Position numbers and translations under genes: made by a program
Notes under the pieces: generated by a model
Told to the model about the DNA's origin: nothing
Databases searched by the model: none
The model's input: the letters and a program-made list of their open reading frames with translations, nothing else
Shown here: piece after piece, positions 1 through 64,000 of the stretch
Numbering within the stretch: position 1 is the stretch's first letter
Layout of the letters: each line of letters begins with the position of its first letter
Virus record (IMG/VR): IMGVR_UViG_3300024306_000023
Span: 34,793-98,792 of that record
Reading direction: 5' to 3' (one strand)
DNA length: 64,000 nt
Source: a virus

Positions 1-927
1 ATCTGGATTCCAAGAAACTGGATTTGGATTTGATCCTGTATTATCATATGCAATAGAAACTCCAATTCCTATTGTACCCGTCGTCATAATTCCGATAGTC
101 TGAGGAGAATACGGATCTTTATCGGACTGAATTTCATAATCATCATAATTAAACTCAGTTGTAGATTTTAACACCGTAAAAGTCACATAAGATCCATCAG
201 ACTCTGGAGCAGAAGCAGTTTCTGTGGCAAAAGTATCAAGAGTTAAACTGGTAACTACAGATCCTGTAGTTATTCCGAGAATAGATCTATCCAAAGAAGT
301 AGTCCCTATCCCAATAATATTACTTGAAGAAGGAAGAACACTTGATTTTGAAGAAGTAACTAATTGTCCTGTGCTAATTCCAATTGTAGAAGAAGATCCA
401 ACAACTGAAAGAACAGTAATTTTGTTTGATCCAAATGCAATCGTTCCTATGAAACTGGTAACAAAAGTATCACCAATATCCTTTGTTACTGGTTCATCAT
501 AATATTTAATTCCATATGCATTTTCGGGAGTATATCCAAAAGTATTATAATTACCATAAGTTGTAAACCCAACACCATCAAAATACTCAACATTTGGAAG
601 TGTACCTGCATATCCAGCAAGAGAAAGTTGAGTTGCAACTAAAGTATAGGTTGTTCCAGCAAATCCAGTTTTTCTCCAAAAAACATCAGTCCTGCATCCT
701 ACATTAATACGATTCTTATATGCAGCACCAACTGCTTCTATTTTAGCATTTACTGTTCTAACTTCTGATAAAACATCATTATCTAATGATGTAATAATAT
801 CGTCATACGCTCCTTTATTGCCATCAAGTTCGATAATTCTTTCAGAAGAATCCTCAATCGCACTATGAGCATCATCCAACTTAGTCTTTAAATCATCATT
901 AAGAACTGTATAATATCTTGGATCCAT
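1..927 (-). CDS. Virion structural protein, 3' end beyond window
   Basis: An open minus-strand frame starts at ATG 925-927 (MDPRYYTVLND) and runs off the left edge, giving 309 codons. The first ~70 residues are charged and helical, and read as a coiled coil (DDLKTKLDDAHSAIEDSSER). After that the sequence is rich in Gly, Ser, Thr and Ile with short repeats such as IGIGTT and ITTGSVVTS, as in beta-rich phage fibres. A late-promoter motif lies at 946-953. I infer a tail or baseplate appendage protein from composition and from its place at the downstream end of the baseplate module. No specific family is recognised. Confidence 0.7.
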   Translation of the reverse strand, partial: MDPRYYTVLNDDLKTKLDDAHSAIEDSSERIIELDGNKGAYDDIITSLDNDVLSEVRTVNAKIEAVGAAYKNRINVGCRTDVFWRKTGFAGTTYTLVATQLSLAGYAGTLPNVEYFDGVGFTTYGNYNTFGYTPENAYGIKYYDEPVTKDIGDTFVTSFIGTIAFGSNKITVLSVVGSSSTIGISTGQLVTSSKSSVLPSSSNIIGIGTTSLDRSILGITTGSVVTSLTLDTFATETASAPESDGSYVTFTVLKSTTEFNYDDYEIQSDKDPYSPQTIGIMTTGTIGIGVSIAYDNTGSNPNPVSWNPD

Positions 928-945
928 CTTTTTTCTACTTTTGAA

Positions 946-953
946 TATTTATT
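946..953 (-). promoter_or_regulatory. Late promoter motif AATAAATA
   Basis: Minus-strand AATAAATA fits the NATAAATA late motif of T4-like cyanophages. It lies about 20 bases upstream of the ATG at 927 and overlaps the stop region of the preceding gene. Confidence 0.5.
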
Positions 954-954
954 T

Positions 955-1629
955 TCATAACTCTAACCATTGTGAAGGGTGCGTTGACCCTTGATGATAA
1001 TTAGAATGTTCTTTTTTTAAAGTGATTTTTATATCACCTGGAATTGTTATTCTTTCATCTCTTCTTTCTGTAAATTTTTGTGTAAAATGATGCACATGAC
1101 TTGGAAACAGTAGTACGGTTCCTTCAATTGGCGTGATTGTATAATAATCGCAATTATATCTGTTAAATCCAAGAAGTAAGTTTCTTTGTTTTGATGTTTC
1201 AAATAATCCACCAACAACTTCATTTTGATTGGATGGTTGATTTATGCAAAACTTATCAGAAGTTTCATCTGTATTCAAATAATACACGAAACTAATATTA
1301 GATTCATTGTGATAATGTGGATTTAGTTCTGGAGTATCTTTGTCATGATATCCAATCCAGGATTTTATAATATGATAATCTAGTTTAGTATAATCAACAT
1401 TCAAATGCGTCATATACTCATCAATATTTCTTTTCAAGCTATCAAAAAAAATTTTATACTCTTTTTGGAGATGTAAAAATATTTTACCAGAAAACTCTGG
1501 ACTTTCATTTTCATATCCATTAAACCAATATTCCTTTAAAACTTCCAAGTATTTGGATTTAAATTCTTTATGACAATCAACTTCTCCTTGATAAACAACT
1601 AGTGGAAATATTTCATGTACCTTATTCAT
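955..1629 (-). CDS. 2OG-Fe(II) oxygenase-like protein
   Basis: A 224-residue protein. The true start is ATG 1627-1629 (MNKVHEIFPLVVY), which forms a TGATG overlap with the upstream gene; an in-frame TTG lies one codon earlier. Residues ~100-190 show the phage 2OG-Fe(II) oxygenase pattern: a metal motif HYHNES, a distal His in HVHHFTQ, and an Arg in the RITIPGDI strand that would bind 2-oxoglutarate. The family hydroxylates proteins or nucleobases using O2 and 2-oxoglutarate. The substrate here is unknown. Its position inside the structural operon suggests modification of a virion protein (inference). Confidence 0.75.
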   Translation of the reverse strand: MNKVHEIFPLVVYQGEVDCHKEFKSKYLEVLKEYWFNGYENESPEFSGKIFLHLQKEYKIFFDSLKRNIDEYMTHLNVDYTKLDYHIIKSWIGYHDKDTPELNPHYHNESNISFVYYLNTDETSDKFCINQPSNQNEVVGGLFETSKQRNLLLGFNRYNCDYYTITPIEGTVLLFPSHVHHFTQKFTERRDERITIPGDIKITLKKEHSNYHQGSTHPSQWLEL

Positions 1630-2606
1630 CAACCACCATTAATAGTATATTCTTTATTATCTCCTGGATAGTCATTAGGTGTCAACCCCTCATATTCTGC
1701 AATATTTTTTGGCGTATCTTTTCTTTCCGCAAAAATAACGAAGTTGCAGTTGATAGGTCCACCAAGATTATTTCTTACAATAATACGTGTCCCCCATTCA
1801 ATTTTATCAACAAATAATTCCTGATACACTCCAATGGGTGTTAAAGATACTCCTATAGTCTCAACATCAACCAATTCTTTCCAGTAATCGGGAAGATTAA
1901 TTATATTAGACCCGCTAAGTTTTCCTCTAAAATAAACTTCTGCTGCAGGTCCTTCTATACAAATGTATCTTAATCGATGTTCACTCTTTGTTGGATGAGG
2001 AATATCAAATCCTTTTTTTGATGCAATTTTTGCTTTCAAAAGTGTAATTGTAGGACTACTGATTAATCCAGCAACAGTAAGTTTTCCACCTATTTTGACT
2101 AGTCCAGCTACAGTTAATTTTCCACCAACATTTAATTTGGGTGCGATATTTGTTTTACCTACAACATTTACTTTGCCTATCCAATTTAGTTTACTTACAG
2201 CAGTTGTCTTTGGTGATATAAGTGAAACTGTTTTTGCATTAAAAATATTGATAAGTGTAGAGTTGATAGTCATTCCAACTGGACCACCCGCAGGATCACC
2301 AATCAAAAGATCCGTTGGAGTAGGTGCAGATCCTCTACTACTCACCATCAAAATAGGTAGTGCATTTGTTTCTGGTGCTAAGTAGTTTTTGCTTCTACCT
2401 ATCATCAAAGTTGCAGTAGGTCTTGGAAGAGGGTATGTAATAGGAGAACCGATTAACATTGGTCCTTCAACCCAAGCACTTCCATTAATAGGAGGAGTAC
2501 CAGCACCACCACCTAAAACAGTTGCGGGCAATCCAGGAACACCTCCAGGAAGGTTCGCTGTTACTTGAAATTGACCACCAACTAAAAGATTACCTAGATC
2601 GGGCAT
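1629..2606 (-). CDS. Virion structural protein with tail-fibre-like C-terminus
   Basis: 325 residues. The N-terminal half has low-complexity Gly/Pro/Ala sequence and short beta-type repeats (VGGKLTVAG, IGGKLTVAG, near residues 155-185). The segment at ~195-240, containing KGFDIPHPTKSEHRLRYICIEGP, resembles the conserved module that precedes the C-terminus of several cyanophage tail-fibre proteins. The stop is coupled to the downstream oxygenase. I infer a baseplate or short-fibre component; the exact part is not recognised. Confidence 0.7.
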   Translation of the reverse strand: MPDLGNLLVGGQFQVTANLPGGVPGLPATVLGGGAGTPPINGSAWVEGPMLIGSPITYPLPRPTATLMIGRSKNYLAPETNALPILMVSSRGSAPTPTDLLIGDPAGGPVGMTINSTLINIFNAKTVSLISPKTTAVSKLNWIGKVNVVGKTNIAPKLNVGGKLTVAGLVKIGGKLTVAGLISSPTITLLKAKIASKKGFDIPHPTKSEHRLRYICIEGPAAEVYFRGKLSGSNIINLPDYWKELVDVETIGVSLTPIGVYQELFVDKIEWGTRIIVRNNLGGPINCNFVIFAERKDTPKNIAEYEGLTPNDYPGDNKEYTINGG

Positions 2607-2608
2607 TA

Positions 2609-3223
2609 TTAACCTCCAATACTACCAATTAATTTTTTAAGACCATCAATAAATTGTAAAGGACTTACTGCTCCAGAAATAGGTCCAAAAATAAAATCAC
2701 AATCCTCCAACCAATTTCCAGGTCCTCTAATTTTAATATTTCCAGGAGAGGCAACTTGAACTTGTTTTTCTGCTGCAAGATTAATATTTGACGCTGCTTG
2801 AATATTAATATTTGTTCTTGAATTAATTTCAATACCACCGTTGGCAGCAATTTGAACAAAACCAGTAGTATTACTACTACCACTAGCAATTAACTCAATG
2901 TCCTTTGCAAATATTCTGATTCTACCATTTGGAGCACCTATAATCATATCACCATTTTTTGCATAGGTTACAAAAGAAACTCCATCAACAGGAGTGGTTC
3001 CACAAAGAATTTGGTATACTCCAGGGCATGAATTCCAAGTGGATCCATTAAATTTTCCAGAACTACCAAACCCCATAAAGTGATCAGATGCCTTAGATGG
3101 ATTTGTATTGCGAATCAATGCTGCAAGTTTAGTTCCATCAAATGCAACATCACCAAATCTTAATTCACCTTGTGTTGTGCCTATACGAGAATAGTCCCAA
3201 CTTGTTTGATGTCTATCACTCAT
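2609..3223 (-). CDS. Beta-helix-type spike-like structural protein
   Basis: 204 residues. Residues ~95-175 form an array of short strands (GRIRIFAKDIELIAS, GGIEINSRTNINIQAASNINLAAE). This resembles the triple-stranded beta-helix of gp5/VgrG-type tail spikes. It begins 4 bases inside the upstream 771-codon gene. The fold and the location next to hub genes suggest a central spike or tip component. This is inference from repeat pattern; no catalytic motif is visible. Confidence 0.65.
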   Translation of the reverse strand: MSDRHQTSWDYSRIGTTQGELRFGDVAFDGTKLAALIRNTNPSKASDHFMGFGSSGKFNGSTWNSCPGVYQILCGTTPVDGVSFVTYAKNGDMIIGAPNGRIRIFAKDIELIASGSSNTTGFVQIAANGGIEINSRTNINIQAASNINLAAEKQVQVASPGNIKIRGPGNWLEDCDFIFGPISGAVSPLQFIDGLKKLIGSIGG

Positions 3224-5535
3224 TCTCTTTTACCTACACAATCTACAACTTCCAAAATTCCAACTCCAGTATCTCTTCTAGTAATTAAATTATTTCCTCT
3301 TAAGAATCTAAAGACTGGTTTAATTATTGCATTATATCCAGTATTACTATCTATACCAATCTCTGGAAGTTCAGTAAATCCTATACCAGTATTTTCTATA
3401 GTAATACCAATAAGTTGACCATTATACCCAAACTTTGGAGTTAATTTTGTTCCATTATCTGGAGTAACAACAATTTTATCCCCATCTTTATATCCAAATC
3501 CAGGATCAGTAATTTTAACATCAACAAGCTCAGATATTACGGGATAAATTCCTAGGTTTGGATCTTGAATATCTTCTGGAGGACACTCTGGAGCAGTGCT
3601 TGTCGTATCAAAAGCAGCAACAAATGGAGACTGTCCTGCAAACTGAACATAGTCACCTGTTTTGATTTGCATGATCTCACCAGGACTGTATGGATACTCC
3701 CAATTACCATCAGATCTTCTTATTGTTGATTGACATCTACTTGCCCATACTCTTCCATCACCTCCTCTACTTCCATCTGGTTTAGGTAGATAGTCAGTTC
3801 CACTATCAATCACAACAATTTTAGTAATTCCTTTCACAATCTCTCCTGGTTTTGGTCCGATATCAGTACCACCAGTTCCTCCAACAATTCCACCAGTACC
3901 ACCAGTACCACCAGTACCACCAGTTCCACCACCAGTACCATCAGTTCCAGTTGTCGGTGGTACATAAGGAACATCACCAATTTCAGCAATAGCAACGGCA
4001 CCTTTTCCTTTTCCACAAGAATCTTCAATATTCACAAATGGTGCTTTTGTATATCCATATCCAGAAGAAACAATATCTATACCTAAGATGTCACCTGCAG
4101 CACTTACAATTGCATTTCCAGTAGCACCTTTTCCACCTCCACCCCAGAATGAAATTTTTGGTGGTCCACAAAGAATTGGTCCAACATTACAAGAGTCACC
4201 AACACCAGCAATCATGGAATTAATATCAAGATTAAACTTGAAATTATTCGGATCTACTATTGATGTCGCTGAAGAAATAATTGATTTTGCTGAGTTCATA
4301 ATTTTACTCACATCCAAAGAAATTCCTGGAGAAGAAGATCCTTCTAAAGGACTCCATTCGGTAACTTCAGCACATTCTGCTTTCACATCACAAGTAAGAA
4401 AATCTAAAAGAGAAGAAATAGCATCAAGAATAGAATCAATTAATCCTTTAATAGCAGAAATAGTTCCCAAAACAGCATTTAGAATACCATTAACTGCAGA
4501 TAATATCTGACCAATTATCTGACCAACTAATTCAGTCAAAAACTTTTCGACCGCACAGGTTGCCATATTAACATAACGGTCAACAATAGAAGTTAAAAAT
4601 TTCTCTATTAGTCCAGCAAGATTATCTAAAATTTTATTAAAGAGGCAAAGAATTAAATCAATTGCTGTTGCTTTTTTTTCTTGAAGTTGAAATCTTTGAT
4701 TTAAAAATGCTGCTGCTTTTGCCTTATTAAGAGCCCAATTAATGCCCCTAATTACCATATCTTTTATATAACCAATCAACCATTTTACATATCCAGTTAT
4801 TTTATCAGCAAATCCATTGATTACTGATTTGGCTTCGTTTAAAAAGTTTTCTGCATTTGAAAGGGCACTATTAGGTCCATTGAGTTTATTTCTTAAAGCC
4901 TCAATGTCTTTCTTCATATTCTTAAGACCATTATTGATAGCATTACTATCAAAAGGTTTACATGCAGACGGAACAGCAAAATTTGAAGCTAACTTTGCAA
5001 AGTCATCATCAGACTGAGAAAACTTACAATCTGCTCCTGCTCCATTCAAGTTTGCAACTTTTGATTCCGCAATATTTGACGAAGGAACAACTGCCCATTG
5101 GCCAAGTCCAGCAGAAAATCCAGATTTTGGTGTGCAACCTTTTTGATTCTGACCTTCTTTCTTTTCAGGAAAAACACATAAAGAGTTATTAATTAAACTG
5201 GTAATATAGTACTGCTTATTAAATCTACTCTTATGAATATTTACAAAAGAATCTGCAGCAAGTGGCATATACATCTGTAGACCAGCTTGCCCTGAAGGAA
5301 AATCAGTCTGTCTTATTGCATCAATTAACTGATCTTCTGGAGTATCTCCAGAATTTAAAAAACACAAACGAACCTTATATCTTTCAGACCAACCTACAGC
5401 ATCTTTTCCCTTCTCACCACCGCGATTAGGAATACAAAATTGTTTATAGGTTTCGGCAGATATTTGACCTATTCCAATATATTCATACTCTTTATCAAAA
5501 TCAAAGATATAAGGTTTGTTTGAGTAAAATGTCAT
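3220..5535 (-). CDS. Large baseplate hub-like structural protein
   Basis: 771 residues. The N-terminal ~130 residues (RYKVRLCFLN ... MYMPLAADSFVNIH) look OB-fold-like, as in the gp5 hub N-terminus. Residues ~200-400 are helical. Residues ~455-530 are Gly-rich. A Thr-Gly-Gly repeat tract follows (~535-560), then several strand repeats of the GFGYKDGDKIVV / GTGIGFTELP kind. There is no visible lysozyme domain, although T4 gp5 has one. It precedes the spike-like gene and follows cp12 and the gp27-like gene, so a gp5-equivalent role is plausible but not proven. Confidence 0.65.
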   Translation of the reverse strand: MTFYSNKPYIFDFDKEYEYIGIGQISAETYKQFCIPNRGGEKGKDAVGWSERYKVRLCFLNSGDTPEDQLIDAIRQTDFPSGQAGLQMYMPLAADSFVNIHKSRFNKQYYITSLINNSLCVFPEKKEGQNQKGCTPKSGFSAGLGQWAVVPSSNIAESKVANLNGAGADCKFSQSDDDFAKLASNFAVPSACKPFDSNAINNGLKNMKKDIEALRNKLNGPNSALSNAENFLNEAKSVINGFADKITGYVKWLIGYIKDMVIRGINWALNKAKAAAFLNQRFQLQEKKATAIDLILCLFNKILDNLAGLIEKFLTSIVDRYVNMATCAVEKFLTELVGQIIGQILSAVNGILNAVLGTISAIKGLIDSILDAISSLLDFLTCDVKAECAEVTEWSPLEGSSSPGISLDVSKIMNSAKSIISSATSIVDPNNFKFNLDINSMIAGVGDSCNVGPILCGPPKISFWGGGGKGATGNAIVSAAGDILGIDIVSSGYGYTKAPFVNIEDSCGKGKGAVAIAEIGDVPYVPPTTGTDGTGGGTGGTGGTGGTGGIVGGTGGTDIGPKPGEIVKGITKIVVIDSGTDYLPKPDGSRGGDGRVWASRCQSTIRRSDGNWEYPYSPGEIMQIKTGDYVQFAGQSPFVAAFDTTSTAPECPPEDIQDPNLGIYPVISELVDVKITDPGFGYKDGDKIVVTPDNGTKLTPKFGYNGQLIGITIENTGIGFTELPEIGIDSNTGYNAIIKPVFRFLRGNNLITRRDTGVGILEVVDCVGKRE
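3888..3942 (-). repeat. 9-bp tandem repeat encoding Thr-Gly-Gly runs
   Basis: A unit close to ACCACCAGT repeats with small variations. Translated on the minus strand it gives a GGTGGTGG linker in the 771-residue protein. It is a coding microsatellite prone to length change. Confidence 0.75.
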
Positions 5536-5537
5536 TA

Positions 5538-5753
5538 TTAATCTTCGTAAACTCTACATTCTAAAGCTGCTGGATTTTCGTCACAATATAATTCCAGGGG
5601 TGTTGGATCATGATCATCATCTGGGTGACTAACCTGATATTTTTCTAATGAATCAAGTTCACCTTCCAAGTGTCTTCTTCTCTGTGAACTTGTATTAGGA
5701 TTATCAAGTTCATCTCTATCATCATTAATGTGTTGTTGAAGTGATCTTTCCAT
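5538..5753 (-). CDS. cp12: CP12-like Calvin cycle inhibitor
   Basis: 71 residues. The C-terminus TPLELYCDENPAALECRVYED is the diagnostic CP12 tail: two Cys spaced by seven residues, then the acidic YED end that inserts into the GAPDH active site. In cyanobacteria, oxidised CP12 bridges GAPDH and phosphoribulokinase and shuts down the Calvin cycle. Cyanophage CP12 is known to redirect carbon toward the pentose phosphate pathway. The N-terminal Cys pair of plant CP12 is absent here, so only the C-terminal disulfide can form. The gene sits between the hub gene and the gp27-like gene, within a structural operon, which suggests late expression. Confidence 0.88.
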   Translation of the reverse strand: MERSLQQHINDDRDELDNPNTSSQRRRHLEGELDSLEKYQVSHPDDDHDPTPLELYCDENPAALECRVYED

Positions 5754-5764
5754 TTTAGGTTACC

Positions 5765-7036
5765 TTAAACTTTTACACCAAAAGAATCTCTAACTAGAGA
5801 TAATCCAGTATAAGTTTGTGTGGGAGAAATGTAATGACATAACTCCAATATCATATATATACCACTATCTTTGGGACTTCTAATCGGAGTATCCTTTGTA
5901 GACAGTTCTGGTAAGTCGCACTGAATAATATCTCCAGCATGTAAACTAAAGTCTGCTGGTATTTTGATTTCTGTCATAAAGTTTAATCTTTGTCGATAGT
6001 TTTGTATTGATTGACCTATTGTTTCGGAAACATTGAAGTTTTCTTCTTTGGATTTTTTCAACTGTTGCTCCACAGAATCACCAGTTCCATATGCCATACC
6101 AATAGATTTTGGAGAAGCAAAGAAATTAGTTGGTTGTTTTGTATATTCGGTATAATCAGGAAGATCTAAACCTGCTAAAACTTTTCCAGCATCTTCAGCA
6201 ATCAAAGGAGAATTTTTTTCATAAACAAATTTGGTAAAATCAAAAGTTTCTGTAACAGATCCAAAGGCACTATAGTCTAACTGCTTTTCAACATCAGCAA
6301 CTCTTACTGCATTTGCATCTAAGATTTTATCATCATATCCTGCTGGTATTTCTTCATCAACTTTAAAGTTATAGATATATTTCTTGATTGGTTTCCCCTT
6401 AAATATCTCATCTGCAGATTTGAAATGAAATCCTTTTGCAGTTTGCCAAAAGAAAAATCCAGCAGTCTTTCCACCTACCGTTGGAATTGCGATTGGTTGA
6501 AGTTCTAAGATAACTTCAAATGGTTCTTTTCTTAATCCAAAATCAGAAAAAGTATTTAGAGTTTCACTAATGTCTAACTTCTTATCTGTTTTTAAATCAT
6601 CCTTCAGAATACTTTCAACTGTCTTGGAAATTTTACCGCTATATCTTTTCGTTACTCTATTCTTTAAAAGTTTATTATCTAAAAACTCTTTAGAAACAAT
6701 TTGAGCAATAAAACTAGATGACTTAAAAGATCTTGTTTCAAAGTTTTTATGAGACAATCTTAATGAATTTCCGTCAGAAAAATCTAAAACATTTCCTACA
6801 GCATCAGTGTACTTGAAGGAAACCTTTTCTCCTCCCTGAAGTTTAAGTGCTTCTGCTGCAGAAAGTCCAGATTGTCCAGTGTCAACAACGGCAGCACTAA
6901 TTCTAATAGTATGATCAATCATACTTTCACGATACTCAATTCTAGGAGCACCAGTTCTCACATCAAAAGAACTGCCACCAGTGTTTGATGATATTTCAAA
7001 TAGATTTGCTGTAGATGCTTCCTTACTTCCAGGCAT
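5765..7036 (-). CDS. Baseplate hub protein, gp27-like
   Basis: 423 residues. N-terminal strands such as RISAAVVDTG and EKVSFKYTDAVGNVLDF are typical of hub proteins of the gp27/gpD type. The C-terminal region (FSLHAGDIIQCDLPEL ... SGIYMILELCHYISPTQTYTGLSLVRDSFG) matches the general hub end, where a barrel domain carries the membrane-attack spike. Position relative to gp26 and the tape-measure-like genes matches gene 27 in T4. Assigned from pattern and synteny. Confidence 0.65.
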   Translation of the reverse strand: MPGSKEASTANLFEISSNTGGSSFDVRTGAPRIEYRESMIDHTIRISAAVVDTGQSGLSAAEALKLQGGEKVSFKYTDAVGNVLDFSDGNSLRLSHKNFETRSFKSSSFIAQIVSKEFLDNKLLKNRVTKRYSGKISKTVESILKDDLKTDKKLDISETLNTFSDFGLRKEPFEVILELQPIAIPTVGGKTAGFFFWQTAKGFHFKSADEIFKGKPIKKYIYNFKVDEEIPAGYDDKILDANAVRVADVEKQLDYSAFGSVTETFDFTKFVYEKNSPLIAEDAGKVLAGLDLPDYTEYTKQPTNFFASPKSIGMAYGTGDSVEQQLKKSKEENFNVSETIGQSIQNYRQRLNFMTEIKIPADFSLHAGDIIQCDLPELSTKDTPIRSPKDSGIYMILELCHYISPTQTYTGLSLVRDSFGVKV

Positions 7037-7060
7037 AGTTGTTATTTACCGTATTACTAT

Positions 7061-10000
7061 TTACACCACGGGTACAGGTGTTTCTATTGGGACAAAAGCA
7101 ACTTTTTCAATAAAGTAAATTGTGTCCGAAGTATCCGTCTTTCTTATGTCACTATTTGCAAAAGCAACTGTAGAAGAAGTTGGTTGAATTGGTGACAATG
7201 AAGCGTTTGCTCCAGGTCCTGCTGAGTTCCACAATAACCATTTACCATTTCTCCATTCATAATAACTTCCATCTGCTGCTCTTTTTTTCTCACCTTCTTT
7301 TGTTCCACTACCCAATCCAAATTCTTTAACAGTTGCTCTGAGATATGTATTTGATGCATCTGTAACAGAAATTTCTTGATTTGTTCCTAAGAATCCTCCA
7401 CCTTTTTTAATAAATTTACCTGTTTCTGGGTCATAAACAACTCCTTTGTTACCTATTGGTGAAGGTGTTGATGTTGGTGGTTGGTTTGGTTGTCCTGGTG
7501 GATTTTGTTTAGGAGCAGATCTTAATTTTTCTACAGTTACATTGATAACTCCAGTAGAGTGACTTGCTATTTTACCAAATGCACCATGACTCAAATCTAT
7601 TATTCTACCAAGTTTATCAAATCCACCAGTGTCATTAACTCTAACTACAACACTCTTACCATTTGCATTGTTTGTAACTTTTGCCCAAAATGGTTGTCTG
7701 CCGTCAAATCCAGGACTAATCATTGCAGCTGTCATTTTTTTAGAATCAAAAATTTCACCACTAGCAGTTTGTCTTCCTTCCCAATAACTATCATTTGGTC
7801 CCCCATAATAACTTGCTTGTCCAGAAATCTTTTTTCCTGTTCCTTGTAAATCTGGAGGAACAACTGTTGCTTGTTGTCTTTGGTACTCAAGAATTTTTTG
7901 TGGATTTGCAGGTCCTCCACTTAAATGTCCAAGAAGATATAAGGTTCCTCTTTGATCTTGGATGATTGTTACATTTCCATACCCATCATATCTCGGATCT
8001 GTACCTTCTTTAACATACTTTACAAACTTAAGACCTCCAGTTAGTTTGATTGGCTTCCCTTCGGGCATTGCCCAATCTTCACCTGCGTGTGTTTTCCCCC
8101 ATCTTGGACCCGGACCAGAAGTAATAACCCAAGAACTCATTGGTTTACCACCAACAATAATATTATCTCTAACATTGCTTGGAAGATCTGTTTTAGCACC
8201 TGTCAAATTTTCAAAGTGAATATGGGGACCTGTCGAGTATCCAGTTGAACCAACATATCCAATAACCTCACCTTTTACATCTATTCCATCCACACCATCT
8301 AATGAATCTCCCGGTGTAACTCCAGGAACAGTATCTTTACCATCCAAATTCAATTCTCTATTTAAGTTCTGAAGTATTTTTGATGCAGAACTCTCAATAG
8401 AAATTGCAAGAGCATTAGAAATAAATCTACCAATTCTTTCTCCAATACTTAACCCACTTCCAAGTTGCTTTGTTGGAACAGATCCACCATTTGCCATCGC
8501 AATGGTTTTGGAAATATCACCAAAAGAATTATTAAGTTCCATGTTTACTGCATTCTCAACAACAGAACCAAATACATCACCGATTGATCTTGCAAGTTTC
8601 TTATCTGGTTTTTGTCCGAGGGTCATGTCAATGCCAGCACCAAACATTGCACCAGCGAGTCCATTGATAGACCTCATCTTCTTCACATCTTCAGAACTTC
8701 TCTTCAGTGCTCTTAATGCGCTTTTCTTCCCTGGTTCATCTGTTCCATATAACTCTTCGATTCTTAATTTACCGCCAGAATCTTTTCCTGGTTGTGTTTT
8801 TTGAGACTGAATTTTTGGTGGAGTTTTTCTTGGTATAGTTTTAAGTCTTCTACTAGGTTTAGATAAAGATTGATTTCTTCCACTAACAGTTCCACCTTGC
8901 GCTTTTGCTTGAACTGGTTTTGTATTATAACCAACAACAGTGTCATATAAAGCTTTACCAATCCAATCGCCAGCAAAACCACCAACAAACATTCCAACAC
9001 CAGCACCAAGTCCAAATGTTGTTCCTCCAGCAAGAGCAATACCAATTCCTTGTCCTATAGCACTTCCCACTGCACCAGCAGCTGCTCTAGATGGTTTTTC
9101 ACGAAACACAACAGTATCAATAATAAAACCAATTAATGATCCAATAACTGGTACAGCAACCAATGATTTCAAAGATTGTTTTGCACCTTGAGTTGCTAAC
9201 TGTTTTGTTGTTTGTTTTGCCGCTTGTTGAGCAGCGACTGATTGTTCAAATGTTAATTTTTTCCTTGCAAGTTGTGATGCAAAATCACCACCCGCTTTAG
9301 ATTGACCGGGTAAACGATATCTTCCGGGAGTCATTGCAGTTCCAGCACCAAATCCTCCAGTTGGTTTTGGAACTACGCCACCTAAAGTTTTCGAAACACT
9401 TGCTCCCAAACCACCAGCAGATCCACCTGGAGTTTTTGGCGCAGTGCTTGCAATCAACATTGCAGCACCAATTGCACCATTCAATACGACATTTAAGTTC
9501 TTTGAGAACTCATCAAAAGTCTTCTGTGCTCCTTCTCCACCAATCTGTTTAACAAAGTCTCTTGTTTGGTCATATGCTTTATAACCACGATCAATAAAAT
9601 CAACCACACCCTGAAGTAAATTTTTAGCAAATCCCTCAATAAATTTACCTACAGGTTCAAGAACTTTTCCAAACTCCATAAGTTTGGGAAGTAATTCTCC
9701 ATATTGATTGAAAAGATAACCAAGTAAAGTAAATCCAATAAAACGATTAATTCTATCAAAGATACTTTGTCCAGGAATTGATCCTATGAAATCAGATTTA
9801 ATATTATTTTTTTTAACTTTTTCTTCTAATTTTTTTTCTTTCTGTTCTCTTCTAGATTTTTCTTCTTCTTTTCTTTTTGTAGATGCTTCCCTTTGATCTA
9901 GTAAAAGATTGTTGTTTATAATCTTACTTAAACTTATAATTTTTTTCTTAACTACAACTAGACTTCCAGGTTCATCAGTTCCCTTTTTATCTACCGGTTT

Positions 10001-10123
10001 TAAATCAGAACCTGTTATCTTTTTTACTGAGATACTTTTAACAGGTACAAGAAACTTTGGTTTCTCTATTGCACTACTTTCTTTACTTGGGGGTAAAAGT
10101 TTTTTGGAATCTATAACTGCCAT
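7061..10123 (-). CDS. Tape-measure-like tail protein with permuted M23 and RlpA-like domains
   Basis: 1020 residues. Residues ~70-110 are a charged coiled coil. Residues ~116-145 (FDRINRFIGFTLLGYLFNQ) match a segment in the upstream 698-residue protein. Residues ~140-400 contain hydrophobic Gly/Ala-rich helices. At ~615-740 all M23 metallopeptidase motifs are visible but out of normal order: GPHIHFE first, then HAGEDWAMPEG and LLGHLSG. Residues ~762-865 are an RlpA-like double-psi barrel (GQASYYGG, TASGE, VVVRVNDTGG, IDLS). The usual TAAH reads TAAM, so a conserved His is missing. Likely role: tail protein that opens peptidoglycan during DNA injection (inference). Its start overlaps the upstream stop region. 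Confidence 0.78.
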   Translation of the reverse strand: MAVIDSKKLLPPSKESSAIEKPKFLVPVKSISVKKITGSDLKPVDKKGTDEPGSLVVVKKKIISLSKIINNNLLLDQREASTKRKEEEKSRREQKEKKLEEKVKKNNIKSDFIGSIPGQSIFDRINRFIGFTLLGYLFNQYGELLPKLMEFGKVLEPVGKFIEGFAKNLLQGVVDFIDRGYKAYDQTRDFVKQIGGEGAQKTFDEFSKNLNVVLNGAIGAAMLIASTAPKTPGGSAGGLGASVSKTLGGVVPKPTGGFGAGTAMTPGRYRLPGQSKAGGDFASQLARKKLTFEQSVAAQQAAKQTTKQLATQGAKQSLKSLVAVPVIGSLIGFIIDTVVFREKPSRAAAGAVGSAIGQGIGIALAGGTTFGLGAGVGMFVGGFAGDWIGKALYDTVVGYNTKPVQAKAQGGTVSGRNQSLSKPSRRLKTIPRKTPPKIQSQKTQPGKDSGGKLRIEELYGTDEPGKKSALRALKRSSEDVKKMRSINGLAGAMFGAGIDMTLGQKPDKKLARSIGDVFGSVVENAVNMELNNSFGDISKTIAMANGGSVPTKQLGSGLSIGERIGRFISNALAISIESSASKILQNLNRELNLDGKDTVPGVTPGDSLDGVDGIDVKGEVIGYVGSTGYSTGPHIHFENLTGAKTDLPSNVRDNIIVGGKPMSSWVITSGPGPRWGKTHAGEDWAMPEGKPIKLTGGLKFVKYVKEGTDPRYDGYGNVTIIQDQRGTLYLLGHLSGGPANPQKILEYQRQQATVVPPDLQGTGKKISGQASYYGGPNDSYWEGRQTASGEIFDSKKMTAAMISPGFDGRQPFWAKVTNNANGKSVVVRVNDTGGFDKLGRIIDLSHGAFGKIASHSTGVINVTVEKLRSAPKQNPPGQPNQPPTSTPSPIGNKGVVYDPETGKFIKKGGGFLGTNQEISVTDASNTYLRATVKEFGLGSGTKEGEKKRAADGSYYEWRNGKWLLWNSAGPGANASLSPIQPTSSTVAFANSDIRKTDTSDTIYFIEKVAFVPIETPVPVV

Positions 10124-12219
10124 TATGATGCTCCTACTAGATCAGAAATACCCAATGACAATGCAATTTTTGATCTGGAATCATTATTACTTGAAATAAT
10201 GAACTCAGGAATTTTAGAACCTCTCGGAATAGAAGGTGTTTTAGTAGGTGATTTAATGGGTGGCAATACTGTATAAGTTGTTTTTGATACGATCACACGA
10301 GGACCTGGAGCAGGTGCTTTGGATTGTGGACCCATAGGAAATCCCATTCTTTTAGCATCATCTAGAGTTGGACTAAATGCTGGTTCAGGAAAAGCCATAT
10401 CCATAAGAACACTACCAACTCCACCACCAAGACCTTTTAAAACTTTAGGAGCAGATGAGAAAGATCTTAATGGTCTTTCTATTGCCTGACGAATTGCAGG
10501 AGTTGGTCCGGTCTTTACCATATTTGGAGTGAATGCCTTGAATGGATTCCACCCTCGATATCCAGTTGCACCAGATTGAAATGCTTTATTACTTCTCGTA
10601 ATTTGTAAGGCATCGTCACCAAATAGTGTTTTTGGATTTGGATTTTTTCTAGCATACTGTCCAAGTCCACCAAACTTTGCAGTATTTTCATTTGGAACTC
10701 TTACATTTCTTCCACGATTCCACCAATTCATAAATCCACGCATAGGATTAAATCCACTCCCACTGCTAGATGAAGTAGGAACAGTGTTAGAACCAATCAT
10801 TCCACCACCTGCAGCGAACTGAATATTGTTTGCTATCTTTGGAATATTAGTTCCGCCAGCTTTTTTATTTAAATCTAAAAAGAAATTTGCTCCATGCTTA
10901 TCAACTGCCTTTTTAGACATCACAACTTCACCTGGTTGTGCAGCAATTAATTGTGTATCAGGACCAGCACCTGTTATTTTTACACCACTATCGTTAGAAA
11001 TTCCACCACCACCTTCAAATGCAATATCATTTACATCAATTTCCCTATCAACTAAACCACCACCAAAGAAGGATCTTTTACCAACTAATCCTCCCCCATT
11101 GTAGTACATAGCGGACGGAGTTGGCAACCCTATTGGATTTTTAGGTCCGCCTGGAGCATTTAAACTTTGATTTGCAAATGATGCTCCAAGTTTTTGATAC
11201 CAAGGAGTTTCTTTACTTTGTAATGTTTTATCTATTTCTTTTTGAGACTTCTGAGTGAGAGGTTTCATTCTCTCAGATTCTTTTATTTTTACAGCTCCAC
11301 CAATAGCGGCCGCTGTATATAAACTTAACCAAGGATTAGCAGCAATAAATCTTCCAATTTGAGGAATAAATCCTCTGAGCATTTTAAGAGTAGTTCTTAC
11401 AAACTTACCAAAAGGTGTAGCAAATAATCCATATGCAGTCAGTAATGCAGGCCACCAATCCTTTAAAAATCTACCAAGAGATTTTACTTTATCTGCATTC
11501 TTAGGATCACTAAACCATTTTACAAGTTGATTAAATGCATAACCAAGCAAAGTAAACTTAATAAATCTAAAGATGCGATCAAGTATTCCTTGAGCTGGAG
11601 CAATAATTTTCTTTGCAAGTGACTTTAATTGAGTTAGAGGTTTTTCTAGATCCCCTTCGCGTTGTCTTCTTCTACGATCTTCAGATTTCTTTTTCTCTTC
11701 TTCTGTTCTCTTTTTCTTTTCCTTATTTTGAAGTGTCAAACTTTTTAAAATATCATCCAGTGCTTTTTCAATATCTTGTATATCCTTAGAAGAATCTTGT
11801 GTTTCTGTAGGAGTTACTGGAACAATCGCTTTACTTGCAAGAAAAAACTTGTCTCTAGAAATTTGTATTGGTCCAGTTGTACCTATAGTTTCTGCTGTTA
11901 TTTTTTTCTTATTTAATTTAAATCTACCAGTTTTGCCCTTTACTCTTTTAAATTCACTGACAAGTAACTCATCTTCTTCAGTAGAAAGTTTCTTATCAAA
12001 ACTTCTTGAAGCAACTAATTTTTCTTTCAGAAGAGAAGTGTATGTACCATAGTCAATATCAAAAACATCCTCTATCCCAAGAAGTTTTAAAATTCTTTCA
12101 TCTATATTTTCATCAACAAGATCCGTTTCTTTAGTACCTTCATACAAAGCAAGAGCGGATTCTTTCTTAGCTTCCGCTCTTATACTTGCAAGTAGGTCGT
12201 CCAGATCGTCAGGTCCCAT
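10123..12219 (-). CDS. Tape-measure-like tail protein
   Basis: 698 residues. An acidic N-terminus is followed by a Lys/Glu/Arg coiled coil (~165-195). A membrane-like segment at ~206-235 (LDRIFRFIKFTLLGYAFNQ) is homologous to one in the downstream 1020-residue protein. A Gly-rich centre follows, with QPGEVVMSKKAVDKHGANF, a sequence type common in phage tape-measure proteins. It lies between the gp51-like gene and the second tape-measure-like gene, the place of genes 28/29 in T4. Which of the two large proteins sets tail length cannot be decided here. Confidence 0.68.
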   Translation of the reverse strand: MGPDDLDDLLASIRAEAKKESALALYEGTKETDLVDENIDERILKLLGIEDVFDIDYGTYTSLLKEKLVASRSFDKKLSTEEDELLVSEFKRVKGKTGRFKLNKKKITAETIGTTGPIQISRDKFFLASKAIVPVTPTETQDSSKDIQDIEKALDDILKSLTLQNKEKKKRTEEEKKKSEDRRRRQREGDLEKPLTQLKSLAKKIIAPAQGILDRIFRFIKFTLLGYAFNQLVKWFSDPKNADKVKSLGRFLKDWWPALLTAYGLFATPFGKFVRTTLKMLRGFIPQIGRFIAANPWLSLYTAAAIGGAVKIKESERMKPLTQKSQKEIDKTLQSKETPWYQKLGASFANQSLNAPGGPKNPIGLPTPSAMYYNGGGLVGKRSFFGGGLVDREIDVNDIAFEGGGGISNDSGVKITGAGPDTQLIAAQPGEVVMSKKAVDKHGANFFLDLNKKAGGTNIPKIANNIQFAAGGGMIGSNTVPTSSSSGSGFNPMRGFMNWWNRGRNVRVPNENTAKFGGLGQYARKNPNPKTLFGDDALQITRSNKAFQSGATGYRGWNPFKAFTPNMVKTGPTPAIRQAIERPLRSFSSAPKVLKGLGGGVGSVLMDMAFPEPAFSPTLDDAKRMGFPMGPQSKAPAPGPRVIVSKTTYTVLPPIKSPTKTPSIPRGSKIPEFIISSNNDSRSKIALSLGISDLVGAS

Positions 12220-12376
12220 TTTGTTGCTGTTTTGTTTTTTCTTCTTCTAGATAATTTTTCAACATTGCAACATAAACATCCCTTTCCCAAGGCATCATGT
12301 TTTCAATTTCCCATAATGAATATTTATGATACTGAATCAAAGCAAAGTTCAACTTATAAAAATTTTCAAGGTCCAT
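12209..12376 (-). CDS. Small baseplate-assembly protein, gp51-like by position
   Basis: A 55-residue ORF beginning MDLENFYKLNFALIQ, with the motif MMPWERDVYVAML. ATG is at 12374-12376; an in-frame alternative at 12385 adds three residues. It starts just after the gp26 stop and overlaps the 698-residue gene by 11 bases. In T4, gene 51 (a hub-assembly catalyst) follows gene 26. The Met-Pro-Trp-Glu-Arg motif recurs in small tail-assembly proteins of related phages. Assignment is by synteny. Confidence 0.65.
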   Translation of the reverse strand: MDLENFYKLNFALIQYHKYSLWEIENMMPWERDVYVAMLKNYLEEEKTKQQQNGT

Positions 12377-12387
12377 ATGGACCATAC

Positions 12388-13107
12388 TTATGCGAAAAAA
12401 CTGGATAAACCCTCCAGAACAACTTCACTCTCAACTTCAGTTTTTGGATTCTTAACCTTCACTGAATGCGAAAGTTTAGGCATTGTTTCAAAGAACTTTT
12501 CAATCTGCTTGAACTGAGACGAATTCATTTGTTCTAAAAAGTCAATAAGTTCTTTCTTAGTGACATCGCCAGAAACCCAAATTTCATCTTCAGTATAAAT
12601 TTTATCAATACAACTTGCAACAAGATCAAAAGATTGATCCATATTTGCATCACCAGAAAAATCAAAATTATTTTTAATGAATTGATCCAATGAAGGATAT
12701 TTCATTTCCATAATAATATTATCATCTACTTTAATTTTATTTGTATGATCTTCATTCTTTTGAATTTTGATTTCATCAATATTAATTTTTACGGAAACAT
12801 AAGTTTCCCCATCATCCGGACAAATAATATTAACTTCGACTTCTTCTCCTACAGATTTACCTCGAATATTTAAAAAGAGATATTCAATATCAAAAGTAGG
12901 TAACGATTCTACTTTAATATTTTTTGTTAGAATACAACTTTTAATTACATTTTTAATTGCTGTTGTAATCTCTTTGGTATTCTCGCTTTCTAATGCAAGA
13001 ACAAGAAGTTTTTCTTCCTTAACTAAAAAAGGTCTATATTGAATTTCTTTTCCAGTAGAAGGAAGTTCCAACTCATATGTTGGTGTAGAGATCTTTGGTA
13101 AAGGCAT
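12388..13107 (-). CDS. gp26: Baseplate hub subunit gp26
   Basis: 239 residues. The N-terminal pattern (PTYELELPSTGKEIQYRPFLVKEEKLLVLALES) and the central CPDDGETYVSVKINIDEI are typical of the T4 gp26 baseplate family (Pfam T4_baseplate). The C-terminal half is helical. gp26 is required for baseplate hub assembly in T4. A late motif at 13135-13142 overlaps the stop of the upstream gene and would drive this gene and the ones below it. Confidence 0.85.
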   Translation of the reverse strand: MPLPKISTPTYELELPSTGKEIQYRPFLVKEEKLLVLALESENTKEITTAIKNVIKSCILTKNIKVESLPTFDIEYLFLNIRGKSVGEEVEVNIICPDDGETYVSVKINIDEIKIQKNEDHTNKIKVDDNIIMEMKYPSLDQFIKNNFDFSGDANMDQSFDLVASCIDKIYTEDEIWVSGDVTKKELIDFLEQMNSSQFKQIEKFFETMPKLSHSVKVKNPKTEVESEVVLEGLSSFFA

Positions 13108-13134
13108 AATGACCTATAGATGTTTCAGTGTGAT

Positions 13135-13142
13135 TATTTATT
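13135..13142 (-). promoter_or_regulatory. Late promoter motif AATAAATA before gp26
   Basis: NATAAATA motif on the minus strand, about 28 bases upstream of the gp26 ATG, overlapping the stop codon of the upstream gene. Confidence 0.5.
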
Positions 13143-13878
13143 AAGCAATATTTGGTGGCGCAAATCCCTCAAATCCAGCTCCAACAAATCCACCAACATT
13201 TCCAGGGAGTTGCTGTAAACCAAAATTATTTTGTAATGGGCTTTCGTTACCATTACTAGTATTAATAGTGTTTATATTATTCATAAAATATCTGATGTAA
13301 CTGAAAGATACTGTACATTTCAACAATTGTGAAGAGTCATAAGATACTGGCATTGAATTAATTGAGATTGGATATGCGCCAATAAAAGTATACTCAACAA
13401 ATTTATCAAAATCTTTTTCAAATTTTTGCACATACATATCAACTCTATAATCATCTGGAAATTTTACTCTGTAGTAATAATTTCTTTTTGCTTGATCTTT
13501 ATATTGATCTTCACCTACAGACCAAGACATCCAAGTTTCAAAAAATTTGATGATCTTATAATCATGATCAACATAAAAAGTAAAATCTATTCTATCATCA
13601 TATTGTCTTCTGTAAACATGTCTCTCAGTCACACCAGTGAAATCATTATTAATTTCATGAGTTGCTAAAGAAGATCCTGGAAGAGACGCTTCGGAGCAAG
13701 AAAGAGTTAAAAGTTCTGGATCAATATCAGACTGTCGATCACCAAAAAATTTTGCAGCTTTATTTTTAATTTCTGAAGTATTAAAATAAACTGCATAATG
13801 GGAAGTTAATGCAGGTCTTAATATCTTTGACTTAAGTTCCGAAGTTGGATTAAATTTTGGTGTTTGACCTGAAGGCAT
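13141..13878 (-). CDS. Tail tube / tube-initiator-like structural protein
   Basis: 245 residues. It contains the phrase LTLSCSEASLPGSSLATHEINNDFTGVTERHVYRR, an arrangement typical of tail-tube-fold proteins (gp19, gp48, gp54 group). Later strands (IDFTFYVDHDYKIIKFFETWMSW and LKCTVSFSYIRYFM) fit the same fold. The Asn/Gly-rich C-terminus is flexible. Position next to gp26 and opposite gp48 suggests the gp54-type tube initiator, but gp19-like paralogues are also possible. Confidence 0.65.
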   Translation of the reverse strand: MPSGQTPKFNPTSELKSKILRPALTSHYAVYFNTSEIKNKAAKFFGDRQSDIDPELLTLSCSEASLPGSSLATHEINNDFTGVTERHVYRRQYDDRIDFTFYVDHDYKIIKFFETWMSWSVGEDQYKDQAKRNYYYRVKFPDDYRVDMYVQKFEKDFDKFVEYTFIGAYPISINSMPVSYDSSQLLKCTVSFSYIRYFMNNINTINTSNGNESPLQNNFGLQQLPGNVGGFVGAGFEGFAPPNIA

Positions 13879-13883
13879 TTGCC

Positions 13884-13891
13884 TATAAATA
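13884..13891 (+). promoter_or_regulatory. Late promoter TATAAATA
   Basis: An exact T4-type late promoter core on the plus strand, 17 bases before the ATG at 13908. It drives the rightward gp4-gp48-gp53 cluster from the divergent gap. Confidence 0.65.
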
Positions 13892-13907
13892 TTTTTACTT
13901 ATATATT

Positions 13908-14342
13908 ATGTATATGAAAAAGATAAAAACACATTCGTATATTTGGGATACAACTAAATTGTGTGAAACATTCAATGTTAATGGAGCAACCATTTTATCC
14001 GAAACGTATGAATATATTTCCGGAAACCATTTTTCCGGAATGTTAGGCAAAAAACACTCAGATGAAACTAAAAAACAAATGAGTGAAATTGCAAAAGGAA
14101 GAAATATGAAAAAAGCAATTGAGTCTTCTTCAAAAAAAAGAAAAGGAAATCCTGCACATAATATAGGCTGCGAATATCCACAGTTTCAGAAAGGAGGAAA
14201 AATAATATCAAAAGATGGAAAAGTGGTAGAATTTAAATGCATATCCCACATATGCAAAAAATTAAATTTAAATCCAACACATCTAGGTCAGGTCTTATCT
14301 GGAAAAAGAAAATCTCATAAAGGTTGGAAAAATGCCTCGTGA
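13908..14342 (+). CDS. NUMOD-containing homing endonuclease remnant
   Basis: Start ATG 13908 (MYMKKIKTHSYIW) gives 144 residues; a longer in-frame start at 13857 would precede the late promoter and is unlikely. Residues ~35-65 (FSGMLGKKHSDETKKQMSE) are a NUMOD3-type DNA-binding helix. Residues ~105-140 (CISHICKKLNLNPTHLGQVLSGKRKSHKGW) resemble the NUMOD1/IENR helix-turn-helix. No GIY-YIG or HNH catalytic motif is present. It therefore looks like the DNA-binding half of a homing nuclease that lost its catalytic domain. Overlaps gp4 by 11 bases. Confidence 0.65.
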   Translation: MYMKKIKTHSYIWDTTKLCETFNVNGATILSETYEYISGNHFSGMLGKKHSDETKKQMSEIAKGRNMKKAIESSSKKRKGNPAHNIGCEYPQFQKGGKIISKDGKVVEFKCISHICKKLNLNPTHLGQVLSGKRKSHKGWKNAS

Positions 14343-14784
14343 CTCCAAGTATCATCAGGGATATTTTCATCCAAAAAATCCAGAAAAATATATTGGAAAC
14401 TCCCAAAATATAGTGTATAGAAGTAGTTGGGAACTAAAATTTATGCAGTGGTGTGATCGCTCACCTAATGTATTAAGGTATGGATCAGAAGAATTTTGTA
14501 TTCCATATTATAATCCAGTAAAACAAAAAGTATGTAGATACTTTCCAGATTTTATTATTGAAGTTCTTGAAAATAATGGAAAAACGCAAAAATATGTGAT
14601 AGAAATAAAACCAAAAAAACAAACAGTTCCTCCAGTTCAAGGAAAAAAGAAAAATAAAACCTATATTAATGAAGTAAATACTTATACAGTTAATCAATCA
14701 AAATGGAAATCAATTCAGGAATGGTGTGATGATCATTTAATTAAGTTTCGCATAATCACAGAATCTGAATTAGGCATAAAGTAA
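14332..14784 (+). CDS. gp4: Head completion protein gp4
   Basis: 150 residues. The pattern IVYRSSWELKFMQWCDRSPNVLRYGSEE, the PDF motif in YFPDFII, and EIKPKK form an endonuclease-like (TnsA/VSR-type) core seen in T4 gp4 (gp50/gp4), a head-completion protein acting after DNA packaging. The Glu-Asp-Glu-x-Lys layout (WELKF, FPDF, EIKPK) is intact, so nuclease chemistry is possible. The stop overlaps the next start (TAATG). Confidence 0.82.
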   Translation: MPRDSKYHQGYFHPKNPEKYIGNSQNIVYRSSWELKFMQWCDRSPNVLRYGSEEFCIPYYNPVKQKVCRYFPDFIIEVLENNGKTQKYVIEIKPKKQTVPPVQGKKKNKTYINEVNTYTVNQSKWKSIQEWCDDHLIKFRIITESELGIK

Positions 14785-15173
14785 TGGAAATCAAAGGGTT
14801 CGGGCAATATGTTGATTCAGGTTCAAAAAGAGTTAATGATCTAAAAGCAAGATTAAAAAAATACAAGTATACTGAACCCGATGATATTATGATGACAATT
14901 ATGGAAGTCTTTCGTGAGGGAGACTTCGTTCCTGATGTTGGAAAATATTATACCTTTATATACTCAGCAAAAACAAAAGGATTAAGATATGATGAGTTCC
15001 CTTTGATCGCAACACTTTCAATAGAAAAGTGGGGATTTACTGGACTTAATTTTCACTGGGGAACAGTCAGAAATTATACTTGGTTTGAAGTAAATAGCAA
15101 ATTATTAGAAGTTAAACAAAATGAAATTGACTATCTTCGTTCTCTCGAATATGCAAAGTTTAGAACTAAATAA
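14784..15173 (+). CDS. Conserved T4-like cyanophage protein
   Basis: 129 residues starting MEIKGFGQYVDSGSKRV. No family with a known function is recognised. The middle (VGKYYTFIYSAKTKGLRYDEFPLIA) is strand-rich, and the C-terminus has a Trp/Phe-rich stretch and a charged helix. It lies between gp4 and gp48 and is transcribed with them, so a structural or assembly role is likely (inference). Confidence 0.75.
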   Translation: MEIKGFGQYVDSGSKRVNDLKARLKKYKYTEPDDIMMTIMEVFREGDFVPDVGKYYTFIYSAKTKGLRYDEFPLIATLSIEKWGFTGLNFHWGTVRNYTWFEVNSKLLEVKQNEIDYLRSLEYAKFRTK

Positions 15174-15190
15174 ATAAAAAACATCTATAA

Positions 15191-15253
15191 ATGTCTCATA
15201 CTCTACAAAAAATTGAGATGACTCATCATCTTATGGTTGAGGGAGATTTCTAA
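15191..15253 (+). CDS. 20-residue leader-like ORF
   Basis: MSHTLQKIEMTHHLMVEGDF, coupled by TAATG to gp48. GAGGGAG near its end is the Shine-Dalgarno for gp48. Its own start lies in CTATAAATG, a near-match to the late promoter core. It could be a translational leader rather than a functional protein. Confidence 0.4.
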   Translation: MSHTLQKIEMTHHLMVEGDF

Positions 15254-16578
15254 TGGCAACTGTATATAAAGACACTCCACCCCAATATTTTAAACCAACT
15301 ATACAAAATAATTCAGTTAATGCACAAGGATATTATGTAACTGTGACTGATGGAGTGACAACTGTATTCAGAAAAGGTAAGAATGCATCAGGTCAAGATG
15401 AAATTATAAATGTTGGAAGTATTCCAAAAGTAGGTAGCGGTGGATTTACAAATACTAGTAATGCAAGCAAAGAAGAAATACAATATTTTACTGCCAATGC
15501 AAGAAAAACAGTCAATGAGCAAGCAGTTCCTGTAGTAAGTAGAGGAATAGGTGGATCTGCTGGGGGAGGAAACGCTAAAATTAATCAAGTCTTAGGGACA
15601 AATTTAGCTTCAACATCAGCAAATCCTACATCAGGAACAAAACCTCCAGATCCACCACTATTACCTCAAGACATATCAGTGTCAATTCCTGACAGCGATA
15701 TATCAAAATCTATAGATGAAACTTTAAAGGTAAATTTAAGGTATCCTTTAGGAATAAATTCAAACGATCAAGATAGAATAAAGTTTAGTGTAAAACAAAT
15801 TATAGGAAGAACAGGTATTAATATTAGTGCAGATGCAAAATTTAATCTAGGAACTAGAGATCTCTCTAAACCATTGGGAACTGTTGTTTTGCCAATTCAA
15901 CCATCAATTTCAGATAGCAATGGCGTTGATTGGGGCGGAGCAAATTTAGATCCAATTACAGCATATGCTGCAGCTTTATCGTTAGATATTGCTGCATCAG
16001 GAGGAAATATTGCAGGAGAAGTATCAAGAGCTTTAAATTCAGCTGCAGAAGAATTTAAAAAAGGTTTTGGTGGTCCAAATGATAAAGGTTACAAAAAAGC
16101 ACTTCAAGTTTTCTTTGCTCAACAAGCAGTAGGAGCTCAAAACTTATTATCAAGAACTGGTGGAGCAATTTTAAACCCCAATCTTGAACTTCTTTTTAAT
16201 GGACCAACATTAAGACCATTCAATTTTACCTTTAGATTATCACCTAGAAATAAACCAGAAGCAGAACAAGTAAAAAAAATTATAAATTTTTTCAAGAAAG
16301 CAATGTCAGTTAAAAAAGCAGCATCTGAAGTATTTTTAAAAGCACCAAATGTTTTTGAAATAGAGTATCAATCAGGAGATGGTAAGTTACACGAATCATT
16401 AAATAGAATAAAAACATGCGCTCTTCTAAATTGCGATGTTGATTATACTCCAGATGGAAGTTACATGACTTTTGATGACGAAAATAAAACAATGACCTCA
16501 TACCAGTTAACTTTAAGATTTAGTGAACTTGATCCAATCTATAATACAGATTATACAAGTCATTCAATAGGATACTAA
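15253..16578 (+). CDS. gp48: Baseplate tail tube cap gp48
   Basis: 441 residues. The N-terminal ~130 residues are disordered Gly/Asn/Ser-rich. The C-terminal tube-fold domain has FNFTFRLSPRNKPEAEQVKKI, FLKAPNVFEIEYQSG and CDVDYTPDGSYMTFDDENKT, which match the tube-cap family gp48 of cyanomyoviruses. In T4, gp48 caps the baseplate and starts the tail tube. A strong Shine-Dalgarno (GAGGGAG) precedes the ATG. Confidence 0.82.
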   Translation: MATVYKDTPPQYFKPTIQNNSVNAQGYYVTVTDGVTTVFRKGKNASGQDEIINVGSIPKVGSGGFTNTSNASKEEIQYFTANARKTVNEQAVPVVSRGIGGSAGGGNAKINQVLGTNLASTSANPTSGTKPPDPPLLPQDISVSIPDSDISKSIDETLKVNLRYPLGINSNDQDRIKFSVKQIIGRTGINISADAKFNLGTRDLSKPLGTVVLPIQPSISDSNGVDWGGANLDPITAYAAALSLDIAASGGNIAGEVSRALNSAAEEFKKGFGGPNDKGYKKALQVFFAQQAVGAQNLLSRTGGAILNPNLELLFNGPTLRPFNFTFRLSPRNKPEAEQVKKIINFFKKAMSVKKAASEVFLKAPNVFEIEYQSGDGKLHESLNRIKTCALLNCDVDYTPDGSYMTFDDENKTMTSYQLTLRFSELDPIYNTDYTSHSIGY

Positions 16579-16579
16579 A

Positions 16580-17248
16580 ATGTCAAGTTACTTCAGACAA
16601 GTTCCAGACTTTGAATATGTTAATAGAACTGCAGATGCAAAGAACATTTCAGACTATAGAACTGTAAAAAATCTTTTTAAACGCGGAAAACTAAGAGAAG
16701 ATATTTTTGGAGATCTTCAATTTTTTACAAAATACAAAATCATTGGAAACGAAAGACCCGATAATGTAGCGTATAAAATTTATCAAGATGCTACACTCGA
16801 TTGGATTATTTTATTGTCAAATAATATACTTAATGTTCAAACTGAATGGCCATTATCACAAATTTCATTTGATAATTATTTGATGGATAAGTATGGAACA
16901 TACTCAAATATAAATGCGGTTCATCATTATGAAACAAAAGAAATAAAAGATAGTAATGAAATCATAATAGTTCCAGAGGGACTTAGAGTACCATCCAACT
17001 TTTCAGTAACTTATTATGATCGTATCCTAGGAAGACAAATAAATCGAACAAATATAACTAAAGAAATTACAAATTATCAATTTGAAGAAAAAATTCAAAA
17101 TGATAAAAGAAATATATTTGTACTTAAACCTAGGTATCTAAATGTAATCTTAAATGACATGAATGAACTCATGAAATATAAAAAAGGTGCCGCTCAGTAT
17201 GAGAGCGACACCTTAAAGAAAGGAGACAATATTAGACTTTACACTTGA
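16580..17248 (+). CDS. gp53: Baseplate wedge subunit gp53
   Basis: 222 residues. Its opening (YFRQVPDFEYVNRTADAK) and the motif QDATLDWIILLSNNILN identify gp53, a LysM-containing wedge protein in T4. It starts one base after the gp48 stop. Its stop TGA abuts the gp32 stop on the other strand with no spacer (TGATCA). The last ~20 codons contain the terminator hairpin that serves gp32. Confidence 0.85.
   Translation: MSSYFRQVPDFEYVNRTADAKNISDYRTVKNLFKRGKLREDIFGDLQFFTKYKIIGNERPDNVAYKIYQDATLDWIILLSNNILNVQTEWPLSQISFDNYLMDKYGTYSNINAVHHYETKEIKDSNEIIIVPEGLRVPSNFSVTYYDRILGRQINRTNITKEITNYQFEEKIQNDKRNIFVLKPRYLNVILNDMNELMKYKKGAAQYESDTLKKGDNIRLYT
17186..17212 (-). terminator. gp32 terminator inside the gp53 coding region
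   Basis: Minus-strand stem GGTGTCGCTC / GAGCGGCACC with a 7-base loop, followed by TTTTTTATATTT. This is a textbook Rho-independent terminator for the leftward gp32 operon, encoded within the last codons of gp53. Confidence 0.8.
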
Positions 17249-18196
17249 TCATTCTTCAGCAAGACGCTGGAAATAAGAAAGTGCATCATCTTCATCCTCA
17301 TCTTCAGTAGTAATCTTTGGAAGAGAAGGAGACTTAGAACGAGCATAAGACTGCTCTAGTTCTTCTACAACTTTAGATTCAACGGAAGGAGATTGCTCAT
17401 AACTAGCAAACTCATCTTCCTGTTCTACAACTGCACGAGAGCGAGTCGGAGAAGAATTCTTAAGACCGAGAACAGTGTTCATACGGTTCTCAAGTTCTTC
17501 ATAAGACTTGAATTGATCAGGTGCAATAGTAGCAGCTAGAGAATATTGCTTCTTCCAGATTGCTTCAAGAGCATCATCATCACTAAGAAGAGGTTCGACA
17601 GGACCAAACTCAGACTTATCATAATTCCAATACCCATCTTTCTTTACGATCTTGAGTTTGAAATTAGCACCTTGCCAGAAGTCAAAAGGATTGATCGGAG
17701 TTTCATCCTCAAACTCAGGTTGCATTGCTTCCATGATCTTATCAAAGATCTTCTTACCATACTTAAACAGGAAGACTTTACCTTCGTTGGCAGGATTAGA
17801 AGGATCCTTCACAACATAAATGTTGCTGTAATAAGAGAGTTTACGCTTTTGTTTGCGAACGATTTCTTTGTTTGCTTCGGTTCCACTATTCCAGAGTTGT
17901 CGGTTATACTCAGAAACAGGATCTTTTTGTCCGATAGTGGTCAGAGAGTTCTCAATATACCAACCACCAGGACCTTGGAATCCATGGGAATAAACTTTAG
18001 ACCAGGGAACATCTTCTCCTTCAGGTGCAGGAAGGAAACGAATCACTGCAAAACCGTTTCCAGTTTTATCCAGTTCTGGTTTCCAGAGACGCTCATCAGC
18101 ACCCCCAGAAGTTGCACTCATCTTCTCCACTTCTTTTACCAGTTTAGAAGTCAGAGAACCAAGAGAGGATTGTTTTTTAAGATCAGCAAAAGACAT
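17249..18196 (-). CDS. gp32: Single-stranded DNA-binding protein gp32
   Basis: 315 residues. The N-terminal LAST-type basic region (MSFADLKKQSS ... LTSKLVKEVEK) is followed by the core (RLWKPELDKTGNGFAVIRFLPAP) and a long acidic C-terminal tail (TTEDEDEDDALSYFQ). gp32 coats ssDNA and organises T4-type replication and recombination. In T4 a zinc ribbon of three Cys and one His lies at ~64-90. Here the equivalent stretch (ENSLTTIGQKDPVSEYNRQ) has none of the cysteines, so zinc is lost. GAGG precedes the ATG. Confidence 0.93.
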   Translation of the reverse strand: MSFADLKKQSSLGSLTSKLVKEVEKMSATSGGADERLWKPELDKTGNGFAVIRFLPAPEGEDVPWSKVYSHGFQGPGGWYIENSLTTIGQKDPVSEYNRQLWNSGTEANKEIVRKQKRKLSYYSNIYVVKDPSNPANEGKVFLFKYGKKIFDKIMEAMQPEFEDETPINPFDFWQGANFKLKIVKKDGYWNYDKSEFGPVEPLLSDDDALEAIWKKQYSLAATIAPDQFKSYEELENRMNTVLGLKNSSPTRSRAVVEQEDEFASYEQSPSVESKVVEELEQSYARSKSPSLPKITTEDEDEDDALSYFQRLAEE

Positions 18197-18246
18197 TAGA
18201 TTACCTCGGATTGTGTACGGATTTGGCTTTTGTGTACTTCGTTATT

Positions 18247-18591
18247 CTACAGGTCGGAACCTGTTTTGTCAATCTGTTCTTTCATCATCTCAAGCATCTT
18301 AGACATGTTATTGAGAATTATAGTCATATCAGTACCAGGAGGCATTCCCATCATAATCGCAGAATTGACAACTCGTTCTTTCATCTCAACTGCTTCGGGA
18401 TCATCAGATAAACTCATTCTTGTATAAAGAACTTTTTGTTTATCTAAAAGAGTTTCAAGAACTTCAACATGTTGAAGTTTTTCTTCTTTGGTCATTGTAG
18501 GAAACTTGAAAATGTTTCCGTAAATTTGTTCTTGAAGTTCTGCAATTTGAGTCATTTCTGCTCGGACAACTTCGGAACTAAAAAAACTCAT
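18247..18591 (-). CDS. DUF1825-like protein
   Basis: 114 residues. The start MSFFSSEVVRAEM, the centre LETLLDKQKVLYTRMSLSDDPEA and the closing MGMPPGTDMT resemble the small helical DUF1825 family found across cyanobacteria. Function is unknown there. It overlaps the gp59 gene by four bases (ATGA) and precedes gp32, so it is expressed with the replication genes. Cyanobacterial origin is inferred from resemblance. Confidence 0.65.
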   Translation of the reverse strand: MSFFSSEVVRAEMTQIAELQEQIYGNIFKFPTMTKEEKLQHVEVLETLLDKQKVLYTRMSLSDDPEAVEMKERVVNSAIMMGMPPGTDMTIILNNMSKMLEMMKEQIDKTGSDL

Positions 18592-19184
18592 TGATCCTCC
18601 AGGACTATTTCTTTCAAAAGTTTTCGATAACGAAATACATCAATATTTAGAAATGGATTATATTTTTTAATTCTACGACTGACGGTTTCCCACACTGGGT
18701 CTTTAAGTTTCTTATCAAACTTATTCCCGAACAGGAATATCTTATCATATATCACTAGTGTTTCTAGGCTAATTTTCCCGCTCAGGAACTTTTTTAGAAG
18801 CGGTGGATGACCCTTTGAACACTTAAAAACATCTTCAAATTTATTTTCTTCAAATAAAGATTGACTTTCTTCTTTGAAAACATAAGAAAGAGACTGTACT
18901 TTCTTCTGCCAATTTTGATATCTTTCTTCCCCTTCTTTGATCATTTCCCCAATCCAAAGTGTTTCTGGATCAGGACATGAGACAAAGTTGGCAACAAAAA
19001 ATTCTAGAACTTCTTTATCTGATTTTTGTCTTGAAATTTTTTCGAACCACATTCTGTCTTTGCGTTTATAAAAAGACTGAACGGTTGCTCTACTTTTACC
19101 ACAATATTTAAAATAATCATAACTGTCTTTGGTAAAATGATTTTTCAAAGACAGATAACATTTGTAGGCATCAAAAGGCATCAT
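18588..19184 (-). CDS. gp59: Helicase loader gp59
   Basis: 198 residues from ATG 19184 (MMPFDAYKCYLSLKNHF), or 197 from the next ATG. The opening DAYKCYLSLKNHF ... YDYFKYCGKSRATVQSFYKRKDRMWFEKISR is the hallmark of the T4 gp59 loader, an all-helical protein that places gp41 helicase on gp32-coated forks. Overlaps gp33 (TGATG) and the DUF1825-like gene (ATGA). An in-frame TTG one codon earlier is not needed. Confidence 0.87.
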   Translation of the reverse strand: MMPFDAYKCYLSLKNHFTKDSYDYFKYCGKSRATVQSFYKRKDRMWFEKISRQKSDKEVLEFFVANFVSCPDPETLWIGEMIKEGEERYQNWQKKVQSLSYVFKEESQSLFEENKFEDVFKCSKGHPPLLKKFLSGKISLETLVIYDKIFLFGNKFDKKLKDPVWETVSRRIKKYNPFLNIDVFRYRKLLKEIVLEDQ

Positions 19185-19441
19185 CAAAAAATTAATTTTG
19201 CACGGGAGGTTTTTTTAAGAAAGTTCAATTCCATTGCTTCATACTTTATTTTTTCTTTCAATGGTTTTGATATGAGCTTTGGAACGGATTCCAAATCAAT
19301 ATTGTTTTGCTCACAGAAATAAACAATAGCATCAATATAATTCATTTCAGTATTAACCTGAACAAGATTTTCAATTTCTTGAGCAAAACTTGATGGGCAG
19401 AAGAATTTACTTTCTAACGCTTTTTCTAATTCATTCTCCAT
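19184..19441 (-). CDS. gp33: Late transcription coactivator gp33
   Basis: 85 residues from ATG 19441 (MENELEKALESKFFC); AGGTCAG lies directly upstream. The segment NYIDAIVYFCEQNNIDLESVPKLISKPLKEKIKYEAMELN is the conserved gp33 helix set (shown here only as an identifying region, ~residues 33-72). In T4, gp33 bridges RNA polymerase and the gp45 sliding clamp for late transcription with gp55. Confidence 0.8.
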   Translation of the reverse strand: MENELEKALESKFFCPSSFAQEIENLVQVNTEMNYIDAIVYFCEQNNIDLESVPKLISKPLKEKIKYEAMELNFLKKTSRAKLIF

Positions 19442-20111
19442 CTGACCTAGTATTGTGATGTACAAATTCTTTGATATACCGAACTAATAGCTTAATATAA
19501 TCGTCTTTGTTTCTTTTGTCAAATACCTTTACCTCTCCACCAGGAGTCACCATAAGTGTAATGAGTTTCTTAATAGGTATTTCTGTCAATTCATAATATG
19601 CAGCAGCATAAAACATTTCTTGAACAAAATAATTTTCAATCCACTTTTCTGGTTTAATCTTATCTGATGTCTTGAAGTCTATAACAGCAAGTTCACCTTC
19701 GTATTCTGCAATACAATCGACTCTTCCCGCAAGTCCAAGATATTCTGAATAGAGTGTGCGCTCAATTGCATGAATATTATTTATCTTGTCCAAATATGGT
19801 TTTGCATGATGATACATGATTTTTGTCATGGGTTGATAATCATTCCACACAAGTTCTTTGTTTTCAAGATAATCTTGACAGACTTGGTGAAAGTCAGTGC
19901 CTCTTGCAGTTGCTCTTTTAGTAATACGATTTGCTTCTTCTAAACCTACTCGATTTCTCCAATCAATAAAAATTTGTCGATTGTAAAAAGAAGTAACCGA
20001 AGTAATTGAAGGAACCCAATCTCCATTTGGAAGATTATAGAGACGAATCCCATTCATCTCTTTTTTATTTAATTCAAGTTCACCTAGGTAATTATGATGA
20101 ATAAATGTCAT
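19431..20111 (-). CDS. PD-(D/E)XK exonuclease, RecB/Cas4-type
   Basis: 226 residues. It has the RecB-family nuclease motifs: RGTDFHQVCQDYL (His motif I, ~70-82), GLAGRVDCIAEY (catalytic Asp, ~128-139) and LAVIDFKTS (Asp-x-Lys, ~144-152), followed by a QMFYAAAYYE-like Tyr helix. The family degrades or trims DNA ends. It lies between phoH and gp33 in the replication segment, overlapping both, and could act in recombination or host DNA degradation (inference). Confidence 0.82.
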   Translation of the reverse strand: MTFIHHNYLGELELNKKEMNGIRLYNLPNGDWVPSITSVTSFYNRQIFIDWRNRVGLEEANRITKRATARGTDFHQVCQDYLENKELVWNDYQPMTKIMYHHAKPYLDKINNIHAIERTLYSEYLGLAGRVDCIAEYEGELAVIDFKTSDKIKPEKWIENYFVQEMFYAAAYYELTEIPIKKLITLMVTPGGEVKVFDKRNKDDYIKLLVRYIKEFVHHNTRSDGE

Positions 20112-20860
20112 GCACCGATTTCCATTTTTGCGAGAATGTATTCTTTAACAAATCCTGAACGAACAATATCATCCACACTAAATTCAATAATATCAATTGA
20201 TGGCATGATTCGAAGAATCTTCATGAAATCAACAATTCCATTTTTCTCATTTGTTTTGATGAGATCGGATTGAGTAGCATCACCACAGAAAAGAATTTTA
20301 GAATTCTCACCCACACGAGTAATGATTGAATCAAGTTCATGAAAGTTTAGATTCTGAAACTCATCGACAATGATGATTGCATTGTCTAGAGTTGTACCAC
20401 GAATAAAAGAAGTGCTCCAGAAACTAATCGTACCTTGAGTTTTAAGATTTCCATAGAGCATTTCAAAAGAAGCTTCATCAGGCATTTCAAACATGTACTT
20501 CACCATGTTCTTATATGGAATCTGATAAAGACTTGACTTGTCTTCATGATCTCCAGGAAGGAATCCAATTTCACGAGTAGCAACCAAAGACCTTACGATA
20601 TAAATTTTTTCATAAGGACTTTTTTCATCGAGAACATCTTTGATTGCATTATAAAGTGCAATAAAGGTCTTACCAGTTCCAGCGCAACCATAAGCAACAA
20701 TGTTTTTATCTAACTTATAAGATTTAAAAAACTCTTCTTGATTGTCAGTAAGAGGTTCAATATTTCTTATAATGTCGAGATTGATTGGTTTCTTTCTCTT
20801 CATTTGCCTGTTGCTCATACCAAATGGAACTGGATTTTTAGGGGTGTTTTTTCTAGGCAT
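20108..20860 (-). CDS. phoH: PhoH-like P-loop ATPase
   Basis: 250 residues. Walker A GCAGTGKT is at ~58-65, then IVRSLVATREIGFLPGDHEDK, a Walker B IIIVDEFQNL near 163, and FCGDATQSDL. This is the PhoH family of putative ATPases/RNA helicase-like proteins, named from the E. coli phosphate regulon. It is common in marine phages, where its exact role is unresolved. ATGA-type overlap with the exonuclease gene. Confidence 0.92.
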   Translation of the reverse strand: MPRKNTPKNPVPFGMSNRQMKRKKPINLDIIRNIEPLTDNQEEFFKSYKLDKNIVAYGCAGTGKTFIALYNAIKDVLDEKSPYEKIYIVRSLVATREIGFLPGDHEDKSSLYQIPYKNMVKYMFEMPDEASFEMLYGNLKTQGTISFWSTSFIRGTTLDNAIIIVDEFQNLNFHELDSIITRVGENSKILFCGDATQSDLIKTNEKNGIVDFMKILRIMPSIDIIEFSVDDIVRSGFVKEYILAKMEIGA

Positions 20861-20861
20861 A

Positions 20862-21110
20862 TCAGACTGGTTTTACATTTGATCCTGGTACTTTTGATGC
20901 TTTGTATAGAACATCATTCCATCCAGGGTGAGATTTTTTAAGTCTATCATAGATTTCACCGACTTCTCCTGAATTGGGACAAGTTGACGGATCTGACCAA
21001 TCCCTATCCCAATCTGGATTATCTATTTTCCACTGGTCCCAATCATGAACACTTAAAGTGACTTCTTTTTGTTCACCAGTCTGTTTATTAATAACAGGAT
21101 ATGTTGCCAA
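20862..21110 (-). CDS. Conserved small acidic cyanophage protein
   Basis: 82 residues, opening MATYPVINKQTGEQKEV. The start appears to be TTG at 21108-21110, with GGAGAAGT spaced well upstream. It is Trp/Asp-rich (DWDQWKIDNPDWDRDWSDPS) and has one Cys. Similar proteins occur next to phoH in other cyanomyoviruses, but no function is known to me. It is the first gene after the late motif at 21137-21144. Confidence 0.72.
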   Translation of the reverse strand: MATYPVINKQTGEQKEVTLSVHDWDQWKIDNPDWDRDWSDPSTCPNSGEVGEIYDRLKKSHPGWNDVLYKASKVPGSNVKPV

Positions 21111-21136
21111 TGTTACTTCTCCATAGTATGTAAGGA

Positions 21137-21144
21137 TATTTATT
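21137..21144 (-). promoter_or_regulatory. Late promoter motif AATAAATA
   Basis: NATAAATA on the minus strand overlapping the thyX stop codon, 27 bases before the 82-residue gene. It would add late transcription of the phoH-gp32 run. Confidence 0.5.
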
Positions 21145-21871
21145 CAATCGTAATTGAAGGAGCATCAGAGCATTCTGGACAGTCTTCACGAGTCCATCCA
21201 AGTGCTTCAGATACCGCAGGGAACTGGCAAGTAAAGATACAACGAACAAGTTCTGCAATCTCCATATGTTCCTTCTGCGTACCGTGTGCAGAGCGAAGAT
21301 CGATGTAATGTATCCATGACCTTACAGAACCGGTCATATAAAGTCTTGTGGGGGTCGCCAAGGGCAGTACGAACCTTGCGCACTCCTTTGCTACTCCTTT
21401 CTCCAGAAGACGGTTGTAGAGTCTCAGACCCTGCTCAAAATGAACGCGGATGTCTTCGGTCAGAGTCAGTTTCAAATAGTCAGGAATGTCATCAATAGAG
21501 TTCTGACGATTCTTATTGTCTTGACGACGAAGTTCTGGTAGCGGAATAGTTTTATTCAGAAGATTTGTGTCAGCATACCGTTGTGAAAATTCTTGATATG
21601 TGAAAGAACGGTGTCGTAAGATTTGAGCTGCTAGACCGCGAGTGGTGTTAATCTCTACGGTCATACTTGCTTGCTCAAAGATACTCCAGTGTTGATGTTG
21701 AATACAGTACTTAAGGAGACCAGAGAACTTTTCATTATCCTGATTAGCAGGATTAGAAACCCTAGCACAGTATGCCATATGTTTCTCTGCATCAGGAGTA
21801 ACACTAATCAGTTTTACTTCTGGTTTCATAAATTCAAATTCTTCAGTCAGCATATCCATCGTCATCGTCAT
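21140..21871 (-). CDS. thyX: Flavin-dependent thymidylate synthase ThyX
   Basis: 243 residues. The ThyX motif RHRSFTYQEFSQRY is at ~86-99 (family RHRxxSxxExSxRY; the Ser at position five is Phe-Thr-Tyr here, as in many cyanophages). Other conserved parts are the opening HMAYCARVSNP and RSWIHYIDLRSAHGTQ. The enzyme makes dTMP from dUMP with FAD and methylene-THF, supplying thymidine for phage DNA. The first in-frame ATG is at 21871; internal Met codons at residues 3, 5 and 7 are alternatives. It overlaps the upstream small gene. Confidence 0.93.
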   Translation of the reverse strand: MTMTMDMLTEEFEFMKPEVKLISVTPDAEKHMAYCARVSNPANQDNEKFSGLLKYCIQHQHWSIFEQASMTVEINTTRGLAAQILRHRSFTYQEFSQRYADTNLLNKTIPLPELRRQDNKNRQNSIDDIPDYLKLTLTEDIRVHFEQGLRLYNRLLEKGVAKECARFVLPLATPTRLYMTGSVRSWIHYIDLRSAHGTQKEHMEIAELVRCIFTCQFPAVSEALGWTREDCPECSDAPSITIE

Positions 21872-22025
21872 AAAATACTTCGTCGTAATCGTTTAGGTAA
21901 GGTGCAATTTCTTCATATCGTGGTTCTTGTGTATAAGAATCCACATCAGAATTAATCTCTGACTTGAGACATTCTACCAGAGACTCAAGGTTTCTGACAA
22001 TAATCTTAAGCTTTTCTTGATTCAT
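21843..22025 (-). CDS. Small acidic protein upstream of thyX
   Basis: 60 residues from ATG 22025 (MNQEKLKIIVRNLESL), with GAGGTTGATAA upstream. A TTG six codons earlier is less likely. It has an N-terminal helix and a very acidic C-terminus (YDEVFYDDDDGYAD). It overlaps thyX by 29 bases and is the first gene of the operon driven by the promoter at 22049-22077. No known function. Confidence 0.65.
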   Translation of the reverse strand: MNQEKLKIIVRNLESLVECLKSEINSDVDSYTQEPRYEEIAPYLNDYDEVFYDDDDGYAD

Positions 22026-22048
22026 GTTTATCAACCTCGACAAAGGTA

Positions 22049-22077
22049 ATTATACACAAAAAAAAGAGGGGAGTCAA
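22049..22077 (-). promoter_or_regulatory. Sigma70-type promoter with -35 in a terminator
   Basis: Minus strand TTGACT (22072-22077), 17-base spacer, TATAAT (22049-22054). The -35 box overlaps the loop and 3' arm of the hairpin at 22065-22086. It drives the 60-residue gene and thyX. Confidence 0.8.
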
Positions 22078-22087
22078 GTCCCCTCTT
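22065..22087 (-). terminator. Terminator, stem AGAGGGGA/TCCCCTCT
   Basis: An 8-bp perfect stem with a 6-base loop and TTTTTTTT on the minus-strand side. It ends the small-gene transcript from 22091-22338 and contains the next promoter's -35 box. Confidence 0.85.
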
Positions 22088-22090
22088 AAA

Positions 22091-22189
22091 TCATTTTGCT
22101 GCTACCAGAGTAGCAAGAGATGCTTTACGACGCCTCTCTTCTTTTTGCTTTTGCTCTTTAATGAGTTGAAGTGCATTAAGTTTTTTCAT
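22091..22189 (-). CDS. 32-residue basic peptide
   Basis: MKKLNALQLIKEQKQKEERR start; Lys/Arg/Glu-rich single helix. ATGA overlap with the upstream 50-residue gene and GAGAGGTC Shine-Dalgarno. The terminator follows its stop directly. Function unknown. Confidence 0.55.
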   Translation of the reverse strand: MKKLNALQLIKEQKQKEERRRKASLATLVAAK

Positions 22190-22338
22190 TTTGACCTCTC
22201 CATGGAAAGTTTATTTCCATTTTCATCAACATAAAACATGGTTCCACGATAGATTTCTACTCGCGGTTCTTGTTTAAATGATTGATTTGGGCGGTTAGCA
22301 GTATCATATTCGATACCACGATATACTACTTTTGACAT
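22186..22338 (-). CDS. DUF4278-like small protein
   Basis: 50 residues: MSKVVYRGIEYDTANR then EIYRGTMFYVDENG. Two YRG motifs around a short linker resemble cyanobacterial DUF4278 peptides (YRGxxY). GGAGAAACC precedes the start. Coupled to the 32-residue peptide. Function is unknown in hosts as well. Confidence 0.6.
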   Translation of the reverse strand: MSKVVYRGIEYDTANRPNQSFKQEPRVEIYRGTMFYVDENGNKLSMERSK

Positions 22339-22393
22339 TAGGTTTCTCCTTAATGGTTTAGGTTAAAGAGCGTTCCTTCAGTCGGCGTTTGCG

Positions 22394-22415
22394 TTCGCTA
22401 TTTGCGAATAGCGAA
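22394..22415. repeat. GC-rich inverted repeat (hairpin)
   Basis: TTCGCTATT (22394-22402) and AATAGCGAA (22407-22415) form a perfect 9-bp stem with a TGCG loop. It sits inside a GC-rich non-coding island at ~22378-22450, quite unlike the surrounding AT-rich DNA. Confidence 0.8.
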
Positions 22416-22459
22416 TGAACGATCCGTTCCGCGTCGGCTTACTTCCGTCCTATTAGGTT

Positions 22460-22663
22460 TTAGCACTTTACTATGAAGTCCTTTCGGAGTTCTAATAACA
22501 ATCGGTCCTCTATCTTTTGAATTACTACATCGTCGTTTTTAACGATGTCCATTAGTTCCATCGCGGTGTCGCAAGAAACTGCAACCTGTTGGATGCTAGA
22601 TGCTTGTGGCGCTGAAACGAAGAGGAAAGGAACCCATGCTAAAAGCAAGAGTGCTTTAGTCAT
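22460..22663 (-). CDS. Small exported protein
   Basis: 67 residues. A signal peptide is clear: MTKALLLLAWVPFLFVSAPQASS, hydrophobic with a likely cut after an A-x-A/S site. The ~45-residue mature part has two Cys (SCDTAMEL and the C-terminal KC) that could form a disulfide. Periplasmic or envelope location inferred. A TATAAT box lies 25 bases upstream within a TAGAGG/CCTCTA inverted repeat. Confidence 0.6.
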   Translation of the reverse strand: MTKALLLLAWVPFLFVSAPQASSIQQVAVSCDTAMELMDIVKNDDVVIQKIEDRLLLELRKDFIVKC

Positions 22664-22741
22664 AGGATGAACGGTAGAGGATTATTATACCTCTAATCAA
22701 CTTATATAGGAAGTTTTGTGTGTATTTCCTGATACAATTTT

Positions 22742-23068
22742 TTACCTCTCAATATAACTTAATGTATGATTGGTAGCATAAAGTTGTTGGATAATTATAT
22801 CGCATCCAATTTTAGGATTACAATCTCCACAAGTATAAACATCCACTGCTGCTTTACCTTCTTCAGGCCATGTATGAATACTAATATGACTTTCTGAAAG
22901 TAAACAAATTACAGTAACTCCCTGTGGTTCAAACTTTTTTGAAATTGTTTGAACCACAGTAGCACCACTTGCAACTGCTGCATTTTCGAGTAAGTCTATA
23001 AGACAACGCTCGTCGTCCAAAAGGACAAACGAGCATCCATACAAGTTAAGTAGATAATGCTTTCCCAT
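22742..23068 (-). CDS. speD: S-adenosylmethionine decarboxylase SpeD
   Basis: 108 residues, the usual length of the bacterial small SpeD. The self-cleavage site is intact: LLSESHISIHTWPE (Glu59-Ser60; Ser60 becomes the pyruvoyl group), followed by AAVDVYTCGDC. The enzyme makes decarboxylated AdoMet for spermidine synthesis. speD is a known auxiliary metabolic gene in cyanomyoviruses. It may help DNA packaging charge balance or host photosystem stability (inference). Confidence 0.92.
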   Translation of the reverse strand: MGKHYLLNLYGCSFVLLDDERCLIDLLENAAVASGATVVQTISKKFEPQGVTVICLLSESHISIHTWPEEGKAAVDVYTCGDCNPKIGCDIIIQQLYATNHTLSYIER

Positions 23069-23075
23069 TTTGACG

Positions 23076-23258
23076 TTAGTTTTCTTCCGCTTCTTTTATT
23101 AATGAACTTATAATATCTTCCGTACCATCCATCGTTTTAATAGTAAACAAAGATGACCTTTGATATTTTTTAATTTTTTTATATTTTTTAAGAAGTTTAT
23201 TTAGTTCTTCTTTATAAATTGCTACTTCAATTTTTTCTTCACTAAAACCTTCACTCAT
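23076..23258 (-). CDS. Small basic helical protein
   Basis: 60 residues (MSEGFSEEKIEVAIYKEELN), Lys-rich with a predicted amphipathic helix (LLKKYKKIKKYQR). ATGA overlap with the upstream gene. Ends 7 bases before speD. No function recognised. Confidence 0.6.
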   Translation of the reverse strand: MSEGFSEEKIEVAIYKEELNKLLKKYKKIKKYQRSSLFTIKTMDGTEDIISSLIKEAEEN

Positions 23259-23593
23259 TTTCTTTTTTTCTTCTCGGGTTGTTTATATCCCCAAAGCTTT
23301 GGATTTGTTCTACCATATCCAAAATCAATCTTTTTAACAGCACCTGGACCATACTTGTCATAGTACATATCAAAAAGATTTACTCGTTTGGGACAACGAG
23401 TTAAATCAATATGTTCTTCACCATCAACAACATACCAAATCAAGTATGCATCGTTGGGAAGTGAAGAATCTTTTGCTTTTTCTACAGTAGTTTTTTCAAA
23501 AAGAATTTCACATCCATACTCATGAGGCAGAACTTTATTAATCTTGCTTTTATTTTCTGCCATTTTCTTTTTCGCTCCTACTGCTATACTCAT
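23255..23593 (-). CDS. Conserved cyanophage protein
   Basis: 112 residues from ATG 23593, which overlaps the upstream stop (ATGA); ATG 23563 (MAENKSKINKVLPHEYG) with AGGAG upstream is an alternative. Centre: DAYLIWYVVDGEEHIDLTRC. The tail is basic (KKKRK). It recurs beside the DUF6433-like gene in related phages as far as I recall. No function known. Confidence 0.68.
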   Translation of the reverse strand: MSIAVGAKKKMAENKSKINKVLPHEYGCEILFEKTTVEKAKDSSLPNDAYLIWYVVDGEEHIDLTRCPKRVNLFDMYYDKYGPGAVKKIDFGYGRTNPKLWGYKQPEKKKRK

Positions 23594-24159
23594 GAACGAC
23601 CACCCCACTGAACATCGGGGTATGCTTCTTTTACATTTTCAAGAGTTATTTTGTATTTAGTTTGCAGTTTTTTATCTTTTGTAAGGATCAATAATTCTGC
23701 TTCTTTTGGATGAAGTCCCTGAAGTAAATTGATAAACATCATCTCTCTACGAATTGTAGATAGACTGTTGTTTCCACCTTTTACATAGTGATATAAATTT
23801 TGATACTCTCTGCGAAGAGAGGTTCTGCCGCGAGCATTAAGATCCTGTCCAGTGGCAGATTCACCACCAGAAGCTTCTCTCATCAAATTCTCAGAAAGAG
23901 TTCCAGAATAAACAGATTGCTCATCCGCATTTGCATAAGGAACATCACCTTCAGGAAGAAGAGAAACTACAGACTCATCAAAGTTCCAAATAAAAATAGT
24001 TTTTAAAGAATCATGTTCATAAGTTTTTAAAACTTCAATCTTCTTTGCATTCGATCTCTGCTTTGAAGCAAGTTCCAAAATTTCAAATACAAAAGGATTT
24101 GGCGGAAGAACTTCGATATTTTCTTCAGTCTTCTTCCTCGTCTTCGTCGGTGTAGTCAT
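23590..24159 (-). CDS. Conserved marine T4-like phage protein (DUF6433-like)
   Basis: 189 residues from ATG 24159 (MTTPTKTRKKTEENI); a TTG six codons earlier is less likely. Key parts: PPNPFVFEILELASKQRS, HDSLKTIFIWNFDESV, YHYVKGGNNSLSTIRREMMFINLL, PKEAELLILTKD. I recognise it as a widespread conserved protein of marine T4-like phages (DUF6433, tentative). Its function is not established to my knowledge. The Arg-rich helix after KGGN might bind nucleic acid. Confidence 0.75.
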   Translation of the reverse strand: MTTPTKTRKKTEENIEVLPPNPFVFEILELASKQRSNAKKIEVLKTYEHDSLKTIFIWNFDESVVSLLPEGDVPYANADEQSVYSGTLSENLMREASGGESATGQDLNARGRTSLRREYQNLYHYVKGGNNSLSTIRREMMFINLLQGLHPKEAELLILTKDKKLQTKYKITLENVKEAYPDVQWGGRS

Positions 24160-24358
24160 AATCGTAATCGTTTTCAAATCGTACAGATACTATTTCGTCA
24201 GGTATTACCTGCCCATTTTCATCAAAAAACTCTGGATGCAAATATGGAGGTTTTGATTCCAATAAATGTCTATAAGTTAACCAACCTATTATACCTCCTA
24301 CCATAAAAAAGAGCAATGTGAACATCGTGACGAATGTTATTACATATGCTGTTTCCAT
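24125..24358 (-). CDS. Small membrane protein
   Basis: 77 residues. One transmembrane helix at ~5-27 (VITFVTMFTLLFFMVGGIIGWL), then a cytosolic part HPEFFDENGQVIPDEIVSVRFE and an Asp/Glu/Tyr tail. Overlaps the next gene by 35 bases. Related small membrane proteins are common in cyanomyoviruses. Role unknown. Confidence 0.68.
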   Translation of the reverse strand: METAYVITFVTMFTLLFFMVGGIIGWLTYRHLLESKPPYLHPEFFDENGQVIPDEIVSVRFENDYDYDYTDEDEEED

Positions 24359-24376
24359 TTTTCTTCTCCAGAGAGT

Positions 24377-24583
24377 TTATTTTTTCCTAATATCAAAATG
24401 AAATTCTATAAAGAAATGAAACTCCCTACGGAATAGAGAAATCATTTTACCAAACTTCACTTGAAAAGTTTTTGGTTCTGGTAATTTTTTCCTCCTATTC
24501 CTAAGTAATAATTCAATTCCCCGATTAATTTCGGGTTCTGATTTATTTAGTTTGCTTCTTTCGTCTTCCTGGTCTCTTATCAT
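24377..24583 (-). CDS. Small basic protein
   Basis: 68 residues from ATG 24583 (MIRDQEDERSKLNKSEP), basic, with the aromatic ending EFHFFIEFHFDIRKK. It overlaps the end of the upstream gene by 41 bases, so the start is uncertain. No family recognised. Confidence 0.5.
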   Translation of the reverse strand: MIRDQEDERSKLNKSEPEINRGIELLLRNRRKKLPEPKTFQVKFGKMISLFRREFHFFIEFHFDIRKK

Positions 24584-24902
24584 GATTATATCTCCAGGCA
24601 TCCTCAAGAATACCATGCAGGTAATTTCTTATTTTTCTTGCTTGTGGTTTGGGAATGTGACCATATCCTTCACGAAGTTGTTTATGAATTTCATCAGATC
24701 CACCCTCAAGATAATCGTCCAAATCCATCACAAGATTACTTAACTCGTGTGCTGTATTGCTTTCAATAAACTGTTCAACTTCTACTTTTTTAGTTCCACG
24801 AACTTTTAAATAATCATAAAAACTCAAAACAAATTGTCCATTAAAAGCATAATCAATTGCTTTTTCCACATCGTTACAAACTTCGTAAAAATTATTATCC
24901 AT
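24543..24902 (-). CDS. Conserved hypothetical helical protein
   Basis: 119 residues (MDNNFYEVCNDVEKAIDYAF). Helical, acidic centre (MDLDDYLEGGSDEIHKQL) and a basic tail (KRPGRRKKQTK) suggesting nucleic acid contact. TAATG overlap with the glutaredoxin gene. No known function. Confidence 0.65.
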   Translation of the reverse strand: MDNNFYEVCNDVEKAIDYAFNGQFVLSFYDYLKVRGTKKVEVEQFIESNTAHELSNLVMDLDDYLEGGSDEIHKQLREGYGHIPKPQARKIRNYLHGILEDAWRYNHDKRPGRRKKQTK

Positions 24903-25138
24903 TAAACTAGTTTTTGCTCCTGAAGGTATTGAACAGTATCAGAACAACCACCAATGTGTTGATCATTAACAATCACTTGGGGAAAGGTAGATCCATTCCC
25001 AAATTCCGCATAGAATTCTTCTCGCGTAAAATCGCTATTCAATTTATAAACTACATGCTGTAGTTGCGCCAACTCTAGCACTTGTTGAACTTTTGTGCAA
25101 TATGGGCAACCATCTTTTGAATAAACTGTAAACTTCAT
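24902..25138 (-). CDS. Glutaredoxin
   Basis: 78 residues, standard glutaredoxin length. Active site CPYC at 11-14, cis-Pro in STFPQVIV (~51-58), and GGCSD for glutathione binding (~62-66). Phage glutaredoxins reduce ribonucleotide reductase (T4 nrdC equivalent); nrdA/nrdB lie at the other end of this window. An extra Cys in GGCSD is common in the family. Confidence 0.93.
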   Translation of the reverse strand: MKFTVYSKDGCPYCTKVQQVLELAQLQHVVYKLNSDFTREEFYAEFGNGSTFPQVIVNDQHIGGCSDTVQYLQEQKLV

Positions 25139-25158
25139 AATTGTTATAAAACTGAAAG

Positions 25159-25443
25159 TTATTTAGCGTTAACTGGAATTCCTTGTCCTTCAGGTAACCA
25201 TACTTGTTGTTGAAGTTCCACATAAGGTAGTTCTTCTTTTGCTGCAGGTAAACCCAATTGACCAGGAAGCTGTTTATCTGTGGTTGATGTTACTGTAATA
25301 ACTTGATCTAAAATAAACTTTTGTTTGCGATAACTTCTTTTATCCTTATCAAATCCAACTAACATCAATGCATCTTTTTCTTCTCCACAGTGAGCAATTA
25401 CTCTACCTGTGGTTTTGTCAGTGACCACCCAATAATCATACAT
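25159..25443 (-). CDS. Conserved cyanophage protein
   Basis: 94 residues (MYDYWVVTDKTTGRVIAHCG). Strand-rich N-terminus and a Pro/Gln-rich C-terminus (VWLPEGQGIPVNAK). Its start overlaps the upstream 39-residue ORF. No function known. Confidence 0.65.
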   Translation of the reverse strand: MYDYWVVTDKTTGRVIAHCGEEKDALMLVGFDKDKRSYRKQKFILDQVITVTSTTDKQLPGQLGLPAAKEELPYVELQQQVWLPEGQGIPVNAK

Positions 25444-25555
25444 TCTTTTCTTGTGCTTTTGATTGATTATAAGTCTTTGCTGTCGGTCTGTAAAGTCCTG
25501 GCCATGTATCTCTAATGATTTCTGCGAGTTTGTATGGTGTTGTGGAAGTTATCAT
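25436..25555 (-). CDS. 39-residue peptide
   Basis: MITSTTPYKLAEIIRDTWPG opening, then YRPTAKTYNQS. Coupled on both sides by ATGA-type overlaps (25552-25555 and 25436-25443), which supports translation. Function unknown. Confidence 0.55.
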   Translation of the reverse strand: MITSTTPYKLAEIIRDTWPGLYRPTAKTYNQSKAQEKNV

Positions 25556-25626
25556 AAGTCTTGCATAACAGATAATATAAACATTATGATTCCAAAGAGT
25601 TGGAATAGTATGAGAATAAGAAGCAT
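25552..25626 (-). CDS. 24-residue membrane peptide
   Basis: MLLILILFQLFGIIMFILSV then MQDL; a single hydrophobic helix. It begins right after the psbD terminator and its stop overlaps the next start. Could be a real micropeptide or a leader for the 39-residue ORF. Confidence 0.4.
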   Translation of the reverse strand: MLLILILFQLFGIIMFILSVMQDL

Positions 25627-25631
25627 AAAAA

Positions 25632-25652
25632 AAGGAGTTCAGAGAACTCCTT
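25632..25652 (-). terminator. psbD terminator
   Basis: Perfect 9-bp stem AAGGAGTTC/GAACTCCTT with a 3-base loop and TTTTTTT on the minus strand, 10 bases after the psbD stop. Confidence 0.88.
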
Positions 25653-25662
25653 GTATTTATTT

Positions 25663-26724
25663 TTAGAGTGCGTTTCCTCGCGGCAGAACCTCTTCTGGGA
25701 ACACAAAGTTCTCATGAGGTTGATCGACTGGTGCCATCCAAGCGCGAAGACCTTCATTTAAAAGAATATTCTTTGTATAGAAGGTTTCGAACTCAGGATC
25801 TTCTGCTGCTCTAACTTCCTGACTAACAAAGTCGTAAGCACGAAGATTGAGAGCAAGACCGATAATCCCGATAGAAGATGTCCAGAGACCCATGACGGGA
25901 ACAAAGAGCATAAAGAAATGTAGCCAACGCTTATTGCTAAAAGCAATGCCGAAGATTTGAGACCAAAATCTGTTCGCAGTGACCATACTATAAGTCTCTT
26001 CCTCTTGCGTGGGTTCAAAAGCTTTAAAAGTGTTTGCTTGATCGCCATCTTCAAAAAGCGTGTTTTCTACGGTAGCACCATGAATTGCACAAAGTAGTGC
26101 TCCGCCTAGAATACCAGCAACTCCCATCATATGGAAGGGGTTGAGGGTCCAGTTGTGGAAACCCTGAAGGAACAACAGAAACCTGAAGATAGCAGCAACA
26201 CCAAATGAAGGTGCGAAGAACCAACTGGATTGTCCCAGAGGGTACATCAGGAACACGCTGACGAACACAGCAATAGGACCAGAGAAAGCAATAGCATTGT
26301 ACGGACGAATACCTACCAGACGAGCAATCTCAAACTGGCGGAGCATAAATCCAATCAGGCTGAAAGCCCCGTGGAGCGCCACAAAAGTCCATAGTCCCCC
26401 AAGTTGGCACCACCTGACGAAATCCCCTTGAGACTCAGGACCCCAAAGTAGAAGAAGAGAATGACCCATAGCGTCAGCAGGGCTGCTGACTGCCGCTGTG
26501 AGAAAATTGCAGCCTTCAAGATAAGAAGACGCCAACCCGTGGGTATACCATCCTGTGACAAACGAAGTGCCAGTAAGCCAGCCACCAAGCGCAAGATAAG
26601 CAGTGGGAAAAAGTAGTAGTCCAGACCAACCCACAAATACAAAGCGATCTCGTTTAAGCCAGTCATCCAGGACATCGAACCAACCTCTCTGAGAAATGGG
26701 CGGTGAAAGAGTTGAAGAAGTCAT
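25663..26724 (-). CDS. psbD: Photosystem II D2 protein
   Basis: 353 residues, full length. Begins after [11 protein letters not shown] with [18 protein letters not shown] and iron-binding region includes [20 protein letters not shown]; ends [12 protein letters not shown]2 pairs with D1 in the photosystem II core. Phage psbD replaces damaged host D2 to maintain electron flow during infection. It has overlapping early and late promoters (26746-26779) and its own terminator. Confidence 0.98.
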
Positions 26725-26745
26725 AGCCTCCTATATCGTTTCTCA

Positions 26746-26779
26746 TATTTATCTTAACATTGCTTAACAAAGAAGTCAA
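26746..26779 (-). promoter_or_regulatory. psbD superimposed early and late promoters
   Basis: Minus strand TTGACT (26774-26779), 17-base spacer, TAAGAT (26751-26756). The late motif GATAAATA (26746-26753) overlaps the -10 box. Both lie ~25-50 bases upstream of the psbD ATG. Confidence 0.7.
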
Positions 26780-26792
26780 TGAGTGTTTGTGC

Positions 26793-26915
26793 TCATCCCC
26801 AATAAATTACCGAAAGAGTGAATACGACAAACACAATGATTGTGAATCCCATCATACCTACACCTGCCCAGATAATCCAGGGTTCCATAGGATGATGTTG
26901 ATTATTATGAGACAT
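26793..26915 (-). CDS. 40-residue membrane peptide
   Basis: MSHNNQHHPMEPWIIWAGVG start, one transmembrane helix (~13-38) ending SVIYWG. Its start lies within the last codons of the HNH gene. It is located between the HNH endonuclease and psbD, so it may be the ancestral psbA-psbD intergenic gene. It resembles small photosystem/cytochrome subunits in size only; identity unknown. Confidence 0.55.
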   Translation of the reverse strand: MSHNNQHHPMEPWIIWAGVGMMGFTIIVFVVFTLSVIYWG

Positions 26916-27345
26916 TGGTTTTATGCTTTTTAACATATTCTATCATATTCCTAATCAAATCAACATCCTCATTTACATATCCAATAGTTCTATTGCAGAC
27001 ATTACAGAGTAGACCTCTTACCTTACCAGTTTTATGGTTATGGTCAACATAGAAAACATCTACACCACCACCTCTACCAGATTTTCTACCTTTCGGGTCA
27101 GTAGAACCACAGACAGCACATTTATGTCCTTGTTTTTCTAGAAGATTATTATACTCTTCAATACCAATACCATAAACCCTTTTCAAGTTTTCATCTCTCT
27201 TTTTTATAGGGTCATAGTTTTCTTGTTGCTTTTTTACATAACATTTTTTACATTTACCATGATGTCCATAAGGAGTTCCATTCCTTACTGTCTGGTAAAA
27301 TTCTGTAAGTGGTTTTAATTCGTTGCAAATTTTACAGGTTTTCAT
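26905..27345 (-). CDS. HNH endonuclease, endonuclease VII-like, between psbA and psbD
   Basis: 146 residues. N-terminal zinc motif CKICNELKPLTEFY ... CKKC. Catalytic region: YGIGIEEYNNLLEKQGHKCAVCG, then FYVDHNHKTGKVRGLLCNVCNRTIG (Asp-His-Asn with paired Cys), the recombination endonuclease VII-like HNH signature. In cyanophage S-PM2 the free-standing homing endonuclease F-CphI lies at this same place and cuts the psbA intron site. The position match is clear; homology to F-CphI cannot be shown here. It has its own promoter with a palindrome (27364-27401). Confidence 0.88.
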   Translation of the reverse strand: MKTCKICNELKPLTEFYQTVRNGTPYGHHGKCKKCYVKKQQENYDPIKKRDENLKRVYGIGIEEYNNLLEKQGHKCAVCGSTDPKGRKSGRGGGVDVFYVDHNHKTGKVRGLLCNVCNRTIGYVNEDVDLIRNMIEYVKKHKTNVS

Positions 27346-27363
27346 AGTCCTTTGATTAAGTTG

Positions 27364-27389
27364 TTAAAGTTATTATAGCATAACTTTAA
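27364..27389 (-). repeat. 10-bp palindrome over the HNH -10 box
   Basis: TTAAAGTTAT (27364-27373) and ATAACTTTAA (27380-27389) with a 6-base spacer. The promoter's TATAAT at 27372-27377 falls inside it, as expected for an operator or for a 5' transcript hairpin. Confidence 0.75.
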
Positions 27390-27401
27390 GTATTTAGTCA
27401 A
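27372..27401 (-). promoter_or_regulatory. Promoter of the HNH gene
   Basis: Minus strand TTGACT (27396-27401), 18-base spacer, TATAAT (27372-27377). It starts just past the psbA terminator T-run, so the HNH gene is insulated from psbA. Confidence 0.75.
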
Positions 27402-27414
27402 GTAGTCACAAAAA

Positions 27415-27436
27415 AAGACCTCTCGAAGGAGGTCTT
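27415..27436 (-). terminator. psbA terminator
   Basis: 8-bp stem AAGACCTC/GAGGTCTT with a 6-base loop, followed on the minus strand by TTTTTTTG. It lies 20 bases after the psbA stop. Confidence 0.88.
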
Positions 27437-27455
27437 AAAAACTATTGAGTTTTTA

Positions 27456-28535
27456 TCAACCGATTGCAGGAGCAGTCAGAGCAACAGGAGTGTTCTGTGC
27501 AGTAGCAAGGTCCAGAGGGAAGTTATGAGCATTGCGCTCGTGCATTACCTCCATTCCCAGTCCAGCACGGTTAAGGACATCTGCCCAAGTATTGAGCACA
27601 CGACCCTGACTATCCAGAATGCTCTGGTTAAAATTCAGACCGTTGAGATTAAAAGCCATCGTGCTTACACCAAGAGCAGTGAACCAGATGCCAACCACAG
27701 GCCAGGCAGCCAGGAAGAAGTGCAGCGAACGGGAGTTATTAAAGGAAGCATATTGAAAAATAAGGCGTCCGAAATAACCGTGAGCAGCAACGATGTTATA
27801 GGTCTCTTCTTCTTGACCGAACTTGTAACCATAGTTCTGTGACTCGTTCTCGGTGGTTTCACGAACCAGCGAGGAAGTAACCAGAGAACCGTGCATAGCA
27901 CTGAACAGAGAACCACCGAACACACCAGCAACTCCAAGCATATGGAAGGGGTGCATCAGGATGTTGTGCTCTGCCTGGAACACAAGCATATAGTTGAAGG
28001 TGCCACTGATACCCAGAGGCATTGCGTCAGAGAAGGAACCCTGACCAAAAGGATACACCAAGAACACTGCACTCGCAGCAGCAACAGGTGCAGAGTAAGC
28101 AACGCAGATCCAAGGACGCATACCCAAACGGTAGGAAAGTTCCCACTCACGACCCATATAGGCATAGATGCCGATGAGGAAGTGGAACACAACCAGTTGG
28201 AAAGGTCCACCGTTGTAAAGCCACTCATCTAGGGAAGCAGCTTCCCAGATGGGGTAAAAGTGCAGTCCAATTGCGTTGGACGAAGGAATCACAGCACCAG
28301 AGATGATGTTGTTTCCGTACATCAGAGAACCAGCAACTGGTTCGCGGATGCCATCAATGTCCACTGGGGGAGCACCGATGAATGCGATGATGAAACAAGT
28401 TGTTGCAGCAAGCAGACAAGGGATCATCAGCACACCGAACCAACCCACATAGAGGCGGTTGTCGGTTGAAGTTACCCAGTTGCAAAACTGTTCCCAAGTA
28501 TTCGATTGTCGTTGTTGTGAAATTGTAGCAGTCAT
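27456..28535 (-). CDS. psbA: Photosystem II D1 protein
   Basis: 359 residues, full length and without intron. It has the D1 landmarks: [13 protein letters not shown] with Glu at 130 (the high-light D1 form), the [19 protein letters not shown] helix, and the C-terminal [14 protein letters not shown] cleavage region. D1 turns over fastest in photosystem II, and phage psbA keeps photosynthesis active during infection. A ~165-base structured leader and superimposed early/late promoters precede it. Confidence 0.99.
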
Positions 28536-28585
28536 TGTTTTTAAAAGCTAAGTAGTCCATCAGGGAAATGGTGGAGATACTTATT

Positions 28586-28608
28586 TCCTAAACACCCTTA
28601 GTTTAGGA
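28586..28608 (-). other. psbA leader hairpin
   Basis: TCCTAAAC/GTTTAGGA stem (8 bp) with a 7-base loop in the psbA untranslated leader. A CTATAGG-centred stem lies further upstream (28613-28655). May stabilise or regulate psbA mRNA. Confidence 0.6.
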
Positions 28609-28701
28609 TATGAGAGACGATTTTATACTCCCTATAGGTCTCGGTTTGCGGAGAGTTTAACAATGTTGCAAAACATTAAAGATTCGTAACATTTGTTTAC
28701 C

Positions 28702-28735
28702 TATTTATAATACACCCCTTTCAGAACTCTGTCAA
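28702..28735 (-). promoter_or_regulatory. psbA superimposed early and late promoters
   Basis: Minus strand TTGACA (28730-28735), exact 17-base spacer, TATTAT (28707-28712). TATAAATA (28702-28709), an exact late core, shares bases with the -10 box. Both would start transcription ~160 bases before the psbA ATG. Confidence 0.82.
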
Positions 28736-28739
28736 GCCC

Positions 28740-31700
28740 CTATTTGGGTTTTTTCTGTGCTGCTTTGACTTTTTTATCAATATGAGGATTGCCTGTAGGA
28801 GGCATTGCCTTTGCACTCTCAGGATCTAGACGATTAAATCTATTAGCAACTTTTTTACCATCAACCAAATCTGAATGCATACCATTAACCATTTCTGGTG
28901 GTTTTTCTACTGGGAATCCTAATGGTGCTGGTTTTCCATCATAATACCCAGGAATTTTACCTAATACTTCTTCTGGAGATTTGAGTTTTTTTCTTTCTGA
29001 AATTAGTTGTCCTTTTGGTTCATAATGTGCCAGTCTAACAGGAGGTCCAGATGGAGTTGGTCCAGTATAAGGTCTTTGACCAGGATGTAATGGCTCTCCA
29101 GGAGCCCAAACAGGAGCGATTGGTGTTGTTTGAGATGGTTTTGCATCTTTTATAGATGGCCAATTTTGAGCGATTTGAGTATCTTGATCCGAAGTAATTT
29201 CAACACCAGGTGTTTCACTACTTTCTCCAGGAGGAACTGCACCAGTTCCTGGAAATTCTGGTCCTAGAATTTTTTCAAGATATTCATCAGAAGCTTCAAG
29301 CATTTCTTTAAGTTTTTGTTGTTTTTCTTGCGGTGAAAGATTTGACAGGTTTGGTTCAGTGCGAATAAATACAGTTGCTTCTGGACTATCAAGAGAAACA
29401 AAAACATTCATAGGTGCTCTTCTTTGAAAACTTATATTTGAGATTCCATAAGTAGCAGCACCACTAAACTGGAGATAAATTTGTTTTCCAATATAAATGT
29501 AATCTGCTGCAGTCATGTACCCTAAACCAGCAGGAGGTTCAGTAGATAAACTCCAATACTTAGTTCCGCCAGAAATAGGTCCAGGAGGTCCTTGAATGTT
29601 AGCATTAGGACCCCACCCAATAGTGCTTCTTAAAATATTATCCCAAAAGAATCTACCCATACTATACCAAGATGGTTGAATAGATTGAGGATCTCTATTA
29701 ATTATTTGATTATATGGAACATTAATATAAAAATCAAGTATATTTGAATATGAAGACGTCAGAGGATAATTACTTATTCCAGAAACTGATAAAGTTTTTC
29801 CGATAAATTGCTTTCCATCATACCCATGACCATCACTCGTAATATCATAAAAATAAAACTGAACATTTTTTCCTTGTGCTTCTTTTGGCAAACTAAAAGA
29901 TTGTTTAGTTAATGAAGTTGGTCCAGAAGAACTCATTACTGTTATTTCACCAAATTCTTCAGTATCAATATTATAGTAAATTAAAACTAAATCTGATGCT
30001 GGTGTTACTCCACCATTTGAATTATTTCCTCTCAAACCAGTTATTGAAATACTATCAACAGTGGAAGTATCTACTGGATTTAAAGTTGCAACTCGAACAG
30101 TATTTGAATCTTTTCCATTAAATGCAAGATAATTACTGCCAACATTAAACCCACCATTAATACCACTTCCAGTTCCACTATTAGAAATACGAGTGCTTGG
30201 GAGTTGACCATAACTACCATAAGAATCACCCTGACCCAAGCTATAATAGATACTAGAATCGCCACCAGATAATGAAGTCAAGTCAGTGTCACCGGTAGCA
30301 GGAAGTGTTGTAGAAAAAACTCCCGAAGATGTCATTCCTTCTTGAACAACTTTACCTTCCATGTAATGTTTTTTATGTTTAGAAATATCTTTTTTCCAAT
30401 TAATTTTTGACTCCTCTTTTACTTTAAATTTCTTGGTCTTAGACTTTTCTACTTTTGCATCAATCTCTGGATTTTCTGTGGAGGGCATAAAATCAGCACT
30501 TTGAGGATCCAACTTATTATAGTAATCAGCACGATCTCCAAATTTAGGATGCCATCCATTAATCATCTCAGGTGGTGGATCATTTGGATATCCTTTCTTT
30601 GCTGGTTTGTCTGGATAATCAATTTCTTTTTTCAATCTTTTTGATACCTTTTTAAATAGAGGATCTTTATCTACTTGAGCAGTTTCTTGTTCACCGATAT
30701 ATTGGGAAAAAAGTTTCTTATCATATTCATCAGCAATTTTACAACTTAAATCGGATTGCAAGATACTTTCTTTTTTTCCATTTTCATCGACAAGAAATAG
30801 TAGAGTATCTCCCTTCAATTCTTCTTTACGAATAACTTTATATTCTTTTTTATTTTTACCATCAAAATTTCCATACATGATTGTATTATTTTTATCACGA
30901 CTAGTTTCAGTCATCCACTCCCAAGCATGATCAGCAGCACCAAGATGATCTAATATTTCATTTTTCTTTTCTTGAGACGATCTTTCATTTTTAGCATAAT
31001 CATACTTCCTCCAGATATTTGGTTCTGGTTTGAACTCTTTTGGAATATCAGGAGTCTTCATTAGATTTTCGCCAATAGATCTAGTTCTTGGTTTATGCTT
31101 AAACTTTATCTTTGGTTCTTCTGGAAGAACATAAGGTTTTTTAATGTTCTTGAGGATTGATCTTGTTGATTCCGAAATAAATTTTCCTTCAGGATCATAT
31201 GAATTTGCTAGACCATATGTTTTAGTCTTAGGGTTCCACTTTGCTCCAGTAACTGGATTTTTATTAGGTGTCCAAGGTTCTATTGGTTGAACCCCACCAC
31301 CACTACCACCACCACTAGGAAGTCCGGGAGTTCTTACCACAGTTCCTGGATTTGGTCTACGACCTCCTCTCGGTTGAACATTTCCAGTTCTTGCGCCTCT
31401 ATCAGCAACATCCTTTGGGAGGGCAGTTTGAGTACCTCCCCAATCAGGAAAAGTTATTCCAGAACCTCTAGGAATTCTAACTGGTATAAGTGTTCTATTA
31501 TCTGGAGCGTTTTTGCCCATACTACCAGAAGATCTTCCACCTTTTGAATAATCTCCAGCAACATTTTTATCACCAACCCAAACCCTATCTGGAACTAATC
31601 CAGTCTTTGTTGTTTTAAATCCATCATTTTTAATCTTGCCAGCAGCATCTTTACTTGTACCATGCCACTTTGTATCTATTCGAATACCTTTATTGGTTTT

Positions 31701-32447
31701 TGGTTTTGTTGAATCTTTTTTTGGAGGTTCTTTATCTGGATAGGGTCCATAAAGTTCATCTTCTTTTTTCTTTTTCTTTTTATCTTTATCCTTAGCAGAT
31801 CCAGGAACAAGATTAGGATCAAAACCACCCAGTCCAGGAGGAATTCTGTTTAGAATTTCTCTCGCCAATTCTTTAGCTGCATCTATCATGTCTCCAAGAT
31901 ACCTTCCCCATTGATCTGCAGGATTTGAAGGTGGTCCAGGATAAAAAGCTCTGTATTGTTGCGTATTTCCATTTAAATATTGATCTCTATACCACTGTGC
32001 CTGAGCAAGTGTTAATTGACCATAACTATTAAGACTAGACCCATTCCAATTACCTATTCTACCGGTAATGGATCCAAGATTAACCATTCGCCTATCAGAC
32101 TGTCTTACATATCCAATAGTCGTAAAATTTCCCCACGCATACCACATACTCATCATTGGACCTAAGATATAGGAAGTATCGCCTGGAGGTTCAATAGTTA
32201 AGATACTTCCATCCTCAGCAAACAACCCAGAAGTGTCTCTACCATTTTTAGTTGGATCGTCTTGAGTTAAATCTAAGGGAGCATTGATATTTTGCCCTAC
32301 TATCTCATTTCTTTCAGGCTCTACAACATATATCCCTGCAGTATTATTCGTAGGAATTTCACTAAGCAACTGAAGTTTTTCATCAATCTGAGTTGATTTC
32401 AGATGACGAATTGCTTTCTTAAAAGTATTTTTGCTCCTCTTACTCAT
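28740..32447 (-). CDS. Large virion-type protein with ADP-ribosyltransferase-like segment
   Basis: 1235 residues. The N-terminus has a basic helix (FKKAIRHLKSTQ). Lys-rich linker ~220-250. Residues ~255-335 look like an ART/PARP domain: WHGTSKDAAGKIKNDGF (His262), VWVGDKNVAGDYSKGG (Trp290, Tyr300) and LIPVRIPRG. A Pro/Gly linker follows. Residues ~610-665 and the C-terminal ~58 residues are copies of one motif (PPEMINGWH..LDPQSADFMP and PPEMVNGMH..LDPESAKAMP). Residues ~690-1000 are Ser/Thr/Gly beta-rich. Likely a structural protein injected or displayed by the virion (inference); late motif upstream at 33015. Confidence 0.72.
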   Translation of the reverse strand: MSKRSKNTFKKAIRHLKSTQIDEKLQLLSEIPTNNTAGIYVVEPERNEIVGQNINAPLDLTQDDPTKNGRDTSGLFAEDGSILTIEPPGDTSYILGPMMSMWYAWGNFTTIGYVRQSDRRMVNLGSITGRIGNWNGSSLNSYGQLTLAQAQWYRDQYLNGNTQQYRAFYPGPPSNPADQWGRYLGDMIDAAKELAREILNRIPPGLGGFDPNLVPGSAKDKDKKKKKKEDELYGPYPDKEPPKKDSTKPKTNKGIRIDTKWHGTSKDAAGKIKNDGFKTTKTGLVPDRVWVGDKNVAGDYSKGGRSSGSMGKNAPDNRTLIPVRIPRGSGITFPDWGGTQTALPKDVADRGARTGNVQPRGGRRPNPGTVVRTPGLPSGGGSGGGVQPIEPWTPNKNPVTGAKWNPKTKTYGLANSYDPEGKFISESTRSILKNIKKPYVLPEEPKIKFKHKPRTRSIGENLMKTPDIPKEFKPEPNIWRKYDYAKNERSSQEKKNEILDHLGAADHAWEWMTETSRDKNNTIMYGNFDGKNKKEYKVIRKEELKGDTLLFLVDENGKKESILQSDLSCKIADEYDKKLFSQYIGEQETAQVDKDPLFKKVSKRLKKEIDYPDKPAKKGYPNDPPPEMINGWHPKFGDRADYYNKLDPQSADFMPSTENPEIDAKVEKSKTKKFKVKEESKINWKKDISKHKKHYMEGKVVQEGMTSSGVFSTTLPATGDTDLTSLSGGDSSIYYSLGQGDSYGSYGQLPSTRISNSGTGSGINGGFNVGSNYLAFNGKDSNTVRVATLNPVDTSTVDSISITGLRGNNSNGGVTPASDLVLIYYNIDTEEFGEITVMSSSGPTSLTKQSFSLPKEAQGKNVQFYFYDITSDGHGYDGKQFIGKTLSVSGISNYPLTSSYSNILDFYINVPYNQIINRDPQSIQPSWYSMGRFFWDNILRSTIGWGPNANIQGPPGPISGGTKYWSLSTEPPAGLGYMTAADYIYIGKQIYLQFSGAATYGISNISFQRRAPMNVFVSLDSPEATVFIRTEPNLSNLSPQEKQQKLKEMLEASDEYLEKILGPEFPGTGAVPPGESSETPGVEITSDQDTQIAQNWPSIKDAKPSQTTPIAPVWAPGEPLHPGQRPYTGPTPSGPPVRLAHYEPKGQLISERKKLKSPEEVLGKIPGYYDGKPAPLGFPVEKPPEMVNGMHSDLVDGKKVANRFNRLDPESAKAMPPTGNPHIDKKVKAAQKKPK

Positions 32448-32453
32448 TAACTA

Positions 32454-32996
32454 TTATTCCTCTATTGGAGTATTTATTATTATACTTGCATCAGAATATT
32501 CTACACAACCCTCTGGCCATCCAACAACAGTTATTCTATTATGAGTTGCATTTGAGTTTACAACTTCTATACCGTGCCAAACTGCAGGATTAATCCAAAC
32601 AAATCTATTTGGTTTTGGTTCTATTTTTTCTACACTACAATTTTTAAATTTCAAGTACCCATCCCAAGAAGAGTTCCAAGATGGATGTAAGTAATAAACA
32701 AATCCACCAAACTCACTATGATAACCACCATTATCAGAGGAAGATTCTCTATCAATTCCAGAAGGAAGAGAATTTATATAAGACCACATATCAATAGTAT
32801 GTTCCCAATGATCCTGCCAAATATTAATGGATTTCAATTTTTCCTTTATCCAGGAAATTGTTTGAAAATATATTTCACTTCTACCCTCAACAAACTCCCC
32901 AGTGTGAAGATAGTCATTGATATTATTTTGAATGATGTTCCATTTTTGATTATCTAAAAAATTATCAATAACTACTACGGCAGTTCTTGTTTTCAT
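32454..32996 (-). CDS. 2OG-Fe(II) oxygenase-like protein
   Basis: 180 residues. Motifs of the double-stranded beta-helix oxygenases: GGYHSEFGGFVYYLHP (His-x-Glu), a distal His in INPAVWHGIEVV, and Arg in HNRITVVGW for 2-oxoglutarate. Compared with the 955-1629 protein it is a distinct member. It is the first gene before the 1235-residue protein and shares its late promoter, so the structural protein may be its target (inference). Confidence 0.75.
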   Translation of the reverse strand: MKTRTAVVVIDNFLDNQKWNIIQNNINDYLHTGEFVEGRSEIYFQTISWIKEKLKSINIWQDHWEHTIDMWSYINSLPSGIDRESSSDNGGYHSEFGGFVYYLHPSWNSSWDGYLKFKNCSVEKIEPKPNRFVWINPAVWHGIEVVNSNATHNRITVVGWPEGCVEYSDASIIINTPIEE

Positions 32997-33014
32997 ATAT
33001 TATTACTTTTTAGA

Positions 33015-33022
33015 TATTTATT
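33015..33022 (-). promoter_or_regulatory. Late promoter motif AATAAATA
   Basis: NATAAATA on the minus strand, 19 bases before the ATG at 32996. Drives the oxygenase and the 1235-residue gene. Confidence 0.5.
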
Positions 33023-33072
33023 TTACATCATCTTCCTAAATACTTCCAGTGTTTATCTACAATAATAAGAAA

Positions 33073-33537
33073 ATGAAAAGACTTCTATTAGCCTTTTCGT
33101 TATTCTTCGCAATCCCAGTTAATGCTGCTGAAATTACATCTAAAATCACTGATTCCGTTCAATTGAAAGTTGATGGTGCTGCTGTTCAATCAACCCGAAT
33201 TGGTGCTTCCTATTCAGCGTCAGGAACCAATATCCAAGCAACATCCTTTGGGGGTGTTGGTGGTGCTGGAACCTACGACATTAATACTCCAGGTCAAGCA
33301 TTTAGTTTTTCAGAAAGTATCATTGATGCAGATACTCCCGTTCTTAACCAAACGGTTACTAACCAAGGAACAATTACATCACCAAATCTTTATGGAGATA
33401 GTGTAACTCAAGTTGGTGGTGAGAAAGGAACTCTTGCAGGTACTCTTTCCCCAACTGGTGTTCCTACTGTTACTGCTGGTGGTGCTGGTACAAGTGCTAC
33501 TGCTCAAAGATCCATCGAATTAAGCGTATTCAAATGA
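33073..33537 (+). CDS. Exported Gly/Thr-rich protein A
   Basis: 154 residues from ATG 33073 (MKRLLLAFSLFFAIPVNAAE); an in-frame GTG at 33049 is less likely. Clear signal peptide with a cut after NAA. The mature part has SGTNIQATSFGG and GQAFSFSESI, similar to TGTNINIPGVP and GAPFQFSETY of the next protein, so the two are paralogues. Strand-rich and Ser/Thr/Gly-rich. Surface or periplasmic role inferred. Confidence 0.68.
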   Translation: MKRLLLAFSLFFAIPVNAAEITSKITDSVQLKVDGAAVQSTRIGASYSASGTNIQATSFGGVGGAGTYDINTPGQAFSFSESIIDADTPVLNQTVTNQGTITSPNLYGDSVTQVGGEKGTLAGTLSPTGVPTVTAGGAGTSATAQRSIELSVFK

Positions 33538-33899
33538 GACATTTAACTCCCGCTTTGCTTTTAGCAACGGGAGTCATTTGTACTCCCGTTTATGCTGAGA
33601 GTGTTGTACCCAATTTTACTAGAGGTACAATTAATGCAACAACAGAATCTACAACAAAAATTGTAGAAGCAATCCGCCAAGTTGAATATACTACTGGCGA
33701 ATCATATACTGTAACTGGAACTAATATTAACATTCCTGGCGTTCCTCAAAGGGGTGCTGGTTATTCTGTGATGACTCAAGGTGCTCCATTCCAGTTCAGT
33801 GAAACCTATCTCGGTCCTGGAGTGGCAAAAGAAACATGGATAGATCGCACCACAGAAACCCAATCAACCACTACATCAATCTCTGTCTTTACACAATAA
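33534..33899 (+). CDS. Exported Gly/Thr-rich protein B
   Basis: 121 residues. Signal peptide MRHLTPALLLATGVICTPVYA, then a mature part paralogous to the preceding protein. ATGA overlap with it. No known family. Confidence 0.68.
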   Translation: MRHLTPALLLATGVICTPVYAESVVPNFTRGTINATTESTTKIVEAIRQVEYTTGESYTVTGTNINIPGVPQRGAGYSVMTQGAPFQFSETYLGPGVAKETWIDRTTETQSTTTSISVFTQ

Positions 33900-34420
33900 T
33901 ATCAACAGGGACTGCATTTGCTCAAAGTACTCCTGCACCTAGTAATACAAACATTGCTGGACCAAGTGCAAGTGCTACAGGGAATGTAACTAACCAAGCG
34001 GTTCAAGTTCTTCAAGGACCTTATGCACTCAATACTTATGGTGGTGGAGTAAGTTGTCAGGGGGCAACTTTTTCAGTATCTCCATTTGCCATGAGTAGTA
34101 ACAACAATAGCGATGACCCAGAATCCTTTGCATCACGCAATGGAAACTGGGGTATTTCTGCCGGTCTCAATATTCCATTAGATAATAATTTAATGAACTT
34201 GTGTAAGAAAAGAGCAGAAACTGAAATTGCTAGACAACAAGCAGAAACCGACAAAGCAAGATTAGATTTTGAACTTGTAAGATTATTGAAATGTGGTGAA
34301 GCATATAAGAATGGAGTGATGTTCCATCCAGATAGTCCTTACTTCAAAGTTTGTGCAGATGTTGTTGTGAAGTACCCAAAAGTTGAGGATGTAGTCAATG
34401 GAACCAATACAACTAATTGA
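33836..34420 (+). CDS. Exported-type protein C with an odd N-terminus
   Basis: 194 residues from ATG 33836, overlapping protein B by 64 bases. The part from residue ~30 (AQSTPAPSNTNIAGPSASATG) looks like a mature exported domain just after a signal peptidase site (TAFAQS), but the preceding 25 residues (MDRSHHRNPINHYINL) do not form a good signal peptide. Later: a Cys-containing region and a charged helix (KKRAETEIARQQAETDKAR) typical of small envelope proteins. The original start may have been deleted (inference). Confidence 0.55.
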   Translation: MDRSHHRNPINHYINLCLYTIISTGTAFAQSTPAPSNTNIAGPSASATGNVTNQAVQVLQGPYALNTYGGGVSCQGATFSVSPFAMSSNNNSDDPESFASRNGNWGISAGLNIPLDNNLMNLCKKRAETEIARQQAETDKARLDFELVRLLKCGEAYKNGVMFHPDSPYFKVCADVVVKYPKVEDVVNGTNTTN

Positions 34421-35282
34421 TAATCCAAATCTAAGACCAATAATCGGAAATAATCCGATTAACATACCAAATGCAAACATCAATAGAATATCTGGTCCGT
34501 CTGTAATTTCAACTATAGAGAGACCCAATGTTCGTGCTGTAGAACAACCTGTAGTGCGTGGTCTTGAAGTTCCTGTAATTGATGTTCCAAATACTGCGAT
34601 TAAATATCCAGTTATTAATGTTCCAACTCAAGCAGAGTTTGATGCTGCTGTAAAAGCAGAGAGAGAAAAACAAGCAGCAGAAGAGCAACAAAAAACAAGG
34701 GGACTACCTGACACTACCCCCCCTCCTCAACTGCCTCAGGTTACTCAAACCCCCCTCACTCAAACTCCTGTACCTACTCCAGTTGCAGAAGTTCCAGCAG
34801 ATAAACCTCAACCAACCTTTACTGTCGGTGGAATCGATATTAATTTACCTGACCCTTCTCTTGTTGCTACGGCTGGTGCTGTCGCAGTAGTCACAACTGC
34901 TGCTACAATGGCATCCACAGCAGTTTTAAATGTATTGAAGAATGCTGCTGAACCATTTATCAAAGAAGCAACAAAGAATAAGTTTAAAATTAAAATCAAA
35001 CAAGTTAAACCTGTTCTCCATTATGTGATGGCAGAAGCAGGTCATATTGATATTTTTGAATACTCAGCAGAAGGAACAAGATTAGTTGCTCAAGTTGATA
35101 ATGTTGAACAGTACATTAGAGACCAAATAGAGCAAAACACACTTTACGAAATTGAAAATAAAGTAATCATTGATGAACCAATAAAAGATAAGTTCACAAA
35201 AGAAGGACAAGAAAGATTCAAACCTCTCTATGCCCCTCCTAAAAAGATTGCTAAAAAATTATCTGCTCGCTTGTCTTTTTGA
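34398..35282 (+). CDS. Pro-rich membrane-anchored protein
   Basis: 294 residues. Pro/Asn-rich N-terminus with repeats (PNVRAVEQPVVRGLEVPVIDVPN), a Pro/Thr linker (~110-140), one hydrophobic helix at ~155-185 (VATAGAVAVVTTAATMASTAVL), then a folded basic C-terminal domain ending KKIAKKLSARLSF. Overlaps gene C by 23 bases and converges on the thermonuclease gene by 24. Layout recalls TonB-like spacers but no TonB motif is seen. Function unknown. Confidence 0.6.
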   Translation: MEPIQLIDNPNLRPIIGNNPINIPNANINRISGPSVISTIERPNVRAVEQPVVRGLEVPVIDVPNTAIKYPVINVPTQAEFDAAVKAEREKQAAEEQQKTRGLPDTTPPPQLPQVTQTPLTQTPVPTPVAEVPADKPQPTFTVGGIDINLPDPSLVATAGAVAVVTTAATMASTAVLNVLKNAAEPFIKEATKNKFKIKIKQVKPVLHYVMAEAGHIDIFEYSAEGTRLVAQVDNVEQYIRDQIEQNTLYEIENKVIIDEPIKDKFTKEGQERFKPLYAPPKKIAKKLSARLSF

Positions 35283-35699
35283 TTCCAATAGAGAAAAATC
35301 TTTCTTTTTAGTTCCACCATCATATTCCCAAGCATATCCTTCATCAATCATCATTTGATTAACTGATTTCTTTTTATTGACTGCGGATACTTCAGCATCT
35401 CCAATAAACAAATGTCCCAGAATTCTTCCGTACTTTTCGGTAGAATCTGGGAGTTCTGTTTTAACAATAATATCAGTTTGTCCATCTAACTTTTTCTTGA
35501 GCCATTCTTTAACTTCAAGACCAAGTGCTTTTTCTTTTGCATCAGTTGTTCTGCTCTCTGGGGTATCGACACCAGCAAGACGAATTCTTTTTTCTAAACT
35601 TATATCAAACCCTAAATCTATTGACGCATCTATTGTATCACCATCTACAACTTTTAAAACTGATTTAATCCTATAAATGTATGGGTCTTTATCTGCCAT
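35259..35699 (-). CDS. Thermonuclease (SNase family)
   Basis: 146 residues. SNase core: KVVDGDTIDASID (Asp cluster), KRIRLAGVDTPES (Arg and Asp of the active site) and EKYGRILGHLFIG (Glu-Lys-Tyr-Gly-Arg). These carry the Arg-Asp-Asp-Glu-Arg residues needed for Ca-dependent cleavage of DNA or RNA. No signal peptide is present, so it probably acts inside the host, perhaps on host DNA. Common in cyanomyoviruses. Confidence 0.9.
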   Translation of the reverse strand: MADKDPYIYRIKSVLKVVDGDTIDASIDLGFDISLEKRIRLAGVDTPESRTTDAKEKALGLEVKEWLKKKLDGQTDIIVKTELPDSTEKYGRILGHLFIGDAEVSAVNKKKSVNQMMIDEGYAWEYDGGTKKKDFSLLESKRQASR

Positions 35700-35703
35700 T
35701 TAT

Positions 35704-36294
35704 TTAATTTGATTTACTCTTACTATATATTCTTCCCTGAACCCATCCACATTCAGGAACTTCATTACGACCAAAAAGTCTTTCAACTTCACCATCATTC
35801 CACCACTTTCTCCCAGTCATATAATTTTTTCTTTTGTCCTTGAATTCTTGGGAACGAACTGCTCCTTTCTTATTTTGTGGTAGTTTTTCTATATGTTCCT
35901 TTGTTTTTTTCTTACCAGATAAAGCATTACTTATGTTTTCTCTATGAGATTTTGAAGCAGTCTTACCATAAAAAGGGTGATTTATACCACTCATCCTCAA
36001 ACTATGAGATTTCTTTTGTTCTTCACTAATAATCTTACCAGAAGTTCCCTCACCACCATCAGTAAGGTTTCTCAAAATCCCAGTCCCATTATCTTTTCTA
36101 CCATAAACAGCAATCATATAAATTTCGTGTTTGATTGCCTCTTGTTCTGTTAGATTTCTTTTTAGATATATTATTCTATCTTTACTTGGTAAAGGTACAA
36201 TTCTTTTTTTAACATACAATCTAAACCCTTTACCTTTACCGATGTAATAAGGTGTTCCGTCTTCCCGCAAGTATGCGTAAGTATAATATTCCAT
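35704..36294 (-). CDS. GIY-YIG homing endonuclease, Seg-like
   Basis: 196 residues. N-terminal GIY-YIG nuclease (YYTYAYLREDGTPYYIGKGKGFR) with downstream Arg and Glu (EQEAIKHEIYMIAVYGR). NUMOD3-type repeats follow (~85-130: FYGKTASKSHRENISNALSGKKKTKEH), then a C-terminal DNA-binding tail. Flanked upstream by a 14-bp inverted repeat, a terminator and its own late promoter (36297-36378). T4 Seg proteins spread similarly between phages. Confidence 0.88.
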   Translation of the reverse strand: MEYYTYAYLREDGTPYYIGKGKGFRLYVKKRIVPLPSKDRIIYLKRNLTEQEAIKHEIYMIAVYGRKDNGTGILRNLTDGGEGTSGKIISEEQKKSHSLRMSGINHPFYGKTASKSHRENISNALSGKKKTKEHIEKLPQNKKGAVRSQEFKDKRKNYMTGRKWWNDGEVERLFGRNEVPECGWVQGRIYSKSKSN

Positions 36295-36316
36295 CTGCTT
36301 TGTTTGTGGTTATAGT

Positions 36317-36324
36317 TATTTATA
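36317..36324 (-). promoter_or_regulatory. Late promoter TATAAATA of the GIY-YIG gene
   Basis: Exact late core on the minus strand, 23 bases before the ATG at 36294, placed inside the inverted repeat. Confidence 0.7.
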
Positions 36325-36332
36325 CAAGAAAA

Positions 36333-36348
36333 GGAGCATTTCTGCTCC
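36333..36348 (-). terminator. Terminator of the 36391-36933 gene
   Basis: Stem GGAGCA/TGCTCC with a 4-base loop, followed on the minus strand by TTTTCTT. Ends the upstream transcript inside the inverted repeat. Confidence 0.65.
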
Positions 36349-36390
36349 CAATCCTTTGCTTGAATAACCACAAACAAGCACTAATATTTA

Positions 36391-36933
36391 TCATCCAAGA
36401 ATAGAATCTCTCCACTCTTCACTCATATTCACCATAATTGCTTCTGCTGCTTCTGGTGTTTCAGCATATCCTTCATCAAGTAAGTGTGAGAGGATGATGT
36501 CGTAGAGGTCATATTGGTCAGAAAGTCCCTGCCTCTCAGCAGCATTTGACATTCTTCTTCTCATATCCTCTCTTTTTCTTTTTTTAATTTCTTCTGGACT
36601 TATCTTAGATGCTTTTTTTTCTTGTTGAGATTGATAATATTTCCCGTGAAAACCCGAACCTCCAATACTTCTTGCAGTGGGTTTTCCTTTACCTCTCCTT
36701 TGTTTATGTGCTTGCTGCCTATTTTGATTTACACTCGTATCACCGGATCTAACAATCATATCCAATCGTCTTCTGTTTTTTGGACTTAATCTATCAATAT
36801 GTCTTTTGTCACGAACATTCATTTTCTTCCAATCATCCATAGTATCATCAACTTTTGCTTCATCAAGTTGCTGTTGATTTTCAACAACTTCCATATATGC
36901 TTCTTGAAGACTACGAAAATCTTGTGCGTCCAT
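36391..36933 (-). CDS. Conserved basic cyanophage protein
   Basis: 180 residues. Acidic/Gln-rich start, basic RNA- or DNA-binding-like centre (RQQAHKQRRGKGKPTARS, KKRKREDMRRRM), and a helical C-terminal motif YDIILSHLLDEGYAETPEAAE that I recall at the ends of several cyanophage proteins. May be an internal head or DNA-associated protein (inference). Late motif at 36954-36961. Confidence 0.65.
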   Translation of the reverse strand: MDAQDFRSLQEAYMEVVENQQQLDEAKVDDTMDDWKKMNVRDKRHIDRLSPKNRRRLDMIVRSGDTSVNQNRQQAHKQRRGKGKPTARSIGGSGFHGKYYQSQQEKKASKISPEEIKKRKREDMRRRMSNAAERQGLSDQYDLYDIILSHLLDEGYAETPEAAEAIMVNMSEEWRDSILG

Positions 36934-36953
36934 TTTTATGAATACTTTTTAGG

Positions 36954-36961
36954 TATTTATT
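36954..36961 (-). promoter_or_regulatory. Late promoter motif AATAAATA
   Basis: NATAAATA overlapping the stop codon of the 70-residue gene, 21 bases before the ATG at 36933. Confidence 0.5.
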
Positions 36962-37172
36962 AGAATGGCAACTTGAACTTCTCAGTATTTAGTTTAGGAA
37001 TAGGTAGTTTCTCAAATGCTTTATTAACTTGATTCTCTACGACTTTACCAACAAACTCTTCTGGATTGTTGAGGATTGCTTCCGCTTTCTTATAAGTCAC
37101 ATAAGCACCGTAACAAAGTGCTCCACTAATTGCCAGACTCGTTGCTGACAGAATGATTGCTAGATTTTTCAT
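36960..37172 (-). CDS. Small exported or membrane protein
   Basis: 70 residues. N-terminal hydrophobic helix (LAIILSATSLAISGALCYGAYV), then a charged helix and KLPIPKLNTEKF. Single transmembrane anchor or signal. Overlaps the upstream 49-residue ORF by 47 bases. Confidence 0.6.
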   Translation of the reverse strand: MKNLAIILSATSLAISGALCYGAYVTYKKAEAILNNPEEFVGKVVENQVNKAFEKLPIPKLNTEKFKLPF

Positions 37173-37275
37173 CTTTCATTTCCTCGTGTGCTAATCGTAG
37201 TATGTAGTAAATTACATATGCAGTAAAGATAAGACCGCATCCCAATATTGTAACAACTCCCCACGGAAAATCCAT
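37126..37275 (-). CDS. 49-residue membrane peptide
   Basis: MDFPWGVVTILGCGLIFTAY opening, one transmembrane helix, then HEEMKDEKSSN. TGATG overlap with the secreted HExxH gene supports translation. Function unknown. Confidence 0.5.
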   Translation of the reverse strand: MDFPWGVVTILGCGLIFTAYVIYYILRLAHEEMKDEKSSNHSVSNESGN

Positions 37276-38021
37276 CAATACTTACCCTCAGTGCAATACT
37301 CAACTTTCTTATTTGGATAATAAGGATACTTACCTTCTTGTGGTTTCATCCATCCACATCCAATTAACCAATCCATCGTCATTGGGGTAGGACGAATTTG
37401 TTCCCACAGAGGACCATTCGCACACATTTCTAACTTTTCTGCAGTCTGATTTGATTGCTCTTCTGCCCAGTTAGCATCTGCTTCCCAGGGAACAGCACGA
37501 CTTTGCATCATTGATTCATAAGTTAATCTAGTTTGCTTCATTACCCATGCAGGTATTTCAGAATCCTGATGTACCTGAGCCATAAAAGAAGTTTGTAGTC
37601 CACCACCCATACAATCTTGTACAGCGTGCCACCCTTCATGTCTCATTGTTCCCAGAAACTCTCTAGGATCTTTGAGAAGTTGTTCATTCACGAAGAAACG
37701 ATTATAGTTTGGCTTATATAATCCTACTGTTCTTGGAGTAAAGTATCTTTCCGGTGCAACATAAACAGGAACATTTACACCATCAAGAGCAGTAATAATT
37801 CTTTTTAGTTCTTCTCTGAACGGGTCAAAATCTGGATTCTTTAGTAGTTCAGAATCCACTGTGAGTTTCTCTATACCCTCAGTGCATTCTAGGAGAATCA
37901 TGCAACCCATTGCCTCTGCACTATAAGGTCTTACTGTTGGTTGCTTTGGTTCCAGTGATGATGCAATAGCAGGAAATGCTAAGGATAAAACTAAACCAAC
38001 TGAGGTGAACAACTTTTTCAT
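37275..38021 (-). CDS. Secreted HExxH metallopeptidase-like protein
   Basis: 248 residues from ATG 38021, set by the ATGA overlap with the upstream gene. Signal peptide MKKLFTSVGLVLSLAFPAIAS. HEGWH zinc motif at ~128-132 inside GTMRHEGWHAVQDC, with a possible third ligand in VPWEADANWAEE further on. Seven or more Cys (GCMILLEC, DC, CANG, GCGW, YC) suggest disulfides in the periplasm. Likely a zinc peptidase acting in the host envelope; substrate unknown. Confidence 0.72.
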   Translation of the reverse strand: MKKLFTSVGLVLSLAFPAIASSLEPKQPTVRPYSAEAMGCMILLECTEGIEKLTVDSELLKNPDFDPFREELKRIITALDGVNVPVYVAPERYFTPRTVGLYKPNYNRFFVNEQLLKDPREFLGTMRHEGWHAVQDCMGGGLQTSFMAQVHQDSEIPAWVMKQTRLTYESMMQSRAVPWEADANWAEEQSNQTAEKLEMCANGPLWEQIRPTPMTMDWLIGCGWMKPQEGKYPYYPNKKVEYCTEGKY

Positions 38022-38218
38022 TCGTTCCACCATCCTTCTTCTTTGTGTATCCAGACTTTCAAATCTTTTACATACTTTCTCAAGATCTGGGCCTGCTCTT
38101 CATGCCAAAAATCACCCGTCTCCATGTGAAGACGGGTGTGATTATCTATAGCTTTGAGTATTTGGTGGATGGGAGCATTCCAACACTCTCGTTTTGGAGT
38201 GTTCCATTCTCTTGGCAT
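38018..38218 (-). CDS. Small conserved protein
   Basis: 66 residues (MPREWNTPKRECWNAPIHQI), Trp/His/Lys-rich helical (WHEEQAQILRKYVKDLKVWIH). ATGA overlap with the secreted peptidase gene. Contains an 8-bp stem (CACCCGTC/GACGGGTG, 38113-38138) in its coding sequence. Function unknown. Confidence 0.6.
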   Translation of the reverse strand: MPREWNTPKRECWNAPIHQILKAIDNHTRLHMETGDFWHEEQAQILRKYVKDLKVWIHKEEGWWNE

Positions 38219-38325
38219 TGGTATGTAAATGTGTAAATTTGATTATCACTTAAAAAATCAGTTTGACATAAGTTAGGTCCAACTAACACATGACCAACAA
38301 TAGTCAAAGTCATGAATTCAATCAT
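38146..38325 (-). CDS. 59-residue ORF overlapping its neighbour
   Basis: MIEFMTLTIVGHVLVGPNLC opening, then DFLSDNQIYTFTYQC. ATGA overlap with the upstream Lys/Gly-rich peptide, but it overlaps the 66-residue gene by 73 bases in another frame. A short hydrophobic N-terminus and two Cys suggest an exported peptide. Uncertain. Confidence 0.45.
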   Translation of the reverse strand: MIEFMTLTIVGHVLVGPNLCQTDFLSDNQIYTFTYQCQENGTLQNESVGMLPSTKYSKL

Positions 38326-38444
38326 TTTTTCTTTCCACCATTCTTTGCTTTTTTAGCGTTAGCATTACCAGAGTTTTGCTTTTTGTTGTTAGAAGATCCA
38401 GCACCGCCAGAACCTTTTTTACCTTTATTTGCAGACTTAGACAT
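38322..38444 (-). CDS. 40-residue Lys/Gly/Asn-rich peptide
   Basis: MSKSANKGKKGSGGAGSSNN then Lys/Asn/Ala repeats ending GGKKK. Very basic with low complexity. TAATG and ATGA overlaps on both sides. Could neutralise DNA or RNA; function unknown. Confidence 0.55.
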   Translation of the reverse strand: MSKSANKGKKGSGGAGSSNNKKQNSGNANAKKAKNGGKKK

Positions 38445-38788
38445 TATGCTCCACCTGTGCGAGGTTGTACTTGACCTTCCAGAACTTCTACTCTTTCTTC
38501 AAGAGTTGGTTCCGATGCGGAAACTTCGGGAGTAGGTAGTTCAGGAAGAGATTCTACAACCTCTTCTCTTTTTGTCTCATCCTTTTTTTCATCATCATCA
38601 CCACCCTTCTTCATTGTGTTAATACCAAAGGTTGCAGCAGATGCGGTGAAAACAGTAGCAATGAAAGTGGGGTCCATCTTAGATAGAGCACCAGCATAAC
38701 TAGCAGTAAGGAGAGCAGCAGACCAACCCAAAATCGCAATGCGTATAACAGTACTCATACACTTTTCCTTTTTAGTTTGTGTTTCCAT
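38444..38788 (-). CDS. Membrane protein next to lysozyme, holin candidate
   Basis: 114 residues from ATG 38788 (METQTKKEK; AAGGAACAA upstream), or 104 from ATG 38758 (MSTVIRIAILGWSAALL; AAGGA upstream). Two hydrophobic helices (IAILGWSAALLTASYAGAL and PTFIATVFTASAATFGI) are followed by a charged C-terminal tail. The dual-start, two-helix layout just downstream of an endolysin gene is typical of holins. This is inference from topology and context. Confidence 0.6.
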   Translation of the reverse strand: METQTKKEKCMSTVIRIAILGWSAALLTASYAGALSKMDPTFIATVFTASAATFGINTMKKGGDDDEKKDETKREEVVESLPELPTPEVSASEPTLEERVEVLEGQVQPRTGGA

Positions 38789-38806
38789 TTGTTCCTTTGT
38801 GTGAGG

Positions 38807-39478
38807 TTAACCTTTTTTCCAAGCTTCACCTTCTGCTTTTCTTCTACGAGCAAGTCCTGCTTCTACATTTGAACCAGGATTACGATAGAGGAATAACGCA
38901 TCAGGAACCAAGTCCCATTCTTTATTCTTCAAGCGTTTAGTAATAGTATTAAAGTTATCACCACCGTAAAAACCGGCACCAAGATTATAAGCAAAGCTGA
39001 GCAGAGCGCCTCTTTTTCCATCTGACATTTCACTCCAATAAGGGATTTTTCTTAATGCAGGAAGAAACTCTTTCTTACACTGCTCAATTAAAAGTTCATC
39101 TGCTTCCGCCTGAGTGAGTGTATCTCCCATATGGAACGCTGAACCATCTTTCTTACGGGTTGAACCCCAACCAATCGTGATTGGAAGTCCTCCAGTAAGA
39201 GGATCGGGATATGCTTTTAGATGACATCCCTCAAACTCTTTGATTAATTTGAGTCCCATCATTGGAACATCATCACCACCAACTACAGGTGCTGCAGCAG
39301 CGGGAGTGGATGCTGGTGCAGCACTAGTCTTTTTTCCTCTGTAAATCTCCGCCCAATCAATATTATCTTCTAGATATTTGACTGGGAGATTATCTTCCAA
39401 CCACTGAACTGCTTTAACATGATTAGGATTCTTCTCGTCATAGAATTTGAAGAAGTTATGAAGATCGATTCTTGCCAT
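38807..39478 (-). CDS. GH24 lysozyme (endolysin)
   Basis: 223 residues. N-terminal ~45-residue domain IDLHNFFKFYDEKNPNHVKAVQWLEDNLP, an Ala/Pro linker (~52-68), then a T4/P21-type lysozyme with Glu83 (EFEG), Asp92 (YPDP) and Thr101 (ITIGWGST). Cleaves peptidoglycan glycan strands for lysis. The N-terminal domain recurs in the C39 peptidase at 39577-40248 and may bind cell wall (inference). No signal peptide, so export needs a holin. Confidence 0.92.
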   Translation of the reverse strand: MARIDLHNFFKFYDEKNPNHVKAVQWLEDNLPVKYLEDNIDWAEIYRGKKTSAAPASTPAAAAPVVGGDDVPMMGLKLIKEFEGCHLKAYPDPLTGGLPITIGWGSTRKKDGSAFHMGDTLTQAEADELLIEQCKKEFLPALRKIPYWSEMSDGKRGALLSFAYNLGAGFYGGDNFNTITKRLKNKEWDLVPDALFLYRNPGSNVEAGLARRRKAEGEAWKKG

Positions 39479-39563
39479 TGTTGTCTCCGAAATACCGTTG
39501 ATAAAGTTCGTTTGCTTCTAAATGCTTTCCGTTATTTGTAAGATCTTTAATCACCTTAAGCAT
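39456..39563 (-). CDS. 35-residue peptide between lysins
   Basis: MLKVIKDLTNNGKHLEANEL start, charged helix. Overlaps the lysozyme start by 23 bases. Possible small gene; weak support. Confidence 0.4.
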   Translation of the reverse strand: MLKVIKDLTNNGKHLEANELYQRYFGDNNGKNRSS

Positions 39564-39576
39564 CTTTCTTTTAAAA

Positions 39577-40248
39577 TTAATCGAAGATTCTTCCCCATCC
39601 ATCGTTGCCTCCTGGACACCAACGGTGCTTAAGAACTGCTTTAGTATAAATGGTTTTCTTTCCGTTAGTTACAGGACCAGTGTAATTATCATTTAGTGAT
39701 CCATATGGGTCATTAACATAGTACCCTTTTCCATCTGGTGTCTTGCCGATTACAACACACATGTGCCCACCAGTAGGTGCAGAAAGAGAACCCCTATGGA
39801 GTATGCCAATAACAACGGGCTTCCCAGCGTCCAGACTTTTATCGATATCAGCAAAAGATAAATTGTAACTAAAGTGTGACTTAACACCATAACCTGCCAG
39901 AACCTTCGTCTGTACGGCATGGTCCGTTGTATCACCAATTGCGAATACTTTCTTAACATATTCATCGTCGCCTTTGATACTGCCTGGCTTGAGGAAAGCA
40001 AGGCACATAGCACACGATGAAGAGTTGCAAGTTCTATGTGCATCTCTGTAGTTGTCTACTTGGTTGAAGTATGGAACTGCTAGAACTGCTGGTGTAGGGG
40101 GCTTAGTTCTAAAAATTCCAATCCAATCAGTTTCCGCATCATCTAAAAACTGAGAGGGAAGATTATCTTCTAACCACTGGACCGCTGCAACATGATTTGA
40201 ATTGCTATCATCATAAAACTTAAAAAAGTTATGAAGATCTAGGGTCAT
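39577..40248 (-). CDS. C39-type peptidase with lysin N-domain
   Basis: 223 residues. The N-terminal domain LDLHNFFKFYDDSNSNHVAAVQWLEDNLP is nearly the same as in the adjacent lysozyme. The C-terminal part is a C39_2-like papain fold: Gln63 (YFNQVDN), Cys74 (RTCNSSSCAM), His in TGGHMCVVIG and Asp in YYVNDPYGS. It could cut peptide cross-links in host cell wall, complementing the lysozyme. Late promoter TATAAATA at 40274-40281. Confidence 0.82.
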   Translation of the reverse strand: MTLDLHNFFKFYDDSNSNHVAAVQWLEDNLPSQFLDDAETDWIGIFRTKPPTPAVLAVPYFNQVDNYRDAHRTCNSSSCAMCLAFLKPGSIKGDDEYVKKVFAIGDTTDHAVQTKVLAGYGVKSHFSYNLSFADIDKSLDAGKPVVIGILHRGSLSAPTGGHMCVVIGKTPDGKGYYVNDPYGSLNDNYTGPVTNGKKTIYTKAVLKHRWCPGGNDGWGRIFD

Positions 40249-40273
40249 GGATTATCTCTATAAACACTGAGAA

Positions 40274-40281
40274 TATTTATA
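40274..40281 (-). promoter_or_regulatory. Late promoter TATAAATA before the C39 gene
   Basis: Exact late core on the minus strand, 26 bases upstream of the ATG at 40248 and directly after the T-run of the terminator at 40285-40306. Confidence 0.7.
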
Positions 40282-40284
40282 AAA

Positions 40285-40306
40285 AAAGCGCCCCTTTGGG
40301 CGCTTT
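40285..40306 (-). terminator. Terminator of the peroxiredoxin operon
   Basis: 9-bp stem AAAGCGCCC/GGGCGCTTT, 4-base loop and TTTTTTT. Placed 9 bases after the peroxiredoxin stop; separates the photoprotection operon from the lysis genes. Confidence 0.9.
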
Positions 40307-40314
40307 GATTATTT

Positions 40315-40842
40315 TCAAGCAGTAACAGTTTCTCGAACCGTAGATTTCACATAATCAAGAACCACTTCTGGAGTAGTCGCTTCGTAAGGGTCGGTTTCTG
40401 CATTATCCCGCTGCCCATCCTCAACGAATAGTTTTTCGATGATTCCGTTATCCACGACTGCAGCATAACGCCAAGAGCGATCACCGAAACCAAGGTTAGA
40501 CTTAGTGACAAGCATTCCCATAGAGCGTGTGAAATATGCATTGCCGTCTGGAATGAGTTTTACATTCTTGATGTTCTGATCTTGTGCCCAAGCATTCATC
40601 ACAAACCCATCATTAACAGAGATGCAGTAAATAGCGTCGATGCCACTACCAACAAAGTCGTCGTATTTCTCTTCGAATCCAGGTAGCTGATAGGCACTGC
40701 AAGTAGGAGTGAAAGCACCAGGCAGACTAAACAGGACCACACGCTTTCCATCGAAAAGTTCTGCAGTTGTACGATTTACAAACTCTCCGTTCTCACGAAA
40801 TACAAATTCAACTTGAGGAACTTGATATTGTTCTTTACGCAT
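40315..40842 (-). CDS. Peroxiredoxin (Prx5-like)
   Basis: 175 residues from ATG 40842 (MRKEQYQVPQ), with GGAGG just upstream; longer in-frame extension reads through the hli gene and is rejected. Peroxidatic Cys48 in LPGAFTPTCSAYQLPGF, the Prx5 signature, then SVNDGFVMNAWAQ and GMLVTKSNLGFGDRSWRYA. It reduces peroxides with thiol donors such as glutaredoxin. Last gene of the hli/ferredoxin operon, so probably antioxidant for phage-maintained photosynthesis. Confidence 0.88.
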   Translation of the reverse strand: MRKEQYQVPQVEFVFRENGEFVNRTTAELFDGKRVVLFSLPGAFTPTCSAYQLPGFEEKYDDFVGSGIDAIYCISVNDGFVMNAWAQDQNIKNVKLIPDGNAYFTRSMGMLVTKSNLGFGDRSWRYAAVVDNGIIEKLFVEDGQRDNAETDPYEATTPEVVLDYVKSTVRETVTA

Positions 40843-40853
40843 TTTAACCTCCA

Positions 40854-40961
40854 TCACCATACACCAGGAATGATTTGACCAGTAAGGGTATAAGAACCCA
40901 TTGCGGCAACAATACCAATCATTGCTGCCCAACCATTAATGCGTTCTGCGCGTTCGTTCAT
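40854..40961 (-). CDS. hli: High-light-inducible protein (short form)
   Basis: 35 residues: [20 protein letters not shown] then GSYTLTGQIIPGVW. It carries the Hli/LHC motif (E-R-x-N-G-x-x-A-M-x-G) in one transmembrane helix. Hli proteins dimerise, bind chlorophyll and carotenoid, and dissipate excess light. Overlaps the upstream gene by 4 bases. Confidence 0.88.
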   Translation of the reverse strand: MNERAERINGWAAMIGIVAAMGSYTLTGQIIPGVW

Positions 40962-41236
40962 TGTTTTTCTCCTTGATAAGAATGTTTTTGTTTAAGTTCA
41001 GGATTTGGTTGTGAAGGAACAACTGGGTTCCTTGATTTGTTTTTAATGACGATGAAAGCATCGTTTTGGTAAGATACAGTTCCAAATGGTTTTGCCCATT
41101 TTGGATTTGCATCTGGACTAGTAGGAGTTCCTGTGACTGCTACACCACCAATTTCAACTGAGATATCATCATCTTTATCCCATCCAAGTGTTTCAAGAGC
41201 AATAGCAAATTGCCCTAGCATACCAGCAGTACTCAC
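40958..41236 (-). CDS. Conserved protein in photoprotection operon
   Basis: 92 residues from GTG 41236 (GGAAG upstream) or 87 from ATG 41221. Contains [24 protein letters not shown] and a basic C-terminus. Lies between ferredoxin and hli with overlaps on both sides. No known function. Confidence 0.62.
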
Positions 41237-41526
41237 AGATTTTCTTCCTGTTCAGTAAGGATCACACAATCACTTGTGGGATAAGCAACGCAAGTGAGAA
41301 CCCAACCTTCTGCTTGTTGATCATCATCAAGGAACGATTGTTCTTCGTTGTCAACGGTGCCAGAGATGAGTTTTCCAGCGCAGGCACTACAAGCACCTGC
41401 TTTACACGATGAAGGGAGGTCAACACCTGCCTCTTCTGCTGCTTCAAGAATGTACTGGTCATCAGCACATTCAATAGTGGTTTCTGTGCCATCAGGGGAT
41501 TGGAGAGTGACATTAAAAACGGTCAT
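41233..41526 (-). CDS. petF: 2Fe-2S plant-type ferredoxin
   Basis: 97 residues from ATG 41526 ([13 protein letters not shown]), set by the TAATG overlap with the upstream peptide. The [2Fe-2S] ligands are in [16 protein letters not shown] and VLTCVAYP (Cys-x4-Cys-x2-Cys-xn-Cys). Carries electrons from photosystem I to acceptors such as bilin reductases or FNR. A known auxiliary metabolic gene of cyanophages. Confidence 0.93.
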
Positions 41527-41612
41527 TAGTAAGTCTCGCAAATTTTTTCAACAGATGCTGCCAGTAATACAAAAAAGGCAACGGATGTTATTGTAAAGAT
41601 AGTTGAAGTCAT
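41526..41612 (-). CDS. 28-residue membrane peptide
   Basis: [20 protein letters not shown] then VEKICETY. One transmembrane helix; its size resembles small photosystem or cytochrome b6f subunits. TAATG-coupled to ferredoxin. No assigned family. Confidence 0.5.
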
Positions 41613-41621
41613 TGTCAACCC

Positions 41622-41831
41622 TCAGAAGATTCCGAAGAAGAGGTGCCCAGTGAGAGCATAAGAAATAGCGCCAGCAACAATGCCGACCATAGCCCAGCGT
41701 CCATTCATTTTCTCCGCTTTCTCTGCATAAGGTTCGATACCATAACGCTCAAGGGCTTCTTTGGTCATATACATCGCGGGTTCTTTGGCAAACATATTCA
41801 TTTGCCCAAACTCGTTTTTTGTTACGGTCAT
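41622..41831 (-). CDS. hli: High-light-inducible protein (long form)
   Basis: 69 residues. An N-terminal soluble extension (EPAMYMTKEALERYGIEPYAE) precedes the Hli helix AEKMNGRWAMVGIVAGAISY. This is the common cyanophage Hli type. First gene of the operon, driven by the promoter at 41858-41886. Confidence 0.92.
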   Translation of the reverse strand: MTVTKNEFGQMNMFAKEPAMYMTKEALERYGIEPYAEKAEKMNGRWAMVGIVAGAISYALTGHLFFGIF

Positions 41832-41857
41832 TTTCGTTTATTACGAATTGTTACACA

Positions 41858-41886
41858 ATTATATAGCAAAAATAAAGGGGTGTCAA
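41858..41886 (-). promoter_or_regulatory. hli-ferredoxin promoter with -35 in a terminator
   Basis: TTGACA (41881-41886), 17-base spacer, TATAAT (41858-41863) on the minus strand; a full consensus. The -35 overlaps the loop and stem of the hairpin at 41876-41894. Confidence 0.88.
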
Positions 41887-41894
41887 GCACCCCT
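41876..41894 (-). terminator. Terminator of the outer-membrane protein gene
   Basis: 7-bp stem AGGGGTG/CACCCCT with a 5-base loop, then TTTATTTTT on the minus strand. 33 bases after the stop of the 41927-42373 gene. Confidence 0.75.
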
Positions 41895-41926
41895 GGTAGT
41901 CATTTATACTTAGTTTTGTTAGGAAA

Positions 41927-42373
41927 TCAGAACTTCCAAGCAAGTCCAACAGTAGGAACAACGGAAGTACCATCAGTCAGAGCAACTTTCACATCAGCAA
42001 ACACAACTGCATGTTCCGCAAGTTGAGTTTCAGCACCTGCTTGAATATAACCAACTGTATCATTATCAAAGGTAAGAATACCAGCATCACCAAAAGCAGC
42101 ACCACCACCCAGATAAACATTGGTGTTTTCTGCAACAGCGAGATCGTAGGTTGCGCCAATGGCACCTTCAACCTCGCTATTAATAGTCACTTGAGGACGG
42201 ACAGAAAGAGGGAGATTACCTGCCTCTACACGACCAACAATAGTTGCTGCAGCACCTTGACCATCAGTGCCTACGGCAATACCAGGACCAACATAGGAAC
42301 CTTCAAGACCACCAGCAAGTGCTGAACCACCAGCAAAAACAGCAGTAGTAGTAGCAAGAATAATAGATTTCAT
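41927..42373 (-). CDS. Outer-membrane beta-barrel-like protein
   Basis: 148 residues. Signal peptide MKSIILATTTAVFAGGSALAG. The rest has alternating strands (ATIVGRVEAGNLPLSVRPQ, VYLGGGAAFGD, GYIQAGAETQLAEHAVVF) and ends TVGLAWKF with a C-terminal Phe, the BAM-recognition type of signal. Probably an 8-stranded barrel placed in the host outer membrane. Could mask receptors or alter permeability (inference). Own promoter at 42428-42456. Confidence 0.75.
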   Translation of the reverse strand: MKSIILATTTAVFAGGSALAGGLEGSYVGPGIAVGTDGQGAAATIVGRVEAGNLPLSVRPQVTINSEVEGAIGATYDLAVAENTNVYLGGGAAFGDAGILTFDNDTVGYIQAGAETQLAEHAVVFADVKVALTDGTSVVPTVGLAWKF

Positions 42374-42427
42374 AGTTTGTTCAACCCATTTTAAAGTTTA
42401 CTAGTCTCATTGTGCGAGACTTGATAC

Positions 42428-42456
42428 ATTTTACATTTGCTTCGGGATCATGTCAA
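42428..42456 (-). promoter_or_regulatory. Promoter of the outer-membrane protein gene
   Basis: TTGACA (42451-42456), 17-base spacer, TAAAAT (42428-42433). Overlaps the 3' end of the glycosyltransferase gene. Confidence 0.75.
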
Positions 42457-43250
42457 GTATTTTGTTGTGCAACAGAGTTTTCGGTTATTCGACCCAAATA
42501 TGGATCATAATTCATATATTCTCGAATATCAACATCTGCACCAGATTGTTGCCACCAGTTTAGCAATGCATCATGAGGACCTTTATGAAAAATATTAAGA
42601 TGATCTGTATGGATTGTAGATCCCATATCCAAGTTATACAAGAATAGAGGAATTGTATATGTTTTACCGGTTTCCAAAATTGTATCTTCAGAAACTGCTC
42701 TTGGTTTTACACCATTATCAAGTTTATATTTACTACCGCGAATATGATGCTTCATAAGTTTTGCAGCATGATGTCTACTGATTAAGTAAATTGCTGCGGA
42801 AAAATCATTAATAAATTTCAAGTGCAATTTTACATGAATATCTCCAGTACAAATTGTAGTTAATTGCACGCAATCCCAATCATATGGAAGAAGTGAGAAA
42901 AATTCTGTCCAAGTAAAATTCCAATATCTGGCAATATCAAGATTTACATCATCTTCTAAAATTAAACAATATTCATCATTTGTATTTTCATAAAAATGTC
43001 GAATTGCTTTGAGATGAGACATACAACATCCCAACTCATTCTGAGATACATTATCAGGAATTCTTCCTTTTAAATGGGAAGATACATCATCAACCCTACC
43101 ATCATAACCGGAAATGCGTGTATGATTTTCGATTTCCCAATACTTAAATTGATTTTCCATATACTCACGACGATGAGTATCTGCATCTAAATTTAACCAA
43201 TAGATGTTAGGAAGATCTTTAAGTTTAAATACTGATTTGTTCTTATCCAT
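42453..43250 (-). CDS. Glycosyltransferase family 25
   Basis: 265 residues from ATG 43250 (TGATG overlap with upstream). GT25 motifs: NIYWLNLDADTHRREYMENQF, ELGCCMSHLKAIRHFY and CLILEDDVNL (the donor-binding Asp pair). GT25 enzymes add sugars to LPS core or to collagen-like proteins. Last gene of the glycan island. Confidence 0.88.
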   Translation of the reverse strand: MDKNKSVFKLKDLPNIYWLNLDADTHRREYMENQFKYWEIENHTRISGYDGRVDDVSSHLKGRIPDNVSQNELGCCMSHLKAIRHFYENTNDEYCLILEDDVNLDIARYWNFTWTEFFSLLPYDWDCVQLTTICTGDIHVKLHLKFINDFSAAIYLISRHHAAKLMKHHIRGSKYKLDNGVKPRAVSEDTILETGKTYTIPLFLYNLDMGSTIHTDHLNIFHKGPHDALLNWWQQSGADVDIREYMNYDPYLGRITENSVAQQNT

Positions 43251-44797
43251 CACTGAAAATACTTGACAATGTTTTCTCTATTTCCTTTAATATAACCGAT
43301 ACATTCTTTTAAATCATCTGGAAGATTATTCCATAAATTTGCCATTTCTTGTCCAGCTTCATCTTTGTTATAATTTGTTCCTTGTGCATGTTGGATTTGA
43401 TGATCATAATCTCTGATCACTGGTCTCTTCATAATAAAAGAAATTGCATTCATTACAAGATCCCAACCCCACCCCATTTTCATAGTCTCGGGAGTCATAA
43501 TCTTTAAAAGATCTCTCTTGTAAAAATCACCAATCACATCTTTATGAATAAACCATACTGTTTCATCAGTACACGCAACCATTTTAATATTAGAATCTTC
43601 AGATTCTAATCCTTCAATATCAGTCTGATCTGGAGTGTACCAAATGTTAGTTACATCCGGAGCATAAACTCCCCATTCATATAGATTATAATACTTTCTT
43701 GCATCATCAACAAGTTGTTTCCAATTAGTATATTGAGTATCTCCTTGGATATGAAGTAAAACTTTTTTATCATCTTTAAAGAGTTCCAGTGCTTTAGTAA
43801 ATTGAGATGTAAAATAAGCAGAGTCTCCAAGATTAACCCAACCTTCTCTAGTATTATTATCATCACTATTGATAACAGTAACATCATCAAATACTTCTTT
43901 CAGTGCATCTTCAATGGCACAAGTTTTTTCAAACTGACGATTCCAATTAAAAATGAATGGTTGAATATCCTTTACTCTAATTTGAGGAAATCTTTCCAAG
44001 TAACCTCTACCATTAAGATCCGCATGATCTCCATGATCATTGCTAGTATTTAAATCCTGATAAAGAATCTCAACATAAGGATTTAAAATACGCGCATAGT
44101 TTGTAATGTTTGAAGACTTACCAATAATTGTTTTACACATTGACAAGGTAGTTGCATCAATCAAAACTTCATCACCAGCAAGAATTCTTTCGGCACTATT
44201 AGGTTCTGCTTGAATAGAATAATGAAGACCAGCAGTACTCATCGTGCGTTGATGATCATAATGATGAATTGTGATATCTAGGAAATAATTTTTAAATTCG
44301 TCAATTACATTACTTTGATCTGTCGTAAGAAATATACAATCATATCCACCAGAATTAAACTCTTCTTTGGCTACCTTTAAGTATTTTTCAATAGCAACAA
44401 ATTCAGTATGACCAACTCCATCAGTTCCACGATAGTGAACACCCAAAGCATTTTTATATTTTTCTTTAGCAATACTATCAATTTTTGCTTGCATTCTTTC
44501 ATTATAAGGCAAGTACTTGCGGTACTTATCCAAATCAAAGTCCCTAAAAGATGCCCAAGGATAGTCACAATCCCATCCATCTTGAGAATTAAACGCTTTA
44601 TTGGCATCATCAGATACACGAGAGGAATCAAACCAATGATCTGGAGTTCCATACAACATAAACATTGATGGAGAAACGCAGACTTGATTAAGATCAACTC
44701 CTTTATTCTCAAGTGTTCTAAAACTTGTCAAAATAGTAAGATAGTTTGAGAGAAATCCGCGATGCATTCCCTCAACTAACTTAATCTCAAAACTCAT
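43250..44797 (-). CDS. Two-domain glycosyltransferase
   Basis: 515 residues. The N-terminal ~270 residues contain LGVHYRGTDGVGHTEF and a Rossmann-type end (SMCKTIIGKSSNITNYAR), resembling NodZ/FUT8 family fucosyltransferases (GT23-like) that use GDP-sugars. The C-terminal ~230 residues look like a GT-A nucleotide-sugar domain (YNLYEWGVYAPDVTN, DETVWFIHKDV, GWGWDLVMNA). A similar RGTD motif occurs in the 52211-53053 protein. Substrate unknown. Confidence 0.65.
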   Translation of the reverse strand: MSFEIKLVEGMHRGFLSNYLTILTSFRTLENKGVDLNQVCVSPSMFMLYGTPDHWFDSSRVSDDANKAFNSQDGWDCDYPWASFRDFDLDKYRKYLPYNERMQAKIDSIAKEKYKNALGVHYRGTDGVGHTEFVAIEKYLKVAKEEFNSGGYDCIFLTTDQSNVIDEFKNYFLDITIHHYDHQRTMSTAGLHYSIQAEPNSAERILAGDEVLIDATTLSMCKTIIGKSSNITNYARILNPYVEILYQDLNTSNDHGDHADLNGRGYLERFPQIRVKDIQPFIFNWNRQFEKTCAIEDALKEVFDDVTVINSDDNNTREGWVNLGDSAYFTSQFTKALELFKDDKKVLLHIQGDTQYTNWKQLVDDARKYYNLYEWGVYAPDVTNIWYTPDQTDIEGLESEDSNIKMVACTDETVWFIHKDVIGDFYKRDLLKIMTPETMKMGWGWDLVMNAISFIMKRPVIRDYDHQIQHAQGTNYNKDEAGQEMANLWNNLPDDLKECIGYIKGNRENIVKYFQ

Positions 44798-44798
44798 T

Positions 44799-45155
44799 TC
44801 AATCTCCTTTAATTACACGATAACTATCTTCATCAAAATGTTGCGTTGAAAATTCAAAAAGTTCAGTATCTTCAAGAGCAATCATTTGATGTCTTAATCC
44901 ACGATAAACATGAAACTTATCTCCTTTATTCAGGGTCAGTTCATGTGCTAAAGCAATATCATCTTCATCATAATATTTTAACAAAATTTTTCCAGATTGT
45001 AAATAGAAAACTTCATCTTTCAATTTATGAAAATGCCAGGAGCATCTTTTACCCTTAACAAAATATAAAAGTTTTCCACAGTACTCTTCTGAATTGACAA
45101 TCCATTTTTCAAATCCCCATCCTTTAGGGACAAATTTAATTTCCGAAGAACTCAT
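44799..45155 (-). CDS. Cupin-fold sugar-metabolism protein
   Basis: 118 residues from ATG 45155 (MSSSEIKFVPKGWGFE); ATG 45176 is an alternative with poorer ribosome site. Cupin metal motif CSWHFHKLKDEVFYLQSG and second strand VYRGLRHQM. Resembles the cupin domain of type II phosphomannose isomerases and related sugar enzymes; activity not certain. Overlaps the HAD gene. Confidence 0.7.
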   Translation of the reverse strand: MSSSEIKFVPKGWGFEKWIVNSEEYCGKLLYFVKGKRCSWHFHKLKDEVFYLQSGKILLKYYDEDDIALAHELTLNKGDKFHVYRGLRHQMIALEDTELFEFSTQHFDEDSYRVIKGD

Positions 45156-45459
45156 TTGCGTTAATTCCTTTGTCATCTATGTAGACATCACCAGCAGGTT
45201 TACCCATAAACAATTTGTGATATTTACAACCCCATTCTTTAAGTTGTAACTCTGTTATATATCTCAAATCTGACTCTGCTAGTTGTGCATTATTATCATA
45301 TCTACCCATACCTCGTGCAGTAAGATAAACAATGTAATGTCCTTCATCATAAAGTTGATTGATTACTTTTATCCTATCTCTTTTTGGTGTAGATGATGAA
45401 TAACTATCGCCATCAGATTTATCACAAATAGTTCCATCAATGTCAACAACGTATTTCAT
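45136..45459 (-). CDS. HAD-family phosphatase
   Basis: 107 residues from ATG 45459 (MKYVVDIDGTICDKSDG). The HAD nucleophile motif DIDGT is at ~6-10, then YLTARG and DVYIDDKGINA. Similar to capsule-biosynthesis phosphatases. In the heptose pathway a phosphatase (GmhB) removes the 7-phosphate; this could fill that role (inference). Overlaps HldE1-like by 17 bases. Confidence 0.75.
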   Translation of the reverse strand: MKYVVDIDGTICDKSDGDSYSSSTPKRDRIKVINQLYDEGHYIVYLTARGMGRYDNNAQLAESDLRYITELQLKEWGCKYHKLFMGKPAGDVYIDDKGINANEFFGN

Positions 45460-46192
45460 TAATGTCATCTCCACTTAAAACATAAGTCCCAAAGTTTTGA
45501 ACTGCTATTGCAGCTGCCTTGTTAGCGTAAGGTATTGCTTTTTCTATCGTACCACACTCTAGGTAAAAGTAAACTAGTGCAGATAAAAAGGTGTCTCCCG
45601 CGCCACAAACATCAAATACACTTACTTTTTCTCCAGGGTAAGTTATACCATCATATTCTGCTCCACCAGAACCTCTAGTAATGATAATGTTGTCATGTTT
45701 ACTTTTTAAGAGTTTCGATTCATTATCATTAATCTTAATAAAACAATTTGACTCTGGGAGAATTGTCTTTTTACTATCAACAAAAACAGGAATTCTAGAG
45801 TTAAAAACTACTTCAAATAATTTTTGTTGAGTAATAAATCCTTTGTCATAATCAGAAATAACCAATGCATCATATTTTTCATTTGGTATTTCATATTCCA
45901 TTGGAGATAAAGGATCCTCAATATCTACGCGAAGAATTTGATGATTATATTTTTCATCAATATATCTTGTTTTATAAATTTTTTCTTTATTGGTTAGCAT
46001 ATAAACTTCCATACCGAATGCTTGGAGATTATCTCTAACATTCCACGCCATCCCATTCTTACTTTCTTTTCTATGAAACTTAAGAATTGGCACTGGTGCT
46101 TCTGGATTTAATCTTTCACAAGTTCCATAGACATATTCATCGACGCAACTATCTCCGATTAATAATATCTTGTATGGTTTTTGTTGTGGCAT
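45443..46192 (-). CDS. Heptose-7-phosphate kinase-like (HldE domain 1 / RfaE)
   Basis: 249 residues. PfkB-family carbohydrate kinase with RLNPEAPVPILKFHRKES (the HldE signature), GMAWNV, and DVCGAGDTFLSALVY (catalytic Asp and anion hole). HldE1 phosphorylates D-glycero-D-manno-heptose 7-phosphate at position 1. It overlaps the separate nucleotidyltransferase gene, so the usual HldE fusion is split here. Confidence 0.82.
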   Translation of the reverse strand: MPQQKPYKILLIGDSCVDEYVYGTCERLNPEAPVPILKFHRKESKNGMAWNVRDNLQAFGMEVYMLTNKEKIYKTRYIDEKYNHQILRVDIEDPLSPMEYEIPNEKYDALVISDYDKGFITQQKLFEVVFNSRIPVFVDSKKTILPESNCFIKINDNESKLLKSKHDNIIITRGSGGAEYDGITYPGEKVSVFDVCGAGDTFLSALVYFYLECGTIEKAIPYANKAAAIAVQNFGTYVLSGDDINEIRC

Positions 46193-46547
46193 AATCTCCT
46201 ATCCTATCAAAGAATATTAATTCAGCAGCATAATAAGAACCTATTACAGACTTACCTTTCCAGTCAGAACCAACAACCATTATATCAGGTTTAAAGGATT
46301 TTACCAAACCCTCAAGTTCTTCATCGCTAGAAAACAGTTTTACCTCATCCACTGCCTTTAGATTTTCTAGAAAAAATTTCCTTTCATCTTGATTATGTAT
46401 GGGTCTTGTTGAACCCTTCTTTTCTTTTACTCTTTCATCAGTATCAATACCAACACACAAATAATCACCAAGACTTTTTGCATAATTCAAAAGTTCAAGG
46501 TGACCTCTATGTAGAATATCAAATGTTCCGTTTACAAAAATGTTCAT
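46149..46547 (-). CDS. Nucleotidyltransferase (HldE domain 2-like)
   Basis: 132 residues. Motifs FVNGTFDILHRGHLELLNYA (HxGH-type) and VVGSDWKGKSVIG (Gly-Ser-Asp-Trp), the cytidylyl/adenylyl-transferase family of RfaE2, TagD and GCT. With the kinase it would make NDP-heptose. Overlaps both neighbours. Confidence 0.85.
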   Translation of the reverse strand: MNIFVNGTFDILHRGHLELLNYAKSLGDYLCVGIDTDERVKEKKGSTRPIHNQDERKFFLENLKAVDEVKLFSSDEELEGLVKSFKPDIMVVGSDWKGKSVIGSYYAAELIFFDRIGDYATTKTIQDIINRR

Positions 46548-47340
46548 AACAGTTTTTAATCTCTTTTTCTAATCCACTAAACTTTATTCCAAAAGTTTTT
46601 AACAATTCACCAGAACCACAATACGACTTGTCCATCCCTTCTTCCAAAACAGTTACGGGAACTTTATATTCCGATAGACTGTTTATAATCCTAGAAACAT
46701 CAGACAATTTCGTTTTTGTTTCATAAACTAAATTAACTTCCTTTGGTAAATCTTTTCTCAATTCAAGATATAAATCAATAACTTTTTTTGTATCTTCTAT
46801 TCCAAAAAAGTCCATAAACTTATCCTTAAAAATAACAATTTCTTTCTTAAGGATATAATTTTTTATATTCACAGAGGTAAACATATTATCTGGAGTTTCT
46901 GGTCCAAATACATTAAAGAACCTCAAGTTATAAACATGATCCAATTGACGACATCTTTGTGATATAAGACACTTTGCAAAACCATAATAATCTTCAGGAA
47001 TTATTTCTCCCACTTGATTTTCTTTTGCAAGATAAATGTCTTTTTGTCTACCAAATGCAGCACCACTACAAAAATTAATCATTGGAACTTTTTGTGCTGC
47101 AAGGTTTTCAAACATTTTCATATTTACATAAAAATCGTCAGGAATATCCTGACGAATTCTACGACCACCTTTAATTGCAGCGTGGAGAATAAAATCAATA
47201 TTATTCTCCTTTACAAACAAATCAACCAGACCTTTATTTGTATAATCAACATCAGGATAAAAAACATCATGAGTTTTAAGAAGATGCGGTATGACTTCTC
47301 TCCCTAAAAATCCACGATGTCCAGTAAAAAGAATATTCAT
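46519..47340 (-). CDS. NAD-dependent epimerase/dehydratase
   Basis: 273 residues. Rossmann motif FTGHRGFLGREV at ~5-16, the SDR Tyr-x3-Lys in YYGFAKCLIS (~117-126), and LRFFNVFGPE. Extended SDR that modifies nucleotide sugars; closest in style to GDP-fucose synthase/GDP-sugar reductases. Precise substrate uncertain. Confidence 0.8.
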   Translation of the reverse strand: MNILFTGHRGFLGREVIPHLLKTHDVFYPDVDYTNKGLVDLFVKENNIDFILHAAIKGGRRIRQDIPDDFYVNMKMFENLAAQKVPMINFCSGAAFGRQKDIYLAKENQVGEIIPEDYYGFAKCLISQRCRQLDHVYNLRFFNVFGPETPDNMFTSVNIKNYILKKEIVIFKDKFMDFFGIEDTKKVIDLYLELRKDLPKEVNLVYETKTKLSDVSRIINSLSEYKVPVTVLEEGMDKSYCGSGELLKTFGIKFSGLEKEIKNCYEHFCKRNI

Positions 47341-47807
47341 CTACTTAGGTTAATATAGGAAGGAGAAGAACCATACAGAAATTCTTTAATATTAATGTCT
47401 TCTTTATCCTTTGGTCTAAAAGTTTTTATGTTTGGAAACAAAGAAAGAACTTGTTGGTCTTCACAAGCATAGTGAGAAAATCCACAAACTCCATAGTCAT
47501 CATCTCTACCACTTCCCACAAGTTTAACAGGGATATTCTCGTGGTTTACATAGTTGCGAATAAACTCAAATGGACGATAAAGAACAAATGGAGTAATAGA
47601 GTAAACAACAGGAATAATACCTTCCATTGCCATACCAACTGCCATACCGATCATAAGTTGTTCAGAAGCACCAGGATTAATAACTCTATTCGGAAACTCT
47701 TTTCTCAAATCATCAAATAATCCATATCCAACATCACCAACCAAAAGAGAGATATTTTCATTCTCTCTCATTTCACTAGTTAGTAAATCTCTAAAAGTTC
47801 TTCTCAT
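47337..47807 (-). CDS. Transketolase C-terminal half (pyrimidine domain)
   Basis: 156 residues. Motifs SLLVGDVGYG, INPGASEQLMIGMAVGMAMEG (with the catalytic Glu) and RPFEFIRNYVNHENIPVKLVG. This is the pyrimidine-binding domain of transketolase-like enzymes; the third domain is missing or cut short. Pairs with the N-terminal half just upstream. Confidence 0.85.
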   Translation of the reverse strand: MRRTFRDLLTSEMRENENISLLVGDVGYGLFDDLRKEFPNRVINPGASEQLMIGMAVGMAMEGIIPVVYSITPFVLYRPFEFIRNYVNHENIPVKLVGSGRDDDYGVCGFSHYACEDQQVLSLFPNIKTFRPKDKEDINIKEFLYGSSPSYINLSR

Positions 47808-48427
47808 AGTGCCTCCAAAGCAGATTGATATTGTTCCTCACTAAAGTTTGTATAATGTGCATGAAGACCTTCTAAACCATAATGATTTACTGTTGTCCTT
47901 ACAAAGTTTACATATGGATTAAATGCTTTAATCCTATTTTCAAGATAGTCTAAGTCAACAGCATCATAAGCAGCCCATCCATTTGCGTTCACATAAATCT
48001 TGAGATTGTGAAGATTGTTCTCATAAGCAAAACGAAGTGCTTCCCACACAGAACCTTCTGCTGATTCGCCATCAGAAATCATACAGTAAACATTACGATT
48101 AGGATTTGCAAGTGCTCTTCCAACAGCAACTGTAATGCCCATTCCAAGACTTCCTGTTGAGCAATGAAGTTTTACAGTCTCATCTCTTTTTGGATGCTCT
48201 CCATATTTTTCTAGAAGTTCTTCAGCATTAAATCCAAAGTACTTTTCAAGAACAACATATAAAGACACTACTGCGTGACCATTTGAAAGAATAAAAATAT
48301 CATCTTCATTCATTTCACTATAGATCTTATCAATTAGGTCAAGACAAGAAAAGTAACTTCCTAGATGATGAAGTTGCTTTTCATAACAGATATCAAGAAG
48401 TCTCCTAGTCAGTTTTTCATCCGTCAT
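47804..48427 (-). CDS. Transketolase N-terminal half (TPP domain)
   Basis: 207 residues from ATG 48427 (MTDEKLTRRLLDIC) with GGAG 9 bases upstream. TPP-binding motif SDGESAEGSVWEALRFAYENNLHNL plus STGSLGMGITVAVGRALA. With the downstream subunit it would act as a two-subunit transketolase, as in some heptulose or antibiotic sugar pathways. Overlaps the FkbM gene. Confidence 0.87.
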   Translation of the reverse strand: MTDEKLTRRLLDICYEKQLHHLGSYFSCLDLIDKIYSEMNEDDIFILSNGHAVVSLYVVLEKYFGFNAEELLEKYGEHPKRDETVKLHCSTGSLGMGITVAVGRALANPNRNVYCMISDGESAEGSVWEALRFAYENNLHNLKIYVNANGWAAYDAVDLDYLENRIKAFNPYVNFVRTTVNHYGLEGLHAHYTNFSEEQYQSALEAL

Positions 48428-49127
48428 AACCAAGAACTCCATCATAAGTAAGTTTCATTGTCTTTTTACCAAGTGATTCAAGTCTTTCAATAACTTTATT
48501 CACATTCTCTTCCATCTTACCAACACCCTCAAAATCATGAACCTCAACATAGATTGCATCAATTTCTTTAATAGCGTCTTCGAATGATGGATCATGCACA
48601 ACTACATTTTCAAATCCTTCAATGTCCATCTTTACAAAATTCACTCTCTTTTTCACAGTATTTTTAATAAAATCGGCAAGAGTTGTAGTAGGAACCATGA
48701 CACTATCAGTGCCACCAGGATCAATACCATGACGAAGAAAAGAATTCATAGTCGAATTGCTACTATTCAACTGAAACTCTTCTTCTCCATTTTTAGTATG
48801 AATAGCAACTTGATGTGGAAAAATATTTTTTACCTTAAGACTTTTTAAAATATCTCCCATAATTTCAATATGAGATGGAGTTGGTTCTACTGCATATACT
48901 TCTTTACAGATAGAACTCATATAAAGAGAAAACAATCCAATATTAGCACCAAGATCAACCATTACAACATCTTCATTGTCCTCAAGAAATGAATAAAAAC
49001 CATCCTCAAATTGATCAAGAATTGCAATTGTTTTTGAATGAGGTGTATTATGGTGCTCCAAAAACTTTTTAGATTTGGAAAGATCATATGTTTCAAGATC
49101 TTTAATTGTTTTCAAAATAACAGACAT
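48417..49127 (-). CDS. FkbM family methyltransferase
   Basis: 236 residues. Motif I VVMVDLGANIGLFSLYMSS, then VYAVEPTPSHIEIM and the FkbM-specific FVKMDIEGFENVVV. These enzymes O-methylate sugars or polyketides using SAM. Probably caps the glycan made by this island. Confidence 0.9.
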   Translation of the reverse strand: MSVILKTIKDLETYDLSKSKKFLEHHNTPHSKTIAILDQFEDGFYSFLEDNEDVVMVDLGANIGLFSLYMSSICKEVYAVEPTPSHIEIMGDILKSLKVKNIFPHQVAIHTKNGEEEFQLNSSNSTMNSFLRHGIDPGGTDSVMVPTTTLADFIKNTVKKRVNFVKMDIEGFENVVVHDPSFEDAIKEIDAIYVEVHDFEGVGKMEENVNKVIERLESLGKKTMKLTYDGVLGYDG

Positions 49128-49128
49128 T

Positions 49129-50007
49129 TTATTCTCCTAAAATTGTTTGAATGTAATCGCGTACTTCTGATTTAATTATACCATATAACCAGTTATAATG
49201 GTCACCATATTGTTTAATAGTTTCCATTGTACCTACTCCAGCGGCATGAAGTATGCTTGTTCTCAATGGTTCTCCCGTAATTGGGTGATCAATATAAACA
49301 GAGTTGTCTTTTATGTAAAGATTTTTCCAACTCTCACAATGATCTTTTTCTCCCCACTGATTAACTATACCATAAGTTACACCACTTCCCTCTCTATCAA
49401 TTATTTCACTTGTATACTTATCTTTTGCATGAAATATATGATTCCAAGTATCTTGTTCATTACGAATTAAGGGCCATGGTTTATAGGTAAAAGTTCTTCC
49501 ATCACTTTGCTCAGCAACAAACTTATTAAAGTCTCTCCACTCATACCAAAATTGCTTATCATTTGAAGCAATAAATCCCGCATTAAGAAACTCATTTACA
49601 CCTATCATTCCACCATCGCCATATGGTTCATAAAAAGGACTTACACAAGGTTGTGCTGATCCTGCTTTACCAAAGAAGTTATTGTTTCTAACTCCTATCA
49701 ATTCTGCATTTGAATCAATAACTTTATCAAGACTACCAATACAAAAAGAGTCTGCATCAATATGAATTACCATATCATAATCTTCAACTAAAGGAAGACA
49801 TGTCACGACCATCATCCAATCAGAAAACCTAACATTTTCTGCACCAAGCCAAGGATATTCTTTTGTTATATTTTTTGTATCCTCTGTCCCAAAAATATGA
49901 AAGTCTATCTCCGGATGAAAATGATTGATGAGTTTTTGCAACTTATCTGGTCTTAGATAAGGTGCATAGTCATCAGTACACCATGTAGAAACTGCAATCT
50001 TTTTCAT
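49129..50007 (-). CDS. GT-A fold glycosyltransferase (GT8-like)
   Basis: 292 residues. Metal/donor motif HIDADSFCIGSLDKV (Asp-x-Asp) near 82-96, LNAGFIASN later, and HAAGVGTME at the end. The layout fits GT8-like galactosyl- or glucosyltransferases. Start ATG is coupled to the upstream methyltransferase (4-base overlap). Confidence 0.7.
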   Translation of the reverse strand: MKKIAVSTWCTDDYAPYLRPDKLQKLINHFHPEIDFHIFGTEDTKNITKEYPWLGAENVRFSDWMMVVTCLPLVEDYDMVIHIDADSFCIGSLDKVIDSNAELIGVRNNNFFGKAGSAQPCVSPFYEPYGDGGMIGVNEFLNAGFIASNDKQFWYEWRDFNKFVAEQSDGRTFTYKPWPLIRNEQDTWNHIFHAKDKYTSEIIDREGSGVTYGIVNQWGEKDHCESWKNLYIKDNSVYIDHPITGEPLRTSILHAAGVGTMETIKQYGDHYNWLYGIIKSEVRDYIQTILGE

Positions 50008-50627
50008 TTTATTTTTTTGAAGATAGATGTAAGTATATTTGGATATGAATGCTCGGTCTTACGAATAGAGTCTTCAATATTTGTATGGTTAACATATTCA
50101 TAATTTTGAGACTCAACAAAACTCCTCAAAGATTTTTCATCAAAATGCCAGAGGTGTTCATCTGGTCTTCTATGCTTCCAATTTTCAAACCATTCATCAT
50201 TAAAATTATGACACCAAGGAACACTTATACAAATATAATCACACTGCAGTTTATCTAAAAAGTAAATATCATCAAAATGTTCTAAAGAATCAAAGAAACT
50301 AATGACATCATAATGACTATCAAAGATATTATCTACAGTTTTAATTTTACTTGGCAAATTAACACCACTAACATCATACCCAAAACAATTTGGAATTATT
50401 TCACTACATGTTTTTAAAAAACTTCCATTCCCGTATCCAACATCAAGAATAGAATTTGGAACTTTACCTAGAGAACCTATAACAAATCCAAGTCTTAGAT
50501 AAGACATATAGTTTGTCAATTCGCCATAAGAGTTATATCTAGTATCGACATATTTTTGATCATATGTAATTGGTTTGCATATAATCTGTTTTATTACGCC
50601 ATTATCATCTTTTTGATAGTTTTTCAT
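50004..50627 (-). CDS. SAM-dependent methyltransferase
   Basis: 207 residues. Motif I SILDVGYGNGSFLKTCSE, then DVISFFDSLEHFDD and YICISVPW, the class I methyltransferase pattern (Methyltransf_23 type). Rest is helical. Likely modifies sugars here; substrate unknown. Confidence 0.82.
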   Translation of the reverse strand: MKNYQKDDNGVIKQIICKPITYDQKYVDTRYNSYGELTNYMSYLRLGFVIGSLGKVPNSILDVGYGNGSFLKTCSEIIPNCFGYDVSGVNLPSKIKTVDNIFDSHYDVISFFDSLEHFDDIYFLDKLQCDYICISVPWCHNFNDEWFENWKHRRPDEHLWHFDEKSLRSFVESQNYEYVNHTNIEDSIRKTEHSYPNILTSIFKKIK

Positions 50628-51403
50628 ATTTTTTGATCATATTCAACGATAACCCAACGATTATCATTTAAATGGGAATTTACCAACAGCAATCCATTAT
50701 CAGCTCTTAGATCATGAAAATAAAGATCTGCTTTTAAGTCTAAAGGTAAAGAATCAACTAGACAAAATACAGAACTTGGGGAAACATGAATCTCTGTAGC
50801 ATTTTCAATGACTTTAATCCAATCTAATAGATTATCTGTTATATTATCTTTTATTTTTATGATTGTCAAGTCAGAGTTTTTGCCATTTCTCCAACCAAAC
50901 ATATCAAATTCATATTCATCGCTTGCACTTGATGAATCGTGTACAAGAATATAATTTTTTACATTCCCAACTACTTTTTCGTAAAGATCATCCGCTCCCT
51001 TTATTTGTTTTGGTAATTTGAAATTACTATATCTTTCCGAATAAAGAACTTCTGCTTGTTCATAAAACTGTCTCTCAAAATTTATTCCAACCCATTTTGG
51101 GGGGCATTGTTCTCTTTCCAGATAAGTATAAATGACTTTATCATAACCTATTTTAAGGTAATCAAATTTAGTTTCAGAAGACCAATCAGAAACTTCTTTT
51201 TCAAGATTATCCCAATCATTATCAAATGCTTTTGGAATAATATTTGGGAAATCTTGATAGAGACAATCTATTGTGTTATAAAACTTTTTTCTGCATGGTA
51301 AATATAAAGTCTCATACTTTTGTGCATAATGATGCACCATACCATTACAAAGAAAATGATCACCCAAACCAGGATGATGATGAAGAATTAAATTTTTTTT
51401 CAT
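50624..51403 (-). CDS. Glycosyltransferase-like protein, paralogue 1
   Basis: 259 residues. LILHHHPGLGDHFLCNGMVHHYA at the N-terminus resembles the GLGD start of GT9 heptosyltransferases and related GT-B enzymes. YILVHDSSSASDEY and HVSPSSVFCLVDS follow. It is a clear paralogue of the neighbouring 51403-52209 protein. Family assignment tentative. Confidence 0.62.
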   Translation of the reverse strand: MKKNLILHHHPGLGDHFLCNGMVHHYAQKYETLYLPCRKKFYNTIDCLYQDFPNIIPKAFDNDWDNLEKEVSDWSSETKFDYLKIGYDKVIYTYLEREQCPPKWVGINFERQFYEQAEVLYSERYSNFKLPKQIKGADDLYEKVVGNVKNYILVHDSSSASDEYEFDMFGWRNGKNSDLTIIKIKDNITDNLLDWIKVIENATEIHVSPSSVFCLVDSLPLDLKADLYFHDLRADNGLLLVNSHLNDNRWVIVEYDQKI

Positions 51404-52209
51404 TACATTAAATGAGAGTATCTAACTATGTTCCAGCGATTAAATCCTGTTGCTAAACAATTTATTTGCTGCATAGTGTTATATCGAATATCATGATAAA
51501 AAAGTTTGGCATTAATTTTAGTACATACACTATCAACAAGATGAAAAAATCCACTGTTTACACAATGTATCTCTCTTGCATTTTCAATTAGTTTCATATA
51601 AGAAAGAACATTATTAGTTTGCCCCTTTTTAATTTCAATTACTTTGCTTGGAATTTTTTCATCAGGTCTCCAAGATGAAATTTCTATGGGATATTCATTT
51701 CTAAAACTTGAATTTTTATGAACTACAATGTAGTCATTATTATCACCAACTAATTTTTCATAGACTTCATCAACATCAGGAATTTTTTTAGGCAAAACAA
51801 ACTTTTCATATCTATCTTTATAAAACATATTTGCTTGTTCATAAAACTGTCTTTCAAAGTTTGGAGCAAACTTTTCTGGATATGCTTCACCTTCTCCTCT
51901 TGGAGTATTTTTCCTCATCATTTCTCGATAATTTAAGTTCTCAAACCCAAGTCTTATAATTGGGTATCCCATCTGTTGAGCCCAAGGAAACATTTCTCTT
52001 TCAAGAGTTGCCCAATCATCATGAAAAGAATGAACAATAATATTTGGATAATCACTATACAAACATTCTAAAGTTTCAAAATACCTATGATGAGTAGGGA
52101 TATGCAAACGATCGGTCATTTTTACATATTCATGAACAATTGCATTACAAATGAAATGATCACCAAGTCCAGTATGATGATGAAAAACTAAATCAGAATA
52201 TTTTTGCAT
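51403..52209 (-). CDS. Glycosyltransferase-like protein, paralogue 2
   Basis: 268 residues. LVFHHHTGLGDHFICNAIVHEYV, NIIVHSFHDDWATLEREM, NFERQFYEQANMFYKDRYEKF and HCVNSGFFHLVDS align with the preceding gene over the full length. Tandem duplication with divergence. Probably GT-B transfer to neighbouring positions in one glycan (inference). Confidence 0.62.
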   Translation of the reverse strand: MQKYSDLVFHHHTGLGDHFICNAIVHEYVKMTDRLHIPTHHRYFETLECLYSDYPNIIVHSFHDDWATLEREMFPWAQQMGYPIIRLGFENLNYREMMRKNTPRGEGEAYPEKFAPNFERQFYEQANMFYKDRYEKFVLPKKIPDVDEVYEKLVGDNNDYIVVHKNSSFRNEYPIEISSWRPDEKIPSKVIEIKKGQTNNVLSYMKLIENAREIHCVNSGFFHLVDSVCTKINAKLFYHDIRYNTMQQINCLATGFNRWNIVRYSHLM

Positions 52210-52210
52210 A

Positions 52211-53053
52211 TTAGTTTAGATTACCAAATTCATCAAATTGAAAAACATTATTGACACTTCCTCGATAAAGATTCATCCATAAACCACAATTGCCCGTATG
52301 ATTGACGACATATGAACATTCAGAAACACACCTAAGTGCAGAATCAAACCACTGCATCCAATCCATAGTATCTTTCCCTTCGTTCTCCATTACAGTGTTC
52401 ATTGCATCTGTACCGTAAGTCGAAGGAGTTTCTTCAAAGTGAATAACCATATCTCCAAGTTCATTTTTAAAATAATCTATAACTTGTGTCTGATCACTTT
52501 GAACTAAAACTTTTTTAGCAGAAGTTGCTTGTAAAAGTTGCTTAACCGCTATCAAATAATTTGAAGGATGCGATAAACGAACTTCAGTCCACTTATCAGT
52601 TCCTCTATAAAGAACAGAAATTGTTTCTGTAGGATTAATATTATATTTTTGCATTAAAAAATTTTTTCTTTCCAAAATTAAATCACTTGGATTAAAAAAC
52701 TTATTAATTACTTGATTATAATATTCAAAATCATAAAGTCCAAATTGCTTTTTATTTTCGTCAGGCAAAGCAACTTTTTTAAACAACTTTACTTTTTTAT
52801 TAAAATCAATTTTATAAAAATCTGGGAAAATATCACGATTCTCATCTTTTTTGAATCTCTTGAATCCCATTGAATAATTAATTACATCAGGTTCTATACC
52901 ATGACTTAATAAGATTAAGAGAGAAAGAAATGCTTGTGTTTGATTAGAATAAAACCCACAGTTCCACATGCAATCCAGCTGATTCATTTCTGGATGATTA
53001 ATCGAACTGCACCCCCCAGTAGATGCAGTATATTTACAATGTCGTAACTTCAT
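52211..53053 (-). CDS. GT23-like glycosyltransferase
   Basis: 280 residues. Key motif ISVLYRGTDKWTEVRLSHPSNYL (~140-162), then KVLVQSDQTQVIDYFKNEL and CSYVVNHTGNCGLWM. The Arg-Gly-Thr-Asp motif resembles the donor-binding motif of fucosyltransferase families. Related to the N-terminal half of the 515-residue protein. Confidence 0.6.
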   Translation of the reverse strand: MKLRHCKYTASTGGCSSINHPEMNQLDCMWNCGFYSNQTQAFLSLLILLSHGIEPDVINYSMGFKRFKKDENRDIFPDFYKIDFNKKVKLFKKVALPDENKKQFGLYDFEYYNQVINKFFNPSDLILERKNFLMQKYNINPTETISVLYRGTDKWTEVRLSHPSNYLIAVKQLLQATSAKKVLVQSDQTQVIDYFKNELGDMVIHFEETPSTYGTDAMNTVMENEGKDTMDWMQWFDSALRCVSECSYVVNHTGNCGLWMNLYRGSVNNVFQFDEFGNLN

Positions 53054-54135
53054 TTTAATTCAATTTGAGTTTTAATCCAGTTATAAGTTTTACGAATACC
53101 CTCTTCAAGAGTTTGAGAGTAATCCCAACCTAGTTTTTCGCGAATAAGATCATTGTTAGAATTTCGACCACGAACACCTAGAGGACCATCAATATGATTT
53201 TTTTCTACAACTTTACCTGCGACTTTAGCAGCAGTATCTACTAGTTGATTAATAGTAACCATTTCTTCAGAACCAATATTCACAGGTCCAATAAAATCAC
53301 TATCCATCAATCTGCGGGTTGCTTCGATACATTCATCAATATACAAGAAGGAACGAGTTTGTAACCCGTCTCCCCACACCTCGATAGTTCCACCTTCCTC
53401 TGAAAGGTAGGCAACTTTACGGCAAATTGCTGCAGGAGATTTTTCCCTTCCCCCTTCCCAGGTTCCTTCAGGTCCAAAGATATTATGATACCGAGCAACC
53501 CGAACAGGGATCCCGTGATTACGAGAATAAGCGAAAAACAACCGCTCTGAGAAGAGTTTTTCCCAACCATATTCAGAATCTGGTGCTGCGGGATATGCTG
53601 ATTCTTCACGGCAATCTGGATTATTGGGATCAAGTTGATTATGTTCTGGATACATGCAAGCAGAACTAGAATAAAAGATTTTAGTCTGATAGTCTAGAAC
53701 AGGTCGAACACATTCAGTACCATTATCTACACCATTAAAAGTTTCATTAAACTGACGCTGTGCTTCAAGAACATTAAGATTAATGGTTGCAGAGTTATGC
53801 ATGATGTCTGCATCATTTTCGCCAGTGAAAACAAATCCAGCACCACCCATATCTGCAGCAAACTGATAAATCTCATGGAAAGGGCGAATGTAACGATAAG
53901 GGACTGAATTATAAAAATTACCCTGTTCGCCTTTGAATTCAAGGGTACATCGAACAAAACCCATGTCCCTCAAGTCTCCCAAAACAAATTCATCTGCTTC
54001 GGAAATTGAAAACTCGGGATACTTAATATCAACTCCACGGACCCAATATCCCTCAGACTTTAATCTCTTTACCATGTGACTTCCAATGAATCCACCAGCA
54101 CCTAATACAAGTGCAGTTTTCTTATAATCACTCAT
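53050..54135 (-). CDS. GDP-mannose 3,5-epimerase-like
   Basis: 361 residues. Rossmann GAGGFIGSHMVKRLKSEG, then GVDIKYPEFSISEADEFVLGDL, QFAADMGGAGFVFTGEN and SDR Tyr-Lys in EYGWEKLFSERLF. This layout matches GDP-mannose 3,5-epimerases (GDP-L-galactose) and the phage relatives. A supply of GDP-sugar suits the fucosyltransferase-like genes downstream. First gene of the island, driven by the promoter at 54162-54190. Confidence 0.87.
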   Translation of the reverse strand: MSDYKKTALVLGAGGFIGSHMVKRLKSEGYWVRGVDIKYPEFSISEADEFVLGDLRDMGFVRCTLEFKGEQGNFYNSVPYRYIRPFHEIYQFAADMGGAGFVFTGENDADIMHNSATINLNVLEAQRQFNETFNGVDNGTECVRPVLDYQTKIFYSSSACMYPEHNQLDPNNPDCREESAYPAAPDSEYGWEKLFSERLFFAYSRNHGIPVRVARYHNIFGPEGTWEGGREKSPAAICRKVAYLSEEGGTIEVWGDGLQTRSFLYIDECIEATRRLMDSDFIGPVNIGSEEMVTINQLVDTAAKVAGKVVEKNHIDGPLGVRGRNSNNDLIREKLGWDYSQTLEEGIRKTYNWIKTQIELK

Positions 54136-54161
54136 AGATCAATAAATTTCTCTTAGTATAT

Positions 54162-54190
54162 ATTATACAAAAAAAGAGGGGTTATGTAAA
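54162..54190 (-). promoter_or_regulatory. Glycan-island promoter with -35 in a terminator
   Basis: TTTACA (54185-54190), 17-base spacer, TATAAT (54162-54167) on the minus strand. The -35 box lies in the loop of the hairpin at 54175-54197. Confidence 0.8.
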
Positions 54191-54197
54191 CCCCTCT
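54175..54197 (-). terminator. Terminator before the glycan island
   Basis: 9-bp stem AGAGGGGTT/AACCCCTCT, 5-base loop, TTTTTTT on the minus strand. Ends the small-gene transcript from 54207-54561. Confidence 0.88.
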
Positions 54198-54206
54198 TTT
54201 GAAAAT

Positions 54207-54314
54207 TCAGGCTCGCCACCAATTCTTTGACTGGAAATTGGAAACCAGGCGGAGAAAGAATTCCCCATCCGCACCACTTGCTCTTGAGAGAAGCAAGAAA
54301 CTCATAGGGGTCAT
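54207..54314 (-). CDS. 35-residue peptide
   Basis: MTPMSFLLLSRASGADGEFF start, ending SNFQSKNWWRA. GGTGGAG precedes the ATG. It fits between the 77-residue gene and the terminator. Function unknown; possible. Confidence 0.45.
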   Translation of the reverse strand: MTPMSFLLLSRASGADGEFFLRLVSNFQSKNWWRA

Positions 54315-54327
54315 TTGACTCCACCAC

Positions 54328-54561
54328 TTAGTTTTGAGAAACTAAGAAAAGTTGGGTTAACTTTGATATCTCGGTAATACCAAAGAATGCACATAAGAAT
54401 AATACATCCCAAAGTTTTAGTTTAATAGCAAAAGGTATTGTGAGTAGTCCCCCAATAACTTTTATCATTAAACCGTATTTAAATTCTCCCCACAACATAG
54501 TTTGATAACCAATTATAAGGAGAATGTTTCCAATCCACCGAAGCAAATCAGATTTAGACAT
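54328..54561 (-). CDS. Small integral membrane protein
   Basis: 77 residues with two to three hydrophobic helices (WIGNILLIIGYQTMLW, IKVIGGLLTIPFAI, DVLFLCAFFGITEI). No catalytic motif. Host membrane location inferred. Confidence 0.62.
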   Translation of the reverse strand: MSKSDLLRWIGNILLIIGYQTMLWGEFKYGLMIKVIGGLLTIPFAIKLKLWDVLFLCAFFGITEISKLTQLFLVSQN

Positions 54562-54609
54562 AAGGGGTTTTGCTCCCGACCAGTGCTGTTAAAGTCCATC
54601 CGTGACTAT

Positions 54610-54849
54610 TTACTCATCATCATCTCTCACATAACAAGGAACACGATCTGGATCTAACCATTTCGCATATTCAATATCTTCCATTGCAGTAGAACATTGT
54701 AAAACATTATCAAAAAGATAAATGTCATTCCAGCGTTTGGTATACTCGTTTTGTTTTTGCATACGGTAATCAGGTTTACCGTTGATTTCAAGGATACCCG
54801 CCTCAATAAAGCGATATCCTTCTCGTTCAAGAAGAACTTTTGTCTTCAT
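54610..54849 (-). CDS. Conserved cyanophage protein
   Basis: 79 residues (MKTKVLLEREGYRFIEAGIL), mixed alpha/beta, ending YVRDDDE. ATGA overlap with the upstream gene. No function known. Confidence 0.65.
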   Translation of the reverse strand: MKTKVLLEREGYRFIEAGILEINGKPDYRMQKQNEYTKRWNDIYLFDNVLQCSTAMEDIEYAKWLDPDRVPCYVRDDDE

Positions 54850-55061
54850 GCCACCTCTACAGATTCGAGATCAGCAAGAACATATTCCATAAGCATTTCA
54901 TAGTCATCTAGAGGATCACCAGAGAATACTACACCTTCGTTCTCATAGTACCGACGAACCTTTTTGTAGAGTTTCGGATTCTTTACATCAAGGTAGAAGT
55001 CACCGTTTGCTGCTCCACGAAGAGTTTGGATGTCTTTCTTGAATTTTGCTGTGAGAGTCAT
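54846..55061 (-). CDS. Conserved cyanophage protein
   Basis: 71 residues from ATG 55061 (MTLTAKFKKDIQTLRGAAN). Contains NGDFYLDVKNPKLYKKVRRYY, then an acidic helix. An in-frame extension upstream would cover the promoter and is rejected. First gene after the promoter at 55084-55112. Confidence 0.7.
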   Translation of the reverse strand: MTLTAKFKKDIQTLRGAANGDFYLDVKNPKLYKKVRRYYENEGVVFSGDPLDDYEMLMEYVLADLESVEVA

Positions 55062-55083
55062 TGTTTTGAATGTTGACCTTAGT

Positions 55084-55112
55084 ATTATAAGGGGTTGACT
55101 TGAAGAAGTCAA
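55084..55112 (-). promoter_or_regulatory. Consensus promoter with -35 in an inverted repeat
   Basis: TTGACT (55107-55112), 17-base spacer, TATAAT (55084-55089). TTGACTT-4-AAGTCAA forms a 7-bp inverted repeat that includes the -35 box. Confidence 0.82.
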
Positions 55113-55137
55113 GGTGGACAGTAGAGTTTCTGTCCTA

Positions 55138-55210
55138 TGCTCGTCAGGGGAATCTAACCCCTCTTCGGCGCTTTATGAGAACGCTGCATTCGACAGATTG
55201 CTAGACGAGC
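55138..55210 (-). tRNA. tRNA-Met(CAT), atypical
   Basis: Acceptor GCTCGTC/GACGAGC pairs fully; anticodon stem GCGTT/AGCGC with loop CTCATAA (CAT); T stem AGGGG/CCCCT. The T loop is TTAGATT (C56 replaced by A) and the D loop ATCTGTCGAA lacks the usual GG. Discriminator A. The 5' ten bases overlap the end of the HNH gene. Confidence 0.72.
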
Positions 55211-55644
55211 GTTTGTAAAAATTGATTCCAAGAATTTCCATTATGGAGTTCTTGATGACAATTATGACATAAAAGATCACACTTGTCTATTTCTTCTTTT
55301 AGAGTTTCATACTTTGTATTTCCAAATCTTCTAGCATCAAGATTTAGTTCTTTTTGTGATGGATCTCTATGATGAAAGCACAGCATTGCTGGTCTGTTTT
55401 CACCACACTGTTGACATTTTCCACCTTTATTTTGAATTGCTTCCCATTTTCTTTCATAAGAAACTCTTTTTTGTCTTTCGTAAGTGTTTCTTTGTACTTG
55501 TTTAGGTTTATAGTTTGTGTCGTTTTTATAACGCCATCTTTGTCTACAAGCATTGCTACACCATTTTTTTAGTCGTCCTTTTGTGACTCTTTCATTTAAT
55601 ATATCACAACCACAATTATGACAGGTAGATATTAAAGTAAACAT
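55201..55644 (-). CDS. HNH endonuclease abutting tRNA-Met
   Basis: 147 residues. N-terminal zinc knuckle CHNCGCDILNERVTKGRLKKWCSNACRQRW. HNH core CQQCGENRPAMLCFHHRDPSQKE and CDLLCHNCHQELHN (His-His, Asn/His and Cys ligands). Typical free-standing homing nuclease. Its last codons and stop TAG (55201-55203) are provided by the acceptor stem and position 8-10 of tRNA-Met. Confidence 0.88.
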   Translation of the reverse strand: MFTLISTCHNCGCDILNERVTKGRLKKWCSNACRQRWRYKNDTNYKPKQVQRNTYERQKRVSYERKWEAIQNKGGKCQQCGENRPAMLCFHHRDPSQKELNLDARRFGNTKYETLKEEIDKCDLLCHNCHQELHNGNSWNQFLQTLV

Positions 55645-55690
55645 ATTGGTGTTATGAATATATACATAATTATTTATAAAAATTATGTAA

Positions 55691-55762
55691 TGGGAATACT
55701 GGGAGTTGAACCCAGACTAAGCCCTTATAAGGAGCCCGCTCTAACCATTAAGCTATACTCCC
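55691..55762 (-). tRNA. tRNA-Ile(TAT)
   Basis: Acceptor GGGAGTA/TATTCCC, D stem GCTT/GAGC, anticodon loop CTTATAA (TAT), T arm CTGGG/CCCAG with TTCAACT. Two G-T wobbles in the anticodon stem. Reads AUA codons, frequent in AT-rich phage genes. Confidence 0.82.
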
Positions 55763-55776
55763 CTGAATCCAGATCT

Positions 55777-55805
55777 ATAATAGCGGATCTGGAACGCTTT
55801 GTCAA
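55777..55805 (-). promoter_or_regulatory. Promoter of tRNA-Ile
   Basis: TTGACA (55800-55805), 17-base spacer, TATTAT (55777-55782). CCAGATC/GATCTGG flanks the -10 box. Overlaps the end of the Phd-like gene. Confidence 0.8.
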
Positions 55806-56032
55806 GAACCTTCTTCGTGGTCGGTGTGTATTCGTATCACATCGTCGTCCACATCAGATTCTACTGCAAACTTTATGGTTTCGTTGTATGGAACAATCAC
55901 TGCGCTTCTTTCTCCATCAGTAATAATAAACGATTCACCATTTTCTACTCTTTGTATTAGATTGTCAAAATCTGCTTGAAACTCTTCAACCGTAAATTTT
56001 TGGAGATCTGAAAGTTCTGGATACATTTTCAT
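55802..56032 (-). CDS. Phd/YefM antitoxin-like protein
   Basis: 76 residues. FTVEEFQADFDNLIQRVENGESFIITDGERSAVIVPYNE matches the Phd/YefM DNA-binding domain (described as residues ~13-51). The acidic C-terminus (SDVDDDVIRIHTDHEEG) would be the to-be-structured toxin-binding part. No toxin gene is adjacent. Might block host toxin-antitoxin defence or repress a promoter (inference). Confidence 0.65.
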   Translation of the reverse strand: MKMYPELSDLQKFTVEEFQADFDNLIQRVENGESFIITDGERSAVIVPYNETIKFAVESDVDDDVIRIHTDHEEGS

Positions 56033-56050
56033 AAAGTGAAGTTTTATGAG

Positions 56051-56124
56051 TCGGGGTGACAGGATTCGAACCTGCGACCCTCTGCTCCCAAAGCAGATGC
56101 GCTACCAAGCTGCGCTACACCCCG
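56051..56124 (-). tRNA. tRNA-Pro(TGG)
   Basis: Acceptor CGGGGTG/CACCCCG, anticodon loop TTTGGGA (TGG), T arm GCAGG/CCTGT around TTCGAAT, discriminator A. Full cloverleaf. Confidence 0.93.
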
Positions 56125-56241
56125 TTACTTGTTTTTGTGTATGTACATAATACCAGCAAAAGGTACAACTGTCAATCCCATTCCACAAAGAAAAAGAAAG
56201 AAAGGACTTGCTGCTAGGGTTTCAACCAAGTGGAAAATCAT
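56125..56241 (-). CDS. 38-residue membrane peptide
   Basis: MIFHLVETLAASPFFLFLCG start, one transmembrane helix, ending MYIHKNK. ATGA overlap with the upstream gene. Contains a full promoter (56147-56175) in its coding sequence and its stop abuts tRNA-Pro. Function unknown. Confidence 0.5.
   Translation of the reverse strand: MIFHLVETLAASPFFLFLCGMGLTVVPFAGIMYIHKNK
56147..56175 (-). promoter_or_regulatory. Promoter of tRNA-Pro
   Basis: TTGACA (56170-56175), 17-base spacer, TATTAT (56147-56152) on the minus strand, within the 38-residue ORF and ~22 bases before tRNA-Pro. Confidence 0.8.
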
Positions 56242-56432
56242 CTTCCTCTCCAGTTCTTGTATTCATAATACATGTATTGGTCAACTTCGTCAAGTCCTTG
56301 TAAAGGGGCGTTAACATTCCAAATAGACCATTCTTTGCAAAACTGTTTAATATCTATATTGTTTACAATATTGTGCCCATACATTCTCACAAAAGAAGAC
56401 ATTGCAAAATTGTATCTTTGTTTATTTGACAT
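56238..56432 (-). CDS. Small hypothetical protein
   Basis: 64 residues from ATG 56432 (MSNKQRYNFAMSSFVRMYGH). Contains KQFCKEWSIWNVNAP and QYMYYEYKNWRGR; Tyr/Trp/Asn-rich. Coupled to both neighbours by short overlaps. No known function. Confidence 0.6.
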   Translation of the reverse strand: MSNKQRYNFAMSSFVRMYGHNIVNNIDIKQFCKEWSIWNVNAPLQGLDEVDQYMYYEYKNWRGR

Positions 56433-56514
56433 ATGCATAATTAAGTCCCCAATAAATCCACAAACTAATTGTAGAAAAATATATTAAGGATAATACAAAA
56501 AGTGTTTTAGTCAT
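56422..56514 (-). CDS. 30-residue membrane peptide
   Basis: MTKTLFVLSLIYFSTISLWI then YWGLNYAYVK; one transmembrane helix. Overlaps the neighbouring reading frames on both sides (8 and 11 bases), a pattern of translation coupling. Function unknown. Confidence 0.48.
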   Translation of the reverse strand: MTKTLFVLSLIYFSTISLWIYWGLNYAYVK

Positions 56515-56620
56515 CTTCTTCGTCCTCGTAAGTTGATGGTTCTTCAAAGAGTTCATCCATTTTCTGTTGAAAAACTCTTTGGTATAGTTCTTGTAAGTCT
56601 TCTTCGGTGAATCTTACCAT
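56507..56620 (-). CDS. 37-residue acidic peptide
   Basis: MVRFTEEDLQELYQRVFQQK start, ending STYEDEEDD. A single acidic helix, similar in style to cyanophage micropeptides. Function unknown. Confidence 0.5.
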   Translation of the reverse strand: MVRFTEEDLQELYQRVFQQKMDELFEEPSTYEDEEDD

Positions 56621-56625
56621 TCTCT

Positions 56626-56826
56626 CTATAAGGATATTTTTAACCAGGGTAATAGAGGAGGAATAACACCAACTAATCTTAAAAGTCCCTCAGCAAATAA
56701 AGCAAGAACCACCCAACCGACGCACATACTAATGATAGAAGCATTACGGTTGTGTCTTCTGATAGCATCATCGATCATCTCCTGAACTTCAGAACGGGTA
56801 ATAAACTCTTCTTGTTCGTGCATCAT
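56626..56826 (-). CDS. Small membrane protein
   Basis: 66 residues. N-terminal helix EFITRSEVQEMIDDAIRRHN then a transmembrane helix IISMCVGWVVLALFAEGLL and a Pro-rich end. ATGA overlap with the upstream gene. Function unknown. Confidence 0.6.
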   Translation of the reverse strand: MMHEQEEFITRSEVQEMIDDAIRRHNRNASIISMCVGWVVLALFAEGLLRLVGVIPPLLPWLKISL

Positions 56827-56972
56827 TTCTCGTCTCCAAGAAACTTTGCAAGAGGATCTTTGCGGGTTTTTAAAATCTCACATGCTCTATAATAAAACAT
56901 ATTATTGGTGTTACCAGAGGCTTCAAAAGTTGCCTTGATCTTCACCCAATTTTCATAGGTGTGTTGATCCAT
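56823..56972 (-). CDS. 49-residue conserved peptide
   Basis: MDQHTYENWVKIKATFEASG start, then NMFYYRACEILKTRKDPL. I recall similar short proteins in other cyanomyoviruses. Promoter region upstream with CTGTGAT/ATCACAG inverted repeat (56983-57010) around a TATAAT-like box. Function unknown. Confidence 0.6.
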   Translation of the reverse strand: MDQHTYENWVKIKATFEASGNTNNMFYYRACEILKTRKDPLAKFLGDEK

Positions 56973-57085
56973 AGGTTTGTCCCTGTGATACTATTATATA
57001 CTAATCACAGACACTTCAAAGTCAACTTTTTGTGTTCATATCGTAACACTGTTGAAGAAATTATTAAATTTGTAAGTTATCTTAA

Positions 57086-57168
57086 CGGAAAGAACAGGAA
57101 TCGAACCTGCGAGGGCGTTAACCCCAGCCGCTTTCAAGGCGGTGTCCTCGACCAACCGGACTCTTTCC
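57086..57168 (-). tRNA. tRNA-Ser(TGA)
   Basis: 83 bases with the long variable arm of class II tRNAs. Acceptor GGAAAGA/TCTTTCC, anticodon loop TTGAAAG (TGA), T arm GCAGG/CCTGT around TTCGATT, discriminator G. Confidence 0.93.
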
Positions 57169-57178
57169 AGTAATAGGT

Positions 57179-57430
57179 TCAACGAACCTCAAAATCCAAA
57201 CGCTTTACTTTGCGTTGGCGTCTTGCCTCTTGCCAGGCAATATCTTGTGAAGTCAGAACATTTGATTTTTGTTCTTTCTGAATAGAGTTTAGCATAACAA
57301 TACGAGATAAGTCAACTGCTGAAACTTTATCTCCACGGATCGTTGCCATATTAGGACATCCACAAGTGACTGTTTTTGATGGGTGTCCTGTTAATTCTTT
57401 ATTGCAATCTTTGCATCTTATTGAAATCAT
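57179..57430 (-). CDS. Conserved zinc-binding-like protein
   Basis: 83 residues. MISIRCKDCNKELTGHPSKT ... CGCPNM has a Cys-x2-Cys/Cys-x-Cys zinc-ribbon pattern, then a helix SAVDLSRIVMLNSIQ and a basic tail (RRQRKVKR). Related small proteins occur in many T4-like phages. Function unknown. Confidence 0.68.
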   Translation of the reverse strand: MISIRCKDCNKELTGHPSKTVTCGCPNMATIRGDKVSAVDLSRIVMLNSIQKEQKSNVLTSQDIAWQEARRQRKVKRLDFEVR

Positions 57431-57445
57431 TATTCTTCATCCTAT

Positions 57446-57880
57446 TCATTGTAAGTGAGACCTTAACATCCAAATAAACTTACCGTGAGACTCCATCAAA
57501 TCTTGAACTAGATTAGCAGTTGCATATTGCTTTTGTGCTTCGGATTCCTCTGAAATCTCTTGCATCATTTCACAAAACTTTTCATTATTTTCAAGAAGTT
57601 CTTGAAGCATTTCTCTTGCTCCAGATGAACTTGCTGCTTCTTTGATTTGAGTTACCTCAAGCATTCTCGAAAGAGAACTGAGAGGTTTTACATTCAAATA
57701 ACGCATATGTTCTGAGAGACGATCGATCTCTTCAAACATAGTCTCATACTGACCACCAAAAAGTTGATGGAGTTGAGTAAAGTCTTCACCTACAACATTC
57801 CAGTGAAATGCCCAAGTTTTATGGAATAAAACAAAAAGCGATGACTGTGCATCACTCAAGAGTTTATAAAGTTTTTCCAT
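57446..57880 (-). CDS. Dps/ferritin-like protein
   Basis: 144 residues. The Dps ferroxidase pattern: KTWAFHWNVVGEDFTQLHQLFGGQY (His motif) and EEIDRLSEHMRYL (Asp/Glu), four-helix bundle. Dps proteins oxidise iron with peroxide, store iron and protect DNA. With the peroxiredoxin it suggests the phage guards against oxidative stress. Late motif upstream at 57900-57907. Confidence 0.85.
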   Translation of the reverse strand: MEKLYKLLSDAQSSLFVLFHKTWAFHWNVVGEDFTQLHQLFGGQYETMFEEIDRLSEHMRYLNVKPLSSLSRMLEVTQIKEAASSSGAREMLQELLENNEKFCEMMQEISEESEAQKQYATANLVQDLMESHGKFIWMLRSHLQ

Positions 57881-57899
57881 TATACTCTTTTTTTATTTT

Positions 57900-57907
57900 T
57901 ATTTATC
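57900..57907 (-). promoter_or_regulatory. Late promoter motif GATAAATA before dps
   Basis: NATAAATA on the minus strand, 20 bases before the dps ATG and just after tRNA-Val. Confidence 0.55.
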
Positions 57908-57910
57908 AAG

Positions 57911-57983
57911 TGGGAGCAGAGGGATTCGAACCCCCGACATTCTGCGTGTAAAGCAGACGCTGCTACCGCTGAGCTATGCTCCC
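57911..57983 (-). tRNA. tRNA-Val(TAC)
   Basis: Acceptor GGGAGCA/TGCTCCC, D stem GCTC/TAGC-type, anticodon loop TTTACAC (TAC), T arm GGGGG/CCCTC around TTCGAAT, discriminator A. Its first 21 bases also encode the end of the HNH protein. Confidence 0.93.
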
Positions 57984-58394
57984 GTATTTAGGATGCCCAC
58001 CGTTTTTATATCTTCCACCTCTACTCTTATTTGGAGGTTGAGTTTTAAGAGAGTGGCAATTTGGACAGAGAACCTGCAAATTGCTTGGCGAATGATTAAA
58101 TGGGTCATCGTCAATATGGTCGATTTCTAATGGAACTTTACCAGTATGGATATTAGTTCCAGACCAACCACATTTAGAGCACTTGTGTAGTGCTTCCTCC
58201 AAAAGATAGTTTCTTACATATTGCGATAAATTGTAAGAAGAACCACCTGAAACTAAACCTTGTTTCCATTCAGTAATATACTGATTTCTTGTGTGTTCTT
58301 GTTGACATTTGTTGTTACAATACTTACCTCTTTTATGATAAGGATTGTAAGTAAATATCGTAGAACAATTTAAACAAGTAGCGGTTTGTTTCAT
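57963..58394 (-). CDS. HNH endonuclease running into tRNA-Val
   Basis: 143 residues. N-terminal zinc motif CLNCSTIFTYNPYHKRGKYCNNKC, then HNH core CSKCGWSGTNIHTGKVPLEIDHIDDD ... PSNLQVLCPNCHSLKTQ (described as residues ~72-117; catalytic His-Asp-His and Cys pairs). The final residues GSIAQR and the stop TAG are encoded by the first 21 bases of tRNA-Val. Free-standing homing nuclease adjacent to its probable target. Confidence 0.9.
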   Translation of the reverse strand: MKQTATCLNCSTIFTYNPYHKRGKYCNNKCQQEHTRNQYITEWKQGLVSGGSSYNLSQYVRNYLLEEALHKCSKCGWSGTNIHTGKVPLEIDHIDDDPFNHSPSNLQVLCPNCHSLKTQPPNKSRGGRYKNGGHPKYGSIAQR

Positions 58395-58437
58395 CAGTTT
58401 AGTAGAACACTTTATTATTTATAAGGTATTCTACTAA

Positions 58438-58509
58438 CTCCCCCGACAAGATTCGAACTTGTGACCTGGAAATTAACAGTTTCTCGCGCTACCGCTGCGC
58501 CACAGGGGA
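58438..58509 (-). tRNA. tRNA-Asn(GTT)
   Basis: Acceptor TCCCCTG/CGGGGGA with one G-T pair, anticodon loop CTGTTAA (GTT), T arm ACAAG/CTTGT around TTCGAAT, discriminator G. Confidence 0.9.
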
Positions 58510-58514
58510 ATAAG

Positions 58515-58534
58515 TGTAGGTGAACCAACCTACA
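58515..58534 (-). other. tRNA spacer hairpin
   Basis: TGTAGGT/ACCTACA 7-bp stem with a 6-base loop between tRNA-Asn and the next tRNA-like element. Confidence 0.6.
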
Positions 58535-58563
58535 GTTTAGAGATTGCTCTCAAGGTCTTTTAT

Positions 58564-58637
58564 GTGCCTCTGGCTGGGAATCGAACCCAGTATCCAACTC
58601 CTTTGTCAGGGTGTCCTTACCAATAGACTACGCAGAG
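58564..58637 (-). tRNA. Degenerate tRNA-like element, anticodon arm unclear
   Basis: T arm CTGGG/CCCAG around TTCGATT and acceptor CCTCTG/CAGAGG are good; D stem GTC/GAC. The anticodon region (CACCCTGACAAAGGAGTTGG) does not fold into a 5-bp stem with a 7-base loop, and the acceptor has an extra G. A Val(GAC) reading is possible. Either a decayed tRNA or one needing a non-standard fold. Confidence 0.45.
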
Positions 58638-58642
58638 GAAAT

Positions 58643-58706
58643 GGGAAGTATTAGAGGACTTCCCAGCAAGGGTGATCAATCCCTTGACCTATGAGAGTCC
58701 CATAGG
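58643..58706 (-). other. Three tandem hairpins in the tRNA array
   Basis: GGGAAGT/ACTTCCC (58643-58664), AAGGG/CCCTT (58668-58685, around TGATCA) and CCTATG/CATAGG (58688-58706). No coding frame. Likely structured spacer in the tRNA precursor. Confidence 0.6.
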
Positions 58707-58751
58707 ATTTAGTTGGCGTCTTTCTATGCTATCTGCATAACGACTACCAAG

Positions 58752-58823
58752 AGCGAAAGACGAGATTCGAACTCGCAACAACCTGCTTGGAAGGCAGGGA
58801 CTCTACCGTTGAGTTACTTTCGC
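58752..58823 (-). tRNA. tRNA-Gly(TCC)
   Basis: Acceptor GCGAAAG/CTTTCGC, anticodon stem CCTGC/GCAGG with loop CTTCCAA (TCC), T arm GCGAG/CTCGT around TTCGAAT. Discriminator T. Confidence 0.92.
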
Positions 58824-58862
58824 AATGAGACAATCATAAACTATTTAAGTTAGATTGTCAAG

Positions 58863-58944
58863 TGTCGATGAAAGGACTTGAACCTTCATGGATTGCTCCA
58901 CTGGAACCTAAACCCAGCGCGTATACCAATTCCGCCACATCGAC
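58863..58944 (-). tRNA. tRNA-Leu(TAG)
   Basis: 82 bases, class II. Acceptor GTCGATG/CATCGAC, anticodon loop TTTAGGT (TAG), short variable arm, T arm GAAGG/CCTTT around TTCAAGT. Discriminator A. Confidence 0.9.
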
Positions 58945-59041
58945 TAGATGGAGTAAGCGTAATATACCTCAAGGATATAACAGAGGCTTACCCTCTATCT
59001 TGCTACGGCATTCTGGTTTATCTTTCCAGCGCAAGTAGCAA

Positions 59042-59115
59042 CGACTCAGGAGGGACTTGAACCCCCGACCAACTGCTTAGAAGGCAGATGCTCTATCCAA
59101 CTGAGCTACTGAGTC
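59042..59115 (-). tRNA. tRNA-Arg(TCT)
   Basis: Acceptor GACTCAG/CTGAGTC, D stem GCTC/GAGC, anticodon loop CTTCTAA (TCT), T arm GGGGG/TCCCT-type around TTCAAGT. Discriminator G. Reads AGA, common in AT-rich phage genes. Confidence 0.93.
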
Positions 59116-59137
59116 ATTTGTTTACCTGTATATTGTA

Positions 59138-59536
59138 TCACTCCTTAGGGCAGGTGTCAACCCATGGAGCACATAACCTCATTTCACCTCCTAATAATTT
59201 TTGAGCTTCAGAGTTATCTGGAGCTTTCTCGATCAACCGTGGCAAAGGTACTCTAGGTGGATCTGAGTCTCTTGTCAAGCGTTCATAGTCACGAATCGCT
59301 TTATCCACATCACGCTCAACCCTTCTATCCACTACACCAGGATCCTGAAGCAGTACATCGTTGATTATGGTGCCTGGGAACAGAGTCCTCTGAACCTCGT
59401 CTAGAAGGTCCCAGAGACGCTCCTGAGGCGCTCCAGTGCATTGGGAGAGGGTTGCTACGATAGCACTGAGTATGACGCTTATAAGGAGTATCTGCTTCTT
59501 ATCTGGTTTCTTTTTTCCGAAGTTAAAATTGAACAT
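59138..59536 (-). CDS. Lipoprotein-like protein
   Basis: 132 residues. After a basic N-terminus (MFNFNFGKKKPDKKQ) comes a hydrophobic stretch and a lipobox-like LSQC (LLISVILSAIVATLSQC). The remainder is soluble, with VVDRRVERDVDKAIRDYERL and two Cys at the end (LCAPWVDTC). Next to the tail-lysozyme-like gene; possible spanin-type partner in lysis (inference). Terminator of the upstream gene abuts the start. Confidence 0.58.
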   Translation of the reverse strand: MFNFNFGKKKPDKKQILLISVILSAIVATLSQCTGAPQERLWDLLDEVQRTLFPGTIINDVLLQDPGVVDRRVERDVDKAIRDYERLTRDSDPPRVPLPRLIEKAPDNSEAQKLLGGEMRLCAPWVDTCPKE

Positions 59537-59542
59537 AAAAAA

Positions 59543-59567
59543 AGAGGAGTAGCAACCACTCTCCTCT
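59543..59567 (-). terminator. Terminator of the 59606-60259 gene
   Basis: 7-bp stem AGAGGAG/CTCCTCT with an 11-base loop, then TTTTTTT immediately before the next ATG (59536). Confidence 0.75.
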
Positions 59568-59605
59568 ATTTATTATTCAGTTGTCATATTCTATATTTTA
59601 TTGTA

Positions 59606-60259
59606 TCAAACTTCTACCGTGATCAGTTTGGAAGCATACTCATGAGCATACGAAGTGCGGGCACCATGATGCCCCCAACCAATCCAACTATACGCATAGT
59701 CCATGTAACGATTGATAGACTTGCCAGGAGTTTTCATCCTGTCTTCAATTCGTTGCCATTGAACCTCAGTCATTAGATAACGAAGTTGCGTGTGAAGTGA
59801 TGATGGAGAACCACCATACCTCTTAGCAAAATCACCCAATCCATAATATCTGTCGGCAGATGTCCATTGAATCAGTCCATAACCGCGACCGCAGTTATGC
59901 CAACTGGTTCTGCTACCACCTTCGCAAATGTTAGGAATAAAAGTTGATTCCTGACGGATATTGCCCATAATGGTAGCAAGGGCGTTTCTGTCTTTAATAC
60001 CACGATCCTGGAAAAAATCCAAGGTAGCATTCTCATATTCATTACACCCTTTACAAATTAGCCTTTTCTCTTTTGGCTTTATTGGTGCAACCTCGCGGAT
60101 TGCTGTCGTCTCTGGTTCAAACTCTTTAATAATTGAGTAAGGTTTTTCTTCCACTGGGGGAGGCGGACCTTGCAGTTTATAACTAGAGAAAGGCAGTGAT
60201 GCCGTATTGGTTGTAACCATTGCCATAAGGGGAACGGCTACAGTAAAGAAGTTAAGCAT
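59606..60259 (-). CDS. Phage-tail-lysozyme-like protein with N-terminal membrane segment
   Basis: 217 residues from ATG 60259 (MLNFFTVAVPLMAMVTTNTA); longer TTG-start version lacks support. Signal or anchor at ~1-20, a Pro-rich linker, then NALATIMGNIRQESTFIPNICEGG ... GYGLIQWTSADRYYGLGDFAKRYGG (described as residues ~112-170), the Phage_lysozyme2 fold with Glu in RQES. May degrade peptidoglycan from the periplasmic side. Confidence 0.78.
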   Translation of the reverse strand: MLNFFTVAVPLMAMVTTNTASLPFSSYKLQGPPPPVEEKPYSIIKEFEPETTAIREVAPIKPKEKRLICKGCNEYENATLDFFQDRGIKDRNALATIMGNIRQESTFIPNICEGGSRTSWHNCGRGYGLIQWTSADRYYGLGDFAKRYGGSPSSLHTQLRYLMTEVQWQRIEDRMKTPGKSINRYMDYAYSWIGWGHHGARTSYAHEYASKLITVEV

Positions 60260-60362
60260 TAAAATTAATTGAACTCTACATCCGTATAGAAAGGGGGTAC
60301 ACCCTTTTCTCAAAGGGCACTTTCCACGGCTCTAAATGTCACTCAAAGTCTCATTATAAGAA

Positions 60363-60382
60363 AACCCACCTTATGGTGGGTT
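60363..60382 (-). terminator. Hairpin at the transcription start of the lysozyme-like gene
   Basis: 8-bp stem AACCCACC/GGTGGGTT with a 4-base loop and TTTTCTT. Lies 6-25 bases below the -10 box at 60389-60394, so it may be the 5' end of the next mRNA as well as a terminator for the 60427-60648 gene. Confidence 0.7.
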
Positions 60383-60388
60383 ATTAAC

Positions 60389-60417
60389 ATTATAAGTTTT
60401 TATTTAGATTTTGTCAA
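60389..60417 (-). promoter_or_regulatory. Consensus promoter of the tail-lysozyme-like gene
   Basis: TTGACA (60412-60417), 17-base spacer, TATAAT (60389-60394) on the minus strand. Full match. Confidence 0.85.
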
Positions 60418-60426
60418 TTGGTTGGA

Positions 60427-60648
60427 TTACCGAACATCAACTTCTTGCTCATCTGTCCAATCATCATCCTCCAAACAAAGATAATTCAGTTCTTGCATTC
60501 CTTCTGGGATATTAATCCACTCATCAAATTCGGAAGCAATTGCAAGAGCATTAAGTTGATCCTCCATTCCACCATGATCTGCAAGGTGACGAATCCGATC
60601 AATAGACCAATTCCTCACATAAGGAACTGGTTCAATCTGAGTTTCCAT
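60427..60648 (-). CDS. Small acidic protein
   Basis: 73 residues from ATG 60648 (METQIEPVPYVRNWSIDRIR). Longer in-frame extension overlaps the GIY-YIG gene and is rejected. Helical with acidic end (LEDDDWTDEQEVD). Function unknown. Confidence 0.62.
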   Translation of the reverse strand: METQIEPVPYVRNWSIDRIRHLADHGGMEDQLNALAIASEFDEWINIPEGMQELNYLCLEDDDWTDEQEVDVR

Positions 60649-61075
60649 AATAATCTTTTCGGAAGTACCTGTTGAGGATGTTGCTATTGTAGTAGGCGGG
60701 TGTTCCGTTGTCAAGTGATTCTGTGAGAACTCCGTTGACGAATAACTGTCTCGTTTCTTCGAAGTTTGTTTTGCCCTTTGTTTTATGTAATGATAAGATA
60801 GTTCGACTAAAATTTTCTCTGCCCAATTTGTCAATGTCTTCTTTAAGTTCCGGACAAGACCCATAGTATTCTTTCCAATTAGATTCTGATTTTACTTTTC
60901 GTTTTTTACCTTTTGGTGTTCTAAATTGCCAAAGGTATTTTCTACCAATATATCTCTTACCGTTTAGTTTATTTTCAATCAAATAAACAAATCCATAATG
61001 GTCTCCGATATCTTCACTTGTGAAAGGATTCCCATTATAGATCCAAGGATTATCATAGTCAATATCTATACTCAT
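60632..61075 (-). CDS. GIY-YIG domain endonuclease
   Basis: 147 residues from ATG 61075. YGFVYLIENKLNGKRYIGRKYLWQ is the GIY-YIG core (~27-50), then SESNWKEYYGSC and KGKTNFEETRQLFV with the catalytic Glu. T4-like phages carry several such nucleases; this type has no separate DNA-binding domain. May act as a homing or DNA repair nuclease. Confidence 0.8.
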   Translation of the reverse strand: MSIDIDYDNPWIYNGNPFTSEDIGDHYGFVYLIENKLNGKRYIGRKYLWQFRTPKGKKRKVKSESNWKEYYGSCPELKEDIDKLGRENFSRTILSLHKTKGKTNFEETRQLFVNGVLTESLDNGTPAYYNSNILNRYFRKDYYGNSD

Positions 61076-61220
61076 CAATAATATCTAAAACCTCATTCAG
61101 ATATTTATGAGCAAGTCCTTTCATATCCATTTCTGGTCGAATATGATCTTTGTGTAATTTATCTTTTAATTTTAAAACACGAACTTTAAGTTCGTCTTTG
61201 TTTATTTGATTTTTTGGCAT
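61059..61220 (-). CDS. 53-residue conserved peptide
   Basis: MPKNQINKDELKVRVLKLKD opening, then MKGLAHKYLNEVLDIIDEYRY. A helical peptide of a kind I recall in cyanomyoviruses. Preceded by the terminator T-run; overlaps the GIY-YIG start. Function unknown. Confidence 0.58.
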   Translation of the reverse strand: MPKNQINKDELKVRVLKLKDKLHKDHIRPEMDMKGLAHKYLNEVLDIIDEYRY

Positions 61221-61225
61221 AAAAA

Positions 61226-61245
61226 AGAGGAGTGTGACCTCCCCT
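61226..61245 (-). terminator. nrd operon terminator
   Basis: 7-bp stem AGGGGAG/CTCCTCT (one G-T) with a 6-base loop and TTTTTT on the minus strand. Confidence 0.7.
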
Positions 61246-61250
61246 ATCTA

Positions 61251-61397
61251 TCAGATATCATTTAACCATTCTTTACAAAAGTCATAATCTCCAAACATAA
61301 ACTCATCACATTCTGCCGCTTCTTTGTATGCGTTCAGAATTTCCTGTTCACACCATTCATCATAGTTTGAATCCTGAGAAAGTATTTTTGGTAACAT
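61251..61397 (-). CDS. 48-residue acidic peptide overlapping nrdB
   Basis: MLPKILSQDSNYDEWCEQEI opening, ending CKEWLNDI. Overlaps the nrdB end by 38 bases. Acidic with three Cys. Possible; function unknown. Confidence 0.5.
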   Translation of the reverse strand: MLPKILSQDSNYDEWCEQEILNAYKEAAECDEFMFGDYDFCKEWLNDI

Positions 61398-62547
61398 CTT
61401 GTTTGATTCCACCAACTACATATGATTCTACTTCCGTTTCCTGGGGAGCAACCTGGAGACCTTTAGAAGAAATCCAGTGCTGTGTCCAAGGAAGTGGGTT
61501 GTTGTTTGCTGAAATATCGTATTGGGGTTTTAATCCAATTGCTTTAAGTCTTCTATTTGCAATCCACTCTACATATTGCTGAAGAAGTTTATCATTGAGT
61601 CCAATCATACTGCCATCTTTGAACAGATAGTCTGCCCAACGCTTTTCTTCATTAACAGCACGATCAAACATCTTATAAGTCCATTCTTCCTCTTCTTTCA
61701 TAATCTTTTGCATTTCAGGATCATCACCATCTCTCCACTTATTCAGAATGTTTTGAGTAAGTGCTAGATGTTGATTTTCGTCTCTTGCGATGAGAGAGAT
61801 AATCTTAGCTGATCCCTCCATAAGCTTAAGTTCACCAAAGGCGAAACTACAAGCAAAACTAACGTAGAAGCGAATACCCTCAAGAATATTAACATTTGCG
61901 ACTGCTCTATAGAGTTTTCGTTTAACATCATTGATTGTTTCCTTTGCGTATGAGACTCCTTCAAGATTATGCATCCAAGCATTGGATGTACCATAAGTTT
62001 GGGCTGATTGAATGAAATCATCATATGATTTTGTAACGGTCTTAGCGCGTTCCAGAATACGCTCATCGCCAATAATAGTATCAAAAACTTCAGATGGGTC
62101 TGAATAAATGTTTTTAATAATATAAGTGTATGAACGACTATGAATCATTTCCATAAATCCCCATACTTCCATACATGCTTCCAATTCAGGTAGTGAGCAG
62201 TAAGGAATGAATGCCATACCAGGACCACGACCCTGAACAGAGTCAAGCATAATCTGATACTTCAGATTAGAAGTATAGATATGCTTTTGTTCGGGACGAA
62301 GTGTTTGATAATCTCCACGATCTTTTTGGAGAGATACCTCTTCGGGTCTCCAGAAGTATCCAAGTTGCTGAGTAGTTAATTTGTCAAAGATGGGATACTT
62401 GTATGAGTCATATCTCTGAATCCCAAGAGGTTTACCAAAAAACATTGGTTGCTTCTTGGTATCTACTTTTTCAGTATTAAAAACGGTCATTCCTTTAATT
62501 TCGGTGGTTTCTTCGGTTGAAGAAATTTTAAACTGCACAGGATTCAC
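61360..62547 (-). CDS. nrdB: Ribonucleotide reductase beta subunit
   Basis: 395 residues. GTG start at 62547 with GGAGG 8 bases upstream. Class Ia beta: iron ligands and radical Tyr in MEMIHSRSYTYIIKNI, FWRPEEV at the N-terminal side, and later EWIANRRLKAIGL. Makes the tyrosyl radical used by NrdA to reduce NDPs. Overlaps nrdA by 20 bases, a translational coupling. Confidence 0.96.
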   Translation of the reverse strand: MNPVQFKISSTEETTEIKGMTVFNTEKVDTKKQPMFFGKPLGIQRYDSYKYPIFDKLTTQQLGYFWRPEEVSLQKDRGDYQTLRPEQKHIYTSNLKYQIMLDSVQGRGPGMAFIPYCSLPELEACMEVWGFMEMIHSRSYTYIIKNIYSDPSEVFDTIIGDERILERAKTVTKSYDDFIQSAQTYGTSNAWMHNLEGVSYAKETINDVKRKLYRAVANVNILEGIRFYVSFACSFAFGELKLMEGSAKIISLIARDENQHLALTQNILNKWRDGDDPEMQKIMKEEEEWTYKMFDRAVNEEKRWADYLFKDGSMIGLNDKLLQQYVEWIANRRLKAIGLKPQYDISANNNPLPWTQHWISSKGLQVAPQETEVESYVVGGIKQDVTKNTFSGFKL

Positions 62548-64000
62548 ACTCTCCCTCCTCTACTGTACTTAACTCACTTAGCAAATCTTGAAGATTGGGT
62601 TTTTCTTCTACTACTTCATCAGTCTTAATATCATAAGTATTTTGATAGTAAGAAGTTTTCCACCCGTACTTGTATGTAGTCAAAAAGTCATTTGCCATTA
62701 CAGAAACTGGAACTTCATTGTCATCATAGTTCTCTGGATTGTAACTCCAGTTTCCAGAAATTGCCTGATCAAAGAATTTTTGCATCACAGCAACAACATT
62801 AATATAACCACGATTGGACTCCATATCCCAAAGAAGCGTATAGTTATTCTTAAGAGCATGATATTGTGGAACAATTTGTTTGAGTGGTCCCTTTTTACTT
62901 TTCTTAACGGACAAGAATCCGCGAGGTGGTTCGATTCCATTTGTTGCGTTTGACACAACGGAACTGCTCTCCGATGGCATTTGTGCGGACAGTGTTGAGT
63001 GCCTGAGACCGTGTTCCAAGATAGATGCTCTAAGATTTTCCCAATCATGCTGAAGGTTTATGGATGAAATTTCGTCTACATCTTTTTTATAAGTGTCGAT
63101 TGGAAGAATGCCATCTGCATACTTGGTGCGTCCAAAATATTCACAATAACCCTTTTCTTTAGCAAGTTGGTTTGATGACTTCAAAAGGTAATACTGGAAA
63201 GATTCTGACAAACCATGAACAGCATCCCATGCTTCCTGAGAATCATAATCGAATCCAAGTTTTGCCAAATAGTGTGCAAGACCAATAAACCCTATACCAA
63301 GAGAACGACGCGCCTTGGTGGCGATTTCTGCCGCCTCTACGGGGTACTTTTGATAGTCAATCAACTCATCCAAACCACGAACAGAAAGATCACAAAGTTC
63401 TTCAAGTTCTTCATCAGACTTTACCTTTCCAACATTGATAGCTGAAAGAATACAAAGAGCAATCTCACCCATCTTATCATCAATATGATGAATTGGATCA
63501 GTAGGAAGAGTAATCTCTTGGCAGAGATTGGACATATTCACCTTATCTTTAAATGAAGAATGAGAGTTGCAATGATCAATATTCATAATATAGATCCTAC
63601 CCGTCTCAGCTCTTTCTTTAAGGAGATTGAGAATGAGTTCTTGTGCTTTAACAGTTTTTTTCGGAATGGACGAATCCTTTTCATATGCACAGTAGAGCTC
63701 ATCAAAACCAGCGAGTCCAAAGCAATCATAAAGTCCAGGTACATCATGTGGGGAGAAAAGCGTGATCTCACCATCTTGAATGAACCTCTCATAGAAGAGT
63801 TTGCTGATTTGAATGCTGTAATCAAGTTTGCGAACACGATTATCCTCCGTACCCTTATTGTTTTTAAGAACAAGAATATCTTCTATTTCTTGGTGCCAGA
63901 TTGGGAAGTGGACTGTCGCGGATCCACCTCGTATGCCATTCTGCGTGCAACATCTGACAGTTGCTTCAAACTTCTTGAGAAATGGTACAACACCCGTGTG
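62528..64000 (-). CDS. nrdA: Ribonucleotide reductase alpha subunit, 5' part beyond window
   Basis: The frame is open from 64000 to the stop at 62528, 490 residues of the C-terminal part. Intact catalytic parts: active-site MSNLCQEI (Asn, Cys, Glu), redox Cys in VRCCTQNG and IALCILSA, radical-transfer TSYYQNT, and the C-terminal shuttle CESCAV. LFSPHDVPGLYD and GRIYIMNIDHCNSH follow E. coli NrdA closely. Class Ia enzyme, reduced by the phage glutaredoxin. Confidence 0.97.
   Translation of the reverse strand, partial: HTGVVPFLKKFEATVRCCTQNGIRGGSATVHFPIWHQEIEDILVLKNNKGTEDNRVRKLDYSIQISKLFYERFIQDGEITLFSPHDVPGLYDCFGLAGFDELYCAYEKDSSIPKKTVKAQELILNLLKERAETGRIYIMNIDHCNSHSSFKDKVNMSNLCQEITLPTDPIHHIDDKMGEIALCILSAINVGKVKSDEELEELCDLSVRGLDELIDYQKYPVEAAEIATKARRSLGIGFIGLAHYLAKLGFDYDSQEAWDAVHGLSESFQYYLLKSSNQLAKEKGYCEYFGRTKYADGILPIDTYKKDVDEISSINLQHDWENLRASILEHGLRHSTLSAQMPSESSSVVSNATNGIEPPRGFLSVKKSKKGPLKQIVPQYHALKNNYTLLWDMESNRGYINVVAVMQKFFDQAISGNWSYNPENYDDNEVPVSVMANDFLTTYKYGWKTSYYQNTYDIKTDEVVEEKPNLQDLLSELSTVEEGECESCAV

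Follow-up and report, generated by a model that had tools for sequence, protein, structure and literature searches.

Integrase-borne elements use a tRNA gene as their target and restore its function with element-borne sequence, and group I introns of bacterial tRNAs insert in the anticodon loop and are often associated with an endonuclease. Group I introns of this kind in bacterial tRNAs are documented (PMC3984707), as are HNH genes within mycobacterial and phage tRNA clusters (PMC6582537). SegB of phages T4 and T6 is a GIY-YIG endonuclease inserted between tRNA genes (PMC13096335), and mobile ORFs in the mitochondria of Allomyces and Glomus bring a foreign gene end to atp6, atp9, cox2, and nad3 (PMC3630166). 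HNH elements that split a tRNA gene and carry a spare copy were not described in the open-access papers that we searched, and they may be described elsewhere.

We analyzed a 64,000-nt stretch (hereafter, the window) of a 98.8 kb freshwater viral record that reads as a T4-like cyanophage, judging by its tRNA array, TATAAATA late promoters, and ribonucleotide reductase. On its minus strand, the window carries an HNH homing-endonuclease-like ORF of 143 aa (57963..58394, ATG to TAG) that matches Pfam PF01844 (E = 5e-6) and PHROG 1271, ‘HNH endonuclease’ (E = 7e-17). The protein had no GIY-YIG domain match in Pfam or PHROG, and a PDB search returned distant McrA-like HNH matches only. A complete tRNA-Val(UAC) (57910..57983, minus strand) lies directly 3′ of the HNH gene, and the ORF ends inside it. 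Specifically, the C-terminus reads ...HPKY-GSIAQR-TAG, where the last seven codons (57983-57963), GSIAQR plus the stop, are nt 1-21 of tRNA-Val and the TAG sits in the D-loop (GCGGTAG). This overlap (57963..57983, minus strand) was the starting point of a preliminary description of the locus, and the tRNA on which it depends is supported by both ARAGORN and Rfam (RF00005, 66 bits).

Upstream of the HNH start is a hairpin (58397..58438, minus strand; -15.9 kcal/mol, z -4.1) with a T4-type late promoter motif, TATAAATA (58416..58423, minus strand), in its loop. By sequence this is the late-promoter/hairpin control that is typical, if not universal, of such genes, and relatives of the window HNH have a comparable architecture of hairpin and TATAAATA. 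Further upstream is tRNA-Asn(GUU) (58437..58510, minus strand). The window protein has further features of free-standing phage HNH endonucleases, namely the HNH/zinc motif and relatives that lack the gene at the same site. Across the family alignment, DH..N..CPNCH and the zinc cysteines are conserved; in the clade of the window, pairwise dN/dS is 0.03-0.15 where computable, and the HNH bodies are under purifying selection. Considering the relatives described below, we regard it as likely that the window HNH gene and tRNA-Val together form one homing cassette of an HNH family that inserts into tRNA genes.

Several other features of this region were observed on the minus strand. A Ferritin-like/Dps gene (57446-57909) is located downstream of tRNA-Val, and in relatives a TATAAATA-like motif between the two represents a possible separate late promoter. 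A Ser-like tRNA (57086-57168) was missed by ARAGORN and scored 30.4 bits in Rfam, barely above the cut-off, and an Asp-like sequence with an odd anticodon loop (58566-58638) was called tRNA-??? by ARAGORN and fell under the Rfam cut-off; each of the two may represent a tRNA that is degenerate or otherwise unusual. A SegE-like GIY-YIG endonuclease ORF is present at 60632-61078 (Pfam SegE_GIY-YIG, E = 2.7e-54), and the label ‘NAD synthetase’ that PHROG 447 attaches to the same SegE family looks like a misannotation.

The preliminary description had also reported another HNH gene in the array that ends in a tRNA, and this case holds as well. The ORF (55201..55644, minus strand; 147 aa) belongs to another HNH family (phrog_2255) and enters tRNA-Met(CAU) (55138..55210, minus strand) over positions 55201-55210. 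Its TAG is nt 8-10 (U8-A9-G10) of tRNA-Met and not the D-loop TAG, and all 13 of its relatives (13/13) have TAG at the same nucleotides of tRNA-Met. TATAAATA is found upstream of this ORF also (55671..55678, minus strand), in a hairpin with a weak fold (z -1.2).

Scanning IMG/VR with the window HNH protein yielded 75 loci. All 21 loci with at least 81% identity to the window protein stop inside tRNA-Val; their tRNA sequences differ strongly, and the HNH tail follows the tRNA. The tRNA-coded tails comprise GSIAQR, GRLAQR, GRIAQR, ACLVQR, TGD, and a bare G. Two extra bases before the tRNA shift the frame so that the stop becomes U8A9G10 (TGD*), and in one relative (L016) the stop is a TGA within the tRNA acceptor stem. 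Since tail and frame vary with the tRNA, the tail is not conserved protein; rather, the tRNA merely supplies a stop. The earlier suggestion that tRNA conservation would protect the end of the nuclease is therefore not supported, as the tail differs between relatives and a 2-nt shift is enough to select another stop. Among loci of the Val clade, HNH identity does not follow tRNA identity (88/71 against 72/94), so the two have not always been inherited together.

An alignment of 25 diverse HNH members led to further loci from bacterial genomes and viral contigs, the metagenomic contigs among them being fragments. After dereplication, 107 HNH-family genes preceding a tRNA were compared with 279 other ORFs from the same loci, a control set that includes some spurious ORFs. 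The ORF ended 4-40 nt inside the tRNA in 43 of the 107 HNH genes (40%) versus 36 of the 279 other ORFs (13%; Fisher p = 1.5e-8), and the enrichment was evident among viral (p = 3e-4) and bacterial (p = 1e-5) loci alone. The overlap of the HNH end with tRNA thus exceeds chance, and the survey that the preliminary description had called for finds the pattern beyond the genome of the window. The D-loop TAG, in contrast, does not stand as the general stop that had been envisaged: it terminates only five of the 43 overlapping HNH genes, whereas U8-A9-G10 is the commonest stop (20/43), and other ORFs that enter tRNAs use the same stops. At least 13 of the 36 overlapping other ORFs resemble, by sequence, endonucleases from other families (HNH, VSR-like, or GIY-YIG), and a profile test on ten such ORFs matched nine to endonuclease families.

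The family has a preferred neighbor. tRNA-Thr adjoins 54 of 96 HNH genes versus 22 of 161 control ORFs (p = 8e-13), and in bacterial genomes it lies beside the HNH gene in 37 of 39 cases. The arrangement of HNH gene and tRNA was also identified in named isolates, including Synechococcus phages RN05-S and DSL-LC03, Escherichia phage HdH2, Cronobacter phage LPCS28, and Streptomyces phage PumpkinSpice. The bacterial relatives (L235-L314) are mostly from Patescibacteria, with some from Mycobacterium and cyanobacteria; nearly all adjoin tRNA-Thr, some lying 30-70 nt behind tRNA-Thr(UGU) and others entering tRNA-Thr(CGU). At four loci (L147:2201-2972, L171, L176, and L179) the HNH 3′ end meets the 3′ end of a tRNA-Thr(UGU) on the opposite strand to within ~7 nt. 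Many other family members (e.g., L041:3389, L068:3399, and L065:3400) stop 0-13 nt before the tRNA and form a continuum with the overlapping cases.

These distributions bear on two alternative explanations of the overlap. The window gene could be a plain free-standing homing endonuclease in the spacer just 5′ of tRNA-Val that brings no replacement tRNA, with the overlap arising merely from the compactness of phage tRNA arrays, given that RNase P needs no spacer. Non-HNH ORFs do end within -40..15 nt of tRNAs in 123 of 279 cases and use the same U8A9G10 stop, which fits such a scenario; however, overlap is 3-fold enriched in the HNH family over these other ORFs, which themselves include other endonucleases. 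Alternatively, the overlap could be an expression switch kept by selection, in which the RNase P cut at the tRNA 5′ end strips the stop from the HNH mRNA such that tRNA maturation ends nuclease synthesis. The stop is 3′ of the tRNA 5′ end in every overlapping case, and late promoters and hairpins keep the homing endonuclease genes of T4 under tight control (PMC2988022); the same elements are found here. Yet the many family members that stop short of the tRNA would escape a switch of this kind, and as the explanation for the overlap we consider it quite improbable.

The cassette interpretation draws on relatives in which the HNH element interrupts a tRNA gene. One HNH element was identified at three places (L160/L355/L356, L357, and L358) with unrelated flanks: the element is 90.7-93.1% and its carried tRNA-Ala 96-99% identical to that of L160, while the 300-nt flanks are 44-50% identical, which is the chance level. 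At each place the resident tRNA-Ala is split exactly at 34|35 of the anticodon, with the 5′ half ending in T34 and the 3′ half starting with G35. The inserts (532-539 nt) comprise, in order, a TAGAGTTAGTCC..TATAAATA..GGTCTAAC hairpin, the HNH gene, a complete tRNA-Ala(UGC), and a tail of 6-8 nt with A as its last base. The HNH ORF terminates at U8-A9-G10 of the carried tRNA, the same overlap as in the window. When the old halves were rejoined by script they gave a perfect tRNA-Ala(tgc) in L160, L357, and L358, and they were called tRNA-Thr(ggt) in L198, a locus where tRNA-Thr(GGT) is split and the carried tRNA is tRNA-Thr(UGU). Empty alleles with an intact tRNA-Ala were found for both the downstream (L349) and the upstream (L351) flank of L160. 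The complete replacement tRNA in these relatives is absent from the reading offered in the preliminary description.

The carried tRNA-Ala differs from the target in its anticodon stem. The old tRNA-Ala targets share CCTGCTTT^GCAAGCAGG and the carried tRNA-Ala has GATGCTTTGCAAGCATC or GGTGCTTTGCAAGCATC; likewise, the intact target tRNA-Ala reads GCGCCTGCTTT^GCAAGCAGG versus GGATGCTTTGCAAGCATC in the carried tRNA-Ala. A second exact TGCTTTGCAAGCA was not found in the five records searched, the longest being 43.7 kb, and hence no intact target was found in them.

Two other kinds of insert were considered for the split genes and rejected. The insertion point at nt 34|35 falls in the anticodon loop, where bacterial tRNAs can also harbor group I introns, a point in favor of an intron that encodes an HNH endonuclease. 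However, splicing would be superfluous given the complete tRNA within the insert, and Rfam gives only tRNA matches in L160, L357, L358, L198, and the region of the window; we regard an intron as scarcely tenable. An integrase-borne tRNA island was rejected because neither a tyrosine nor a serine recombinase gene is present in the 532-539-nt inserts, the contents of which are one HNH ORF and a tRNA.

Similar arrangements were detected in bacteria. One bacterial locus (L253) has a decayed version of the split-tRNA pattern. In a member of the Patescibacteria (L261:3606-4110), a GIY-YIG-like ORF is positioned between near-exact copies of the 5′ half of tRNA-Thr(GGU); its ATG lies within the anticodon loop of the remnant and the 3′ 21 nt of the tRNA are repeated behind it. 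This ORF, which is GIY-YIG-like by sequence and has no PHROG match, appears to extend the architecture to a second nuclease family.

Remnants of older tRNAs were sought upstream of the HNH genes. An ungapped scan against the adjacent tRNA alone placed 10 of 101 genes above shuffles, whereas the more sensitive search with a tRNA library (score ≥16) found 5′ remnants upstream of 20 of 100 HNH genes. Controls gave 2 (shuffled) and 4 (reverse-complement), and other ORFs had such remnants in 2 of 171 cases. In the ten cases listed (L160, L161, L357, L358, L198, L143, L250, L253, L281, and L283), the last nucleotide of the 5′ remnant is one of nt 33-36 and thus lies within the anticodon loop. The bacterial elements have a common left end, similar to AATCTNCARCCACT, directly behind the 5′ remnant. 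No comparable excess was observed on the other side: among elements located 3′ of a complete tRNA, 3′ remnants followed 6 of 47 versus 13 of 136 controls at score 16, which is not significant, with L223, L243, and L027 as clear single cases.

Within the Val clade, 5′ remnants of an old tRNA-Val of 28 (L012), 23 (L009), and 9 (L014) nt were identified upstream of the HNH gene, and the position of the remnant in L009 is that of the intact tRNA-Val in HNH-less L104 and L129. In L027, the HNH of which is 54% identical, an 18-nt 3′ remnant of tRNA-Val lies right behind the HNH stop. Four HNH-less relatives (L097, L120, L127, and L132) have the exact tRNA-Val core of the window, and in them tRNA-Asn directly abuts tRNA-Val; the window has a 453-nt insert between the two. 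Such empty Asn-Val sites fit insertion in a spacer, as does the window itself, where no recognizable half of an older tRNA-Val is left and no split-tRNA remnant was found. The 5′ remnants upstream of HNH genes in the family and in the clade of the window, together with the complete tRNA carried within split tRNA-Ala genes, argue against a plain spacer endonuclease, which we consider unlikely overall. Because the window lacks old tRNA halves, the history of its cassette is inferred from relatives.

Collectively, the sequences of the relatives document a precise and repeated insertion point, movement of the element among tRNA genes, a carried tRNA that matches the isotype of the split gene, and empty alleles. 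On the same kind of evidence (split tRNAs, empty alleles, and upstream 5′ remnants), the earlier proposal of tRNA genes as homing sites is supported for this family as far as the place of insertion is concerned. We infer that the HNH-tRNA-Val pair of the window belongs to the class of split-tRNA cassettes, and tRNA-Val(UAC) is taken as the cassette’s own tRNA. Under the cassette model, the HNH protein would cut the anticodon arm near 34|35, and repair of the break from a donor would copy the cassette into the cut tRNA gene, with the clearest cases placing it between anticodon nt 34 and 35. Along with the HNH gene and its late-promoter hairpin, the recipient would gain a complete tRNA of matching isotype, and the function lost when the resident gene is split would be restored at once. 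An HNH ORF without room for its own stop would end at the first stop that the carried tRNA presents in its frame, and the altered anticodon stem of that tRNA would block self-cutting. The cassette of the window would have arisen by the same route and later lost the old tRNA halves. Several observations speak against the cassette model, among them the missing tRNA halves in the window, the uncoupled HNH and tRNA identities of the Val clade, and the lack of a significant excess of 3′ remnants. Some non-endonuclease ORFs also stop inside tRNAs. Moreover, several HNH-less phages have exactly the tRNA-Val of the window, so self-resistance there would require more than a protective tRNA sequence, unless their alleles resist cutting as well.

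Because the anticodon stem of the carried tRNA is altered, these elements can be read as a natural form of insert-and-rescue, in which an endonuclease (HNH or, in one bacterial case, GIY-YIG-like) cuts the anticodon arm of the resident tRNA, homes in, and delivers a tRNA of the same isotype with a stem too divergent to be cut again; we give this broader reading an even chance. The RNase P switch and the cassette explanation could coexist, and the overlap of ORF and tRNA may add a self-limiting step in which tRNA maturation removes the stop codon of the nuclease. If correct, insert-and-rescue elements would be spreading through phage and bacterial tRNA genes and swapping tRNA alleles, which would provide a mechanism for tRNA gene acquisition and replacement in phages and small bacteria and would explain a recurrent, mostly unannotated gene overlap. 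A homing endonuclease could then reside in a structural RNA gene with no need of an intron, and the elements would be a naturally evolved counterpart of engineered gene-cutting in which a cut-resistant copy is supplied.

Compared with known systems, the elements described here differ from integrase-borne elements in that the insert has no recombinase and carries a whole tRNA rather than its 3′ part, and from group I introns in that no intron RNA is involved and the repair would occur at the DNA level by a second tRNA. As in the fungal mobile ORFs (PMC3630166), an endonuclease ORF invades a gene together with a substitute for what it displaces, and the displaced native sequence persists as a remnant; however, the fungal cases concern organelle protein genes and the C-terminal part only, whereas here a complete tRNA gene is carried, in phages and bacteria. 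SegB is likewise a homing endonuclease tied to phage tRNA genes, but it belongs to a different nuclease family and has tRNAs of many different isotypes less than 1 kb away, while members of the HNH family abut or overlap a single tRNA, with a preference for tRNA-Thr, and in the clearest cases split tRNAs at nt 34|35. In organization, the elements also resemble the T4-like free-standing homing endonucleases (mob/seg; PMC2988022), which likewise comprise a small intergenic nuclease gene, of HNH type, with a late-promoter hairpin upstream and HNH-less alleles in relatives; the hairpin and late-promoter motif upstream of the window gene match the control known for T4 segB and mobE (PMC2988022). 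Unlike mob/seg, the Ala and Thr elements interrupt a structural RNA gene at one defined base and bring a full replacement copy, and their ORF ends inside that copy.
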